A stretch of 64,000 nucleotides of DNA. Origin: an uncultured Prevotella sp. (GTDB lineage Bacteria; Bacteroidota; Bacteroidia; Bacteroidales; Bacteroidaceae). The notes under the pieces are model-generated. The model saw only the letters and a program-made list of their open reading frames with translations, was not told the origin of the DNA and did no database searches. Shown here one piece after another: positions 1 through 64,000 of this stretch (its first letter is position 1; the number at the start of each line of letters is the position of its first letter). The position numbers and the translations under genes were made by a program. The stretch is from the NCBI GenBank assembly GCA_946402275.1, contig CAMIVY010000010.1:1-64000 (forward strand). Reading direction: 5' to 3'.

Positions 1-2
1 GC

Positions 3-575
3 CGCGAGGGTATCTGCGGTATGTGCTCACTCTACATCAACGGTACGCCTCACGGCTTGACCGAGCGTGGTGCTACTACCTGTCAGCTCTACATGCGCCG
101 TTTCAACGATGGCGACGTCATCACTGTTGAGCCTTGGCGCTCAGCAGCCTTCCCCGTTATCAAGGACTGTATGGTTGACCGCAACGCCTTCGATAAGATT
201 ATCCAGGCAGGCGGCTATACTACAATCCGTACCGGTCAGGCTCAGGACGCCAACGCTATCCTGATTCCCAAGGAGGATGCTGACGAGGCTATGGATTGTG
301 CTTCTTGCATCGGCTGTGGCGCATGCGTAGCAGCTTGTAAGAACGGTTCTGCCATGCTCTTCGTATCGTCTAAGGTATCTCAGCTCGCCCTGCTTCCCCA
401 GGGCCGCGTAGAGGCTGCCCGTCGTGTGAAGAACATGATTGCCAAGATGGACGAGCTCGGCTTCGGTAACTGCACCAACACCCGTGCTTGCGAGGCTGTC
501 TGCCCGAAGAACGAGACCATCGCCAACATCGCCCGCCTCAACCGCGAGATGATCAAGGCTAAGATGGCTGACTAA
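3..575 (+). CDS. Succinate dehydrogenase/fumarate reductase iron-sulfur subunit, 5' end cut by window
   Basis: Reading frame open from base 3 ([18 protein letters not shown]); Cys clusters [18 protein letters not shown] and [14 protein letters not shown] typical of SdhB/FrdB. Confidence 0.93.
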
Positions 576-593
576 GTCCACCTTATTAATTAT

Positions 594-628
594 AAAGCGC
601 CACAGACTCAACACCTGTGGCGCTTTTT
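594..628 (+). terminator. Rho-independent terminator after Fe-S subunit
   Basis: AAAGCGCCACAG-N9-CTGTGGCGCTTTTT. Confidence 0.85.
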
Positions 629-642
629 CTAAAAAAAGGGAT

Positions 643-1461
643 ATGAATCATAAAGACAAAATCACCGAACAGCCCTCGCATTTCAACCACCTCGAACAAA
701 TGTCGGTCGCTGAATTGCTACACCATATCAATGATGAGGATGCCTTGGTGGCTGAGGCTGTACAAAGGGCGATACCACAGATTGAGGCCTTGGTACAAGC
801 CATCGAACCACGTCTCAAACGTGGTGGGCGGCTTTTTTACTTAGGAGCTGGAACCAGTGGACGACTGGGCGTGTTGGATGCCAGCGAACTGCCTCCCACT
901 TTCGGTGTTCCTGCCGACAGGGTCATTGCCGTCATTGCTGGGGGCGACGAGGCACTGCGTCATGCCGTTGAGAAGGCTGAGGACGATGCCAAGCAGGGCT
1001 GGCAGGACATACTCTCATATCAGCCTACCGTTGATGACACCGTCATCGGTATAGCTGCTTCTGGAACAACTCCTTATGTGGTTGGTGCTGTCAAAGAGTC
1101 CCGCAAGCACGGCTTGTTGACGGGTTGTATCACTAGCAATCCCCATACCCCTTTGGCTGAAGCGTCCGACTATCCCGTCGAGACCATTGTCGGTCCTGAG
1201 TTTGTCACAGGTTCCAGTAGGATGAAGAGTGGTACGGCACAGAAAATGGTGCTCAACATGATTTCCACCTCCCTCATGATTCGTCTTGGCCGTGTCAAAG
1301 GCAACCGCATGGTGAAGATGCAACTGACCAATGCCAAACTGGTTGATCGTGGTACCCGCATGATTCAGGAATCCCTTGGCATCCCCTATGCCGAAGCCGA
1401 ACACTACCTTCTCGAAGCCGGTAGTGTTGACCGTGTGCTCAAATCCCGTAAAAAACACTAA
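643..1461 (+). CDS. murQ: N-acetylmuramic acid 6-phosphate etherase
   Basis: GRLFYLGAGTSGRLGVLDASELPPTFG and GPEFVTGSSRMKSGTAQKMVLNM SIS-domain MurQ signature. Confidence 0.95.
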   Translation: MNHKDKITEQPSHFNHLEQMSVAELLHHINDEDALVAEAVQRAIPQIEALVQAIEPRLKRGGRLFYLGAGTSGRLGVLDASELPPTFGVPADRVIAVIAGGDEALRHAVEKAEDDAKQGWQDILSYQPTVDDTVIGIAASGTTPYVVGAVKESRKHGLLTGCITSNPHTPLAEASDYPVETIVGPEFVTGSSRMKSGTAQKMVLNMISTSLMIRLGRVKGNRMVKMQLTNAKLVDRGTRMIQESLGIPYAEAEHYLLEAGSVDRVLKSRKKH

Positions 1462-1512
1462 TCTTCAAAGTTCTTTTTGTTGCCCAGGGGTGGGGGGAAC
1501 GTAGATTGGGCT

Positions 1513-1754
1513 GTATTAATATTCTACCACGTGTGTTAGATTATATGTAATTGGTATTAATATTCTACCACGTGTGTTAGATTATATTGTAATTTGTATT
1601 AATATTCTATCACGTGTGTTAGATTATATGTAATTTGTATTAATATTCTACCACATGTGTTAGATTATATTGTAATTGGTATTAATATTCTACCACGTGT
1701 GTTAGATTATATTGTAATTTGTATTAATATTCTATCACGTGTGTTAGATTATAT
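1513..1754. repeat. Six tandem copies of a 41-42 bp unit (GTATTAATATTCTAYCACGTGTGTTAGATTATAT...)
   Basis: Unit starts read at 1513, 1554, 1596, 1637, 1679, 1721; each has a CACGTG (one CACATG) core. Confidence 0.95.
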
Positions 1755-1830
1755 CTTTGCCCCTTTTTTGAGAAAAAACCTTGGCGGATTCGTTTTTTCT
1801 TTGTATTTTTGCCCCAAAATCTTGTGAGAT

Positions 1831-2388
1831 ATGGGAAGAGACGGACAAGGAAATGCCTGGAAGTACAGGCAGCGGAGACCACACGGACTGAGTGGCATCC
1901 CTCGGAACTATACGGAACGCAAACTGAAGGTTGAGCCGCAGTTTCCGTTAAAGAATGTGTTTATCACCCCTTTCAGGCTGCAGCGTCACTATGCTGACGA
2001 CGGCACGGTGAGCTATTCGGAACTCAAACGGAATCTGGAGCCGACGGGCATCAAGATTTTCGACGACTTTCTGCAGTATCTCACTGCCGGTAATTCGGAC
2101 CTGCAGGTCTTTGCCGACCGCTATGGGCTGAAGCTCACTGATATCGATTCGATGATTTTCGTGCTGACGGGCATGCGCGGCATTGATTTCCGCAAGAAGT
2201 ATCAGGTGTGGATGGCCGGCCAGTTGCTGCGGTGGAGCGACATGTCCATCGCCGAGGTGGCCAAGCGCTCGGGCCTTGGCTCGCCGAACAATCTCTATCT
2301 GACGTTCAAACGGGAGTATAATCTTGCCCCGGGCTACCGTCGGAAAGCCATCCGCAAGCCGGGCGACGTGGGGAAATATAAGTTGTGA
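1831..2388 (+). CDS. AraC-type helix-turn-helix domain protein
   Basis: C-terminal MSIAEVAKRSGLGSPNNLYLTFKREYNLAPGYRRK resembles AraC HTH; TATTTTTGC -7-like element just upstream. Confidence 0.75.
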   Translation: MGRDGQGNAWKYRQRRPHGLSGIPRNYTERKLKVEPQFPLKNVFITPFRLQRHYADDGTVSYSELKRNLEPTGIKIFDDFLQYLTAGNSDLQVFADRYGLKLTDIDSMIFVLTGMRGIDFRKKYQVWMAGQLLRWSDMSIAEVAKRSGLGSPNNLYLTFKREYNLAPGYRRKAIRKPGDVGKYKL

Positions 2389-2429
2389 GCTAAGATAATG
2401 ATTCTTTGCAGAAGAAATAAGCTAAAGGT

Positions 2430-2768
2430 ATGAAGGACTATCCCGACAGGATGACGGCAGAGCAGGCGAGGAAGTTTGGCAAGGATGTGCTGGACATTGT
2501 AGCGCAGATTCCTCGTGGTATGGTGACGACCTACGGACATATAGCAGTATTGGCGGGATGGCCGAGTCATGCGCGGATGGTGGGGCGCACATTGAGATAT
2601 ACGCCCGGGGCAGCGTCTCTGCCTTGTCATCGGGTGGTGAACAAGGAGGGACGTACAGCGCCAGGCTGGAGTCGCCAACGGACATTGTTGGAAGAGGAAG
2701 GCGTGACCTTCAAATCTAACGGACATGTAGATATGCAGCGGCACCTTTGGGAACCGGAAGGAATATGA
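2430..2768 (+). CDS. Methylated-DNA-protein cysteine methyltransferase family protein (short MGMT/Ogt-like)
   Basis: IPRGMVTTYGHIA...GRTLRYTPGAASLPCHRVVNKEG; PCHRV active-site motif retained. Confidence 0.88.
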   Translation: MKDYPDRMTAEQARKFGKDVLDIVAQIPRGMVTTYGHIAVLAGWPSHARMVGRTLRYTPGAASLPCHRVVNKEGRTAPGWSRQRTLLEEEGVTFKSNGHVDMQRHLWEPEGI

Positions 2769-2788
2769 TATTTTAAAATATAACGACT

Positions 2789-3241
2789 ATGAACATTGGA
2801 GACAAAGCGCCCGAGATTTTGGGCAAGGACGAACAGGGACGGGCCATCCGTCTGAGTGATTACAAAGGACGTAAGCTGGTACTGTACTTCTATCCAAAGG
2901 ATAATACCAGCGGTTGCACGGCTGAGGCGTGCAGTCTGAGAGACCACTATGGCGAACTGCAGGGTGCAGGCTACGAGGTGGTAGGTGTCAGCAAGGACTC
3001 GGCAGCCTCGCATGTCAAATTTAAGGAGAACCACGAATTGCCCTTCCCCTTGATAGCTGATGTGGATAAGACCCTGATGCAGGCGATGGGGGCCTGGGGT
3101 GAGAAGGTGATGTATGGCAAGAAGACTGAGGGTACCATCCGCACCACTTTTATCATCAATGAGGAGGGTATTATCGAACAGATATTTGCCGGCAAACAGG
3201 TGAAGACCAAAGAGCACGCCGAACAGATTCTTCAGAAGTAG
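2789..3241 (+). CDS. bcp: Thioredoxin-dependent peroxiredoxin, BCP type
   Basis: LYFYPKDNTSGCTAEACSLRDHY motif. Confidence 0.95.
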   Translation: MNIGDKAPEILGKDEQGRAIRLSDYKGRKLVLYFYPKDNTSGCTAEACSLRDHYGELQGAGYEVVGVSKDSAASHVKFKENHELPFPLIADVDKTLMQAMGAWGEKVMYGKKTEGTIRTTFIINEEGIIEQIFAGKQVKTKEHAEQILQK

Positions 3242-3275
3242 TTTTTAAAAAATCCCCGGCAAGACGATGGTCATC

Positions 3276-4582
<1,307 letters not shown>

Positions 4583-4651
4583 CTATTTTGTGAAGCAAAG
4601 ATTCTACTCACAATATATAAATCTTGTCTTTTCAACATTTAAATTCCCATG

Positions 4652-4751
4652 TGCTGAATTTACAAACAACAGGTAAAATATACAAATGAGTGGCAAAATT
4701 TGCAATTGAGTTGCAAAATATGCAAAAAGTGTTTCAAAATTAACAAAATCT
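4652..4751. repeat. About five tandem 20-21 bp units with near-palindromic cores (GCAAAATTTGC, GCAAAATATGC)
   Basis: GGTAAAATATACAAATGAGT / GGCAAAATTTGCAATTGAGT / TGCAAAATATGCAAAAAGTG at exact 20-bp period, weaker flanking units. Confidence 0.7.
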
Positions 4752-4828
4752 TGGGTTTTTGTAGAAAAACAGGCGTCAGTTATCTCTTTTTTTTTGTAAT
4801 TTTGCACCAAACTAAACTCGAAATGTGA

Positions 4829-6859
4829 ATGTTAATAATGACTGAATTAATCGGATACGGTATTAGTATTAATGTAAGAAGGTTTGTTATCAGTGTGGCT
4901 ATGCTGGCGGTAAGTATAACGCTTACCGCTCAGCTGAAGCCATCAGAGCAGGAGCAACAAATGGTACAACGCCTCCAAGAGGCACAGATGAATGGCAGCG
5001 ACTCTGACTATTACAAGGCGCAAAAGGCATTCATGGATTACCTGGAAAAAAACAGCGAATGGGACAAATACTACCGGACGTGGATGGGTCGTGTGATTTA
5101 CGAGGTCAACCACAAACACTTCCATCGTGCTTTTGGCGAGATTAATTTCATAACAGATGACGTAAAGAAGCGCCATCATGAGCAGTATGCCTATATTGCC
5201 AACATGTGTCTGGGCTTCTTCTATAACGGCCGTAACCAGCAGGATATGGCAGAGAAGTATTTCCGTCGTGCCCTGCAGGGTATTGATGTCCAGAAGGACC
5301 CTATTTCTGTATTCAATGCTTACCTCTCGTTGTCGCAAACACTCAGCTTCAAGCGTCCTGCCGAAGCTATGGCGTGTCTGGACAGCCTTCCCCAGCAGAT
5401 GTTGCAGAACCCCATGTACGAGAGCGGCGTCTTGGGCTATCGCTGTATCATTGCCAACAAAATGGGCAATCGAGAAGCCTTTGAGCGTTATTTCGAAAGA
5501 TATGACAGCATCCGCCAGTATATGCCTGCCCAGTTCAATGCTGCCAATCTTCATCAGGTGATGGTGAGCCATTGCCTCATCCAGAAAGACTATCGTTGCG
5601 CGCTTTCGTGGTGCGATTCCATTAATATTCCCCTTGTTGCTACCGAGTTGCGCATGGATGTCTATGAAGCCATGGGTGACTGGAAGCGCGCTTTTGAGGC
5701 TGCCGAACTGAAAGACAGCCTTATCCTCGAAGGCGAGCGCGAGGCATTGGAACTGCACTTGGTGGATATGGCACATGATATTGACCAACTTCAGATGGAG
5801 CAGGATAAGGCAGAGATACGCCGCATCCAGCTGATCATCGTCGGTCTGATGGCACTGGCTATCATCGGGCTGTTGATAGGAATGCTGGTTTATCGTTATC
5901 GGAAGAATCGCCGGTTGAAGGAACAGTTCGAACAATTGCAGGAAGCCCGCCATCGTACGGAGGAAGGACAGGCCATCCGTCGTGCTTTTGTCAATACGAT
6001 ACTGCATAAGCTGGAGATACCAGTCAGTGTGCTCCTTAATTATGCCCGCGTCTTTAACAGCTCAGAATTTGTGCTGAAGCCAGAGAACCGCCCTAAGCGA
6101 TACAATGACATTCTTACCGCAGCGCGCAATATCGAGTCGATGCTGGACCCTATGCTTGACTCTTATGCCCGTGGTACTACGGGAATCTCTGAGCGCGAAA
6201 AGCAAGTCTGTATGGATGCGCTCCGTACGCCGTTGCTCACGCTGATTTCTTCCGTTGAGGTGATTATCGATGGAAAGGGCCAGATTCCGCACGATGAATA
6301 TATAGAGCTACGTGCCGGTGTAAGCAGCGATGCCTATCATGTGGGAACTTCCACCCATCAACTCATTTTGTACAGCCTTTACGGTGATGAAATTCCCACA
6401 CCAAAGGATGAAAGGGTAAAGCTGAACGAAATGGCGCGCTCCGTCCTGAACAGTTACGACCTGCGTCCGTCAGCCATTGACAAGAACCGTCAGTTGGCTA
6501 CAGAATTCAAGACAGAGGTTGCCGACGATGTCATAGTTAATACGAGTCCGATGCTGCAGGAATTGCTGAACTGTCTGCTCGACAATGCTGACAAGTATGC
6601 CACAGGCGGTAATGTCGTCATGAGCTGTCACCTTTCCAACGACGGTACCTATGCCATCTCCGTAACCAACGACGGTCCTACGATTCCTGCAGAGGCTGCC
6701 GAGCGCATTTTCGAGCCCTTCGTACACCTCTCGACCAATGAACATAGTCTTGGCATTGGTCTTCCCTTGGCACGTCGCCTTGCCGATGCTATGGGTTATA
6801 CCATTAAGCTCGACACATCCTACACCGAGGGTGCCCGTTTTGTCGTTTCAGGCATCTGA
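4829..6859 (+). CDS. Sensor histidine kinase with N-terminal TPR-like region
   Basis: TPR-like N-terminus, one TM helix (LIIVGLMALAIIGLLIGMLVY), LHKLEIPVS, N-box LLNCLLDNADKYA, LGIGLPLARRLADAMGYTI. Confidence 0.85.
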   Translation: MLIMTELIGYGISINVRRFVISVAMLAVSITLTAQLKPSEQEQQMVQRLQEAQMNGSDSDYYKAQKAFMDYLEKNSEWDKYYRTWMGRVIYEVNHKHFHRAFGEINFITDDVKKRHHEQYAYIANMCLGFFYNGRNQQDMAEKYFRRALQGIDVQKDPISVFNAYLSLSQTLSFKRPAEAMACLDSLPQQMLQNPMYESGVLGYRCIIANKMGNREAFERYFERYDSIRQYMPAQFNAANLHQVMVSHCLIQKDYRCALSWCDSINIPLVATELRMDVYEAMGDWKRAFEAAELKDSLILEGEREALELHLVDMAHDIDQLQMEQDKAEIRRIQLIIVGLMALAIIGLLIGMLVYRYRKNRRLKEQFEQLQEARHRTEEGQAIRRAFVNTILHKLEIPVSVLLNYARVFNSSEFVLKPENRPKRYNDILTAARNIESMLDPMLDSYARGTTGISEREKQVCMDALRTPLLTLISSVEVIIDGKGQIPHDEYIELRAGVSSDAYHVGTSTHQLILYSLYGDEIPTPKDERVKLNEMARSVLNSYDLRPSAIDKNRQLATEFKTEVADDVIVNTSPMLQELLNCLLDNADKYATGGNVVMSCHLSNDGTYAISVTNDGPTIPAEAAERIFEPFVHLSTNEHSLGIGLPLARRLADAMGYTIKLDTSYTEGARFVVSGI

Positions 6860-6884
6860 TTAAATAGGAGTTTTGGGAATAATA

Positions 6885-6918
6885 AAACATGCTCGCGGAA
6901 ACTCCGTGAGCATGTTTC
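6885..6918. terminator. Terminator hairpin between convergent genes
   Basis: AAACATGCTCGCGGA-N3-TCCGTGAGCATGTTT with one mismatch. Confidence 0.75.
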
Positions 6919-6945
6919 TTATTTGCAGAACCTCCGCAAGCAAGT

Positions 6946-7689
6946 TTATTGCTTTTTAATCTGTTTTACCGGGAAAGTAAAATAGGTGTCGGGGAATGGT
7001 TCGTTGGCCAACGTGAAATGCCACCATTCCGTATCCATAGGCTTGAAACCGTGTTTTAGCATGACGCGGCGCAGCAACATGCGGTTTTGGAACTGCTGCT
7101 CGGTAATGCTGTCGTTGGGGGTATATTCGAACGTGTCGGGATTGCCACCGAAATCCGGATGACTCTCAATGCCGAACCAGTCGAACGTGCCTCCCATATC
7201 AACCTCCTTCTCCGTATTCATGTCAAACAGCGTCAAATCGACCGTTGAACCACGTGTGTGACCACTCTTTTCCATAATGTAACGCTGTGGGAAAAGCACG
7301 CTCTTCTCTAGTTGTGGATAGAAGAAGCGTTTCATCAGCGAATCGTTGGGGTCTTTTGACCAGCGGACAAAGTGATCGACAGCTTTCTGTGGACGATAGG
7401 CATCGTAGATTTTTAGACGATAACCCATCTTCATCACTTCCTGACTGACCGCCTGCAAGCTGTCTGCCGCCTGTTTGGTCAGCAAAGCCGTAGGCTCTTC
7501 ATAGCCGTCAATACGTGTACCCACAAAGTTGTAGGTGCTGAAATAGCGTATCTCCAGAATAGCATCAGGTACTGCATCTGTCAGGGTCACAAAAGCACTC
7601 CTGTCATTGGGACGCACCATCTGCTTGGCGTTGTCGGAACAAGCCAGCAGCAGGATGGTTGTCAGCAAAAACAAACCAGTTTTTTTCAT
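6946..7689 (-). CDS. D-alanyl-D-alanine dipeptidase, VanX/DdpX family lipoprotein
   Basis: LLLACSDN lipobox; YDAYRPQKAVDHF; SGHTRGSTVDLTL; DTEWWHFTL. Confidence 0.92.
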   Translation of the reverse strand: MKKTGLFLLTTILLLACSDNAKQMVRPNDRSAFVTLTDAVPDAILEIRYFSTYNFVGTRIDGYEEPTALLTKQAADSLQAVSQEVMKMGYRLKIYDAYRPQKAVDHFVRWSKDPNDSLMKRFFYPQLEKSVLFPQRYIMEKSGHTRGSTVDLTLFDMNTEKEVDMGGTFDWFGIESHPDFGGNPDTFEYTPNDSITEQQFQNRMLLRRVMLKHGFKPMDTEWWHFTLANEPFPDTYFTFPVKQIKKQ

Positions 7690-7870
7690 CATCAGCATAA
7701 TTTTTTAATGAAACACGCTGCAAAGATACAAAAAAATTGCATATCGTATGCTAATATCAGTTGTAATCTGTTTAACGGTATCGTTAGATGTTTTTATCTC
7801 GATTGTTTGGAAGTTTCAAAGAAATCTACTATCTTTGCACGCAGATTTTAGATTATAAATCAGAAATGTT

Positions 7871-8725
7871 ATGAAGAAATTATGTGTTTTTGGTGGACTG
7901 TTTGCACTAATGTGCATGGTGGCCGCTTGTGGTGGAAAGACGGAGAGCAACCCCGAGGCTGACTCCCTGCGTACAGAACTGTCAACCCAGATGGAGGCTA
8001 TGGACGAGATGAACCTCTTCCTGGATGCTGTGAACATGAGTATGGATAGTGTGGTGAACATGGAAGGTCATGTGTTGCGCACATCAGGCGAGAGCCCCTT
8101 GTCGCGTAAAGAGCAGATAAAGCAGAACATGGAATCATATAAGCTCATACTGCAGCAGCAACGTGAACGTCTGGACATTCTGGAGAAGAAGCTGAAGGAC
8201 AGCAATGCCTATGCCGGTAAGATGCAGAAGACCATTGCCGCTCTGAAGAAGCAGTTGGAGGAGAAGGATGAAGCCATCGCCAAACTCTCCGAAGAGCTGG
8301 AGAAGCGTAACTTCCAGATTGACGAACTGAAGGACAATGTCGATCAGCTGAACGTTCAGGTGGCTGAATTGGAGGAAGATTCCAAAGCCAAGGACGAGGA
8401 AATCACGGAGCAGACCAATAAGATGAACGAGGCTTACGTCTTCATTGGCGACAAGAAAACGCTGAAGGAGTCTGGTCTGGCCGTGGGAGGTTCACTCTTC
8501 AAGAAGCTGAAGGTAAATGCTACGAATATCGACAAGAGCCTGTTCAAGAAAATAGATATCCGCGAGACTACCTCATTCCAGATTCCTGGCAAAGACGCTG
8601 AGATACTGTCGCAAGTTCCTGCTGGTTCGTATAAGCTCACCAAGGGAAACAACGCTACGATGCTGACCATTACCGATCCCACACGCTTCTGGAGTGTATC
8701 ACGCTTCCTGATTATCAAGTATTAA
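7871..8725 (+). CDS. Coiled-coil lipoprotein, function unknown
   Basis: MVAACGGK lipobox; long heptad-rich region (LKKQLEEKDEAIAKLSEELEKRNFQIDELKDNVDQLNVQVAELEED). Confidence 0.8.
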   Translation: MKKLCVFGGLFALMCMVAACGGKTESNPEADSLRTELSTQMEAMDEMNLFLDAVNMSMDSVVNMEGHVLRTSGESPLSRKEQIKQNMESYKLILQQQRERLDILEKKLKDSNAYAGKMQKTIAALKKQLEEKDEAIAKLSEELEKRNFQIDELKDNVDQLNVQVAELEEDSKAKDEEITEQTNKMNEAYVFIGDKKTLKESGLAVGGSLFKKLKVNATNIDKSLFKKIDIRETTSFQIPGKDAEILSQVPAGSYKLTKGNNATMLTITDPTRFWSVSRFLIIKY

Positions 8726-8751
8726 TCCGAACGTTCGGTTCTATAAAAATA

Positions 8752-8783
8752 AGAAAGCATCTGGTACAATCCAGATGCTTTCT
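8752..8783. terminator. Terminator hairpin
   Basis: AGAAAGCATCTGG-TACAAT-CCAGATGCTTTCT. Confidence 0.85.
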
Positions 8784-8817
8784 TTGTTTTCATCCCGGAA
8801 AGCCGGGTTTATTACGC

Positions 8818-9426
8818 TTAAAGATAAAAAACGGATTCGGGTCCCATACAGAAGAGCAAGTCCAGAATGCTCAAATTCGCCAAGAAACCGTGTTTGTGCT
8901 GAAATACCTGCCAGTAGGGTTTAGCCTCGAAGTCATTGTCTGGAAGTGGGTGCTTGGCGTGTATCACATCACGATAATCGGCACTCTCCTGCCATTGACT
9001 GTTATAGGCCGAGGTATATTCTGTTTGGGGCTGAATGTCTATCAGCTTGCAGACTGTCTCACGGATAGCCTCGTTGAAATCGACGAGAAAGTCGTAGCGC
9101 TTCTCGAAGAAGGGGCGGATATCGTCAGCGTAGTATTCGAAGAAGGGGCTCTCGCTGTAAGCCGACTGTAGGGCGTTCCAATGAATGCGGCGCCACTGGT
9201 TATGGTCGCTGATGCGAAGGTCTTTTACCAGCATCCTGTCATTGTTGTGCTCAACGGGAACAGTGAGCGCCTGCACCCCATTTGCCGTAGCTATCAGACA
9301 ACGGTTGCGATAGGTTTGTTTTTGATAGGAGTCATGCTGCTCTATTATGCAATGGTCAAAACGGTGGAGTTTCTGATACCATTGTATCGGACCGAAGTAG
9401 GTTGTCTGAAGGATGGCAGTGTTCAT
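8818..9426 (-). CDS. WbqC-like family protein
   Basis: TTYFGPIQWYQKL...IEQHDSYQKQTYRNRCLIATANG. Confidence 0.85.
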   Translation of the reverse strand: MNTAILQTTYFGPIQWYQKLHRFDHCIIEQHDSYQKQTYRNRCLIATANGVQALTVPVEHNNDRMLVKDLRISDHNQWRRIHWNALQSAYSESPFFEYYADDIRPFFEKRYDFLVDFNEAIRETVCKLIDIQPQTEYTSAYNSQWQESADYRDVIHAKHPLPDNDFEAKPYWQVFQHKHGFLANLSILDLLFCMGPESVFYL

Positions 9427-9923
9427 CGCAATCTGATGTTTCTCCGGTTATAAAGCACGGTGACTACTCTTCCGATGATGTCGCACTCGGGGATGAATCC
9501 AAGATGGCGCGAATCTACAGGGTTCTCTTGATTGATGGCTTCCAACCAGTAATAGTCTGTCTTGGCACAAGTCTTCAGTCCGGGTACCAACAACGGGCCG
9601 TTAATGGTATGGATAGTGTCGCCGGGAACAGCCGTGCAACGGGCTATGCAGATGCCTTTAATGGAATCGCCTGGCAGGTTAAAGGCTACGATATCGCCTT
9701 TGGTTACAGGTTTTCTCATCAGCCTGCTATAGGGAAGCAGTCCGTTGCCCTCTATTCGCATGCCGTAGCTGCAACGGTTGATGAGCAACTGGTCGCCATT
9801 CTGGTAGAGTGGGGCGAGTCCGTTACCATTCACACTATGTACGGAAACGACCAAAGCACGTGCTACCAGCATCAGTGCGAAAGCTGATGCCAAGGGGATT
9901 ACGTACTTCAGCCATTTTGCCAT
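9423..9923 (-). CDS. Signal peptidase I (S26)-like protein, probably catalytically inactive
   Basis: NGDQLLINRCSYG, RCTAVPGDTI, VDSRHLGFIPECDIIGRV align with S26; Ser and Lys positions replaced (see finding). Confidence 0.85.
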   Translation of the reverse strand: MAKWLKYVIPLASAFALMLVARALVVSVHSVNGNGLAPLYQNGDQLLINRCSYGMRIEGNGLLPYSRLMRKPVTKGDIVAFNLPGDSIKGICIARCTAVPGDTIHTINGPLLVPGLKTCAKTDYYWLEAINQENPVDSRHLGFIPECDIIGRVVTVLYNRRNIRLR

Positions 9924-9928
9924 ATTTC

Positions 9929-11359
9929 TTATTTTATGTTATCTACAAAGCGGAACAAGCGATTCCAGCGGATACCAGAGAATCCACTGCGGTCAGGGTC
10001 ACTTGACCACCAGATGAAGATAGGCTTTCCTACAATATGATCTTCAGGAACAAAGCCCCAATAGCGTGAGTCCAGCGAGTTGTGACGATTATCACCCTGC
10101 ATCCAGTAATAGTCCATCTTGAAAGTGTACTTTGTGGCAACCTGGTCGTTGATATATATCTTGCCGTCCTTCACCTCCAGCTTGTTGCCTTCATAGGTGC
10201 GGATGGGACGTTCATAGATGGGCAGGTTCTTCAGCGTCAGGTCGATGCTCTGGCCCTTGGCAGGAATCCAGATGGGACCGTAGTTGTCGCGCGTCCAGTG
10301 CATATTACCGTTCAGCGGATAGATGTCTGTTTCTGTGGCATCGGTGTTCAGCGTGATGCTTTCCACGATGTCCGTCCGCTTCTTGAGTTCCCTCACTGCG
10401 GCATTGGTCAGTGGCATGTATCCCTGTGTGTTGAGGCTCATCAGGTCTTCCATTGTGATGCCCAGTTCCTTCATCAGGTCATCGTTCAGACGGTCTTTCA
10501 GCTTGACATGATAAGTATATTGCACATTGTCGGGCTCCTTGTTGGCTTTACCGTCCAAGTAGATGATGTGGTCTTTGATTTGTAATGTCTGACCAGGCAG
10601 TCCCACACAACGTTTTACGTAGTTCTCCCTGCGGTCGGTAGGACGCGTGTCTATCAACCCGTATTCTTGGGGATTCTGTTCTATCGCCTGTCGGCCTGCC
10701 TGATAGAGGGTGTTGAAGTACAGGGGCAACTGTTCCTGTGTCAGCGAGTCAGGATTGGGACGCTGTGGGTAGATCTGATACCCCATCTGGTAGCACATCT
10801 GATAGAAATCGTAGGCCTGGTATTGCGGAGCGGAACAGATAGTGTCGCCTGCAGGATAGTTGAACACCACGATATCGTTGAGCTGAATCTGCCCCAAGCC
10901 CTTCACACGACGATAGTCCCAATGGGGCCATTCGAAATATGATTTGCACTCAAACAAGGGCATGGTATGCTGGGTCAGGGGCATTGTCAGGGGAGTCTCA
11001 GGAATACGAGGTCCATAGCTTACCTTCGACACGAAGAGATAGTCACCCGTCAACAGCGATTTCTCCAGTGAGGATGATGGGATAACGTAGTTCTGGAAGA
11101 AAAACAGGTTGATGAAATAGACGGCGACTAGTGCGAACACCAATGCGTCAACCCACGACATCACCCACTTCACAGGACCTTCTGCATCCTTCCACCATTG
11201 CCACTTGATTTTCTTCGTGATATAGATGTCGTAGATGAAAGGAATCACTAAGAGTCCCCACCATGACTCTACCCAGTAAAGGAACAACAGGTATAGCACC
11301 AACACGCAGATGAACTTAGCCCACTGCACCTTCATATTCAGCTTTTTCTTTTTTTCCAT
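9929..11359 (-). CDS. lepB: Signal peptidase I
   Basis: VIPSSSLEKSLLTGDYLFVSKVSYG, YVKRCVGLPGQTL, GDNRHNSLDSRYWGFVP. Confidence 0.95.
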   Translation of the reverse strand: MEKKKKLNMKVQWAKFICVLVLYLLFLYWVESWWGLLVIPFIYDIYITKKIKWQWWKDAEGPVKWVMSWVDALVFALVAVYFINLFFFQNYVIPSSSLEKSLLTGDYLFVSKVSYGPRIPETPLTMPLTQHTMPLFECKSYFEWPHWDYRRVKGLGQIQLNDIVVFNYPAGDTICSAPQYQAYDFYQMCYQMGYQIYPQRPNPDSLTQEQLPLYFNTLYQAGRQAIEQNPQEYGLIDTRPTDRRENYVKRCVGLPGQTLQIKDHIIYLDGKANKEPDNVQYTYHVKLKDRLNDDLMKELGITMEDLMSLNTQGYMPLTNAAVRELKKRTDIVESITLNTDATETDIYPLNGNMHWTRDNYGPIWIPAKGQSIDLTLKNLPIYERPIRTYEGNKLEVKDGKIYINDQVATKYTFKMDYYWMQGDNRHNSLDSRYWGFVPEDHIVGKPIFIWWSSDPDRSGFSGIRWNRLFRFVDNIK

Positions 11360-11380
11360 ATTTTCTAATTTCTATTATTT

Positions 11381-11413
11381 CTAGATGGTCTAGACTTGTC
11401 TAGATAATCTAGA
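11381..11413. repeat. Four CTAGA motifs spaced 9-10 bp between lepB and dapB
   Basis: TTTCTAGATGGTCTAGACTTGTCTAGATAATCTAGAATTT. Confidence 0.8.
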
Positions 11414-12125
11414 ATTTAAACATATCGCTGATGGTCAGCAACCCTTGATGCTCCTTCGTATATTCAGCAGCCAGCACGGCACCGAGGGCAAAGCCTTGAC
11501 GCGAGTGGGCATCGTGGGTAATGGTGATGATGTCAGCCTCAGAGTCGTAGCGGACAGTATGGATGCCAGCAACCTCTCCACGTCGGATATGGTCTATGCG
11601 CAACAGCTTGGGGTCGGTAGTGTCTTCTGCCCACGCCTCCTTACGGTCGATATTCTCCAGAATACCCTCAGCCAGTGTGATAGCAGTCCCTGAAGGATGG
11701 TCGAGCTTATGTACGTGGTGCGTCTCTTCCATCTCGACGTCGTATTGTGGGAACTGGTTCATGATCTTGGCCAGGTATTTGTTGACAGCCGAGAAAATGG
11801 CCACGCCGATGGAAAAGTTGGAAGCCCAGAACAGTGTTTGTCCTTCTTCTGAGCACATACGCTTCACATCGTCGCCGTGCTCCTTCATCCATCCTGTACT
11901 GCCACTAACCACTTTTACATGATGCTTGAAGGCACGCAGATAATTGCCATAAGCAGCCTGTGGAGCCGTAAACTCTATCGCTACATCAGCACTCTTGAAG
12001 GCCTCGCTGTCGAAGTCTTCCTGATTGTCGATATCGATAATACTCACAATCTCATGACCACGGCTGAGGGCTATCTGTTCTATCATTTTACCCATCTTGC
12101 CGTAGCCGATTAAAGCTATTTTCAT
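11409..12125 (-). CDS. dapB: 4-hydroxy-tetrahydrodipicolinate reductase
   Basis: MKIALIGYGKMGKMIEQIA; SGSTGW; EETHHVHKLDHPSGTA. Start placed at internal Met because the longer ORF runs into microrepeat DNA. Confidence 0.95.
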   Translation of the reverse strand: MKIALIGYGKMGKMIEQIALSRGHEIVSIIDIDNQEDFDSEAFKSADVAIEFTAPQAAYGNYLRAFKHHVKVVSGSTGWMKEHGDDVKRMCSEEGQTLFWASNFSIGVAIFSAVNKYLAKIMNQFPQYDVEMEETHHVHKLDHPSGTAITLAEGILENIDRKEAWAEDTTDPKLLRIDHIRRGEVAGIHTVRYDSEADIITITHDAHSRQGFALGAVLAAEYTKEHQGLLTISDMFKF

Positions 12126-12222
12126 ATTTGTACACGTATTAATATGGTGCAAAGGTACGAAATAAAGTGAAAAGTGAGAAGTGAAAAGTGAAAATTTAAA
12201 TATTATTCGTATCTTTGCAGAC

Positions 12223-13467
12223 ATGTTAATCAATGAACAGACACGGGATTTTATTCGTTTTCATGCTGATGACGATGTAAGAAAACTCGCATTACAGGGT
12301 TCTAAACATCAGGATGTTGACCTGCTATTGGCTTTGCAGCAGATAGCCGGGCGACAGACTGCCCGTAGGAAGTTGCCCACCTGGGGAGCAACCGATGGCT
12401 TGTTCTATCCACCCCATCTGAATATGGAACAATGCTCTTCGGAACAAACGGCGCGTTACAAGGCCAGTCTGCTGAAAGGTGGACAACGCTATGTTGACCT
12501 CACAGGCGGTTTTGGCGTTGACTTCTTCTGGATGTCGCAAGGCTTCTGGGAGCGTGTCTATGTGGAAAGAGACGAGGCGCTCTGTACCATTGCCGAGCAT
12601 AACTTCAAGGTGTTGGGGCTTGATTGTTCCGTTCGTTGCTGTGATACAGCAACATACTTGGCGGAGATGGAGCATGCCGATGTGGTCTTTCTCGACCCAG
12701 CTCGCCGTGATGAACATGGGGCCCGTACCTTCGGCATAGCAGATTGCACTCCCAATCTGTTGGAGCTGTTGCCCCTTCTTCGTATCAAGGCTGACACCAT
12801 CGTGGTGAAGTTGTCGCCTATGCTCGATTGGCGCAAGGCCGTCGAAGACATCCAGTCCCCATCGTCCATTATCCCGCATCCATCCCCTATCGTTAGCGAA
12901 GTGCATGTTGTCAGCGTTGACAATGAGTGCAAAGAACTCTTGCTCATCGTGAAGAACCAGCAACGGGAAAATTTGCGCTTGGTTTGTGTGAACAATGATA
13001 ACGTGTTCGAAATAGTCCGACCCGCTCGGACTGCCAGTCCGAAGCCTACGGACTACAAGTCCGCTCCTTACGGACTAAAAATGCCCCCCAGTGGTGCTGA
13101 TGACAACCATTACCTCTACGAACCGAATGCTTCCGTCATGAAAGCCGGATGCTTCGATGCCTTGTCAGCCAACTATCCCGTCACGCAGATAGCTCCCAAT
13201 TCCCATCTTTTCCTGAGTACCGATGAAATTAGCGGTTTCCCAGGTCGTGCCTTCCAGATACTCTCCGTATCGTCCATGAACAAGAAAGAATTGAAGCCCG
13301 TACTTGCCACCATCAGTCAGGCAAATATTGCCGTTCGCAACTTCCCGTTGACGGCTCAGCAGTTGCGTCAGAAATTGAAGCTGAAAGACGGCGGAGACAT
13401 CTATCTTTTTGCCACAACCACCGCTGAAGGTGCCCATAGGCTGTTTATTTGCCGTAAAATAGGTTAA
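12223..13467 (+). CDS. Class I SAM-dependent methyltransferase with THUMP-like region
   Basis: YVDLTGGFGVDFFWMSQGF; DVVFLDPARRD; start after TATCTTTGCAGACATG. Confidence 0.85.
   Translation: MLINEQTRDFIRFHADDDVRKLALQGSKHQDVDLLLALQQIAGRQTARRKLPTWGATDGLFYPPHLNMEQCSSEQTARYKASLLKGGQRYVDLTGGFGVDFFWMSQGFWERVYVERDEALCTIAEHNFKVLGLDCSVRCCDTATYLAEMEHADVVFLDPARRDEHGARTFGIADCTPNLLELLPLLRIKADTIVVKLSPMLDWRKAVEDIQSPSSIIPHPSPIVSEVHVVSVDNECKELLLIVKNQQRENLRLVCVNNDNVFEIVRPARTASPKPTDYKSAPYGLKMPPSGADDNHYLYEPNASVMKAGCFDALSANYPVTQIAPNSHLFLSTDEISGFPGRAFQILSVSSMNKKELKPVLATISQANIAVRNFPLTAQQLRQKLKLKDGGDIYLFATTTAEGAHRLFICRKIG
13014..13076. repeat. Tandem short palindromes inside a CDS (CGGACT-N3-AGTCCG twice plus partial copies)
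   Basis: CGGACTGCCAGTCCG and CGGACTACAAGTCCG; encodes SPKPTDYKSAPYG. Confidence 0.85.
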
Positions 13468-13531
13468 ATTTTTGGGTGTTTTATATTTTTTCCTTATCTT
13501 TGCTCAGAATTTTTTGTACGGAGAAGAAAAG

Positions 13532-14686
13532 ATGCCTGCTATAGAGATAAGGAAAGTCACTAACAAGAAGGAGCTTGACACCTTCATCCAGTTCCACTAC
13601 GATTTGTACCGTGGAAACCAGTATGATGCCCCCAATTTATATGCTGACGAGAAACATACCTTAAGCAAAAACAAGAATGCAGCCTTCGAATTCTGTGAGG
13701 CAGAATATTTCCTGGCTTACAAGGAAGGCAAAGTGGTTGGGCGTATTGCAGGCATTATCAATCATCGTGCTAATGACCGTTGGGAGCGCCAAAGTGTGCG
13801 CTTCGGGTGGTTGGACTTCATCGACGATATCGAGGTCAGCCGTGCCCTGTTCAATGCCGTTGAGGAGTGGGGACGCTCCAAAGGAATGACCGAGATGGTA
13901 GGTCCTTTGGGCTTTACCGATATGGATCCAGAGGGCATGCTGATAGAAGGTTTCGATGAATTGGGCACGATGGCCACCATCTATAACTATCCCTATTACC
14001 CCCAGCATATCGAGCAGTTGGGTGGTTTCATCAAGGACAACGACTATGTGGAATACAAACTCATCGTACCCAAAGAAGGTATGCCTGAGAAATTCCGTAA
14101 GGTAGCTGAGATGGTGATGAAGCGCTATAATCTACACCCCGTCCATCCCAAGCGTAGCGAGGTGTTTGGCAAGAAACAATACGGCCGCAAGGTGCTTGAT
14201 GTGGTCAACAAGTCGTTCGACCATCTGTATGGATATTCGCAGATGACGGAGCGTCAGATTGACGAGTATCTAAGGATGTATTTCCCCATGCTTGATATGG
14301 ATATGCTCTGCATCATCGAAGACTGGAACACCCCCGACCACAAGGTCGTCGGTGTGGGTATTTCGATTACCAATATGACGCGCGCTCTGCAGAAGTGCAA
14401 GAACGGACGCTTGTGGCCTTTCGGTTGGTGGCATTGCCTTCAGGCTTTGAAGTTCCACAAGGCTGAATGTCTCGACCTGATGCTGGTAGGCTTCCTGCCT
14501 GAATACCAGCAGAAAGGCGCCAACGCCCTGTTGTTCTACGACCTCATTCCCCGTTACCAGAAGTACGGCTTCAAGTGGGGCGAGACCAATGTCGAGATGG
14601 AAACCAACGAGAAAGTACAGTCGCAATGGCAGTATCTGGAGCATGTACAACACAAGCGTCGCCGTTGTTTTAAGAAAAGCATATGA
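13532..14686 (+). CDS. GNAT-like acetyltransferase family protein
   Basis: [29 protein letters not shown]...[24 protein letters not shown]. Confidence 0.7.
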
Positions 14687-16647
14687 GTGAAGAAAACAAT
14701 ATAATTCCACAGGAAACCGTCACGTATGACGACGACAACATCCGCACCCTAACCGGTCTGGAGCACATCCGCTTGCGTCCAGGTATGTACATCGGGCGAT
14801 TGGGTGACGGCTCGTCGTCGGAAGATGGTATCTACGTGTTGCTGAAGGAAGTGTTCGACAACAGTATCGACGAGTTTAAGATGAAGGCAGGCGACCGCAT
14901 TGAGGTCAATGTGGACGACAACCTGCGCATCTCCGTGCGCGACTACGGACGCGGCATACCGCAGGGCAAGCTCATCGAGTCGGTGAGCATCCTCAATACC
15001 AGTGGTAAGTTTGATTCGAAGGCTTTCAAGAAGTCTATCGGACTGAATGGTGTGGGTGTGAAGGCCGTCAATGCCCTGAGCAAGCACTTCGAGGTAGCCA
15101 GTTTCCGCGAGGGCAAGGTGCGCAAGGCCGTCTTCGAGTGCGGCAAGTTGGTCAGCGATGTCACGGAACCAACGCAGGACGAGAACGGCACCTACATCTA
15201 CTTCGAGCCCGATGAGTCTCTGTTCAAGAACTACCGTTTCCATGATGAGATTGTGGAGAACATGCTTCGCAACTATACCTATCTGAATATCGGACTGACC
15301 ATCATGTATAACGGCAGGCGCATCCTCTCGCGCCACGGTCTGCAGGACTTGCTGAAAGACCGCATGACCAACGATGCCCTCTATCCTATCATCCACCTGC
15401 AGGGCGACGACATCGAGATTGCCTTTACTCATGCCAATCAGTATGGCGAGGAGTATTACTCGTTTGTCAACGGTCAGCATACCACGCAGGGAGGTACTCA
15501 CCAGAGCGCCTTCAAGGAGCACATCGCCCGTACCATCAAGGAATTCTTCGGTAAGTACGAGTATGGCGACATCCGCACCGGTATCGTGGCAGCCATTGCC
15601 ATCAACGTGGAAGAACCCGTTTTCGAGAGTCAGACAAAGATAAAACTTGGCTCTACCGTAATGGCTCCCGATGGCGAGAGCATCAATAAATACGTGGGCG
15701 ACTTCATCAAACAGCAGGTGGACAACTATCTGCATATCCATCAGGATGTGGCTGAGGTCATCGAGGGTAAGATCAAGGAGAGCGAGCGCGAGCGCAAGGC
15801 GATGGCCGGTGTCACCAAACTGGCACGCGAGAGAGCCAAGAAAGCCAATCTGCACAACCGTAAGTTGCGCGACTGCCGTATCCATTTCTCCGATGTCAAG
15901 AACGAGCGCAAGGAGGAGTCGTGCATCTTCATCACCGAGGGCGATTCGGCTAGCGGAAGTATCACCAAGAGCCGTGATGTCAACACACAGGCTGTCTTCT
16001 CACTGCGTGGAAAACCTCTAAACAGCTTCGGACTTACCAAGAAGGTAGTCTATGAGAACGAGGAGTTCAACCTATTGCAGGCAGCCCTTGACATTGAGGA
16101 AGGTCTTGATACCCTTAGATATAATAAGGTGATAGTAGCTACCGATGCCGATGTCGATGGCATGCACATCCGCTTGCTCATCATCACCTTCTTCCTGCAG
16201 TTCTTCCCAGAACTCATCAAGAAAGGTCACGTCTATGTGTTGCAGACACCCCTCTTCCGTGTTCGTAACAAGCGCACGAAGATTAAGAATAAGCAGGTAC
16301 TTGCCGACGAGGATGCCAAGAAGGGCAATAGCCAATCGCCAAAAGCCAAAAGCGACTTCATCACGCGTTACTGCTATAGCGAGGAGGAGCGCATGCAGGC
16401 TATCCAGGAGTTAGGGCCCGACCCGGAAATCACGCGATTCAAGGGTCTTGGTGAGATTTCTCCCGACGAATTTGCCGGTTTCATCGGTCCTGACATCCGA
16501 CTGGAACAGGTCACCCTGCATAAGAATGACCAGGTGCAGAAACTGCTGGAATACTACATGGGCAAGAACACTATGGAGCGTCAGAACTTCATCATCGACA
16601 ACCTCGTCATCGAGGAAGACAAGCCTGAAGACTACGACTATGAGTAA
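14683..16647 (+). CDS. DNA topoisomerase IV / gyrase subunit B
   Basis: [53 protein letters not shown]. Assignment to ParE versus GyrB not certain. Confidence 0.93.
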
Positions 16648-16672
16648 TTATAATGCATAATTCATAATTCAT

Positions 16673-18250
16673 ATGAATAAGAAGATACTGCTTACATTTC
16701 TCATTACTCATTTCTCATTTCTCATCTGCTCTGCTCAGATGCGCATCAATATGGGAGCCGACTCGCCTCTGCGTAAGTTGCAGATTGCCGAGATGGCCGT
16801 CAACAACCTGTATGTTGATAGTGTTGATGAACAGAAGTTGGTGGAAGATGGCATACGGGGCATGATAGAGAAGCTTGACCCGCACAGCAGTTACCTCACC
16901 GCCAAGGAGGTAAAGGCCGCCAACGAGCCCCTTCAAGGCAATTTTGAAGGCATCGGCGTACAGTTCAACATGGTGGAAGACACCCTGCTCGTCATCCAGA
17001 CCATCAGCGGCGGACCTTCCGAGAAGGTGGGTATCATTGCTGGCGACCGTATCGTCAGCGTCAACGACACCGCCATTGCAGGTGTGAAGATGGCCCGCGA
17101 GGAGATTATGCGCCGCCTGCGCGGTCCGAAAGGCACGAAAGTCAACCTGGGCATAGTTCGTCGCGACATCGCCGACACCCTGTCTTTCGTTGTCACCCGC
17201 GACAAGATTCCCTTGAAGACCATCGATGCCACCTATATGATCCGTCCACAGGTGGGCTATATCCGCATTGGCAGCTTCGGGGCTACTACGCACGACGAGT
17301 TCTGTGAGAGCCTGAAACAGTTGAAGAAGGAGGGCATGAAATCGCTCGTGCTCGACCTCCAGGAGAATGGTGGTGGCTATCTGCATGCCGCCGTGAAGGT
17401 GGCAGACGAGTTCCTTGCCGCCGGCGACCTTATTGTTTATACCCAGGGTAGGCGCACCCAGCGTGCCGAATACAATGCTGCGGGAGGCGGACTCTTCACC
17501 GAGGGTAGGGTAGTGGTACTCGTCGATAGCTATACCGCTTCGGCTGCCGAGATAGTGTCGGGTGCTATCCAAGACCACGACCGCGGCATCGTGGTGGGTC
17601 GTCGTACCTTCGGAAAGGGTCTTGTCCAGCGGCCCATCGACCTGCCTGACGGTTCCATGATCCGCCTTACTGTAGCTCATTACTATACCCCCTCTGGGCG
17701 TTGCATCCAGAAACCTTACGAGAAAGGCAACCAGAAAGACTATGCCGAGGACATGCTACATCGCCTGAAGAGTGGCGAACTGATGTCTGCCGACAGTGTC
17801 CATTTTGCCGACTCGTTGAAATACTACACCCTCAAGAAGCACCGTGTCGTTTATGGCGGTGGCGGTATCATGCCCGACGAGTTTGTGCCCCTCGACACCC
17901 TGAAATACACCAAGTACCACCGCCAACTGGCTGCCAAGTCCGTCCTAATTACGCAGAACCTGCGCTATGTCGATGAGCATCGCCATCAGTTGCAGCAGCG
18001 GTATAAAGACTTCAACGATTTCCGCCAGCATTTTGAAGTGCCCCAGTCACTCATCGACCGTATCAAGGCTGAAGGCGAGAAGCAGAACGTCAAGCCCGCC
18101 GACGATGCTGAGCTGCAGACCACACTGCCCTACCTGCGCACTCAACTGAAGGCTCTCATAGCCCGTGACCTGTGGACCATGAACGAATACTACACCATCA
18201 TGAACACACTTAGCGACACCGTGCAGAGGGCTTTGAAACTGCTGGAATAA
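16673..18250 (+). CDS. S41 family C-terminal processing peptidase with PDZ domain
   Basis: FEGIGVQFNMVEDTLLVI PDZ; LVLDLQENGGGYLHAAV; SYTASAAEIVSGAIQDHDRGIVVGRRTFGKGLVQ. Confidence 0.95.
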   Translation: MNKKILLTFLITHFSFLICSAQMRINMGADSPLRKLQIAEMAVNNLYVDSVDEQKLVEDGIRGMIEKLDPHSSYLTAKEVKAANEPLQGNFEGIGVQFNMVEDTLLVIQTISGGPSEKVGIIAGDRIVSVNDTAIAGVKMAREEIMRRLRGPKGTKVNLGIVRRDIADTLSFVVTRDKIPLKTIDATYMIRPQVGYIRIGSFGATTHDEFCESLKQLKKEGMKSLVLDLQENGGGYLHAAVKVADEFLAAGDLIVYTQGRRTQRAEYNAAGGGLFTEGRVVVLVDSYTASAAEIVSGAIQDHDRGIVVGRRTFGKGLVQRPIDLPDGSMIRLTVAHYYTPSGRCIQKPYEKGNQKDYAEDMLHRLKSGELMSADSVHFADSLKYYTLKKHRVVYGGGGIMPDEFVPLDTLKYTKYHRQLAAKSVLITQNLRYVDEHRHQLQQRYKDFNDFRQHFEVPQSLIDRIKAEGEKQNVKPADDAELQTTLPYLRTQLKALIARDLWTMNEYYTIMNTLSDTVQRALKLLE

Positions 18251-18278
18251 GACAAACAACTACTAACGATATATTACC

Positions 18279-19826
18279 ATGATACGAAAATTAACGGTAA
18301 GTATGGCTTTGGTCATACTCTTTCTTACAACGGGATGCACACCAAAGTCACCCCATTATGTCATCGGCGTGTCCCAGTGTTCGGCAGATATCTGGCGCGA
18401 GAAGCAGAATGCCGAGCTACGCATGGGTGCCTACCTTCAGGACGGTGTGGAACTTCGCTTTGCCGCTGCCTACGATAGCGATGAGCGCCAGATCCAGCAA
18501 ATCGACTCGCTGGTGGCCAGTGGCATCAACCTGCTGATAGTAGCCCCCAACCAGGTGGCAACCATTTCTCCCGCCATTGACCGTGCCTTCGACCAGGGCA
18601 TCCCCGTCATCGTGTTCGAGCGTAAGACCAATTCGCGGAAATACACCGCCTTTATGAGTGCCGACAACTACGAGATGGGTCAAGTGATGGGTCGTTACAT
18701 CGTCTCCCGCCTGAAGGGTCACGGGCATGTCCTGGAGATCAAGGGACTGGCAGGCTCTTCTCCCGCCATTGAGCGACACAACGGTTTTGTCGATGCGCTG
18801 AAGAATGCACCTGGTATTCAGGTGGTGGGCAGCGTGCAAGGCGACTGGACCAAGCCGCGCGCCCACCTAGCCGTCCGCCAGTGGCTCGCCGCCCATCCCG
18901 ACACCCCCGTCGATCTGGTGTTCGGCATGAACGACCGAAGTGCTACTGGAGCACGTACCGCCTTCCTCGAAACCAACCGTGCCCTCCCCCTGTTCTGCGG
19001 CATCGACGGACTCCCCGGTGAGCATGGCGGCATCCGTCAGGTTCGTGACTCCATCCTCGACGCCTCCTATATCTATCCCACCCATGGTGATAAAGTGCTC
19101 CAGTTGGCCATTGACATCCTCGAAGGCAAGCCTTATCAGAAGGAGACCCACCTGCAGGCAGCCCTCGTTACCCGCGATAATGCCAGTTCCCTGCTCATGC
19201 AGAGCGAGGAAATCATCCGCCAGACCGCCTACCTCGACCGTCTGCACCTGAAAGCCGACAGCTACCTTCACAAGCTCGACAGCCAACGCACCATCACCAC
19301 CCTCGCCGTCATCGTCATCGCCCTGCTCATCATCAGCCTCGTGCTGTTCTATATCTATCATATCAACAAGATCAGCATGCAGAAAGAACGCGTTGCCAAC
19401 ACCCTGTGGAACATGAGCACCGACGATATCCCCATGCCCTCTGACACTGCCCAAGCCACTGATGACGACTCTGCCATCCGAACCGACGACGACACCCCCG
19501 AATCCGTACAGGGCTCTTTTTTCATCACCCGCTTCAAGGAAGTGGTAGAGTCGCAACTGGAAAACAGCGAGCTCAGCGTGGAAGACCTTGCTGCCGACAT
19601 GAACCTGAGCCGTGTACAGCTCTACCGCAAGGTGAAGTCTGTCACAGGCTCCACACCCGTCGAACTGCTTCGCACTGCCCGCCTTAATCGCGCCTATAGG
19701 TTGCTGATGACTACCGACAAGAGCGTCAGCGAGATAGCCTATCAGGTTGGCTTCACCGCTCCCTCTTATTTCACCAAGTGCTTCAAGGAGTCCTACGGCA
19801 TGTTGCCCGGCGATGTGAGGAGGTAA
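18279..19826 (+). CDS. Membrane regulator 1: periplasmic LacI-type sugar-binding domain, TM helix, AraC HTH; no kinase or receiver domain
   Basis: YVIGVSQCSADIWREKQNAELRM; CGIDGLPGEHGGIRQV; TM LAVIVIALLIISLVLFYIYHI; AraC HTH NLSRVQLYRKVKSVTGSTPVELLRTARLNRAYRLL. Confidence 0.9.
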   Translation: MIRKLTVSMALVILFLTTGCTPKSPHYVIGVSQCSADIWREKQNAELRMGAYLQDGVELRFAAAYDSDERQIQQIDSLVASGINLLIVAPNQVATISPAIDRAFDQGIPVIVFERKTNSRKYTAFMSADNYEMGQVMGRYIVSRLKGHGHVLEIKGLAGSSPAIERHNGFVDALKNAPGIQVVGSVQGDWTKPRAHLAVRQWLAAHPDTPVDLVFGMNDRSATGARTAFLETNRALPLFCGIDGLPGEHGGIRQVRDSILDASYIYPTHGDKVLQLAIDILEGKPYQKETHLQAALVTRDNASSLLMQSEEIIRQTAYLDRLHLKADSYLHKLDSQRTITTLAVIVIALLIISLVLFYIYHINKISMQKERVANTLWNMSTDDIPMPSDTAQATDDDSAIRTDDDTPESVQGSFFITRFKEVVESQLENSELSVEDLAADMNLSRVQLYRKVKSVTGSTPVELLRTARLNRAYRLLMTTDKSVSEIAYQVGFTAPSYFTKCFKESYGMLPGDVRR

Positions 19827-19866
19827 AGGGTTTTCTCCGTTAAAATAGCAAAAATCGTTCAATGCG

Positions 19867-19895
19867 TATCAAATTTGTTGCATTGAACGATTTTT
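19867..19895 (+). promoter_or_regulatory. Candidate operator upstream of susC-1
   Basis: TATCAAATTTGTTGCATTGAACGATTTTT; GTT starts 69 nt before TTTGC of the -7 region; right arm of an inverted repeat 19850-19895. Confidence 0.6.
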
Positions 19896-19991
19896 TTCAT
19901 CCCGTGCAACATCTCTTGCATCCGTTGCTTATAATTAAGAATAACTTTGCAGCGGAAAATTTTAATTTTACTAACCAATTTAACAAAGCAA

Positions 19992-22900
19992 ATGAAACAA
20001 AAGAGATTATTACTCAGTTTTCTGGCCTTGCTGCTATGTACGATGATGTACGCGCAACAAGAGATTACGGGTACTGTGACCGATGCTTTCGGTCCAGTTA
20101 TCGGTGCTACGGTAATGGAGAAGGGAACCGCCAATGGTACGGTGACCGACTTCGATGGTAACTTTAAGCTGAAGGTGCAGGCTGGCAAGACGCTAGTCTT
20201 CTCGTACATTGGCTATAAGAGCCAGGAGCTTCCTGCCAAGAATGGCATGCAAGTGTCAATGGAAGAAAATGCCAAGGAATTGGCTGAGGTGGTTGTTGTC
20301 GGTTATACCACCCAGCGCAAGGCCGACCTGACCGGTGCTGTTGCCGTGATGGACATGAAGAGTGCCAAGAGTGAGGGCGACCCCAACATGCTGAACTCTA
20401 TGCAGGGCAAGCTGCCGGGTGTCAACATTGTCACCGATGCAGCCCCCGGTGGTGGCGGTGCTTCCATCCGTGTCCGTGGTATGAGCACAGTCAACGGTGC
20501 TTCTCCCTTGTACGTTATCGATGGTGTAGCAACGGAAGGCAACCTCAATTCGCTGAATGCTGCCGATATTGAGTCTATCCAGGTGTTGAAGGATGCCTCT
20601 TCCGCCTCTATCTATGGTTCGCGTGCTGCCAATGGTGTCATTATCATCACTACCAAGAAAGGCAAGAGCGACCGCGTCACCGTTAACGTCAATTACTCAG
20701 CCTCTTTGCAGACTGTTGCCAAGAAGTTCGACGTGCTGAATGCCCAGCAGTGGGGCGAGGCCTACTGGACCGCCAATATCAATGCCGGTCTGAATCCCTC
20801 CCATCCCTACTATGGCAGCGGTGCCACCCCTCAGTTGGCAGAGTGGCTTGATGCCGCCCATACCGTTCATTCTTCCGACACCAACTGGCAGGACGAGGTA
20901 TTTTCCAGCGCATGGACACATAACCTCTCCGCTTCCGTGTCCAACAGTTCCGAAAAGGGCAGCTATATGCTTTCCGGCAACTATATCAACCAAGACGGTT
21001 TGATGGAATACACCTTCTATCGCCGCTACTCTGCCCGTGTCAATACCACCTACCATTTTAATAAATACATCAGCGTCGGCGAGAATCTGATGATAGCTCA
21101 GTGGAACGACCGTGGCTTCGGTACGGGTGACGACCGTGGCATACCCTATACCGCTATGCGTCAGCATCCAGCTCTTCCCGTCAAAGATGCCAATGGCAAC
21201 TATACCAATCCGATGGCACTTGCCGGTTCGGACATTGCCAACCCCATGCATCAGCTGTACAACGGTCGCGATAACACCAATGAGAGTTGGCGCATCTTCG
21301 GCAATGCTTTTATCGACATCAAGCCCATTGACGGTCTTGTGCTGAAAAGCAATCTGGGTATTGAGCACACACAGTATCTCAACAAGAACCTTAATCGCCG
21401 TATCCAGCCCAGCGATATGAACAGTGTCAGTCGTGCCTATGGTCAGGGCGATACCTATACCTGGACTAATACCGCCAACTATATGAAGACCTTCAGCGGT
21501 GTTCACCATCTCAATGCCCTCTTCGGTACGGAGTATATCAAATACCGCTCAGAAGGTCTGGACGGTTCGCGCACCAACTATGCCTTCGAGGATGTTGACT
21601 ACATGCAGCTGGGGGCCGGTGGCGGCGAGCAGCTGGTAGGCGGTGGCAAGGCCGAGTGGGCGCTGTTCTCACTGTTTGGCAAGATAGACTATAACTATGC
21701 CGACCGCTACCTGTTCTCGGCCACCCTGCGCCGCGACCAGACCTCGCGTCTGCACAAGGACAACAACTCGGGTGTGTTCCCAGCTTTCTCCGGTGCCTGG
21801 CGTGTTTCCGAGGAGAAGTTCTTCCCCAAGAACAAGTATGTCAACGACCTGAAGGTGCGTGTGGCATGGGGTCAGAACGGTAACTCTGCCATCAGCGACA
21901 ACTATGCCTACTACACCCGCTATGCCTATAATCCCAATCATGCCTCCTACGACCTCAACGGCACCAGCAATTCCGTGGTGACCGGTATCGTAGCTGCATC
22001 GTCCGGTAATCCCGATTTGAAGTGGGAGACCACCACCCAGACCAACCTGGGTATCGATGCCAGCCTCTTCGACGGTCACCTGTCGCTCTCGTTCGACTAT
22101 TACTGGAAGAACACCAAGGATATGCTCACCATTCCCCCCACATTGTCCGTAGCCGGTGAGGGTGCTGCCATGTGGATGAATACCGGTGAGATGAAGAACA
22201 ACGGTTGGGAACTCACCATGACCTACCGCTCACCCCGTTATGGTGACTGGTCGTGGAATGGCACCTTCAACCTCTCGCGCTACAAGAACGAACTTGTGAA
22301 GTTCAACGACGTGGTTACGAGTCAGGGTGGCGACTACCGCCTGATGGTTGGTCAGCCGATGGGCGTTTATTACGGTTATATCTGCGACGGCATCTTCCAG
22401 GACGAAGATCAGGTATCCAACCACGCCATCCAGCAGGGTAAGGACGTTGGTCGTATGATATTCCGCGATATCGACGGCAATGGCGTTGTCAACGACCAAG
22501 ACCAGTGCATCATCGGTGATCCCAACCCCGACCTCGCCTTAGGTCTGAATCTCGACGTCAGCTATAAGGACTTCACCCTGTCAGCCTTCTTCTCCGGTGA
22601 GTTGGGATTCGACATATACAACACCACACGCCGTCAGTTGGAGTTCATGCACTATGGTGGCGGTTCCAGTACCAACCACGGTGTCGGGGTGCTCAATGCA
22701 TGGAGCCCCACCAACACAGGCTCTTCTATCCCTGCCCTCTCAATGGTTGACAATAACAACGAGACGCGCATGTCCACCTATTTCGTGGAAGACGGTTCTT
22801 ACCTGAAGCTGAAGTACCTCAAACTGGGTTATCAGTTGCCTAAGACCATCGCCTCTAAGATCTATGCTTCTAACATCAGCGTATTCGGTCAGGTGGAGAA

Positions 22901-23030
22901 CATCTTCACCATCACCAAGTACGACGGTCTTGACCCTGAAGTTAACCTTGCAGCCTATGGTGCCCGTGTTGACAGTGGTCTCTATCCCCGTGCCCGCACT
23001 TTTACGCTGGGTGTAAACCTGACTTTCTAA
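19992..23030 (+). CDS. SusC/RagA-like TonB-dependent transporter (module 1)
   Basis: Carboxypeptidase-D-regulatory-like N-terminus; TQRKADLTGAV plug; LYVIDGVA; ASIYGSRAANGVIIITTKKG; terminal aromatic residue. Confidence 0.96.
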   Translation: MKQKRLLLSFLALLLCTMMYAQQEITGTVTDAFGPVIGATVMEKGTANGTVTDFDGNFKLKVQAGKTLVFSYIGYKSQELPAKNGMQVSMEENAKELAEVVVVGYTTQRKADLTGAVAVMDMKSAKSEGDPNMLNSMQGKLPGVNIVTDAAPGGGGASIRVRGMSTVNGASPLYVIDGVATEGNLNSLNAADIESIQVLKDASSASIYGSRAANGVIIITTKKGKSDRVTVNVNYSASLQTVAKKFDVLNAQQWGEAYWTANINAGLNPSHPYYGSGATPQLAEWLDAAHTVHSSDTNWQDEVFSSAWTHNLSASVSNSSEKGSYMLSGNYINQDGLMEYTFYRRYSARVNTTYHFNKYISVGENLMIAQWNDRGFGTGDDRGIPYTAMRQHPALPVKDANGNYTNPMALAGSDIANPMHQLYNGRDNTNESWRIFGNAFIDIKPIDGLVLKSNLGIEHTQYLNKNLNRRIQPSDMNSVSRAYGQGDTYTWTNTANYMKTFSGVHHLNALFGTEYIKYRSEGLDGSRTNYAFEDVDYMQLGAGGGEQLVGGGKAEWALFSLFGKIDYNYADRYLFSATLRRDQTSRLHKDNNSGVFPAFSGAWRVSEEKFFPKNKYVNDLKVRVAWGQNGNSAISDNYAYYTRYAYNPNHASYDLNGTSNSVVTGIVAASSGNPDLKWETTTQTNLGIDASLFDGHLSLSFDYYWKNTKDMLTIPPTLSVAGEGAAMWMNTGEMKNNGWELTMTYRSPRYGDWSWNGTFNLSRYKNELVKFNDVVTSQGGDYRLMVGQPMGVYYGYICDGIFQDEDQVSNHAIQQGKDVGRMIFRDIDGNGVVNDQDQCIIGDPNPDLALGLNLDVSYKDFTLSAFFSGELGFDIYNTTRRQLEFMHYGGGSSTNHGVGVLNAWSPTNTGSSIPALSMVDNNNETRMSTYFVEDGSYLKLKYLKLGYQLPKTIASKIYASNISVFGQVENIFTITKYDGLDPEVNLAAYGARVDSGLYPRARTFTLGVNLTF

Positions 23031-23079
23031 GGGAAAAGTGAACAGTGAAAAATAATAAATTAAAAAATTGAAATATATT

Positions 23080-24756
23080 ATGAAGACAAGATATATTCTG
23101 ATCAGTGCAATAGGCGCCATCTTCGGTTTTGCTTCCTGCAACAGCCAGCTGGACTTGAAGCCACAGGGTGAGTTTACCGTAGAACAGATTGACGAAAACT
23201 CCATCGAGGGTCTGATGTCTTCCGCCTATCATGGTTTGGAAGCCCACTTCTTCGATGACAACAATGCCGCCTTTGCCGGTCCTATCACCAACTGGGTGTT
23301 CGACGTACGTAGCGACGATGCCTATAAAGGTGGCGAAGGTGTCTCTATGGAGGCAAACATCCACCAGTTGGAAATCTCCAACATCATCAGCGACAACCCC
23401 ACTTGTCTGAATAAGTGGGAGAACAACTACCTTGGTATAGCCCGTGTCCACAAGGCCATGCTTGCCATCCAGAATGCCAACATTGCCGACAAGGAGTCCA
23501 TGCTGGGCGAGTTGAAGACGCTACGTGCTTGGTTCTATTTCGACTTGAACCGTGTTTTCAAGAGCATTGCCTACTTCACCGAGAATGACGACCCAGGAGC
23601 CATTCCCAATGGTAATCTGTCGAAGGATGAGATCTATGCCAAAATCAAGACCGATCTGCAAGAAGCCTTTGCCGTGATGCCCGAGACTCAAGTCCAGCCG
23701 GGCCGCTTCAACAAGTATGTTGCTGCTGCCATCCTTTGTAAGGTCAATGCCCAGACCTCCACATGGAGTGAAGTGGAAAAGTGGGCTGACGTGGTCATCA
23801 ACAGCGGTAAGTACAGCCTCTACAAGAACTTTGCCGACATGTCGAAGATGGAGTTCAACAACAAGGGCGAGAGTATCATGGCCATCCAGTTCTCAACCGC
23901 CGGCAATAACATCCATATCAATTTTTGCAATCTGCTGAACACCACTCGTTCCGAAGGTAATGTCTTTGGCAACGGCGACGATTTCTTCCTCGCCAGCCAG
24001 AATCTGGTCAATGCCTTCCGCACTACCGCCAATGGCCTGCCTTATCTCGATGGAACCTTCAACAACGTTGACGTTACCAGCAATTATGCCGGCAATGTTG
24101 ACCCCCGTCTCGATCTGACCGTCGGTCGCATCGGATTCCCCTTCCGTGGCAAGATGTACACGATGGGATGGTGCCGCGACTATAACACCTACGGCGAGTA
24201 TTCCGGTAAGAAAGGACTTATCGATCCTGACAGTCCTGACATGGTACAGGGATTCCCCTGGGGAGCCAGCGGTCTCAACTTCAAGCTCATCCGCTATGCC
24301 GACATTCTGCTGCTCAAGGCCGAAGCCCTCGTCGAGCAGGCTACCGGTTCCAATGCTGCCACCGACCAGAAACTCGTCGAGGCCCGTTCACTGGTAAACC
24401 AGATTCGCAACCGTGCCAAGCAGAGCATTGATGGCAACTATACCCCCGTTGACCTCGACCCCTTCACGGCCAATTACGCTGTGGAGCCCTATCCCGAGGA
24501 CGACAACCTGACCTGGACCAAAGAGTATGCCCGTATGGCCGTCCGCATGGAGCGTCGCTTGGAACTCGCCATGGAAGGTCACCGTTGGTTCGACCTCATC
24601 CGTTGGGGTACGCTGGTGCCTACCATGAACAAATATATGCAGGAAGAATCAGACCTGCGTCCCTACTATGCCGGAGCCAGCGTCACCGAGGACGAGATCT
24701 ATTTGCCCATCCATCGCTCTCAGATTGAGAATTCTAACGGATTGTATAAAAATTAA
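23080..24756 (+). CDS. SusD/RagB-like lipoprotein (module 1)
   Basis: Lipobox FASC; LRAWFYFDLNRVF; ERRLELAMEGHRWFDLIRWG. Confidence 0.95.
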   Translation: MKTRYILISAIGAIFGFASCNSQLDLKPQGEFTVEQIDENSIEGLMSSAYHGLEAHFFDDNNAAFAGPITNWVFDVRSDDAYKGGEGVSMEANIHQLEISNIISDNPTCLNKWENNYLGIARVHKAMLAIQNANIADKESMLGELKTLRAWFYFDLNRVFKSIAYFTENDDPGAIPNGNLSKDEIYAKIKTDLQEAFAVMPETQVQPGRFNKYVAAAILCKVNAQTSTWSEVEKWADVVINSGKYSLYKNFADMSKMEFNNKGESIMAIQFSTAGNNIHINFCNLLNTTRSEGNVFGNGDDFFLASQNLVNAFRTTANGLPYLDGTFNNVDVTSNYAGNVDPRLDLTVGRIGFPFRGKMYTMGWCRDYNTYGEYSGKKGLIDPDSPDMVQGFPWGASGLNFKLIRYADILLLKAEALVEQATGSNAATDQKLVEARSLVNQIRNRAKQSIDGNYTPVDLDPFTANYAVEPYPEDDNLTWTKEYARMAVRMERRLELAMEGHRWFDLIRWGTLVPTMNKYMQEESDLRPYYAGASVTEDEIYLPIHRSQIENSNGLYKN

Positions 24757-24771
24757 AAACACCATAGCATT

Positions 24772-26754
24772 ATGAAGAAAATCTATTTATGCCTCATAAC
24801 CCTGCTGAGCCTGTTTACAGCTTGCTCAGACGTGCAACTGCCTGAATCGGCTTCTAACTCCAAGAGCACCGTCAGCGAGTTGAAGGCCACTGTTCCCGAG
24901 GGAACCCGTCAACTGACCCTCAGTTGGACAAACCCCGTCGGTGACATCATTGGCATCCAGATTATCCAAGACAATAATGATGTCATAGAGCTTGAGGGTG
25001 CTCCCACCAGTTATTTTATCAAGAAAGCCCCGACGAATGTCGAAGTGGCTTATACTATTAAGGCCCGTTTTAGCGATGGTACTGTGTCCACCGGCCAGAC
25101 CGTCCGCGTGTTTATTCCATACGAACCCGGTAAGGGTGGCTTGTTGGCTATGCTTGTGCCAGACGACTATGCCACGGGTTCTGCCGATGAGAAGGATGCT
25201 GTAGCCTGGTTCCAGAAGAACTATGTTACCGCCGGAGCCGGCGAGGTTATCACCGCTTCGAAAGTTGACGAACTGGACATTGAGAAGTTTGCTGCGTGCT
25301 GGGTGATGTGCGACCGTGTAGGACTTGCCAAGGGTTGGGAAAATCTGCCAGGCCTGTCATCTGCCGACGTTATCAACGCTCTGAAGGCTTTCTGCAATGA
25401 TGGTGGCAATCTATTCCTTACCAATCATGCCACTCAGCTTACCGTAGCTGTAGGCCGTATTGCTGAGGCTTATGCCCCAGGCATCTATGGTGACGGTGAG
25501 GGTGGTAACAATCCCGACGTCTGGGGTTCTCATCCTATTATAGGTAATGTAGAGGGACAAATCTACGACCATTCCGGTCATGATATCTATCGTGGTATGA
25601 CCTATCATCCCGACCTCTATGCTGGCATCTATTCCTTCATCGGTGCTGGTGTGAAGGGTGACCACAACTGTATGTGGGACCTTAACGCATACGGACTGAC
25701 TCCTGCTCCCAATGTGGTGAAGACATGGGAGGAGACTACCAACTCCACCGTGCTGGGCACGTGGAACCATGTCGTTGACTACTGCTGCGCCGGTATCGTT
25801 GACTTCCATCCCACTTCTACTTTTGCAGGCCGTATTCTTGCTGTAGGTCTGGCAGCCTACGAGTGGAACATCGGTGGTCCTAACTCCGAGCAAGACCAGC
25901 TGGAGATGTTTACAGCCAATTGTCTGGCTTACGTCGGCACACCCCCTGAATCGAAAGTGGCTATGCTCGTCCCCGAGGACTATGCTACGGGTTCTGCCGA
26001 TGAGGCTGCTGCTGTGGCTTGGTTCCAGAAGAACTATGTAGATGCCGGTAAGGGTATTATCCTAAAGCCCTCAAACATCGACGACCTTGACATCGAGACC
26101 AACCCGATGTGTTGGGTGATGTGCGACCGTGTAGGACTTGCCAAGGGTTGGCAGAACCTGCCGGGCCTGTCTTCCACTGAGGTTGTCAATGCCCTGAAGG
26201 CTTTCTGCAACGACGGTGGAGACCTGCTGCTTACTAATCACGCCACTCAACTCACCGTAGCCGTAGGCCGTATTGCTGAGGCCTATGCTCCTGGCATCTA
26301 TGGTGACGGCGAGGGCGGCAACAATCCCGACGTATGGGGTTCTCATCCTGTCATCGGTAATGTGGAAGGTCAGATCTACGACCACCGTAGTCATCCCATT
26401 TATTGGCGCATGACGTATCACCCCGACCTCTATGCCGGCATCTATACCTTCATTGGTGCGGGTGTGAAGGGTGACCACAACTGCATGTGGGACCTTAACG
26501 CCTACGGTCTGACCCCTGCGCCCAACGTGGTAAAGACATGGGAGGAGACCACCAACTCTACCGTGCTGGGCACTTGGAACCATGTCGTTGACTACTGCTG
26601 CGCCGGTATCGTTGACTTCCATCCCACTTCCACCTTCGCTGGTCGCATCCTTGCTGTCGGTTTGGCTGCCTACGAGTGGAACATCGGTGGTCCCAACTCC
26701 GAGCAAGACCAGCTGGAGATGTTTACTGCTAACTGTATAGGTTATCTCAAATAA
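24772..26754 (+). CDS. Surface glycan-binding lipoprotein (DUF4960-like) with a tandemly duplicated domain
   Basis: Lipobox FTACSD; second gene after SusD; two near-identical ~265-aa copies beginning AMLVPxDYATGSADE. Confidence 0.8.
   Translation: MKKIYLCLITLLSLFTACSDVQLPESASNSKSTVSELKATVPEGTRQLTLSWTNPVGDIIGIQIIQDNNDVIELEGAPTSYFIKKAPTNVEVAYTIKARFSDGTVSTGQTVRVFIPYEPGKGGLLAMLVPDDYATGSADEKDAVAWFQKNYVTAGAGEVITASKVDELDIEKFAACWVMCDRVGLAKGWENLPGLSSADVINALKAFCNDGGNLFLTNHATQLTVAVGRIAEAYAPGIYGDGEGGNNPDVWGSHPIIGNVEGQIYDHSGHDIYRGMTYHPDLYAGIYSFIGAGVKGDHNCMWDLNAYGLTPAPNVVKTWEETTNSTVLGTWNHVVDYCCAGIVDFHPTSTFAGRILAVGLAAYEWNIGGPNSEQDQLEMFTANCLAYVGTPPESKVAMLVPEDYATGSADEAAAVAWFQKNYVDAGKGIILKPSNIDDLDIETNPMCWVMCDRVGLAKGWQNLPGLSSTEVVNALKAFCNDGGDLLLTNHATQLTVAVGRIAEAYAPGIYGDGEGGNNPDVWGSHPVIGNVEGQIYDHRSHPIYWRMTYHPDLYAGIYTFIGAGVKGDHNCMWDLNAYGLTPAPNVVKTWEETTNSTVLGTWNHVVDYCCAGIVDFHPTSTFAGRILAVGLAAYEWNIGGPNSEQDQLEMFTANCIGYLK
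25150..26751 (+). repeat. Internal direct duplication, 813-nt period
   Basis: Copy 1 starts 25150, copy 2 starts 25963; long identical protein blocks (e.g. HATQLTVAVGRIAEAYAPGIYGDGEGGNNPDVWGSHP). Confidence 0.95.
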
Positions 26755-26767
26755 TCAATAAAACAAG

Positions 26768-29077
26768 ATGAAGCTGAAAACGAACTTACTTATCATGATT
26801 GGACTGCTGCCCCATGCTTTGGGGTCGGCAGCCCAGACAGCGGCAGCCCACTTTGACATGTCGCTACAGGAAAACGGTAGCATCAAGGAGCTTATCTCCG
26901 GCAATGCCTATCAAGTGACTTCTCAATTACCCGCCTGCACGGTCAGCGGACCCGGTGGCGAAGCATTGCGCTTCGATGGTTATAGCAACTATGTCAAAGC
27001 AGGCTTGCCTGTAAGTTCGTTCAGCACGGAGTCTCTGACCGTCAGCGTTGTGCTGGCGGCAGAGGCTTATCCTATGATGCAGACGGACGCAGCCGAGACC
27101 ACACCCACCTACGCTAACATTTGTGGCAATCTTGATGAGACCGCCAAAAAGGGCTTTGCCTTTGAACTCTCGTCACAGGGCGACTTGCGGTTTAGGGCAG
27201 GTGTCAGCTATGGTGCCGGTGCCATCGTTACAGTCCAGGGCAATCAGAAGCTACCCCGTGGCCAGTGGAACCGTCTGACAGCCGTATTCAACAAGTCGGG
27301 CAACAGCGTGAAACTCTATCTGAACGGGACGGAGATAGGTACTAAGAATGCAGCCAGCAGCGAGCTGAATCCTTCCACTTCCGATTTCTACATCGGCAAG
27401 GATGCTACGGACAAGAAGTCGGGTCCGTTCCTGATTAACACCTTCTGTGGTGCCATTGACGATATTGCCATCTATAATACGGCTGATGTGCCGACTTCCT
27501 ACACCCCGCAGGCTGCTGCCTTCAACTATCCCGCTGCCCGCTATGCCGGCAGTTTGTGGCGCCCGCAGTTCCATGCAATGCCCAGTGGCTCATGGACCAA
27601 CGAGACTCACGGCATGATGTACAGCAATGGTAAGTATCATGTGTTCTTTCAGAAGAATGCCAATGGTCCTTATATGTCGCGCCTGCACTGGGGTCACGTT
27701 TCCAGCGAAGACCTCTGCCAATGGACGGAAGAGCCGATTGCCGTCTATCCTGGCGAGAGTTTCGACATCAAGGGATGTTGGAGTGGTTGTGTCTATGAGG
27801 ATGGTGGCACACCTTATATATTATATACGGCTGTTGACAATGCCAAAGCGCGCATCGTGCAAGCTAAGGCTAAGGACAACACGCTGGTGGAGTGGGGCGA
27901 TAAGAAGGTGGTCATTGACGGACGTCCTGAAGGACTCTCTGACGACTTCCGCGATCCTTACTTCTTCGAGGCCAACGGCAACAAGTACATCATCGTGGGC
28001 ACTAGCAAGAATAATGTCGGTGCCTGCACGTTGCACAAGTTCAACGGTACTACGTGGAGCAACGACGGTACCATCTTCTTCAAGAGCCCTGCTGCTACTG
28101 CAGCTCAGTATGGACGCTTCTGGGAGATGCCCAACATCACGAAGATAGGCGACAAGTGGCTCTTCACCTGTACCCCGTTAGATATGAGTCAGGGTGTGCG
28201 CACCCTCTGCTGGGTAGGCACCATCGACACCGACGGCAAGTTCATCCCTGAGGGTGATGTGCAATATCTCGAAATGGGAGGCATCAGTCGCGATGGCTAC
28301 GGTCTGCTGTCGCCCACCATTTATCAGAAGGATGGCAAGACACTGCTGTTAGGTATCGTGCCAGACAAGTTGGACCGTACGGAGAACTACAAGATGGGGT
28401 GGGCACATAACTACTCGCTGCCGCGAGAAATCTCCCTGGATGCCAACGGAAAGCTGGTGCAGAAGCCATACAGCGGACTGACAGCCTTGCGCACCGCTAC
28501 CACCGTTACCAAGGATCTGGCATTGACGGGCATAGAGTCGCTTGCTCCCGTCAGCGGTCGGCAAATGGAACTTTTGGGTGAGTTTACGATAGGTAGTGGC
28601 TCCTGTGGTTTCCACTTCCTTAAGGCGGGTGACAAGCAGGCTGTGCTGAGCTACGACCCAGCAACTGGCATGTTGACGCTCGACTATACTACGCTGGCAC
28701 GTGTCTCTCAGGATGCAGGCTCCTGGTCGGCCAAGCTCCCCAAGAATCTGGCTACAGGCGAGACGCTCAAATTGCATGTTTTCGTGGATGGTTCTATCGC
28801 CGATATTTTTGTCAACGACATGTGGGCTTTCAGCGTTCGAATGTTCCCCACCGATGCCAATGCCGTTGAAGCGGAGGTCTTTGCCACGTCGGCCACCAAC
28901 GTGAAGGTCGGCGCATGGACACTTGACGGAACACTGCCTACAGGTATTCAGGCGATAGAGCGCACCGACGCCGCCCTTCGCGATTCACGGGTCTATGACT
29001 TGCAGGGTCGTTTGCTTAATGGCAGGCCGCAGAAGGGGTTTTACATTCAGGATGGCAGGAAATATGTTGCTCGCTGA
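26768..29077 (+). CDS. GH32-like fructan hydrolase with N-terminal LamG/ConA-like domain
   Basis: SWTNETHGMMYSNGKYHVFFQ; DDFRDPYFFEANG; FWEMPNITKIGDKWLFTC; C-terminal YDLQGRLLNGRPQKGFYIQDGRKYVAR tail. Confidence 0.9.
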   Translation: MKLKTNLLIMIGLLPHALGSAAQTAAAHFDMSLQENGSIKELISGNAYQVTSQLPACTVSGPGGEALRFDGYSNYVKAGLPVSSFSTESLTVSVVLAAEAYPMMQTDAAETTPTYANICGNLDETAKKGFAFELSSQGDLRFRAGVSYGAGAIVTVQGNQKLPRGQWNRLTAVFNKSGNSVKLYLNGTEIGTKNAASSELNPSTSDFYIGKDATDKKSGPFLINTFCGAIDDIAIYNTADVPTSYTPQAAAFNYPAARYAGSLWRPQFHAMPSGSWTNETHGMMYSNGKYHVFFQKNANGPYMSRLHWGHVSSEDLCQWTEEPIAVYPGESFDIKGCWSGCVYEDGGTPYILYTAVDNAKARIVQAKAKDNTLVEWGDKKVVIDGRPEGLSDDFRDPYFFEANGNKYIIVGTSKNNVGACTLHKFNGTTWSNDGTIFFKSPAATAAQYGRFWEMPNITKIGDKWLFTCTPLDMSQGVRTLCWVGTIDTDGKFIPEGDVQYLEMGGISRDGYGLLSPTIYQKDGKTLLLGIVPDKLDRTENYKMGWAHNYSLPREISLDANGKLVQKPYSGLTALRTATTVTKDLALTGIESLAPVSGRQMELLGEFTIGSGSCGFHFLKAGDKQAVLSYDPATGMLTLDYTTLARVSQDAGSWSAKLPKNLATGETLKLHVFVDGSIADIFVNDMWAFSVRMFPTDANAVEAEVFATSATNVKVGAWTLDGTLPTGIQAIERTDAALRDSRVYDLQGRLLNGRPQKGFYIQDGRKYVAR

Positions 29078-29672
29078 TTCGCTCGTTGTCATCGGAATGG
29101 CCACCGCCAGCCTCGGAACCATTCAGGAAGCCGACGGCGTAAAGGAACATTCCTTTTGGCTGCGTAATGCAGGACAGGAGGCTGTAGCCCTTCAGCAGGG
29201 TTACACCTCCTGTGGCTGTACCACCATACACTTTGCCCAGGGTGCCCGTCTGCAACCTGGCGACAGCAGCCGCGTCACGCTGCGTTTCAATCCGCGAGGC
29301 AAGGGTGGCGAATTCCATGAAGTAGGCACGATAGAATATGGAAAGCACAAGAAGCGCATCAATCTGACGCTTACTGGAAATTGTGTAACCAGCGAGGAAA
29401 CGCTGCTTCGTCAGTTTCCCGTGCGCATCAACGAGAACCTGCGCCTTTCCACCGACCATTTTGATTTAGGTCGTATGCGCATCGGGGAGAACAAGGAGCG
29501 TACTGTTGTCGTACTGCAACGTGACAAGCAAGACCGTAAGGTGCCCCTTACCATCCGCTATCAGCCCGACGGCAAGAAGCGTGGCTTGCAGCATATTGAC
29601 TATCCCTTGAAGATACGCAGTGGCGGGAAAGAACACCTGTTCACCGTCCATCTGGATGTCTTTATCCTGTGA
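29064..29672 (+). CDS. DUF1573-like protein overlapping the GH32 3' end
   Basis: ASLGTIQEADGVKEHSFWLRNAGQEAVALQQGYTSCGCTTIHF; start inferred, overlaps previous stop by 14 nt. Confidence 0.7.
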   Translation: MLLADSLVVIGMATASLGTIQEADGVKEHSFWLRNAGQEAVALQQGYTSCGCTTIHFAQGARLQPGDSSRVTLRFNPRGKGGEFHEVGTIEYGKHKKRINLTLTGNCVTSEETLLRQFPVRINENLRLSTDHFDLGRMRIGENKERTVVVLQRDKQDRKVPLTIRYQPDGKKRGLQHIDYPLKIRSGGKEHLFTVHLDVFIL

Positions 29673-29696
29673 TGGATGACAAAAATCGTTCAATGC

Positions 29697-29725
29697 TTGC
29701 AAAATTGTTGCAATGAACGATTTTT
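29697..29725 (+). promoter_or_regulatory. Candidate operator, fourth copy, with orphan promoter at ~29776
   Basis: TTGCAAAATTGTTGCAATGAACGATTTTT; 69 nt from GTT to TTTGC; no susC follows. Confidence 0.55.
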
Positions 29726-30029
29726 CTTAATGGAAGAACGATAAATGATAGTGTTGTTGGGGTTTTCTGATTAATTTTGCAGCAGAAAATTAGAAAATGA
29801 AAGAGATTGCATAGTGGATTGTTTTAGTTAGTGGTATTTAGTTATTGGTCGATTTTTTAGTAGTTTTTAGTTAGTAGTGTAATATTTTCGTTAGGTGTTA
29901 GGATTTTTTAGAAAATGGGACTTTCCGGTGATCGGACGGTCCCATTCATCATTTAATGCCGTGTTTTCTTGGTGATATTCCGATTTTTGCTTATCTTTGC
30001 CTGCCGAAAAGCGGATTACACTAACCATT

Positions 30030-31565
30030 ATGAAACAGGGAGTCTTATTGATCATGACGGTCATGGCCTTGGGGCTGACGGCTTGTACGGGCGGGAAGAC
30101 GTACAGGATTGGGGTGTCACAATGTGGCGGGGGACAATGGCGCGAGAAGGTGAACAGCGAGATGCTGGCTGCCCAGCATCTGTACGACCAGCCGGCGGAG
30201 GTGAGCATTGCCTGTGCCAACGACAACACCCAACGGCAGATAGCCCAGATAGACTCGCTGGTGGATAGTGGTATCGACTTGCTGGTGGTGGCTCCCAACG
30301 AGTCGGCGCCCATCGCATCGACCATTGCCAAGGTGCGTGAGAAGGGTATCCCCGTGATCTATTTCGACCGTAAGGCGACGAACGACCATTATACCGCCTT
30401 TATCGGTGGCAGTAATCAGGAGGCGGGCAGTATAGCGGCGCGCTATGCCATAGAGTTGGGTGGCCAGCATGTGCTGGAGATTACGGGTAGTATGGCAACA
30501 TCGCCTGCCCTTGAGCGCCACGAAGGATTTGCTACCATCATGAGTGAGCATCCTGCCATCAACTATGTTTGCAAGGAAGCCGACTGGACATCCGACAAGG
30601 CTTGCAGCATCATGGAGCAGCAAGTGAAGGCAGGACAGTTGCCCGATGTGGTGTTCTGCCACAACGACGGAATGGCCACGGGTGTGTATAAGGCTGTGGT
30701 GGAACTGGGCCTGGAGGGCAAAGTCCAGATTATCGGTATCGACGGATTGCCCGGCGAGGGCATTGAGTATGTGCAACTGGGTCATCAGGTAGGCTCGTAC
30801 ATTTATCCCACCCACGGCGAGAAAATCGTGAAGCTGGCCTTGGACATCTTGACGGGGCAGCCCTACGAGCGCGAGAACATCCTGAATGGCATGATGGTAA
30901 CGCCGCTGAACGTGAATTTGGTCGATTTGAACGAGCGTGAACTGATGGAACAGAATACGCACATGATTACCATTAACGACAAGCTGGAGGATTATTTCGG
31001 ACTGTATAACGCACAACGGAAGATGCTGGCGGCGAGCATGGTGACCATTCTGCTGCTCACCGTTTCGGTAGCGATAGCTTGTCGTGCTTGGTGGCAGACC
31101 AGGAAGACCATCCGCCAGCGCCAGTCGATGAACGAGGAGCAGTTGTTGTTCTATACCGATGCCAATAGTCGTAAGATTGCCGAGATATTCAGTACACCAC
31201 AGGAGAAACTGCCTGCCCCCAAGAAGCAGGACACGCTGTTTGCCGAACAGCTGAATGATGCCATCCGCAAGAATATGTCGAATCCGAACCTGAAGATGGA
31301 GGAACTAGGTGAAAAAATGGGACTCGGTCGCGTGCAACTGTACCGCAAAGTGAAAGCCATCACTGGTGTGACACCGGTGGAACTGCTGCGAAAGATGCGC
31401 CTGCAGGAAGCCTACGTACTGTTGGGTTCTACCACCAAGACGGTGGCGGAGATTGCCTTTGAGGTGGGATTCAACACACCGGGGTATTTCTCGAAGTGTT
31501 TCAAGGAGGAATATGGGAAACTGCCGGGAGAGATAAGGAATGGCGGGCTTTGCCCTAGTGAATAG
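30030..31565 (+). CDS. Membrane regulator 2: periplasmic sugar-binding domain, TM, AraC HTH; kinase and receiver absent
   Basis: YRIGVSQCGGGQWREKVNSEM; IGIDGLPGEGIEYV; short HisKA-like remnant MNEEQLLFYTDANSRKIAE; AraC HTH. Confidence 0.9.
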   Translation: MKQGVLLIMTVMALGLTACTGGKTYRIGVSQCGGGQWREKVNSEMLAAQHLYDQPAEVSIACANDNTQRQIAQIDSLVDSGIDLLVVAPNESAPIASTIAKVREKGIPVIYFDRKATNDHYTAFIGGSNQEAGSIAARYAIELGGQHVLEITGSMATSPALERHEGFATIMSEHPAINYVCKEADWTSDKACSIMEQQVKAGQLPDVVFCHNDGMATGVYKAVVELGLEGKVQIIGIDGLPGEGIEYVQLGHQVGSYIYPTHGEKIVKLALDILTGQPYERENILNGMMVTPLNVNLVDLNERELMEQNTHMITINDKLEDYFGLYNAQRKMLAASMVTILLLTVSVAIACRAWWQTRKTIRQRQSMNEEQLLFYTDANSRKIAEIFSTPQEKLPAPKKQDTLFAEQLNDAIRKNMSNPNLKMEELGEKMGLGRVQLYRKVKAITGVTPVELLRKMRLQEAYVLLGSTTKTVAEIAFEVGFNTPGYFSKCFKEEYGKLPGEIRNGGLCPSE

Positions 31566-31624
31566 TGAAACGCTTCGCTAGTGAAAAGTGAAAAACTAAA
31601 GGATTGAACGAAAAAGCCTTTTTA

Positions 31625-31652
31625 ATCAAAATTTGTTTCATGTATCATTTTT
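31625..31652 (+). promoter_or_regulatory. Candidate operator upstream of susC-2
   Basis: ATCAAAATTTGTTTCATGTATCATTTTT; GTT 68 nt before TTTGC. Confidence 0.5.
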
Positions 31653-31747
31653 AACGTTCTGTGAACGATATTTGATACATCCGTGCACGTTAGTTGGTTA
31701 TCTTTGCAGCAGATTTTTTAATTTTACTAACCAATTTAACAAAGCAA

Positions 31748-34700
31748 ATGAAACAAAAAAGATTCATTCTTGCATTAGCAAGCGTCTCAAAAAGACGAGT
31801 ACTGAGTTTCCTGATGCTCGCCATCTGTACTATGGTGTACGCGCAACAGGAGATTTCGGGAACAGTGGTCGATGCGATGGGTCCTGTCATTGGTGCTACC
31901 GTGATGGAGAAAGGTACAACCAATGGTACGGTGACCGATTTCGACGGAAACTTCAAGTTAAAGGTGCAGGCAGGAAAGACACTCGTTTTCTCCTACATTG
32001 GCTATCTGACACAAGAGCAGGCTGCCAAACAGGGAATGACAGTGACACTGCAGGAGGATGCCCTATCGCTGAACGAGGTGGTGGTAACAGGTTATACCAC
32101 CCAGCGTAAGGCCGACCTGACTGGTGCCGTTTCGGTAGTGAGTGTCAGCGAGCTTGCCAAGCAGAACGAAAACAACCCGATGAAGGCCATGCAGGGTCGC
32201 GTGCCTGGCATGAACATCTCTGCCGACGGTTCTCCTTCTGGTGCTGCCCAAGTTCGCATCCGTGGTGTCGGAACGCTGAACAACAACGACCCGCTGTACA
32301 TCATCGATGGTGTTCCCACGAAAGCCGGCATGCATGAGTTGAACGGTAACGACATCGAGAGCATCCAGGTATTGAAGGATGCCGCCTCTGCCTCTATCTA
32401 CGGTTCGCGTGCTGCCAACGGTGTGATTATCATTACCACCAAGAAAGGCAAGGAAGGCAAGATCAAGATTGACTTCGATGCCAGCGTATCGGTACAGACC
32501 TACGCCCACAAGATGGAAGTGCTCAATGCCAAGGAGTACGGCCAGGTATTGTGGGGTGCATACGTGAACGACGGCTTGGACCCCAACCGTAACAGCTTGG
32601 GATATAACTTCAACTGGAGCTATGATGCACAGGGCAATCCCGTGCTGAACAGTGTCGGCCTGGATAAGTATCTGGATGCTGCCGGCACTACGCCTGCCGC
32701 TGACACCGACTGGTTCAAGGAGACTACCCGCACGGGTTTGATTCAGCAGTACAACGTATCGCTGAGCAATGGCTCGGAGAAGGGCTCTTCTTTCTTCTCG
32801 CTGGGCTATTATAAGAACAAGGGTATTATCAAGCATTCCGACTTCGAGCGTTTCTCGGCACGTATGAATACCGAGTACAAGCTGCTGAAGATGAAGGATC
32901 TGGATGTGCTGACCGTCGGTGAGCACTTCACACTGAACCGCACCAGCGAGGTGCAGGCTCCTGGTGGATTCCTGCAGAACGTGCTGCAGTTCAACCCCTC
33001 ACTGCCTGTATATACCACGAAGGGCGAGTTTGCTGGTCCTGTAGGTGGCTATCCCGACCGTGAGAACCCTGTGGCCCGTCTGGAGCGTAACAAGGACAAC
33101 CGCTACACCTACTGGCGCCTGTTCGGTGATGCTTATCTGGACGTCAACCCCATGAAGAATTTACATATCCGCTCTACTTTCGGTCTGGACTATGCCCAGA
33201 AGGAGCAGCGTATCTTCACCTATCCTATTACGGAGGGTACTGTGGCCAACAAGACGAATGCTGTAGAGCCTAAGCAGGAGCACTGGGTGAAATGGATGTG
33301 GAACGCCATTGCCACCTATAATTTCGAGAAGGGAAAGCATCGTGGTGACGCTATGATCGGTATGGAGCTGAACCGCGAGGACGACCGCTACTTCAGCGGC
33401 AAGCGTTACGACTTTGCCGTCTTGGATCCTGACTACATGTGGCCTAACGCCGGTGTCGGCGAGACAGAGGCTTACGGTGGTGGCGAGGGCTTCACGCTGA
33501 CCTCTTTCTTCGGAAAGATCAACTATACTTACGATGATAAATACATGGCCAGCTTCACGATACGTCGTGATGGCTCGAGCCGTTTCGGTAAGAACAACCG
33601 CTATGGTACGTTCCCCTCTGTCAGTGCCGGTTGGCGTATCAGCCAGGAAAACTTCATGAAGAATCTGACATGGCTGGACAACCTGAAGCTGCGTGCCTCA
33701 TGGGGTCAGACCGGTAACCAGGAAATTCCCGTTATTGCCCGCTACACGCTCTATGAGAGCAACTACGGCGAGGCACAGTTCGGCGGACAGAGCTATGGTA
33801 CCAGCTATGACATCGAGGGAACGAACGGTGGCAAGCAGTTGCCCAGCGGTTTCCGTCGCACCCGTCTGGGTAACGACGACCTGAAGTGGGAGACCACCAC
33901 GCAGACCAACCTTGGTTTCGACTTCGGCCTGTTCCATAACGCACTCTACGGTTCGTTCGAATGGTATTACAAGAAGACTACCGACATTCTCGTCGATATG
34001 CCCGCCATCGGTGTGATGGGTGAGGGTGCCTCACAGTGGATTAATGCCGGTGAGGTGAAGAATAAGGGTATCGAGTTCAACCTCGGCTATCGTGGTGAGA
34101 TTGGCAAGTTCTCTTACGACATCACCGGTAACATCGGCACTTATCGCAATGAGGTGACGAAGTTGCCCGAGACCGTGGCAGCCAACGGAGCTTTCGGTGG
34201 TAATGGCGTGAAGAGTGTTATCGGACATCCGATGTATTCACAGGTGGGCTACATCTACGACGGTATCTTCTGCAACCAGCAGGAGGTGGATAACCATGCC
34301 GTACAGAACGGTGCCGGTGTAGGCCGTATCCGCTGGAAGGACCTCAATGGCGACGGTGTCATCAACGAGGCTGACCAGGACTGGATATACTCTCCCGTTC
34401 CCGACTTCACATGGGGTCTGAACATTTACCTGCAGTATAAGAACTTCGACTTCACCATGTTCTGGCAGGGTGTGCAGGGTGTTGACGTCATCACCGACCT
34501 GAAGCGCGAGACCGACCTGTGGCAGGGTCTGAACATTTCGAACCTGAACAAGGGTCAGCGTCTGCTCAATGCATGGACGCCCAACAATGCCGGTTCTACT
34601 ATTCCCGCCCTGAGCACGATGGACAACAACAACGAGAAGCGCGTGTCCAGCTATTTCGTGGAGAACGGCTCCTATGCCAAGCTGCGCACCGTCCAGTTGG

Positions 34701-34882
34701 GCTACAACCTGCCGAAGAGTCTGGTGGAGAAGATTTACATGACACGTGTCCGTGTCTATCTGTCAGCCCAGAACCTGCTGACCATCAAGAGCAAGAAGTT
34801 TACGGGTGTTGATCCGGAGAATGCCAACTTCGGCTATCCTATTCCTCTTAACGTAACGTTCGGTCTCAATGTATCATTCTAA
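31748..34882 (+). CDS. SusC/RagA-like TonB-dependent transporter (module 2)
   Basis: GYTTQRKADLTGAVSVV; LYIIDGVPTKAG; ASIYGSRAANGVIIITTKKGKEG. Confidence 0.96.
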   Translation: MKQKRFILALASVSKRRVLSFLMLAICTMVYAQQEISGTVVDAMGPVIGATVMEKGTTNGTVTDFDGNFKLKVQAGKTLVFSYIGYLTQEQAAKQGMTVTLQEDALSLNEVVVTGYTTQRKADLTGAVSVVSVSELAKQNENNPMKAMQGRVPGMNISADGSPSGAAQVRIRGVGTLNNNDPLYIIDGVPTKAGMHELNGNDIESIQVLKDAASASIYGSRAANGVIIITTKKGKEGKIKIDFDASVSVQTYAHKMEVLNAKEYGQVLWGAYVNDGLDPNRNSLGYNFNWSYDAQGNPVLNSVGLDKYLDAAGTTPAADTDWFKETTRTGLIQQYNVSLSNGSEKGSSFFSLGYYKNKGIIKHSDFERFSARMNTEYKLLKMKDLDVLTVGEHFTLNRTSEVQAPGGFLQNVLQFNPSLPVYTTKGEFAGPVGGYPDRENPVARLERNKDNRYTYWRLFGDAYLDVNPMKNLHIRSTFGLDYAQKEQRIFTYPITEGTVANKTNAVEPKQEHWVKWMWNAIATYNFEKGKHRGDAMIGMELNREDDRYFSGKRYDFAVLDPDYMWPNAGVGETEAYGGGEGFTLTSFFGKINYTYDDKYMASFTIRRDGSSRFGKNNRYGTFPSVSAGWRISQENFMKNLTWLDNLKLRASWGQTGNQEIPVIARYTLYESNYGEAQFGGQSYGTSYDIEGTNGGKQLPSGFRRTRLGNDDLKWETTTQTNLGFDFGLFHNALYGSFEWYYKKTTDILVDMPAIGVMGEGASQWINAGEVKNKGIEFNLGYRGEIGKFSYDITGNIGTYRNEVTKLPETVAANGAFGGNGVKSVIGHPMYSQVGYIYDGIFCNQQEVDNHAVQNGAGVGRIRWKDLNGDGVINEADQDWIYSPVPDFTWGLNIYLQYKNFDFTMFWQGVQGVDVITDLKRETDLWQGLNISNLNKGQRLLNAWTPNNAGSTIPALSTMDNNNEKRVSSYFVENGSYAKLRTVQLGYNLPKSLVEKIYMTRVRVYLSAQNLLTIKSKKFTGVDPENANFGYPIPLNVTFGLNVSF

Positions 34883-34895
34883 AACGACAGCCATT

Positions 34896-36617
34896 ATGAA
34901 AAAGTTATTATATATAGTTTGTTCAATCTGTCTCGCCGGTGGTTTCTCTTCTTGCGAGAGCTTCCTTGACAAGCATGTACCTCAGGGAACACTGAGCGAT
35001 GAACAGGTGAAGACTCCGGCGAATGCTGAGGCTATGGTGGTATCAGCGTATGCCATCTTTACTACGGCAGAAGATATTAACTCATCGTTCTCGATGTGGA
35101 ACTTTGAGGTTCGTTCCGACGATGCCTACAAGGGCGGTTCGGGTCCTGGCGACGGCGACGTGTTCCATCAGCTGGAAATCCAGCAGGGTGTGCTCACCAC
35201 CAACTGGAACATCAACGATATGTGGGTACGCCTGTATAACAGTCTCTCTCGTGTGAACAGTGCCATTGCCTTGCTGAACGTGAGCGATTTCGACATGAAG
35301 CAGCAGCGACTGGCCGAGATGAAGTTCCTGCGTGCCTATGGTCACTTCCTGCTGAAGCGTCTGTATAAGCATATCCCGTTTGTTATCAACGAGAACTTGA
35401 CTTACGATGAGTACAACAACCTGTCGAACCGTGAGTTCTCGAACGACGAAGGTTGGCAGCTGATTATCAACGACCTCGAGGAAGCGTTCAAAGTGTTGCC
35501 TGAGAAGCAAGCCGACAAGGGCCGTCCCACCAAGGCTGCCGCAGCCGCTTTCCTGGCAAAGGTTTATCTCTACAAGGCCTATCATCAGGACGATGAGAAC
35601 ACCAACCAGGTGACCAGCATCAACCAGGCTGAGTTACAGAAGGTCATTGAATATACCAATCCTACGCTCTATGCCAACTATGGTCTGGAGGCTGACATCC
35701 ACAACAACTTCCGTCCTGAGGAGCAGTTTGAGAACGGCATCGAGAGTATCTGGGCCATCCAGTATTCCCGCAACGACGGTTCTACCTATGGTAACCTGAA
35801 CTGGAGTTACGGACTGATTCCCCCCAATATCCCCGGCGCTACCGATGGCGGTACCGACTTCTTCAAGCCTTCACAGAACCTGGTGAATGCCTATCGTACC
35901 GGTGCCGACGGTCTGCCCCTGCTTGACACGTTCAATCAGAAGGACTACGACATGAATGTCGATAATGCCGACCCCCGTCTGTTCCTGACCGTTGGTATGC
36001 CCGGTCTGCCCTATATGTTCAACAAGAACTACATGATGGACAAGACCAGCGTGTGGAGCCGTTCCGGTGGTGTCTATGGCTACTATGTATCGCTGAAGCA
36101 GAATGTCGATCCTGCACTCATCGGTGAGTATCTTATCAAGGGTTCTTACTGGGCTTCTTCCATGAACCGCATCGTGTTCCGCTATGCCGACGTGCTGCTG
36201 ATGCGTGCCGAGGCGTATGCACAGCTGGGCAACAGCGAGCAGGCCATCGCTCTGGTGAACCAGATTCGCCAGCGTGCTGCCGGCAGTACCCAGATGATAG
36301 GCAGCTATCAGAACACCTACGGCGTGAAAATGTATGTTACCCCATATAAAGGCTCTTACAGCAAGGACGAGACGGTGAAGATTGTGAAGATGGAGCGCCG
36401 CCTGGAGCTGGCTATGGAGTCTGAGCGTTTCTTCGACCTTGTTCGCTGGGGCGATGCTGCCACCGTGCTGAACAAGTACTATGCTGAGGAGATTGACAAC
36501 TGCGCACTGTACAGCGATGCTCATTTCACTGCCAACAAGGGTGAATACCTGCCGATACCATTCGTGCAGATGTCAGCAGCGCGTGGCAACTACGTTCAGA
36601 ACTGCGGAAACTGGTAA
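34896..36617 (+). CDS. SusD/RagB-like lipoprotein (module 2)
   Basis: Lipobox GGFSSCES; MKFLRAYGHFLLKRLY; ERRLELAMESERFFDLVRWG. Confidence 0.95.
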   Translation: MKKLLYIVCSICLAGGFSSCESFLDKHVPQGTLSDEQVKTPANAEAMVVSAYAIFTTAEDINSSFSMWNFEVRSDDAYKGGSGPGDGDVFHQLEIQQGVLTTNWNINDMWVRLYNSLSRVNSAIALLNVSDFDMKQQRLAEMKFLRAYGHFLLKRLYKHIPFVINENLTYDEYNNLSNREFSNDEGWQLIINDLEEAFKVLPEKQADKGRPTKAAAAAFLAKVYLYKAYHQDDENTNQVTSINQAELQKVIEYTNPTLYANYGLEADIHNNFRPEEQFENGIESIWAIQYSRNDGSTYGNLNWSYGLIPPNIPGATDGGTDFFKPSQNLVNAYRTGADGLPLLDTFNQKDYDMNVDNADPRLFLTVGMPGLPYMFNKNYMMDKTSVWSRSGGVYGYYVSLKQNVDPALIGEYLIKGSYWASSMNRIVFRYADVLLMRAEAYAQLGNSEQAIALVNQIRQRAAGSTQMIGSYQNTYGVKMYVTPYKGSYSKDETVKIVKMERRLELAMESERFFDLVRWGDAATVLNKYYAEEIDNCALYSDAHFTANKGEYLPIPFVQMSAARGNYVQNCGNW

Positions 36618-36706
36618 ATAAAAATGAGAAATGAGTAATGAGAAATGAGTAATGAATTTCTGATCGTTTCTGAATTATGAATAATGCATTATAAATTATG
36701 AATTAT

Positions 36707-38101
36707 ATGAAAAAGATATTCAATATATTCTGTGCCCTCTGCCTGGCCCTTGGCCTGTGGTCATGCTCTAGCGACCATGTTAGCGACCTTCGGCTTTCCG
36801 GCGACTGCATGGTGGAAGCTTTGACGCTCGACGCCTATGAGGGTAATATCGACCTGACCTCCCGCAGCATCGTGGTCCGTTTGCCGGAGGTGTATGAGAC
36901 ATCTTCCATGACGGTCAGCAAGCTGACGCTCTCCGAGGGTGCTACTTGTAATGTGAAGCAGGGTGAGACCCTCGACATGGACAATGCCAAGTCGCTGATA
37001 GTTCGCAATGGTGACGTATCGCTGGAGTGGACTCTTTATGTGATGCACGATGAGGCTCGCATCTACAGTTTCGTCATCAACGACATCTATACGGGTTCTA
37101 TCGACGAGTCTAAGAAGACCATCACCGTCTATCTGCCCGGTGGCATGGACCTGAGCAATCTGGTGCCCACCATTTCCTACAGTGCCAATGCCACGCTATC
37201 GCCCGCAACGGGTGTTGCCCAGGACTTCACCCATCCTGTGAAGTATAAGGTGACCAACAACTCCGCCGAGAGCGAATACACCGTCACGGTGATCTCTATC
37301 GACAAGCCCTATGCCCTGTTCCTGGGTACAGCTCCTACGATGGACGACCTCGACCCAGAGGCCAAGGCTGCTTGCCAGTGGATGCTGGGCAATGTTCCCA
37401 AGACCCTCTATGCTTCGTTTGCCGACCTCCGTGCCGGAACCATCGACCTCTCTGAGTGTAAGGTGATGTGGTGGCACTTCCACTACGACGGTGGTGTTGA
37501 CGGTCACGACCAGTTCGTGCTGAAAGCTCCCGAAGCTATGAACACGCTCAACGAGCTTCGTTCGTTCTACGAGAATGGCGGTTCGTTCTTCTTCACACGC
37601 TATGCCACGAATGTTCCTTCGTTCATCGGTGTTACCGGTGACGACGAGTGGACCACACCAAACAACTGCTGGGGTCAGAACGAGTTCGAGGCAGAGACCT
37701 GCGGCGGTCCTTGGGAATTCCAGATGTACGCCGGACAGCAGGGTCATCCGCTTTGGCAGGGCATCATTGCCGGCGACGATCCTAACCGCGTCTATTGCAC
37801 CGATGCCGGTTATCACATCACCAACTCCACCGCTCAGTATCACATCGGAGCAGACTGGGGTGGCTATGACAACCACGGAGCTTGGGAAGCCCGCACGGGA
37901 GGTACCATCCTTGGTGTCGGTGGCGACGGTGCCGTGGTAGCCTGGGAGTATCCTGCCCACGATGGCAAGGGTCACGTTATCTGTATCGGCTCCGGTTGCT
38001 ACGACTGGTTCTCTTACACCTACGAACCTGGCTATACCGAGAAGTTCCACAAGAACATCGAGATAATCACGTCGAATGCTTTCAACATTTTAACGAAATA
38101 A
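36707..38101 (+). CDS. Surface glycan-binding lipoprotein, DUF4960-like (module 2)
   Basis: Lipobox GLWSCSSD; SGBP position; C-terminal ILGVGGDGAVVAWEYPAHDGKGHVICIGSGCYDW. Confidence 0.75.
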   Translation: MKKIFNIFCALCLALGLWSCSSDHVSDLRLSGDCMVEALTLDAYEGNIDLTSRSIVVRLPEVYETSSMTVSKLTLSEGATCNVKQGETLDMDNAKSLIVRNGDVSLEWTLYVMHDEARIYSFVINDIYTGSIDESKKTITVYLPGGMDLSNLVPTISYSANATLSPATGVAQDFTHPVKYKVTNNSAESEYTVTVISIDKPYALFLGTAPTMDDLDPEAKAACQWMLGNVPKTLYASFADLRAGTIDLSECKVMWWHFHYDGGVDGHDQFVLKAPEAMNTLNELRSFYENGGSFFFTRYATNVPSFIGVTGDDEWTTPNNCWGQNEFEAETCGGPWEFQMYAGQQGHPLWQGIIAGDDPNRVYCTDAGYHITNSTAQYHIGADWGGYDNHGAWEARTGGTILGVGGDGAVVAWEYPAHDGKGHVICIGSGCYDWFSYTYEPGYTEKFHKNIEIITSNAFNILTK

Positions 38102-38107
38102 CGCATT

Positions 38108-39700
38108 ATGAAAAAGATGTATAATATATTCTATACCGGTCTGGTGGGCTGCGCCTTGTGCGCAGCAGGCACCAGCTGCAGTGACGACACCTACAGTCCT
38201 GACCCCGACAAGAACTGGGCTGGTACGACGGAGTTTTTCACCCCCACCGAGCCTAACGCACAGCAGACGTACTACAATCCGCAGATTGGCCGTTGTGGCG
38301 ACCCTATGCCGTTCTACGACGAGAATACCGGTGATTTCAAGGTTCTTTACCTCCAGGAGTATGTCAACAACGGACCTACCTACCACCCCTTCTGGGCGGT
38401 GACCACCGACGACTGCGCCAACTACGAGTCGCTGGGCGAAATCCTCCCCACCGGTTCTTCCGTGATGGATGCCGATGCAGCACTGGGTACGGGTTGTGCC
38501 GTCTATAGCGAGGCCGACAAGCAGTACTACATCTATTATACCGGTCACAGTTTCCAGGCTGGTAGTGTCCGCGAGGTGGTGATGCGCGCTACGTCGCCCG
38601 ACTTCAAGACATGGACCAAGGACTACCAGTGGACGCTGAAGGGTTCCGACTACAACACCGGCACCGACTTCCGCGATCCTCAGGTGTTCAAGGCCGACGA
38701 CGGTCTGTGGCACATGGTAATTTCCGGCAAGCTGAAGTTCCTCGACTTCAAGTCAACCGACCTGAAGAACTGGGAATACGTAGGTCAGTTCAACATGGTA
38801 TGGGACCGCATGTGTGAGTGCCCCGACATCTTCAAGATGGGCGACTGGTGGTACTTCATCTACAGCGAGGGTTACCGTACCGACTGGAGCCGTAAGGTGA
38901 AGTACATGATGGCCAAGAGTTTCCAGGGACTGAAGGACTGCTTCGGCGACCCGGGTGCCCACTGGCCTCAGGACGGCAAGGAGGGAGTGCTCGACACCCG
39001 TGCTTTCTATGCCGGCAAGACAGCCTCCAACGGCACCGACCGCTACATCTGGGGATGGTGCCCCATCCGCGAGGGAGCCACCCTCTTCGACAAGAACATC
39101 AACGTAGGTGCTGACAGCGAGCCCGCATGGGCCGGTGCACTGGTATGCCACAAGATCATCCAGCATGCCGACGGCACGCTGACCCTCGGTGCTGTGCCCG
39201 CCATCGCCGACAAATACACCAAGGACCAGTCGCTGAATGTCATGGCCAGCAACGGATATAACAACGGTACACTCAGCGGCGACGGAGCCTACGTGCTCTA
39301 CAATCGACTGGGCGCCTGCAACCACATCTCGTTCACCGTCAAGACTGCCGGCAACTCCGACAAGTTCGGTATCTCCGTAGTGCGTGCCACCGACTCGAAG
39401 AAATACTACACCATGGTTGTTAACCCCGAGAACGACAACTGGCGCAAGGTTAATTTCGAAGAGGAAGGCAGCGAGGGTCACGGATTCATCCGCGGTATCG
39501 ACGGCTACGGCTTCGCCCGTCCTGCTGACAACACCTACAAGGTGGATATCTACACCGACAACTCCGTGCTCGTCATGTACATCAACGACAACGTATGCTA
39601 CACCAACCGCATCTATGGCATCACAAAGAACTGCTGGAGCATCAATAGCTACGACGGAGGCACCGTCACCGTCAGCGACGTGAAGGTGAGAGTACAGTAA
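38108..39700 (+). CDS. Divergent GH32/GH43-fold lipoprotein
   Basis: GRCGDPMPFYDENTGDFKVLYLQEY; TDFRDPQVFKADDG; CECPDIFKMGDWWYFIYS. Confidence 0.8.
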   Translation: MKKMYNIFYTGLVGCALCAAGTSCSDDTYSPDPDKNWAGTTEFFTPTEPNAQQTYYNPQIGRCGDPMPFYDENTGDFKVLYLQEYVNNGPTYHPFWAVTTDDCANYESLGEILPTGSSVMDADAALGTGCAVYSEADKQYYIYYTGHSFQAGSVREVVMRATSPDFKTWTKDYQWTLKGSDYNTGTDFRDPQVFKADDGLWHMVISGKLKFLDFKSTDLKNWEYVGQFNMVWDRMCECPDIFKMGDWWYFIYSEGYRTDWSRKVKYMMAKSFQGLKDCFGDPGAHWPQDGKEGVLDTRAFYAGKTASNGTDRYIWGWCPIREGATLFDKNINVGADSEPAWAGALVCHKIIQHADGTLTLGAVPAIADKYTKDQSLNVMASNGYNNGTLSGDGAYVLYNRLGACNHISFTVKTAGNSDKFGISVVRATDSKKYYTMVVNPENDNWRKVNFEEEGSEGHGFIRGIDGYGFARPADNTYKVDIYTDNSVLVMYINDNVCYTNRIYGITKNCWSINSYDGGTVTVSDVKVRVQ

Positions 39701-39710
39701 AACTATTTGT

Positions 39711-39747
39711 CATTGACTGCGGAAAACATCACCCTCCGCAGTCAATG
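39711..39747. terminator. Terminator hairpin
   Basis: CATTGACTGCGGA-N11-TCCGCAGTCAATG. Confidence 0.8.
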
Positions 39748-39774
39748 ATTTCTATTAATAAAAAACAATTATAT

Positions 39775-40635
39775 ATGAAAAAAGTATTTTTACTCCTATG
39801 CCTGATGGCAACTACTTCTATCGCTATGGCTACTGATCTGTGGGAAGGTACGCATGCGGTAGATTGGTCTAAAACACTGACTATCGAGGCCGCAAGGTTT
39901 GCAGAAGCCCAAGTAGGTCAGAAAATCGTCGTCGAATTTAAGGACGCCACAGGTGAGGTCATCGAATTGCACAGTAACGGCGGCATGCTGCCCGGCACTC
40001 GCTATATGCACAAAATCTTTGCAGACCAGAACAATATGGAGGTGTTTATCACTCCAGGCATGCTGGCTTGTCTGAAGAATCATGGACTGGAGATTTGCGG
40101 TACTGGTTTCACCGCCACCAAGATATGGTATGGCGACGGCAAGGACAATGTCGATGAGAATACCGTCTGGACAGGTTACTTCTGGATGGACGAGTGGAGT
40201 ACCCTGGAGATAGCAAAGACTTCATTCGACGGCATTAACTGGAGCGACTACAAGGCTATCCGCTTCTATTCGGAGGCCAACCGCACCGACTATGTCATCA
40301 ACGTACTTACCAAGTGGGGCGACGGTGGCAAGTTGGGCGACCAGACCACTATGACCATGACCACCGGGTATGCCGAACTCAGTCTTGAGGGCATCAATAT
40401 GGATGAAGCCCTCAAAGACGTGGACCGCCTTATGGTTCAGTGCAACAAGGAAGGCGGCAATGCCTTTAACTTCACCGACATCGTACTCGTAAAGAAAGAG
40501 AGCACAGGTGTTCATGAACTGTCAGCCTATCCCTCATCAAACACTTCTGAGGTGATATACAACCTCGCTGGCCAAAAAGTTCATAATCCAGGAAAAGGAC
40601 TCTATATCGTTAACGGAAAGAAAGTTCTTAGATAA
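39775..40635 (+). CDS. Secreted protein with two CBM-like repeats and short C-terminal tail, function unknown
   Basis: Signal peptide; LWEGTHAVDWSKTLTIEAARF and VWTGYFWMDEWSTLEIAKTSF; tail YNLAGQKVHNPGKGLYIVNGKKVLR. Confidence 0.7.
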   Translation: MKKVFLLLCLMATTSIAMATDLWEGTHAVDWSKTLTIEAARFAEAQVGQKIVVEFKDATGEVIELHSNGGMLPGTRYMHKIFADQNNMEVFITPGMLACLKNHGLEICGTGFTATKIWYGDGKDNVDENTVWTGYFWMDEWSTLEIAKTSFDGINWSDYKAIRFYSEANRTDYVINVLTKWGDGGKLGDQTTMTMTTGYAELSLEGINMDEALKDVDRLMVQCNKEGGNAFNFTDIVLVKKESTGVHELSAYPSSNTSEVIYNLAGQKVHNPGKGLYIVNGKKVLR

Positions 40636-40688
40636 AGTTAATAGTTAGATTTTACAAAGGTATAAGATTGCTTTTGTTTCATTTAGTG

Positions 40689-40717
40689 AAGGCGCAACCA
40701 TTACGGCTGCGCCTTTT
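40689..40717. terminator. Terminator hairpin
   Basis: AAGGCGCA-N13-TGCGCCTTTT. Confidence 0.8.
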
Positions 40718-40726
40718 CTGATATGG

Positions 40727-41164
40727 TCAGTCGAAGTCCCAATCGGTTTCGTAATGATCGAAGGACAGGCCGTCGGTGCTACCGTATTTGGCAAGGATAG
40801 TCATGATGTCCGCCTGCTGACTGGGCGAGAGCTTGTTCTCGCCATGATGGTAGCGGTAATAAGGTCCGCAGCCGTTACTGAAATAATTGCTGACCTTTTG
40901 GCGAGCCTCTGCACGCAGATAGTGTGGCACATTATTATATATATGCGTGAAACCCCACGCCTTCCGTACAATTTTGGCTTCGTTGTAACGCTTACATGGA
41001 CCATTCTTCCAGGCATCCGGATAGATGGCTGGTCCGCCAAGCCGATTCTCAGACTTCATCAGATAAGCCTGATAGTGCAGGCAAGTATCGCGCAACGGAC
41101 AGCTTTCGTTGAAACAAAGTGCATATCCATAAGGAATATTTTTAGATTCTAACTGTTTTTCCAT
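40727..41164 (-). CDS. Small DUF6078-like protein
   Basis: MEKQLESKNIPYGYALCFNESCPLRDTCLHYQAYLM; family name from memory. Confidence 0.6.
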   Translation of the reverse strand: MEKQLESKNIPYGYALCFNESCPLRDTCLHYQAYLMKSENRLGGPAIYPDAWKNGPCKRYNEAKIVRKAWGFTHIYNNVPHYLRAEARQKVSNYFSNGCGPYYRYHHGENKLSPSQQADIMTILAKYGSTDGLSFDHYETDWDFD

Positions 41165-41227
41165 AAGACCTAACATTAATAAAACGTAATTACTTGATTT
41201 TGAAGCAAGTGGGTGTGTTAGTCACTC

Positions 41228-41276
41228 CTAACACACCTAACATAGACCTAACACAGAGGTAACACAGACCTAACAT
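41228..41276. repeat. 11-bp iterons downstream of the VapE-like gene
   Basis: AGACCTAACAC AGAGGTAACAC AGACCTAACAT at exact 11-bp period; extra copy at 41166-41176. Confidence 0.85.
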
Positions 41277-41283
41277 TGCCCAT

Positions 41284-42600
41284 TTATGCAACCTGCAAAG
41301 GAATGACTTTGTAGAAGGGCACATTGCTGTGATCTGCCGACTCATAGCCGAGGGAAGTCATGGTCTGTCCCACACGCACCTTATTGCCGTGATTGATGTC
41401 AACGGAAGGATACTGATGCTGGATATGGGTCAGCAGCATCTTCGAGTTCATCAGCTTTGCCACCTCACCTTCCTTGGGCTTGCGGAAGCAGGCTTCTACC
41501 ATCTCTGCTATGTCCTTTTGTACGAGATAGTTCTGATTCAGTTGCTGGATTCGTGCTACCTCGTCGTTCGAGAACCAATAAGGCGTCTTAGCCACCGTCA
41601 GTTCATAAATCGCCTGCGCGTAGAGTTGTTCGTAGTTGATGTCACCCGAGTTGTCGATATACTGTCCCTCAGGAACCTGCAGGCAGATATAGCGACGCGA
41701 GCCAGTCGGATCCGTCAGCGGATGCGGATTGTTCGTCGTTGCCACAAACGAGGCAAAGCGAGGACGGTCTTCCTGTGCACAACCATAGATGGGGCGTCCG
41801 TTCACCTTACTCTTCGAGAGGGTCTGCTTCAGGGCGGAGTGCTGACTGGGACGGATGGCATCCAGCTCGTCGAGGTTCACCAGCAGGTTGTTCGTTAGGG
41901 CCATCTCCTTATCGAACTTATTCGACAGGTTCAGGTGGTCCAGATAGTACTGACGCAGTTCTGTTGGCAACAGCCGATGGAAGAAGGTGGTTTTTCCACA
42001 CCCCTGAGCACCAATCAGCGTTGGCACGCACTCGTTGCCGTGAAGGGTGTCCATCTGGAGCCAGTGGGCTACAGCAGAAAGGAACCACGTTGCCAGATAA
42101 CCCTGTTGCTCGGAAGTAATGCCAGGCAGACGGCTGAAGAGCTGTGCAATGTGGTTCTGACCATCCCATTTGGGCAACAGTTTCAGGTAGTCGCCTATAG
42201 GATTATGTACAGGTACATCCTCAGAATGTACAAACTCCATAATCTCCGTCTTCGGACTGCCTTTTTCACACACCTGTTCCTTTTTGGCCCGGCGGATGAT
42301 GCTGTTAAACGCCTCTTGGGTTAGTGGGCGCCAGTCGGAAGAAGAGTACGACGTTCTGTTGCCAGCCTCATCGGGCAACACGTCTTTGTCAGACTTCATG
42401 GTAAACTCTACCTTCCCGTTCAAAACATTGCGACGGAAACAGTAATTTTCGTTGAGAAACAGCTCGACTGCGAGCGTTGTCTCGAGGGCTGCATTCATAG
42501 CACACCCATTGTTTGATGAATTTTGTGTCATGAATAAATTATTAAATTGGTTAATCGTTTTCCTTAAAACCTTATCCTTCGTCGTAAAAGTGCTTTCCAC
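41284..42600 (-). CDS. VapE-like P-loop protein (virulence-associated E / primase-helicase-like)
   Basis: LIGAQGCGKTTFFHRLLP Walker A; LLVNLDELDAIRPSQHSALKQTLSKSKVNGRPIYG; FVATTNNPHPLTDPTGSRRYICLQV. Confidence 0.87.
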   Translation of the reverse strand: MESTFTTKDKVLRKTINQFNNLFMTQNSSNNGCAMNAALETTLAVELFLNENYCFRRNVLNGKVEFTMKSDKDVLPDEAGNRTSYSSSDWRPLTQEAFNSIIRRAKKEQVCEKGSPKTEIMEFVHSEDVPVHNPIGDYLKLLPKWDGQNHIAQLFSRLPGITSEQQGYLATWFLSAVAHWLQMDTLHGNECVPTLIGAQGCGKTTFFHRLLPTELRQYYLDHLNLSNKFDKEMALTNNLLVNLDELDAIRPSQHSALKQTLSKSKVNGRPIYGCAQEDRPRFASFVATTNNPHPLTDPTGSRRYICLQVPEGQYIDNSGDINYEQLYAQAIYELTVAKTPYWFSNDEVARIQQLNQNYLVQKDIAEMVEACFRKPKEGEVAKLMNSKMLLTHIQHQYPSVDINHGNKVRVGQTMTSLGYESADHSNVPFYKVIPLQVA

Positions 42601-42715
42601 GTCTTAGAACATTGCAAAGGTACAAAAAAATATCGTGTTCACCAAATGTTTCCTGTAAAATTCTACGAAAATTTGCCGTTGTTAAATCAAAATCGATGAA
42701 GACCGATTAGCTCTC

Positions 42716-42761
42716 ATGTTAGGTCTGATGTTACCTCTATGTTAGGTCTCATGTTACCTCT
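42716..42761. repeat. 11-12 bp iterons upstream of the VapE-like gene, inverted relative to the downstream set
   Basis: ATGTTAGGTCT g ATGTTACCTCT ATGTTAGGTCT c ATGTTACCTCT; another ATGTTAGGTCT at 42817. Confidence 0.9.
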
Positions 42762-42840
42762 TGGAAGCCTGTTAATCTCTCAAAACTCCTTTATTTAGGC
42801 ACCTTTCCTAAAAACCATGTTAGGTCTAACGATAAGCGTC

Positions 42841-42924
42841 TCTTATTCTCCAATAACCAGCCCTTATTGTTCAATAACCAGTCCTTATTGCGCAATACTC
42901 GTTCCTTATTGTCTTGTGTTGTTC
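42841..42924. repeat. Four 21-bp units with TTATTG-NN-CAATAA dyad
   Basis: CCTTATTGTTCAATAACCAGT-type units at 42841, 42862, 42883, 42904. Confidence 0.85.
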
Positions 42925-42980
42925 CCACCTTGGGAATAAAATATTCCCAGCCTAGGAATAAAACGTTCCCAGCGTGGGAA
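42922..42980. repeat. Three 15-bp palindromes TTCCCANNNTRGGAA at 22-bp period
   Basis: TTCCCACCTTGGGAA, TTCCCAGCCTAGGAA, TTCCCAGCGTGGGAA. Confidence 0.9.
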
Positions 42981-43248
42981 TGCAACGCCGGAGGCATCTA
43001 AGCCCTGTACGAAGGCATCACCTTTGAGAAAGACAGGGATTCTGAGTAGGGGTAGTGAGCCATACATTTTTTGTAAAAAAAGCATAGGTTCGCAAATTTC
43101 CATATTTATTTTTGTAAATTTGCTTTCGGAGTTGGCGAACTTACTCCGTCTCGGCATAAAAAAGATTAAAATCTTTTGTTCTGCTCTCGACTTTTCGTAA
43201 ATTTGCAGCAAAATAATCAAATATACATGCCTGACAAAGAACCTGAAT

Positions 43249-46200
43249 ATGGATATACAAAATTATTATGAAGAGTTTATAGCGAAACTTCAGGAGATAT
43301 TCATGATGGATCATGCTGAACTGGATTTTGGCATTTACCGCATCATGAACCAGAAGCGCGATGACATACAGGACTTTCTTGAGAACCGTCTGCTCAAACA
43401 AGTGGGTAGTTCTCTGGATATTGATGAGAAAGAAGTTGAGAAATTGCAAAAACGCCAGAAAGAAATTCTCCAGATGGCTGGTGGTGATATTAGCGTGCTG
43501 CCTCCTGCAATTCCTCTTAGGCAGGAATACGATGCCAACGAAGAGCAACTCCGCAGGATGGGCAACCCCGAGGAACTCCGCAACGAGGTTTTCAGCCATC
43601 TTGTGACTTTCTTCTCGCGCTATTATGATGGCGGTGATTTCCTCTCTAAACGTAGATATAAAGGAGATACCTACGCAATCCCCTATAATGGTGAAGAAGT
43701 CAAACTACACTGGGCCAACTCTGATCAGTATTACATCAAGACTTCTGAGTATTTCCGCAATTATACGTTTGAACTGCCTCAATCACACCGCAAAGTCCAC
43801 TTTGTGCTTAAGGATGTTTCAACAGAGTTGAACAATAACAAGTCAGACAAAGGCAAAGAGCGTCGCTTTGCACTTTATGAGTCAGAAGATAAGGAAGAGA
43901 AAGTGATGGAGGTAGCCGAGAATGGCGATTTGAACATCTATTTCACCTACGAACTGATGCCTAAAGCCACCAAGCAGGAGGAATTAGTAGCAGAAGCCAT
44001 TGAGAAGATTTCCGTCTCTCTTCCTGCCGACTTTCAGGAACTTGTCACAACGCCGATGCCTCTACCCAAGAAGCCTAACAGGACATTGTTGGAAAAGCAC
44101 CTGACGGACTATACTGCCAAGAACTCCTTCGATTATTTCATCCATAAGAATCTTGGTGCTTTCTTGAAACGCGAACTTGATTTCTATCTTAAAAACGAGG
44201 TGATTAACATCGACGACCTCGATGATATCAATATCAAGAAACGCTTGGGAGTGGCAAAGGCCATCAAGAATGTTGGTGTCAAAATTATCCAGATGCTGGC
44301 GCAGCTTGAAGACTTCCAAAAGAAGTTGTGGCTGAAGAAGAAATTTGTGGTTCAAAGCGATTATTGCATCACGCTTGATCGTGTACCTGAATGTCTTTAT
44401 TCTGACATTATCGCCAATGAAGCCCAGCGTAAGGAATGGGTGCGCTTGTTTGCTATTGACGAGATTAAAGGTGACTTGATGAAGGAGGGTTATAGTGAGC
44501 CTCTGACTATCGAGTTCCTGAAACAAAATCCTTATCTGGTACTTGACACGGCTTTCTTCGATGCAAAGTTTAAGCATAAGCTGATTGCTAGCATGGAGAA
44601 TATTGATGAGCAGATGAATGGTCTGTTGATTAACAGTGAGAACTTCCAGGCTTTACAGTTGTTGCAGGAAAAATACAACAGGAGCATTATAGGAACATAT
44701 TATGATCCACCCTACAATACCAAGAAGAATGAATTCGTATATAAAGATTCTTTTAAGCATAGTTCATGGCTGACTATGATGAATGACAGGCTCTCGCTTA
44801 CAAGAGAATTGATGAAGAGGGAAGGAGCGATTTTCATAAGCAGTGATGAAAATGAGAATACTAATCTTCGTCTTTTAGGAAATCAAGTCTTCGGGGACGA
44901 TAACTATCTTGCAGATATAATATGGCAAGGTGGAGCTAAAAATGACCAAAAGTATTTCTCTATCAGCCATGAGTATATAAGTGCATTTCTTAAAGACAAA
45001 GCCTTTATGGACGAGTCTGAGTTACGATGGGTTGAAAGAAAACCTAGACTGGATTTTATATATGATGCATTTGAAAAGATTAAGAAGTTGTATCCCAATG
45101 ATTATGAAAGACAAGAGAAAGAAATAAAGAAATGGTTCAAAGGGTTACCAGATAGTGAACCAGCCAAAAGACAAAAGCATTATTCATGCGTAGAAGCACG
45201 AGGTCTGTTCTTCCCAGATAATATATCGAAACCAGAAAACGGTTATTACTATGATGTAATACATCCAGTAACGGGTAAGCCGTGTAAAAAGCCAAAAGGA
45301 GGATGGCGATATATTGAGGAAACTATGAAGCAGCAGTTAGACGATGACAGAATCTTATTCGGAAAGGATGAGACAACTGTGCCATGCAGAAAGTCATTCT
45401 TGAAAGAAACAGAATACGAAAGTCCAAATTCTGTCATCTATCTTGATAACCGCGTATCTACAGCATTTATGAAAAATTTGTTTGACAACAAAGACATCTT
45501 CGACAATCCCAAATATTACTTGCTTATCGCAAAGATTCTAAAGATAATGGGTGACAAAAATTCCTATTATTTAGATCTTTTTGGAGGCTCTGGAACTACT
45601 GCCCACGCTATTATGGAGTTAAACAAACAAGATGATGGTTGCCGTAAATATGTTCTAGGAGAGATGGCAGATTATTTTGAACGTGTAACCAAACCTCGAA
45701 TAGAAAAGATTATCTACTCAGAAAATTGGAAAGACGGCAAGCCAGTTTCTCGCAAGGGGATCAGCCAATGTTTCAAGTACATCCGATTGGAGCAATACGA
45801 GGACACACTGAACAACCTGAAACCAAAAAAGCAGGAGTTGGAATTTGAGGATGATTTCAAGGATGGCTATATGCTCAACTATCTGCTTGATACAGAGTAC
45901 AGAGAATCGTTGCTCGATATAAAGATGTTTTTCAATCCATTCAACAACGAACTGAATATTACTCGAAATAACGAACAGATACCTACAAAAGTAGATATGG
46001 TTGACACCTTTAACTACCTGATAGGCTTGAATGTAGAGAAAGAGCGTTGGTTTGATGATGATAATATTTGCATTGTGATGGGTGAGACTCATCGAGATCA
46101 TCTTCGCACTGTGGTTCTTTGGCGTAATCAGGAAAAGGTGGATAATGCTAAATTCGTAGAATGGTTTGAAAAACCAGAATTACGCGATTTGGCAAAGGAT

Positions 46201-46320
46201 GCAGACATCATTTATGTGAATGGTGAAAATACCTTGCAGTCGAAAATCCGCGAAGATGAAAACTGGAAAGTGATGTTGACAGATGAGGAGTTCTTGAATC
46301 GTATGTTTGAGGAGGAATAA
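43249..46320 (+). CDS. Type III restriction-modification methyltransferase (Mod)
   Basis: GTYYDPPYNTKKNEFVYKDSF then LDLFGGSGTTAHAIMELN (beta-class motif order); adjacent helicase-nuclease. Confidence 0.92.
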   Translation: MDIQNYYEEFIAKLQEIFMMDHAELDFGIYRIMNQKRDDIQDFLENRLLKQVGSSLDIDEKEVEKLQKRQKEILQMAGGDISVLPPAIPLRQEYDANEEQLRRMGNPEELRNEVFSHLVTFFSRYYDGGDFLSKRRYKGDTYAIPYNGEEVKLHWANSDQYYIKTSEYFRNYTFELPQSHRKVHFVLKDVSTELNNNKSDKGKERRFALYESEDKEEKVMEVAENGDLNIYFTYELMPKATKQEELVAEAIEKISVSLPADFQELVTTPMPLPKKPNRTLLEKHLTDYTAKNSFDYFIHKNLGAFLKRELDFYLKNEVINIDDLDDINIKKRLGVAKAIKNVGVKIIQMLAQLEDFQKKLWLKKKFVVQSDYCITLDRVPECLYSDIIANEAQRKEWVRLFAIDEIKGDLMKEGYSEPLTIEFLKQNPYLVLDTAFFDAKFKHKLIASMENIDEQMNGLLINSENFQALQLLQEKYNRSIIGTYYDPPYNTKKNEFVYKDSFKHSSWLTMMNDRLSLTRELMKREGAIFISSDENENTNLRLLGNQVFGDDNYLADIIWQGGAKNDQKYFSISHEYISAFLKDKAFMDESELRWVERKPRLDFIYDAFEKIKKLYPNDYERQEKEIKKWFKGLPDSEPAKRQKHYSCVEARGLFFPDNISKPENGYYYDVIHPVTGKPCKKPKGGWRYIEETMKQQLDDDRILFGKDETTVPCRKSFLKETEYESPNSVIYLDNRVSTAFMKNLFDNKDIFDNPKYYLLIAKILKIMGDKNSYYLDLFGGSGTTAHAIMELNKQDDGCRKYVLGEMADYFERVTKPRIEKIIYSENWKDGKPVSRKGISQCFKYIRLEQYEDTLNNLKPKKQELEFEDDFKDGYMLNYLLDTEYRESLLDIKMFFNPFNNELNITRNNEQIPTKVDMVDTFNYLIGLNVEKERWFDDDNICIVMGETHRDHLRTVVLWRNQEKVDNAKFVEWFEKPELRDLAKDADIIYVNGENTLQSKIREDENWKVMLTDEEFLNRMFEEE

Positions 46321-46324
46321 CACG

Positions 46325-49300
46325 ATGGCAAAGAAACAATTCATACCTCCTGTAAAACTTGGGCAAGCGCTTGTTTTAAACAAGTACTTACTGTATTTGT
46401 TTGGCTGTGATAAAATTGAAGATTTATGCAAGGACTTGAAAGACCCTGCTTTAGAAGGGACAGACGATGAGGGTGTTTCAAAGATATTCTATCAGTTGCG
46501 ATTCCTATTGTATCGTAGTCGCATCAAAGAGGCACAATTATTGGAATACGACCGTCATATCGTGACGTTCACCAAAGAGATCAATCAGCGTAGGTCACAT
46601 AAGATTCAGTGGAAATACTTTCAGTATGTTTCACTGCTCTTTACGGAGATTTATTTAGACCTGTATTTTGCAGACAGCAAGAAGTTGCTGACTGATCTCA
46701 ATGAGTTCTTAAAGAGTCGTTTTATTACCGAAGAAGCTAACTGGAAAGAGATTGCACCCTTTGAAAAAAACGACCTGAACAAACTGGCATTTTGGAATGC
46801 AACGGGTTCTGGAAAAACACTGCTGATGCACATCAACATCAAACAGTTCTTGTTCTATCAGCAGAAATATCATGCTAAAAAGCTGAACCACATCATTGTT
46901 CTCACACCCAATGAAGGTCTATCACGTCAGCATCTTCAAGGGCTTCAGGATTCCGGCTTTGTGGCAGAGATATTCTCAAAACAGGCGCAGAACCATTTCT
47001 TTAAGGGACAGACCATCGAAGTGATTGATGTGAACAAACTGGCCTTGACGAATGGCGATAAGACTGTAGCCGTCGAGAGTTTTGAGGGCAATAATCTAGT
47101 TTTGGTTGATGAAGGTCATAGAGGCAGTGGTGGCGATGTATGGAAAGGCTATCGTAACACGTTGACACGCGAGGGCTTTTCTTTTGAATATTCTGCTACC
47201 TTTGGGCAGGCCATTGCTGCACAAAGCGGCGCCAACAGAGATGCCCTGTTGAATGAATATGGCAAGAGTGTTATCTTCGACTATAGTTATCGTTATTTCT
47301 ATGAAGATGGTTATGGCAAAGACTATCGCATCATGAACATGGATCCTCAGGACTATGGCGAGTATTATAATATGTATATGACAGCCTATCTGCTTTGTTT
47401 ATATGAGCAGATGTTGGTATATGATTCTACGCCTCGCATCCGCAAGGAATTCCTCATAGCCCGCCCGCTTGGCATCTTTGTGGGTGATAAGGTGACGGCT
47501 GTGCGTACAGAGAATAAACATGCCGTTAGCGATGTGGTGCAGATATTATTCTTTATCCAGGATTATATCGAGCGTCCTGATGAATTCACTCTATATATTA
47601 AAAGGCTTCTATCATACGAAGATGGTATTCGTAGCACAGAGGGATATAATCTCTTTGCTGACTCGTTTATGCTATGCCGTGATGGTATGAAAGAGGGGCA
47701 GGAGATGGCATATGCACACGATGTATATCAGCAGATCAGGCAAAAACTGTTTCATAGTAGCGTAACTAACGCTCACCTTTATATAGAGAAGCTAAGTGGT
47801 GGCGAAAATGATGAAATAGGTCTTCGCTTAGGTAGTTCTGATCACTTTGGCGTGATTAACGTTGGGGACACAGACAGTTTGATGAAACTGTGTAAAGAAA
47901 AGGGTTTAAACTGCTCTACACCTCATTTTACAGGCAAGTCGCTGTTCGCAAATATCGATGATGACAGTTCTACCATTAATCTGCTGATTGGTTCTAAGAA
48001 ATTCAACGAGGGTTGGAGCAGTTGGCGAGTATCTGTGATGGGACTGATGAACGTTGGACGCAGCGAGGGTTCTGAAATCATTCAATTGTTTGGACGAGGT
48101 GTACGTCTGAAAGGCTTTAGCTACTCACTAAAGCGTAGCTCAAAACTGGATGCAACATTTCAAGTTGGTAAATTACCCAAGGCCATCCGTGAGATTGAAA
48201 CACTTAACGTATTCGGTGTGAGAGCTGAGTATATGGATGCCTTCCGGAAATATCTGGCGGGAGAAGGCCTTCCATCAAGTGTTGACAGATACGAGAAGAT
48301 CCAGATTCCCACTGTCAATCTATTAGGTAGTAGGAAGCTGAAAGTGGTCAGATTAAAGAAAGGCTTTGATTTCAAAAAAGATGTAACTGTATATCCCAAG
48401 GATTACAGGAAAGGAGCTTTGATCAAGTTAGACCGACTTCCCAAAGTGCAGGCTCTTGAAAGTGATTCTGCAGCCGAAGCACCTGTTGTTGGTTTTAAGT
48501 ACCTTGGCCCTCGCCATTTGTCATTGCTGAATTGGAACAAAATATATTTTGTCCTTGAGCATCTCAAGCAGGATCGTGGTTGGACGAATATGGAGATTGA
48601 TATGTCGTTCTTAAAGGAACTGATGTATGATACCAAGAACAAATGGTACGAATTAAAGATACAGCGTGAAGAGATGGAAGGTAACAACTACGCTTTAGAT
48701 GTTGCACGTTGGGAGGATATCACTATCTCTTTGTTAAGTGGATATTTGGAACGCGCCTTCAAAATATGCAGAGGACGCTATGAAAAGCAGCATCTTGAAA
48801 CAGTATATATTAGCGAGGATAATGAAAATTTCTTCAACGAATATACAGTAGAGGTTAGAAAGGACAAGGAAGAATGGATTGATCGACTGCGTGAGCTTGC
48901 TAAGAATTTCAAATCTAGCGGTGATGTGTCTATATACAGGAATTGGATTAAGTCTATTCGCTTTGACCAGCATCTGTATTATCCATTGTTATGTCTTAAT
49001 CCTAAAAATGAGGTAGGGAAGAATGTGCTTGTTGATAATGAAAATAATGAGCCCTTGATTAAAGTGTCGCCAATAGCTCTTAATGAAGGAGAATCCAAGT
49101 TTGTGGAAGATTTGAGATCTTTCTATGAAACCCATCAGAACGATTTACTGAAGGACAAAGAATTATATTTGCTTCGCAATGAGAGCCGTAAGGGTATCGG
49201 TTTTTTTGAGAGCAGTAATTTCTATCCTGATTTTATCTTGTGGCTGAAAGAGGGTGATCACCAGCATGTGGTGTTCATTGATCCCAAGGGCATCCGTAAT

Positions 49301-49528
49301 CTGAAGAAGCAATTAGAGAACGAGAAGATAACTCTTTTCAAAGAGCTAAAATCTGAAATTGAACCATCGTTAAAGGACTCAAACGTTACACTAGATAGCT
49401 TTATTATTTCTAATACGAAATATCATGAGGTGGAAGACTGGGGTACTCCTAAAGATTTCCATGATCATCATGTACTTTTCCAGAAGGATGACGATGATTA
49501 TATTCATACATTATTTGATATGTTATGA
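46325..49528 (+). CDS. Type III restriction enzyme Res subunit (helicase-nuclease)
   Basis: FWNATGSGKTLLM; LVLVDEGHRG; IIQLFGRGVRLKG; C-terminal YPDFILWLKEGDHQHVVFIDPKG PD-(D/E)xK-like. Confidence 0.92.
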   Translation: MAKKQFIPPVKLGQALVLNKYLLYLFGCDKIEDLCKDLKDPALEGTDDEGVSKIFYQLRFLLYRSRIKEAQLLEYDRHIVTFTKEINQRRSHKIQWKYFQYVSLLFTEIYLDLYFADSKKLLTDLNEFLKSRFITEEANWKEIAPFEKNDLNKLAFWNATGSGKTLLMHINIKQFLFYQQKYHAKKLNHIIVLTPNEGLSRQHLQGLQDSGFVAEIFSKQAQNHFFKGQTIEVIDVNKLALTNGDKTVAVESFEGNNLVLVDEGHRGSGGDVWKGYRNTLTREGFSFEYSATFGQAIAAQSGANRDALLNEYGKSVIFDYSYRYFYEDGYGKDYRIMNMDPQDYGEYYNMYMTAYLLCLYEQMLVYDSTPRIRKEFLIARPLGIFVGDKVTAVRTENKHAVSDVVQILFFIQDYIERPDEFTLYIKRLLSYEDGIRSTEGYNLFADSFMLCRDGMKEGQEMAYAHDVYQQIRQKLFHSSVTNAHLYIEKLSGGENDEIGLRLGSSDHFGVINVGDTDSLMKLCKEKGLNCSTPHFTGKSLFANIDDDSSTINLLIGSKKFNEGWSSWRVSVMGLMNVGRSEGSEIIQLFGRGVRLKGFSYSLKRSSKLDATFQVGKLPKAIREIETLNVFGVRAEYMDAFRKYLAGEGLPSSVDRYEKIQIPTVNLLGSRKLKVVRLKKGFDFKKDVTVYPKDYRKGALIKLDRLPKVQALESDSAAEAPVVGFKYLGPRHLSLLNWNKIYFVLEHLKQDRGWTNMEIDMSFLKELMYDTKNKWYELKIQREEMEGNNYALDVARWEDITISLLSGYLERAFKICRGRYEKQHLETVYISEDNENFFNEYTVEVRKDKEEWIDRLRELAKNFKSSGDVSIYRNWIKSIRFDQHLYYPLLCLNPKNEVGKNVLVDNENNEPLIKVSPIALNEGESKFVEDLRSFYETHQNDLLKDKELYLLRNESRKGIGFFESSNFYPDFILWLKEGDHQHVVFIDPKGIRNLKKQLENEKITLFKELKSEIEPSLKDSNVTLDSFIISNTKYHEVEDWGTPKDFHDHHVLFQKDDDDYIHTLFDML

Positions 49529-49666
49529 ATTAGAATATTGGGGCTAAGGTGGTTAGCGAATTGCACCTGCAAATAATCCCAAAAGATAATAAATGCTGCG
49601 ATTTTTTGGTCGTATTCCAATTTTTGTTTATCTTTGCCTGCCGAAATGTAGATATTACTGACCAGC

Positions 49667-51850
49667 ATGAAACAAACCACCTTATTTATTATATTACTCG
49701 CGGCTTTATTGCTGACAGCCTGTTCGCAAAAGGAAAAGACGTATCGGATAGCCGTGTCGCAATGTTCTGTCGGAAACTGGCGATTTAAGCTGAACGAAGA
49801 ACTACTGGCCGCACAATACTTGTACGACCAAAATGTGAAGGTGGAAATCATCAACTGTTATGACCGCTCCGACGTGCAGGTGCGCCAGATTGACAGCTTG
49901 TCGCAAAGTGATATCGACCTGCTGGTGGTGGCCCCCAATGAGTATGCGGAAGTGGCCCCCGCACTGCGACGTGCCAAGGAACGCGGCGTGCCAGTCATCT
50001 TGTTTGACCGTAAGGCCGATACCGACGACTATACCGCATTCATAGGCGGCGACAACGTGGCAGTGGGAATAATGGCGGCAGAATATGCCATGCAGCTTGT
50101 GGAGCAATCCACTGGAAAGCACATTCTGGAGGTGACCGCACTGCAAAGCACATCACCATCGCTGGATCGCCATCGCGGCTTTGAGGAAGTGATGCGGAAC
50201 CATCCCCAGATGGACTATCAGTGTATCTTCGGCAACTGGGACGACCATCATACCCACGACATTGTCAAGGAGCAGCTGGAGCAAGGCAAGTGCCCCGACG
50301 TCATCTTCTGTCATAGCGACTTCATGGCACGAGGTGCCTACTGGGCCATCAGGGATGCCGGACTGGAAGGTCAGGTGAAGGTGATTGGTGTTGACGGACT
50401 GCCAGGAGCCGATGAGGGCATAGAGCATGTGCAGGAAGGACATTTCGCAGCCACTTGTTTCTATCCCACCCACGGCGAACAGATAGTAAAGCTGGCTTTG
50501 GACATCCTGACGGGAAAGCCCTTTGAGCGCATCAACTACCTGAACAGCATGATGATAACACCTGAGAATGTCGATATGGTGTCCCTCTACGGCAACGAGT
50601 TGCAGCAGCAGAAAGCCGACATCGTAGCCATACAGGGCAAGCTGGAGGAATACTTCGGACTGTATAACGTCCAGACAAAAGTCATCTGGGGAGGAGCCGT
50701 AGCCATCGCACTGCTCGTAGTGGCTGTACTGCTCACATGGCGCGGTGTAGTACAGATTCGCAAGGCACACCGCCGACAGAAAGCCATGAACCGCGAACAG
50801 ACACAGTTCTACACCAATGCCAGCCACCAGCTGAAAACGCCATTGACACTGATTGCAGGTCCCGTGAAACAGCTGCTGGACCGAAAGGTGCTGAAAGGCG
50901 ACGACCGTGAACTGCTGGAAATCGTAGGGCGTAACGTTGCACAATTGGAGGCTCTCGTGTCCAACGTACTCAACTTCCGCCATGAGGTGCAGCATACCGT
51001 CAGCGATGAAACCGCAGAAAGTGCCATCAACACCCTTGTGCCCAAGGACATTGTGCAGGAGGGTCATCTGGAAATGCTGAACCAGGAAGACACCGACGAA
51101 CTGCCCAACATTCTCATTGTAGAGGACAACGAGGACATGCGGCGCTATCTGCGCACCCTACTTGCCAACCGGTTCTACGTACTCGAGGCCAGCGACGGAC
51201 AGAACGGACTCAGACTGGCACGGGAGAGCGTGCCCGACCTCATCATTAGCGACGTCATGATGCCCGTCATGGACGGACTGCAGCTATGCAAGCATCTCAA
51301 GGAAGACTTTATCACCAGTCACATTCCCGTTATCCTGCTTACGGCACGCAGTGAGGAACGCCAGCAGATGGAAGGATACGAGAGTGGAGCAGACGCCTAC
51401 CTGACAAAGCCCTTCAGTGCAACCCTCCTGATAAGCCGCATCGATAACCTGTTAGCCACACGCCGCCAGCTGCGCCAGCTCTTCGACACGAACAAGCAGG
51501 AAAACGGGTCGGTTGATGTCAAGCTGACCACGCAGGACAGCCTCTTTATCGACCAGCTGAAGGAAACAATCAGCAGCAACATGGCCAATCCTAACCTGAA
51601 AATGGATGATTTGGGCGAACAACTCGGCATCAGCCGCGTACAGTTATACCGGAAAGTGAAGACACTTACCGGACTCTCGCCCGTGGAACTGCTGCGGCAG
51701 ATGAGACTGCAAAAGGGAAAAATACTGCTCAACACCACCACAAAGACCGTGGCAGAGATAGCCTACGAGGTAGGGTTCAACTCAGCAAGCTATTTTGCCA
51801 ATTGTTTCAAGAAGCAATTCGGCAAATTGCCGATGGAATTGCGCGAATAG
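49667..51850 (+). CDS. Membrane regulator 3: hybrid two-component-like protein with sugar-binding domain, TM, HisKA, receiver and AraC HTH, lacking a HATPase domain
   Basis: YRIAVSQCSVGNWRFKLNEEL; FYTNASHQLKTPLTLI; LPNILIVEDNEDMRRYL...LIISDVMMPVMDG...YLTKPF; AraC HTH; only ~40 aa between HisKA and receiver. Confidence 0.92.
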   Translation: MKQTTLFIILLAALLLTACSQKEKTYRIAVSQCSVGNWRFKLNEELLAAQYLYDQNVKVEIINCYDRSDVQVRQIDSLSQSDIDLLVVAPNEYAEVAPALRRAKERGVPVILFDRKADTDDYTAFIGGDNVAVGIMAAEYAMQLVEQSTGKHILEVTALQSTSPSLDRHRGFEEVMRNHPQMDYQCIFGNWDDHHTHDIVKEQLEQGKCPDVIFCHSDFMARGAYWAIRDAGLEGQVKVIGVDGLPGADEGIEHVQEGHFAATCFYPTHGEQIVKLALDILTGKPFERINYLNSMMITPENVDMVSLYGNELQQQKADIVAIQGKLEEYFGLYNVQTKVIWGGAVAIALLVVAVLLTWRGVVQIRKAHRRQKAMNREQTQFYTNASHQLKTPLTLIAGPVKQLLDRKVLKGDDRELLEIVGRNVAQLEALVSNVLNFRHEVQHTVSDETAESAINTLVPKDIVQEGHLEMLNQEDTDELPNILIVEDNEDMRRYLRTLLANRFYVLEASDGQNGLRLARESVPDLIISDVMMPVMDGLQLCKHLKEDFITSHIPVILLTARSEERQQMEGYESGADAYLTKPFSATLLISRIDNLLATRRQLRQLFDTNKQENGSVDVKLTTQDSLFIDQLKETISSNMANPNLKMDDLGEQLGISRVQLYRKVKTLTGLSPVELLRQMRLQKGKILLNTTTKTVAEIAYEVGFNSASYFANCFKKQFGKLPMELRE

Positions 51851-51898
51851 CCCTGGAAAGCCTATTGCCACTACGATAACAAATATCATAAAAAGCAT

Positions 51899-51925
51899 CA
51901 CAAAATAGTTACATGTAACATTTTT
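51899..51925 (+). promoter_or_regulatory. Candidate operator upstream of susC-3
   Basis: CACAAAATAGTTACATGTAACATTTTT with perfect palindrome GTTACATGTAAC; GTT 70 nt before TTTGC. Confidence 0.5.
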
Positions 51926-52026
51926 ACTGATGGTTTGAACGTTTTTTTATAGCGTTCAGACCATATTCGTTCGTACTTTTGCGCCAGAGATTTGCACAAT
52001 TTAGTACTAACTTAAAAAAAATGTAA

Positions 52027-55000
52027 ATGAAACAGACGAAAACATTCATTCTTGCTCTAGCAAGCGTCTCAAAAAGACGATTGATGAGTTTTCTGGCGCT
52101 CACATTATGTACGGTAATGTATGCGCAGCAGGAAATTACAGGTACGGTGACAGATGCTATGGGACCTGTCATCGGTGCTACTGTGATGGAGAAGGGAACG
52201 TCGAACGGAACAGTAACCGACTTCGATGGAAACTTCAAGCTCAAGGTGCAGGCCGGTAAAACGCTGGTATTCTCCTACATCGGCTACAAAAGCCAGGAAT
52301 TACCCGCAAAGGACGGCATGCAAGTGTCAATGGAGGAAAATGCCAAGGAATTGGCCGAGGTAGTGGTAACGGGTTATACCACCCAGCGTAAGGCAGACCT
52401 CACAGGTGCCGTGGCTGTGGTACAGACCAAGGACCTGAAGACGTCGAGCGACACCGACCCCATGCGAGCCTTGCAGGGTAAGGTGCCTGGCATGACCATT
52501 ACGTCAGATGGTTCGCCAGTGGGTGCCGGTACGGTGCGCATCCGTGGTATCGGTTCGTTCAACTCGTCACAGGACCCCCTGTTCATCATTGACGGTGTGC
52601 CTACTACCACCAACCTGAACACGCTGAACATGAACGACATTGAGTCGATGCAGGTACTGAAGGACGCTGCCTCGGCCAGTATCTACGGTTCGCGTGCTGC
52701 CAATGGTGTCATCGTCATCACTACCCGCTCGGGTAAGAAGGGTGACAAGATCAAGGTCGATTTCTCTGCCAACCTGACTGCCCAGTTCTATAACAAGCAG
52801 TCGATGATGAAGCTGTCTAACTCGGCTGAGTATGCCACTGCTATGGCTCAGGCTGCCATGAATGACGGTTTGAACCCAGAGCAGTATGCCAACAACTACG
52901 GTCTGACCCTGCATGCTGATAAGGGCACGCCTATTTCAGCCTATAATCCTGCCACGGGAAAGATGGAGGATTTCATCGTGAATGGCCGTTTTGATGGCTT
53001 CCTGAACGAAAAGCACTCCATGCGCTACAGTGACACAGACTGGTTGGATGCCATCTCCCGTACTGGCTTCTCACAGAGCTATGACCTCTCTCTCTCGGGT
53101 GCTACCGACAAGTTCTCAGCACTCTTCTCGGCAGGCTACAAGAACAACAATGGTATCCTGAAGTTCACCGACTTCGAGAGCTTCTCGGGTCGTATCAATA
53201 CTACTTATAAAATCAATGAGATAGTGACCGTGGGCGAGAATGCCACCATCACCTACTCGAACCAGGTGAACTCCTTTCCGTTGGAGAATGCTCTGAAGAT
53301 GTCGCCTACGCTGCCCATCTATGAAGAGGACAACAAGACGTTCTCCGGTCCCGTGGGCGGCATGAGTGACCGCCAGAACCCGTTGCGCGAGCTCTATGAC
53401 AACCGTGACAACCGCCTGAAGATGTGGCGTGTCTTTGGTAATGCTTTCGTCAACATCACCCCGTTGAAGGGTCTGACACTGCGTTCCAACTTCGGTCTCG
53501 ACTACTGGTCGGAGTTCATTCATAGCGTGACCTACACGTGGCATTCTGATGTGGTGAACAACTCTACGCCGTCTGCCAACCTCGGCAATAAGAACTCTAT
53601 CAAGTGGACGTGGTCTAACACCGCCAACTATAACTTCAACATCCTGGGTGAGCACACGTTCAACATTCTGGCTGGTCTGGAGTTGCACAAGGATGTGGAA
53701 GAGCGCTCATCGGCCTACGCACAGATGTATGCCCTGGAGAACTATGACTATATGTGGCCCGACGCTGCAACAGGAACGCAGCGTGCCGGTGGTATCAGGG
53801 AGGGTTACAACCTGGTTTCAATCTTCGGTAAGGTTGACTACAACTGGAAGGACTTGGTACTGGCTTCGTTTACCATTCGCCGTGACGGTTCGAGCCGCTT
53901 CGGACAGAACAACCGCTATGGTACGTTCCCTGCCTTCACCTTGGGTTATCGTCTCTCACAGAACCTGAAGCAGGAATGGCTGGACGACCTGAAGATCCGT
54001 GCTTCATGGGGTCAGACTGGTAACCAGGCCATCTCCAACTATGCCCGCTTTGGTCTGTATGCTGCCACCTACGGAGGCGGTCGCAACGAGTCAACGGCAT
54101 ACGACCTCTATCTGAAGGGCTCAGGAACGTTCCCCTCAGGTTTCCGTGCCACACAGGCCCAGAACGACAACCTGAAATGGGAGACCACTGAGCAGTGGAA
54201 CGGCGGTCTGGACTTCACCATGTTCCGCAACTCACTCTACGGTAGCATGGATATCTATGTAAAGAAGGTGAAGGACATGCTCATCAATCCTGCCTACTTG
54301 GGTTCGATGGGTGAGGGTGGTGCCTCTTGGCTCAATGGTCCCTCACTGCAGAACTGGGGTATGGAGTTCCAGCTCGGCTATCGCCACACCACCAGCTACG
54401 GACTGCGCTACAACGTGAACGGCAACCTGGACTTCTACCGCTCGAAGGTAACCTATCTGCCAGAGACCACTACCGGTTCTTATGTTCATACGGCCAAGGA
54501 GAACCTGGTAGAGTCGGGCAGACCCTATGGTTCGATTGTCGGCTATGTCGTTGACGGACTCTTCCAGAATCGCGAGGAAGTGCTGGCCAGTGGTCAGGAG
54601 AACGCCCGCGTGGGTGGTCTGAAGTATGCCGACCTGGACGGCAATGGTATCATCAACGAGCAAGACCAGACTTGGATTTTCAATCCCGTACCCAACTTCT
54701 CATGGGGTCTGAACGTCGAACTCGGCTATAAAGACTTCGACTTCACCATGTTCTGGCAGGGTGTTGCCGGTCAGGACGTCTATAACGACCAGAAGTTCCA
54801 GACCGACTTCTACTCTATCACCGATGCCGGTTCGAACAAGGGTAACCGTATGCTTGACGCATGGACGACAGCTAACACTGGCAGCAGCATTCCCGCACTG
54901 ACTACCAACAATGTGGGCAACGAGAACCGCACTTCGACCTACTTCGTCGAGAATGGCTCTTACGCTAAGCTGCGCCAGGTTCAGATAGGCTACAACCTTC

Positions 55001-55170
55001 CTAACAAGTTGCTGGAGAAGGTCAAGATGACCTCTGCCCGTGTCTATGTGTCGGGTCATAACCTGCTGACCATCAAGACAAGCTCGCTGACCTGCCCAGA
55101 CCCCGAGAATCCCCGTTGGATGTATCCTAACTCAACATCAATCTCGTTCGGTATCCAGACCTCGTTCTGA
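52027..55170 (+). CDS. SusC/RagA-like TonB-dependent transporter (module 3)
   Basis: GYTTQRKADLTGAVAVV; LFIIDGVPTTTN; ASIYGSRAANGVIVITTRSGKKG. Confidence 0.96.
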   Translation: MKQTKTFILALASVSKRRLMSFLALTLCTVMYAQQEITGTVTDAMGPVIGATVMEKGTSNGTVTDFDGNFKLKVQAGKTLVFSYIGYKSQELPAKDGMQVSMEENAKELAEVVVTGYTTQRKADLTGAVAVVQTKDLKTSSDTDPMRALQGKVPGMTITSDGSPVGAGTVRIRGIGSFNSSQDPLFIIDGVPTTTNLNTLNMNDIESMQVLKDAASASIYGSRAANGVIVITTRSGKKGDKIKVDFSANLTAQFYNKQSMMKLSNSAEYATAMAQAAMNDGLNPEQYANNYGLTLHADKGTPISAYNPATGKMEDFIVNGRFDGFLNEKHSMRYSDTDWLDAISRTGFSQSYDLSLSGATDKFSALFSAGYKNNNGILKFTDFESFSGRINTTYKINEIVTVGENATITYSNQVNSFPLENALKMSPTLPIYEEDNKTFSGPVGGMSDRQNPLRELYDNRDNRLKMWRVFGNAFVNITPLKGLTLRSNFGLDYWSEFIHSVTYTWHSDVVNNSTPSANLGNKNSIKWTWSNTANYNFNILGEHTFNILAGLELHKDVEERSSAYAQMYALENYDYMWPDAATGTQRAGGIREGYNLVSIFGKVDYNWKDLVLASFTIRRDGSSRFGQNNRYGTFPAFTLGYRLSQNLKQEWLDDLKIRASWGQTGNQAISNYARFGLYAATYGGGRNESTAYDLYLKGSGTFPSGFRATQAQNDNLKWETTEQWNGGLDFTMFRNSLYGSMDIYVKKVKDMLINPAYLGSMGEGGASWLNGPSLQNWGMEFQLGYRHTTSYGLRYNVNGNLDFYRSKVTYLPETTTGSYVHTAKENLVESGRPYGSIVGYVVDGLFQNREEVLASGQENARVGGLKYADLDGNGIINEQDQTWIFNPVPNFSWGLNVELGYKDFDFTMFWQGVAGQDVYNDQKFQTDFYSITDAGSNKGNRMLDAWTTANTGSSIPALTTNNVGNENRTSTYFVENGSYAKLRQVQIGYNLPNKLLEKVKMTSARVYVSGHNLLTIKTSSLTCPDPENPRWMYPNSTSISFGIQTSF

Positions 55171-55207
55171 TAAAATAAAAAATTAAGAAATTAAAAAATT
55201 AAAATAA

Positions 55208-56974
55208 ATGAAAGCAATATATAAAGCATTCTGCGCTGGTTTGGCATGTTGCGGTATGGCAGTGACGCTGACCAGCTGCGAGAAGTCATTCGACAACTTC
55301 ATTGATGTCGAGCCGCAGGGCGTCATCAGCGAGGACCTCGCCATGAGCCAGCCCGACGAAATGGTGACAGCGGCATACGCCAAGCTGGGTGACGACTGGT
55401 ACACCTATCCTTTCAACCTGTGGCCATACGCTGACGTGTCCAGCGACGATGCCATGAAGGGAGGCAGCGGTACCACCGACACCAACTACCACCCGGTAGA
55501 GGTATGGTCAACGCTGACCGCTTCGACTCCCGACCACATGGACGAGCTGTGGTATCACTTCTACTGCAGCATTTCGCGCTGCAACCGTGCACTGGTCTCT
55601 CTCGAACAGTATGGTGACAGTAAGCTGGGTGCTGAAGTGAAGTTGATCCGTGAGGGCGAGGTTCGCTTCCTGCGTGCCCACTTCTACTTCAAACTCATCC
55701 AAATGTGGTATCAGGTACCCTGGGTTGACGAGGACGTGTATAGGAATCACACCGAGGAGCAGACGCCCAACAATGAGTTCACCCATGAGGAACTGATGGA
55801 AAAGGTGATTGAGGACTTTGAGTTTGCCTACAACGTACTGCCTGAGGAAGGTCCCGGCAAAACAGGACGTGCCCACAAGGTGGCTGCCGCTGCCTATCTG
55901 GCCAAGTGCTACCTGACCATGGCATGGGGCGACGGCTACGAGGCTCAGACCGGCGTCAGCCACATCAATCAGGAATACATGAAGAAGGTGCTGGATTATA
56001 CAGCCGTCGTGGAGCGTTCCGGCTATGGTTACATGGAGGACTTCGGCGACATTTTCCTGCCCGAATACAAGAACTCCAAGGAAAGCATCTTCGCCGTCCA
56101 GCACTCTGACTATCAGGACGACAACACGCTTTACGGACGTGCCAACTGGTCGAACATGCTGAACGGATGCTGGGGCATGTGGTCGTGCGGATGGGACTTC
56201 CATAAGCCCACCCAGAACCTGGTGAACGCTTTCAAGACGAAAGACGGACTGCCCATGTTCGACGACTATAACAAGGAGACGGCCTATCCCGTCAATGGAG
56301 TTGCGACGGCACAGAAGTGGGATCCGCGCCTCTTCCATACCGTTGGCATGCCTACCTTCCCCTACAAATACGAGGCTGAGTACACCATGACCAAGGACAA
56401 CAGCCGTACCCCAAATACCTACGGCTACTACACTTCGCTGAAGGAAGTGCCGCAGCGTTCGAAGGGTGAGACCTACGACAACCCCTGGCAGGCATTCGCC
56501 ATGAACGACTATGTGCTGCGCTATACGGACGTCATGCTGATGCGTGCCGAGGCGATGATAGAGACCGGCGACCTGAACGGTGCCATGCAGATTATCAACG
56601 ACATCCGCCAGCGTGCCAAGAACTCTGTGGCCAAGCACATCGGCTATGCTGCCGACCAGTGTGAGATCAAGCTCTATCCCAACAGCTACTTCCAGAACAG
56701 GGAGACGGCTCGCAGGTGCCTGCAGTGGGAGCGCCGTTTGGAGATGGCTATGGAGTCAGACCGCTACTTCTCGCTGCGCCGCTGGGGTATCGCCTCGAAG
56801 ACGCTGAACGACTTCTTCGAGAAAGAGAAGGATGTCGTTTATGAGGGTCAGACATACGCCCAGTATTACAAGGATGCTCACTACTCTACGGGCAAGAACG
56901 AATATTTCCCCTTGCCTTACATCCAGCTCTACTACGTGCCCGGACTTTATACACAGAACAAGGGATATAATTAA
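55208..56974 (+). CDS. SusD/RagB-like lipoprotein (module 3)
   Basis: Lipobox TLTSCEKS; VRFLRAHFYFKLIQMWY; ERRLEMAMESDRYFSLRRWG. Confidence 0.95.
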   Translation: MKAIYKAFCAGLACCGMAVTLTSCEKSFDNFIDVEPQGVISEDLAMSQPDEMVTAAYAKLGDDWYTYPFNLWPYADVSSDDAMKGGSGTTDTNYHPVEVWSTLTASTPDHMDELWYHFYCSISRCNRALVSLEQYGDSKLGAEVKLIREGEVRFLRAHFYFKLIQMWYQVPWVDEDVYRNHTEEQTPNNEFTHEELMEKVIEDFEFAYNVLPEEGPGKTGRAHKVAAAAYLAKCYLTMAWGDGYEAQTGVSHINQEYMKKVLDYTAVVERSGYGYMEDFGDIFLPEYKNSKESIFAVQHSDYQDDNTLYGRANWSNMLNGCWGMWSCGWDFHKPTQNLVNAFKTKDGLPMFDDYNKETAYPVNGVATAQKWDPRLFHTVGMPTFPYKYEAEYTMTKDNSRTPNTYGYYTSLKEVPQRSKGETYDNPWQAFAMNDYVLRYTDVMLMRAEAMIETGDLNGAMQIINDIRQRAKNSVAKHIGYAADQCEIKLYPNSYFQNRETARRCLQWERRLEMAMESDRYFSLRRWGIASKTLNDFFEKEKDVVYEGQTYAQYYKDAHYSTGKNEYFPLPYIQLYYVPGLYTQNKGYN

Positions 56975-57045
56975 GAATTAGAAATTAGGAACTCGAGCTT
57001 TGCTCGCTTGTCTAAGCAAGAATTAGTAATGATTAATTAGTAATT

Positions 57046-58572
57046 ATGATTAGCAAAAAATATAGAAGACTTCTGATAAGTTTATCATTTATCATTTGTC
57101 ATTTATCATTTACCGCAGCACTTGTAAGCTGCCAGAATAAGGACATTGACCGCGAAGGCGCCAAGTTGCAAGCCCCTGATGTCACTCAGATCAGTGGTCA
57201 GCTCTCTGGTGATGACTATATCCTGACGTGGCCTGCACAGACGGCCAAGATGATGGTAACCACCTACCGCAATGGTACCCTTGCCGGTTCCGTGGTAGTA
57301 GATGGCAACAGCTACACCCACAAGGATGTTCCCACGAACGTCCCCTTTGAATATGTCTTCAAGCTCACAGATGGTAAAAACACCTCGTCGGGTGTTGTCA
57401 CCAAGTATCTTCGCGAAGGTGCCACCAGCATCAGCGGTGTCTCTATGGCACAACTCGACAAGGCTGGCGGCTACGATGCACGGGTAGAATGGAGTAGGGC
57501 TACTGATGCCACCAGCATACAGTTCACCGCCACTAACGGCAAGCGTACCATCAACGAACAGTTGGCGGGCACAGCAACCTCCTATTTGATTAAGGATGTG
57601 GAAACCGGCGACACATGGGATGTCACCCTCGTTGCCAAGAACGAAAAGGGTACATCACTCTCTACCCGCTCGTCGCTCCGCATCGGTAAGACCGCCATCG
57701 GTTTCCTCAGCGTCTATGCTACTCCCGACGAACTGGTAGAGAAGGGCGATGACGACGAGGCTTCTGCATGGCTCTGGCTGCACGAGGAGTATCCCACTGC
57801 CCAGTTCGTACCCTTCACCAGCATCACCTCTGTGGAGACGGTAGATCCCTACCGCGTGCTCTTCTGGTTGCGCGACCTGGAGGAAGTCAGCGAGGATCAG
57901 GTCTGGAACATGCCTGCCGAAGTACAGGCTGCCACACCATTTATCCGCCAGTGGTACAAGGACGGTGGCTCACTGCTGCTGTGGAGTCATGCCACACCGT
58001 ATATAGGTCATCTGGGTCGTATCTCGCTGGACGAGATGAAGGGCAATGACCACGCCTTCGGCATGGGTCGCGGCGGCTGGAATCCTGATGTCTGGAGAAT
58101 GGCTGTCGAGCTGAACCCCGACCATAAGTTCAAGAAGGACCACTCTGAGCATCCCATCTATAAGGGACTGGAAGTGGAGACCAACGCAGACACGAAGCTC
58201 ATTGCCTTCAAGGGTCCCGGCTTCACTGAAGACCACAACTGCCTGTACTTTAACCTGCCCTCGCTGTGGACTGGCATTGGCAATCAGGAGGAGGCTTGCT
58301 ACACGCAGCTCACCCAGACCTACGGCATCTATCCGCTCGGAACTTGGGACAGCCAGATATGGTGGGTCAGCCAGTTCAACGTATGGGAAGCTCAGCAGGG
58401 CAATACCGACTTCAAGGGTACCATTCTTTGCATCGGTAATGGCGGCTGTGAGTTCTCGATGAAGAACGAAGACGGCTCGCCCGACAAGAGTGCTCATCCG
58501 AAGAACAATATCTATCAAGACAATGTGCTCCGCCTGGCCAAGAACTCGCTTGAGTACCTGAAGACGAGATAA
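57046..58572 (+). CDS. Surface glycan-binding lipoprotein, DUF4960-like (module 3)
   Basis: Lipobox ALVSCQNK; DGGSLLLWSHATPYIGHLGRI; GGWNPDVWRMAVELNPDHKFKKDHSEHPIYKGL. Confidence 0.78.
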   Translation: MISKKYRRLLISLSFIICHLSFTAALVSCQNKDIDREGAKLQAPDVTQISGQLSGDDYILTWPAQTAKMMVTTYRNGTLAGSVVVDGNSYTHKDVPTNVPFEYVFKLTDGKNTSSGVVTKYLREGATSISGVSMAQLDKAGGYDARVEWSRATDATSIQFTATNGKRTINEQLAGTATSYLIKDVETGDTWDVTLVAKNEKGTSLSTRSSLRIGKTAIGFLSVYATPDELVEKGDDDEASAWLWLHEEYPTAQFVPFTSITSVETVDPYRVLFWLRDLEEVSEDQVWNMPAEVQAATPFIRQWYKDGGSLLLWSHATPYIGHLGRISLDEMKGNDHAFGMGRGGWNPDVWRMAVELNPDHKFKKDHSEHPIYKGLEVETNADTKLIAFKGPGFTEDHNCLYFNLPSLWTGIGNQEEACYTQLTQTYGIYPLGTWDSQIWWVSQFNVWEAQQGNTDFKGTILCIGNGGCEFSMKNEDGSPDKSAHPKNNIYQDNVLRLAKNSLEYLKTR

Positions 58573-58593
58573 TTCATAATTCATAATTACGTC

Positions 58594-60132
58594 ATGAAAA
58601 GAAACAAGATATTCCAAAGCATGGTGGCTGTCCTCGCGACAGCTGCCATGATAGGCTGCAGCAACGACATCAACTTTGCACAGCAGTATAATCCGCTGAT
58701 TGACGGTCAACAGAAAGAAGACCCCGCCAAGCCCGATGAACCCACCGGTGGAGAATACCGTGAGCAGTACCGTCCACAGGTACACTTCACGCCAGCCAAG
58801 AACTGGATAAACGACCCCAACGGTCTGGTGTATGCCGACGGCACATGGCACCTGTTCTATCAATACAACCCGCAGGGTAACGTATGGGGTAACATGTCGT
58901 GGGGACATGCCACATCGACTGACCTCATGCACTGGCAGGAGCAGTCCGTAGCCTTGACGCGCGATGCCCTGGGTGCAGTGTTCAGTGGCTCGTGTGTCAT
59001 TGACAAGAATAACACCGCCGGATTCGGTGCCAATGCCATGGTAGCTCTTTATACTTCAGCAGGCGAGACGGGCGATGTGGCCGGCAAGCAGCAGCAGTCT
59101 TTGGCCTACTCTACTGATGGTGGCAAGAACTTCGAGCGTTTCTCTGGAAACCCCGTCATCAAGAACGACGACGACAACCTGCGCGACCCGAAGGTGTTCT
59201 GGCATGAAGAGAGCCAGCAGTGGGTGATGGCGCTGGCCAAGGGCTGGAAGATGGGCGTAGAGTTCTATGCTTCCAAGGACCTGAAGTCATGGAACCACCT
59301 CAGCACCTTCTTCGTGCCGTTGGCCGGACGTGCCTCGCTGCAGTGGGAGTGCCCTGACCTGATGAAGATAGGTGACAAGTGGGTGCTGCTGGTGAGCGTC
59401 AACCCCGGCGGTCCCATTCTCGGCTCGGGCATGATGTACTTCACCGGTCAGTTTGACGGCAAGGAGTTCAAGGCCGACAGCCGCGAGTATCCGCTCTGGC
59501 TCGACTATGGTATGGACTGCTATGCCGGTGTAACCTGGAGCAATGCGGGCGACCGCCATATCATGATAGGATGGATGAACAACTGGTCGTATGCCGGTGA
59601 TGTTCCCTGCTCGCCCTGGCGTTCTGCGTTCACCCTGCCCCGTGAGCTGAAGCTCGTGGAGTACGACGGACAGCCTTTGCTGGCTCAGACCGTTGTCAGC
59701 GAGATAGACAAGGTGGCTGGTCAGTGGCAGGCAGCAGGCAGCAGCTTCGATATGAAGGATGCCTATCAGCTGCGCATCAAGCTGAACTTGGACAAGAACA
59801 GTACTATCACCCTGTCGAATGCCAACGGCGAGAAGTACGTGATGGAGGTGAATGCCACCAGGCGCACCATTGCCGCCCATCGTACTTCCCAGACGGGTAA
59901 GACATCGTTTAACGGCTCGTTCTCAGTGCCATCTACGACGGCTCCCCTGAACACTGACGGCAGCAGCGTGACGCTCCTCCTCTATGTCGATCAGTCATCT
60001 GTAGAGCTGTTGACGGAAAATGGCTCTATGTCTATGACCAACCTGGTGTTCCCCACTTCCATCTACAACCAGTTGACGGTGGAGGGTGCAGACAGCGAGT
60101 GTCAGGTTCGCGAACTGAAACGGGTCTGGTAA
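58594..60132 (+). CDS. GH32 lipoprotein (endo-levanase/inulinase-like)
   Basis: Lipobox MIGCSND; NWINDPNGLVY; NLRDPKVFWHEES; WECPDLMKIGDKWVLLVSVNPGG. Confidence 0.95.
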   Translation: MKRNKIFQSMVAVLATAAMIGCSNDINFAQQYNPLIDGQQKEDPAKPDEPTGGEYREQYRPQVHFTPAKNWINDPNGLVYADGTWHLFYQYNPQGNVWGNMSWGHATSTDLMHWQEQSVALTRDALGAVFSGSCVIDKNNTAGFGANAMVALYTSAGETGDVAGKQQQSLAYSTDGGKNFERFSGNPVIKNDDDNLRDPKVFWHEESQQWVMALAKGWKMGVEFYASKDLKSWNHLSTFFVPLAGRASLQWECPDLMKIGDKWVLLVSVNPGGPILGSGMMYFTGQFDGKEFKADSREYPLWLDYGMDCYAGVTWSNAGDRHIMIGWMNNWSYAGDVPCSPWRSAFTLPRELKLVEYDGQPLLAQTVVSEIDKVAGQWQAAGSSFDMKDAYQLRIKLNLDKNSTITLSNANGEKYVMEVNATRRTIAAHRTSQTGKTSFNGSFSVPSTTAPLNTDGSSVTLLLYVDQSSVELLTENGSMSMTNLVFPTSIYNQLTVEGADSECQVRELKRVW

Positions 60133-60233
60133 GAAAGAAGTGGTGAGAAGTATCCTCTTACCTCTCACCTCTTGTTATAAGTCCACCCTGATAGTTGTGA
60201 CGACTACGGGGTGGATTTTTTCGTTACAAAAAG

Positions 60234-60262
60234 TGCGAAAAATGTTGCAATGAACGTTTTTT
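60234..60262 (+). promoter_or_regulatory. Candidate operator upstream of the second GH32 of module 3
   Basis: TGCGAAAAATGTTGCAATGAACGTTTTTT; GTT 69 nt before TTTGC at 60313. Confidence 0.55.
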
Positions 60263-60359
60263 CTTATTATATGTATCATAATTTATACGATGGAATGGGG
60301 GAAAATGATAATTTTGCAGCAAAATCATTCAAAATAATTATAACTAAAAACAACAAGAC

Positions 60360-62045
60360 ATGAAGAAACTGTTATTGACAATGATGGCAGCAGTGACGAT
60401 GCTCATGGGAGCAACGGCACAGGTGAACTTCTTCGTGCTGGGCGACAAGCATGCCATGCTGAAGGTGAAACAGGGCGAGAAGTATCTGCTGTTGCCGGTA
60501 CAGGAGTCGGAAGAGATTGCGGCTATTGCCGTGCTTAATGGTGACAACGAAATGGTGAAACGGCTGAATGTGAAGCTGGCCATTGACCGCATCGATTATT
60601 ATGTGCCCCTGGAACTGAAGGGTGCCAAGCTTCTAGACATCGAGTTTCACGGTGACCGTCGGCAGAAGGGTGCTGTGGGTGAGTTTGTCTGCTGGCGCGA
60701 GATGAAGTATTCCTCCACGTTCGACACCACCAACCGCGAGCACTTCCGTCCCGTCTATCACCATACCCCGCAGTACGGATGGATGAACGACCCGAATGGG
60801 ATGTTTTATAAAGATGGAACCTGGCACTTGTATTACCAGTGGAACCCCTACGGTTCTCAGTGGGAGAACATGACGTGGGGACATTCTACCTCGCGCGACC
60901 TTATACACTGGGAGGCACAGCCCACGGCTATCGAGGCCGACTGGCTGGGCAGCATCTTCAGCGGCTCATGTGTCGTCAAGGGCGACGAGGTGGTAGCCAT
61001 GTACACCTCTGCCGGTCATCACCAGACACAGTCGCTGGCTTTCTCGAAGGACGGTGGACGCACCTTCCAGAAATATGCCGGCAATCCCGTGCTGACCACC
61101 AGCGATGTGGCAGACTTCCGCGACCCGCGTCCGTTCTGGAATGAGGACATCAAGGCATGGAACCTGATTCTGGCTGCCGGACAGGAGATGCGCATCTATT
61201 CGTCGAAAGACTTGAAGGATTGGAAATATGAGAGTTCATTTGGTAAGGAGTATGGCAATCACGGCGGTGTATGGGAATGCCCTGACCTGTTCGAAATTAG
61301 AAATGAGAAATTAGGAATGAGAAATTGGGTGCTTATTTGCAACATCAACCCCGGAGGACCCTTCGGCGGAAGTGCCACCCAGTATTTCGTAGGTCAGTTC
61401 GATGGCAGGAAGTTCACCTGCGAATCGATGCCTAAGGTGACGAAATGGCTCGACTATGGAAAGGACCACTATGCCACGGTGTCGTTCTATAATGCACCGG
61501 AGAACCGCCATGTCGTACTGGCATGGATGTCCAACTGGCAGTATGCCAACCAGGTGCCCACCAAGCAGTTTCGCTCTGCCAACTCGATTCCCCGCGACTT
61601 GGGACTGTTCCGTGCCGGCGAGGAGACCTATGTCAGCGTGGTGCCTTCGAAAGAGATGCTGGCACTCCGTGGTAACAAGGTGAAGAAGCCTACAGAGGCC
61701 TGCGAGATTGTCGTTGACGTAAAGAGTCAGGCAGAGATCGTGCTCTCGAATGACAAAGGCGAGCGGGTGGTGATGAAATACGATGCTCCACAGCAGACCT
61801 TCACCATGGACCGCCAGCAGAGTGGCATCGTAGATTTCAGCGAGGCATTCCCCTGCACGACGGTGGCCCCCACGCATGGCGTCATCAAACAGCTGCGCAT
61901 CTTCATAGACCGCTGTAGCATCGAGGTGTTCGATGCCGACGGCAAGATGGCCATGACCAACCTGGTATTCCCTAACCAACCGTATAACAAGTTGCAGGTG
62001 AAGGGAGGAAAGGCGACTATCTTCGAAATTAGAAATGAGAAATGA
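60360..62045 (+). CDS. GH32 fructan hydrolase (exo type likely)
   Basis: YGWMNDPNGMFYKDGTWHLYYQWNPYG; DFRDPRPFWNED; WECPDLFEI. Confidence 0.95.
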   Translation: MKKLLLTMMAAVTMLMGATAQVNFFVLGDKHAMLKVKQGEKYLLLPVQESEEIAAIAVLNGDNEMVKRLNVKLAIDRIDYYVPLELKGAKLLDIEFHGDRRQKGAVGEFVCWREMKYSSTFDTTNREHFRPVYHHTPQYGWMNDPNGMFYKDGTWHLYYQWNPYGSQWENMTWGHSTSRDLIHWEAQPTAIEADWLGSIFSGSCVVKGDEVVAMYTSAGHHQTQSLAFSKDGGRTFQKYAGNPVLTTSDVADFRDPRPFWNEDIKAWNLILAAGQEMRIYSSKDLKDWKYESSFGKEYGNHGGVWECPDLFEIRNEKLGMRNWVLICNINPGGPFGGSATQYFVGQFDGRKFTCESMPKVTKWLDYGKDHYATVSFYNAPENRHVVLAWMSNWQYANQVPTKQFRSANSIPRDLGLFRAGEETYVSVVPSKEMLALRGNKVKKPTEACEIVVDVKSQAEIVLSNDKGERVVMKYDAPQQTFTMDRQQSGIVDFSEAFPCTTVAPTHGVIKQLRIFIDRCSIEVFDADGKMAMTNLVFPNQPYNKLQVKGGKATIFEIRNEK

Positions 62046-62116
62046 GTAATGAGGACTCGACCTTTGGTCGCTTCGTACCTTTAGGTCGAAGAATGAGAAA
62101 TTATGAATAAGAAATT

Positions 62117-63274
62117 ATGAATAAGAACAAATCGATTTATCTGATTCCCGTGATGCTCAGCTTCTTCTGCATGGGCTTCGTGGACCTGGTGGGCATTGCC
62201 TCCAATTATGTGAAGGAAGACTTGGGATTGACTGACTCAGTAGCAAACATCTTCCCGTCGTTGGTATTCTTCTGGTTCCTCATCTTCAGCGTTCCCACGG
62301 GTATGCTGATGAACAAGATAGGCCGTAAGAACACCGTGCTGCTATCGCTGTTGGTGACCGTCGTGTCGCTCTTCATACCCCTGTTCGACAATTCGTTCGT
62401 CACCATGCTTGTCGCATTCTCCCTGCTGGGCATCGGCAATGCACTCATGCAGACCAGCATCAACCCGCTGGCCATGCTCATCATCGGCGACAAGAACCTG
62501 GCATCCACGCTGACCTTCGGACAGTTTGTGAAAGCCATCGCCTCCTTCCTGGCACCCTATCTCGCCATGTGGGGAGCCACACAAGCCATGCCTTCCTTCG
62601 GCTACGACTGGCGCGTGCTCTTCCTCGTTTATCTGGTGGTGGGCCTCCTCTCTGCAGCACTCCTTTGGGCAACACCCATCCAGGAGGAGATGGCCGCAGG
62701 CCGCTCATCATCGTTCATGGACTGCATCAGACTGCTCGGCAAGCCCATCGTGCTGCTGTCGTTCTTCAGCATCATGTGCCATGTGGGCATTGACGTGGGT
62801 ACCAACACCACAGCACCGAAGTTGCTGATGGAGCGAGTAGGTATGACGCTCAACGAGGCAGCCTTCGCCACATCGCTCTATTTCATCTTCCGTACCATCG
62901 GAGCCCTCACCGGTTCCTTCTTCCTCCGCATTATGAAGACACGGTGGTTCTTCATCTTCAGTGTTTGCCTCATGGCAGCATCCATGGCACTCATGTTCGG
63001 CGGACAGTCGAAGGCAGTGCTCTATACCGCCATCGCACTGGTGGGATACGGCAACTCCAACATCTTCTCCATGGCGTTTTCCGAGGCACTGCTCTCCGTG
63101 CCCGACAAACAGAACGAGGTTTCGGGCCTAATGATCATGGGACTCTTCGGTGGTACCATCTTCCCGCTCATCATGGGATTCTGTAGCGATGCCATGGGGC
63201 AGGCCGGTGCCGTAGCCGTCATGGCCGTCGGTGTGCTCTACCTCTTCACGTATATTCCGAAGGTGAAACATTAA
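62117..63274 (+). CDS. MFS sugar transporter, probable fructose permease
   Basis: Multi-TM; MLMNKIGRKNTVLLSLL; operon position between GH32 and fructokinase. Confidence 0.88.
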   Translation: MNKNKSIYLIPVMLSFFCMGFVDLVGIASNYVKEDLGLTDSVANIFPSLVFFWFLIFSVPTGMLMNKIGRKNTVLLSLLVTVVSLFIPLFDNSFVTMLVAFSLLGIGNALMQTSINPLAMLIIGDKNLASTLTFGQFVKAIASFLAPYLAMWGATQAMPSFGYDWRVLFLVYLVVGLLSAALLWATPIQEEMAAGRSSSFMDCIRLLGKPIVLLSFFSIMCHVGIDVGTNTTAPKLLMERVGMTLNEAAFATSLYFIFRTIGALTGSFFLRIMKTRWFFIFSVCLMAASMALMFGGQSKAVLYTAIALVGYGNSNIFSMAFSEALLSVPDKQNEVSGLMIMGLFGGTIFPLIMGFCSDAMGQAGAVAVMAVGVLYLFTYIPKVKH

Positions 63275-63328
63275 AGATTAAAAATTAAAGATTAAAAATT
63301 AAAGACTAAAAATTAAAGATTAAATATT

Positions 63329-64000
63329 ATGGCTAACAAACGTTATGTAGTAGGCCTCGGTGAGGCATTATGGGATGTACTTCCCGACGGAAAGAAACTA
63401 GGTGGTGCGCCTGCTAACTTTGCTTATCATGCAGGACAGTTCGGACTGCAGACACTTGCTGTCAGCGCACTGGGTGAGGACGCACTGGCTGATGAGACCA
63501 TTGAGGCATTGAAGGAGCATGACCTGAACTATCTCATGCCGCGTGTGAAATATCCCACCGGTACGGTGCAGGTGACACTGAGCGGTGACGGAATACCCGC
63601 ATACGAGATCAAGGAGAATGTGGCATGGGACAATATCCCCTATACCACTGAGATTGCCGAGGTGGCCAAGAACGCCCGCGCCGTGTGCTTCGGCTCGCTG
63701 GCACAGCGCAACGTCGTGTCGTGGGCTACCATCCGTCAGTTCCTCGACGACACCCCCTCCGACTGCATCAAGATTTTCGATATCAACCTGCGTCAGCAGT
63801 TCTATACCAAGGACGTCATCGAGGAGTCGTTCAAGCGTTGCAATATCCTCAAGATCAACGATGAGGAATTGGTGGTTATCAAGCGGATGTATGGCTACGA
63901 CGACCTCGACATGCGCGACATCTGCCAGAAGATTCTCGCCGACTATAACCTGAAGATGCTGGTGCTCACCTGTGGCACCAACGGTTCCTACGTCTTCGCA
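63329..64000 (+). CDS. Fructokinase, PfkB family, 3' end cut by window
   Basis: YVVGLGEALWDVLPDGKKLGGAPANFAYHAGQFG; FDINLRQQFY; NDEE; open to the window end. Confidence 0.93.
   Translation, partial: MANKRYVVGLGEALWDVLPDGKKLGGAPANFAYHAGQFGLQTLAVSALGEDALADETIEALKEHDLNYLMPRVKYPTGTVQVTLSGDGIPAYEIKENVAWDNIPYTTEIAEVAKNARAVCFGSLAQRNVVSWATIRQFLDDTPSDCIKIFDINLRQQFYTKDVIEESFKRCNILKINDEELVVIKRMYGYDDLDMRDICQKILADYNLKMLVLTCGTNGSYVFA

What the first reader, a model, noticed from the sequence alone, without database searches (positions are those of the whole stretch)
9423..9923. Signal-peptidase paralog missing both catalytic residues
Next to a complete lepB (IPSSSLEKSLLTGD; YVKRCVGLPG), the smaller S26-like gene reads VNGNGLAPLYQNGD and IARCTAVPG. 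Counting back from the conserved GD, the catalytic Ser position (-8) is Gly, and the Lys of KRxVGLPG is Ala. The fold-defining segments (RCSYG, PGDTI, DSRHLGFIPECDIIGRV) remain. It may be a pseudo-protease acting as a regulator or chaperone for LepB, in an apparent operon with lepB and a WbqC-like gene.
Basis: partly seen in the sequence, partly recalled or inferred. Interest (0 to 1): 0.6.

Follow-up and report, generated by a model that had tools for sequence, protein, structure and literature searches.

The report
Conserved dead signal peptidase beside LepB
Many Bacteroides- and Prevotella-type bacteria carry, right behind the gene for the enzyme that trims exported proteins, a second copy that has lost both cutting residues but is still kept by selection, which suggests it binds or handles exported proteins instead of cutting them.

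Summary
ORF 9423-9923(-), 166 aa, is a Peptidase_S26 protein. Aligned to E. coli LepB, its Ser90 position is Gly35 and its Lys145 position is Ala94. LepB next door (9929-11359) is intact. The loss is not strain decay: among 100 same-genus copies (30-100% identity) none has the Lys and two have the Ser (both with Gly at the Lys position). The same gene lies between lepB and wbqC in Bacteroides-type genera as a ~315 aa protein; none of 60 same-family copies has an intact dyad. In other Bacteroidales families 22 of 28 tandem copies are dyad-less. Outside the order, 13 of 15 tandems examined have both copies intact. So an ancestral active pair gave rise to a pseudo-signal-peptidase. It is under purifying selection, keeps hydrophobic cleft positions and a predicted membrane helix, and has relaxed the glycine facing the lysine. 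Its closest solved fold is the inactive Streptococcus pyogenes SipA. A role as LepB regulator or chaperone is plausible but untested, and some Prevotella have dropped the gene. Inactive paralogs of active signal peptidases are known (S. aureus SpsA/SpsB), so this is a new, order-wide variant of a known kind.

The parts
9423..9923 (-). pseudo-signal-peptidase gene (166 aa; predicted TM helix 2-24, then SPase-fold beta domain)
   Evidence: Pfam/NCBIfam; phmmer to E. coli LepB; AlphaFold2 model pLDDT 72.8, pTM 0.65; best PDB fold match SipA 4n31
9819..9821 (-). codon for Gly35 at the catalytic Ser (E. coli Ser90) position
   Evidence: alignment; 0 of 100 copies combine Ser and Lys
9642..9644 (-). 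codon for Ala94 at the catalytic Lys (E. coli Lys145) position
   Evidence: alignment; no Lys in 100 copies
9929..11359 (-). lepB, complete type I signal peptidase with Ser/Lys dyad (476 aa)
   Evidence: Pfam 135.9 bits; S/K at both positions
8818..9426 (-). wbqC-like gene, start codon overlapping the pseudo-peptidase stop by 4 nt
   Evidence: Pfam PF08889 134.5 bits; coordinates; same overlap in 87 of 148 loci
11409..12125 (-). dapB, first gene of the apparent operon (start placed at the MKIALIG Met; the mechanical ORF runs to 12233)
   Evidence: NCBIfam TIGR00036 139.5 bits
8751..8784 (.). bidirectional terminator-like hairpin at the end of the operon
   Evidence: consensus match only

Best explanation
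The gene encodes a membrane-anchored pseudo-signal-peptidase: a second signal peptidase I copy, ancestrally active and tandem to lepB, that lost its Ser/Lys dyad but kept fold, anchor and hydrophobic cleft positions. Shown by sequence: dyad loss, its conservation, intact tandem copies in other orders, gene order, purifying selection. [quoted passage not shown]
For: Dyad absent in all 100 same-genus copies down to 30% identity and in all 60 same-family copies, while LepB at the same loci is S/K in every readable copy (the one exception listed, L189, is a mislabelled second copy). Both-intact tandem lepB-lepB2 in 13 genomes outside the order, lost in 2. At least 4 changes of dyad state on the tree. 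G272, the glycine next to the Lys, is G in 125/125 LepB but 4/60 same-family copies, while the cleft positions I86, L95, I101, V103 and I144 stay 98-100% hydrophobic in them. dN/dS 0.125 versus 0.067 for LepB in the window's clade, 0.078 versus 0.028 in the Bacteroides-type genus. Fold nearest to inactive SipA 4n31, E 2.2e-05. Operon linkage.
Against: No functional datum of any kind was available. Several Prevotella genomes have lepB directly followed by wbqC with no recognisable copy (for example L193-L197 and L199-L202), and others keep only 137-169 aa forms, so LepB works without it there. The 'IPS' turn of the cleft is degraded in Prevotella copies (VNGNG), though kept in the Bacteroides-type ones (IPSSGM). 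SipA, the closest analogue, showed no peptide binding in vitro (PMC4049620).
Confidence: 0.5

Rival explanations
1. SipA-like assembly factor: the protein serves a surface structure or envelope pathway (possibly with WbqC) and has nothing to do with LepB's activity; the lepB linkage is inherited from the tandem duplication.
For: Best solved fold is SipA, which is needed for pilus polymerisation and not for signal peptide cleavage (PMC4049620); stop/start overlap with wbqC in 87 of 148 loci.
Against: No pilus or sortase genes beside it; wbqC stays beside lepB when the gene is lost, so wbqC does not depend on it.
Confidence: 0.25
2. Slowly decaying relic of a duplicated signal peptidase with little or no function.
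For: Length falls from ~315 aa to ~245, ~170, ~140 aa and then to absence within one family; branch lengths far above LepB's.
Against: dN/dS 0.08-0.125; full-length open frames in most copies; a conserved P2-specific motif G-D/E-R-V/I-L/M-V-N-R/K-W-S-Y-G in most copies; presence across many families.
Confidence: 0.12
3. The protein is still a protease, using other residues (for example Cys119) in place of the dyad.
For: Cys119 is invariant in the Prevotella-type sets; many box residues remain.
Against: No invariant Lys replaces the lost one and S52 is shared with active LepB; no Cys is conserved in the wider set with Bacteroides-type copies; replacements at the two sites drift widely (G, A, Q, T, N, R, K, D and S, G, C, A, Y, N).
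Confidence: 0.05
4. Dominant-negative brake: it competes with LepB for precursors and limits processing.
For: Conserved hydrophobic cleft positions without the dyad and apparent co-transcription with lepB.
Against: No evidence for a need to limit LepB; sequence cannot separate it from an assisting role.
Confidence: 0.08

Closest known systems
Staphylococcus aureus SpsA (paralog of active SpsB)
   Same: Type I signal peptidase paralog lacking both catalytic residues in a species with an active peptidase; dispensable (PMC12445088). That spsA and spsB are adjacent is from my own knowledge, not tested.
   Different: Different phylum; no orthology shown here. The Bacteroidales gene is a family traced over many genera, with active tandem forms in other orders and a wbqC gene behind it.
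Streptococcus pyogenes SipA (PDB 4n31)
   Same: Small, single-domain SPase fold, Ser and Lys replaced (Asp, Gly), box-E glycine replaced, cleft retained (PMC4049620); best fold match to the AlphaFold2 model.
   Different: SipA is in a pilus operon with a class-B sortase; here the neighbours are lepB and wbqC. Sequence similarity is very weak (phmmer E 0.78).
LepB2, active second signal peptidase in other Bacteroidia orders
   Same: Same position behind lepB; probably the ancestral state.
   Different: Ser/Lys intact there and the proteins are longer, 318-484 aa.
E. coli LepB / TIGR02227 signal peptidase I
   Same: Fold and boxes B-E recognisable; passes the family's score cut-off.
   Different: No catalytic Ser, Lys or box-E Gly; one predicted membrane helix; about half or less the length of the LepB next door.

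Membership tests
Type I signal peptidase (S26A), active enzyme | Peptidase_S26 homology | tested here: met
   64.6 bits vs 22.9; TIGR02227 70.8 vs 47
Type I signal peptidase (S26A), active enzyme | catalytic Ser (box B) | tested here: not met
   Gly35
Type I signal peptidase (S26A), active enzyme | general-base Lys (box D) | tested here: not met
   Ala94
Type I signal peptidase (S26A), active enzyme | box E Gly-Asp next to the Lys | tested here: not met
   Ala-Ile in place of Gly-Asp
Type I signal peptidase (S26A), active enzyme | cleavage of signal peptides | not testable with these tools
   needs biochemistry
Inactive SPase I paralogs (SpsA/SipA-like kind) | SPase fold with dyad lost in all near orthologs | tested here: met
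Inactive SPase I paralogs (SpsA/SipA-like kind) | active SPase I present in the same genome | tested here: met
   lepB is the adjacent gene; no other S26 gene found in the 89%-complete assembly
SipA pilus-assembly factor | located in a sortase/pilin cluster | tested here: not met
   neighbours are dapB, lepB, wbqC
SpsA | common descent with staphylococcal spsA as an inactive lineage | not tested
   staphylococcal sequences were not put in the tree; intact tandem copies in other Bacteroidia orders argue for separate inactivation

The most novel reading that the evidence does not exclude
The protein is a dedicated, non-cleaving partner subunit of LepB across Bacteroidales, a bacterial counterpart of the accessory subunits of eukaryotic signal peptidase complexes, that sets which precursors are processed or hands cleaved proteins to later envelope steps.
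Probability: 0.2. Interest if true: 0.8.

Novelty: new variant of a known kind. Interest (0 to 1): 0.55.

Why it matters
Bacteroidales dominate gut and rumen communities and export very large numbers of envelope proteins. A pseudo-signal-peptidase kept next to the signal peptidase gene across much of the order, with active tandem copies in neighbouring orders, gives a natural series (active, one residue lost, both lost, shortened, deleted) for asking what a signal peptidase fold does when it cannot cut. It also bears on annotation: family models name such proteins 'signal peptidase I' although they almost certainly cannot cleave, which would miscount peptidases, for example in work on peptidase inhibitors.

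Tried and rejected
Recent decay or assembly error: rejected, dyad-less copies in 76 of 200 same-genus genomes. Alternative Ser/Lys pair: rejected, no invariant candidate. A further signal peptidase gene elsewhere in the genome: none found. A link to the Bacteroidetes Q-rule (Gln at +1): considered, but the rule is phylum-wide (PMC5837995) while this gene is lost in many Prevotella and active in other orders, so no simple link. LepB co-folding was not possible because only single chains can be folded.

Full report
Observation. The ORF at 9423-9923 on the minus strand encodes 166 aa and scores well above the curated cut-offs for Peptidase_S26 and signal peptidase I. A residue-by-residue match to E. 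coli LepB puts Gly35 at Ser90 and Ala94 at Lys145; Arg146 is kept, and the box-E Gly-Asp reads Ala-Ile. The neighbour at 9929-11359 is a complete LepB. The gap from lepB to this gene is 5 nt, and its stop overlaps the wbqC start by 4 nt (coordinates). The order is dapB - lepB - pseudo-peptidase - wbqC, then a terminator-like hairpin at 8751-8784. The assembly (89% complete) shows no further S26 gene.

Orthologs in the genus. In 200 genomes of the same genus, 76 (this one included) have a recognisable copy (a lower bound, since short forms were found later by profile search). Wherever lepB was within the stretch held, the copy lies directly behind it. In an alignment of 100 copies (some from near-identical genomes held in two collections) no copy has Lys at the Lys position, and two have Ser, both with Gly at the Lys position. 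Replacement pairs run with sequence similarity (Gly/Ala, Gly/Cys, Ala/Gly, Ala/Tyr and so on).

Family, order and class. With a profile, the same slot holds a ~300-320 aa protein in Bacteroides-type genera, ~245 aa in others, ~170-200 aa in most Prevotella that have it, 137-169 aa in further Prevotella, and nothing recognisable in some, where lepB is followed by wbqC directly. Typical Bacteroides-type motifs are IPSSGMENSLFQGERILVNKWSY and ISRCIGLPGDT, that is, a near-intact cleft turn with Ser to Gly and Lys to Ser. Counting tandem copies: same family 60 copies, none with S/K; other Bacteroidales families 28 copies, 22 without and 6 with S/K; LepB in the first position S/K in every copy whose sequence reaches both sites (one row, L189, is a mislabelled second copy). 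Four of the six intact ones are ~475 aa and group with LepB in the tree, so they are separate duplications. In other orders of the class, tandem lepB-lepB2 is S/K in both copies in 13 genomes and lost (Asp/Gln) in 2 (loci were chosen because a tandem was visible, so this is not an unbiased rate).

Tree. In a maximum-likelihood tree of 90 sequences, with the two trait columns left out, the same-family copies form one branch (100/99) and the dyad state needs at least 4 changes (bootstrap range 4-4); Ser alone needs 7 and Lys alone 4. Long branches and the short window sequence (48% of columns) make deep placements uncertain. Parsimony counts do not tell gain from loss; I read them as losses because the tandem partners in other orders and all LepB are intact.

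Selection. Nei-Gojobori dN/dS for 71 pairs in the window's clade: median 0.125 for this gene, 0.067 for LepB (synonymous sites are near saturation in many pairs, and pairs are not independent). In the Bacteroides-type genus: 0.078 versus 0.028, 9 pairs. So the protein is maintained, about two to three times less tightly than LepB. Position by position, the glycine facing the Lys is relaxed together with the dyad, while cleft positions I86, L95, I101, V103 and I144 remain 98-100% hydrophobic in the same-family copies. Those cleft assignments rest on E. coli LepB numbering carried through the alignment and on general knowledge of the SPase structure. A feature not in LepB is an Arg after box-B Gly-Asp/Glu in 53 of 60 same-family copies, where LepB has Tyr or Phe.

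Structure. AlphaFold2 with 22 rows gives one helix at 2-24 and a beta domain; mean pLDDT 72.8, pTM 0.65, weak at 54-68, and the other four models are poor (53.8 and below), so detail should not be trusted. Foldseek against the PDB ranks S. pyogenes SipA 4n31 first (E 2.2e-05), then S. aureus SpsB and other signal peptidases. SipA has Asp and Gly in place of the dyad and a replaced box-E glycine, keeps the cleft, shows no peptidase activity, and is needed for pilus polymerisation (PMC4049620).

How it most likely works. A membrane-anchored, non-cleaving signal-peptidase domain, apparently co-transcribed with LepB, most likely binds precursor or mature N-termini at the periplasmic face of the membrane. 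The sequence evidence for loss of catalysis is strong. The partner and the direction of the effect are inferred. The main counter-evidence is that some Prevotella do without it. A SipA-like role outside LepB processing, perhaps with WbqC, is the main rival; the overlap of stop and start codons with wbqC is seen in 87 of 148 loci, but wbqC stays next to lepB where this gene is lost.

Known or new. Inactive signal peptidase paralogs are known: S. aureus SpsA lacks both catalytic residues and is dispensable (PMC12445088), and Gram-positive genomes hold further SPase-fold proteins without the dyad (PMC4049620). I found no paper on the Bacteroidales gene in the open library. The claim here is therefore a new, order-wide, probably independently evolved variant of a known kind, with its active ancestor-type form traced in neighbouring orders.

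Noticed in passing
window 7871-8725 (+): Matches NCBIfam NF052320, 'Cbp1 family collagen-binding glycoprotein adhesin' (239 bits vs 90), convergent with the lepB operon.
   Followed up: no
window 6946-7698 (-): By eye resembles a D-Ala-D-Ala dipeptidase (VanX-like) lipoprotein; not searched.
   Followed up: no
L167-L169, L171-L176, L192: Very short (137-169 aa) forms of the pseudo-peptidase in other Prevotella, apparently on the way to loss; in L193-L197 and L199-L202 lepB is followed by wbqC with no copy detected.
   Followed up: partly
L286 and L287: In one family outside the order (code f144) the second signal peptidase reads Asp/Gln at the dyad: a separate inactivation.
   Followed up: partly
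L145, L214, L144, L226: Other Bacteroidales families have lost only the Ser (replaced by Lys, Leu or Arg) and still carry the Lys, so the two residues went at different times in different lineages.
   Followed up: partly
window 9423-9923 and same-family homologs: A P2-specific conserved motif G-[DE]-R-x-[LM]-V-N-[RK]-W-S-Y-G, with an Arg where LepB has Tyr/Phe; the window's own copy departs from it (GDQLLINRCSYG).
   Followed up: partly
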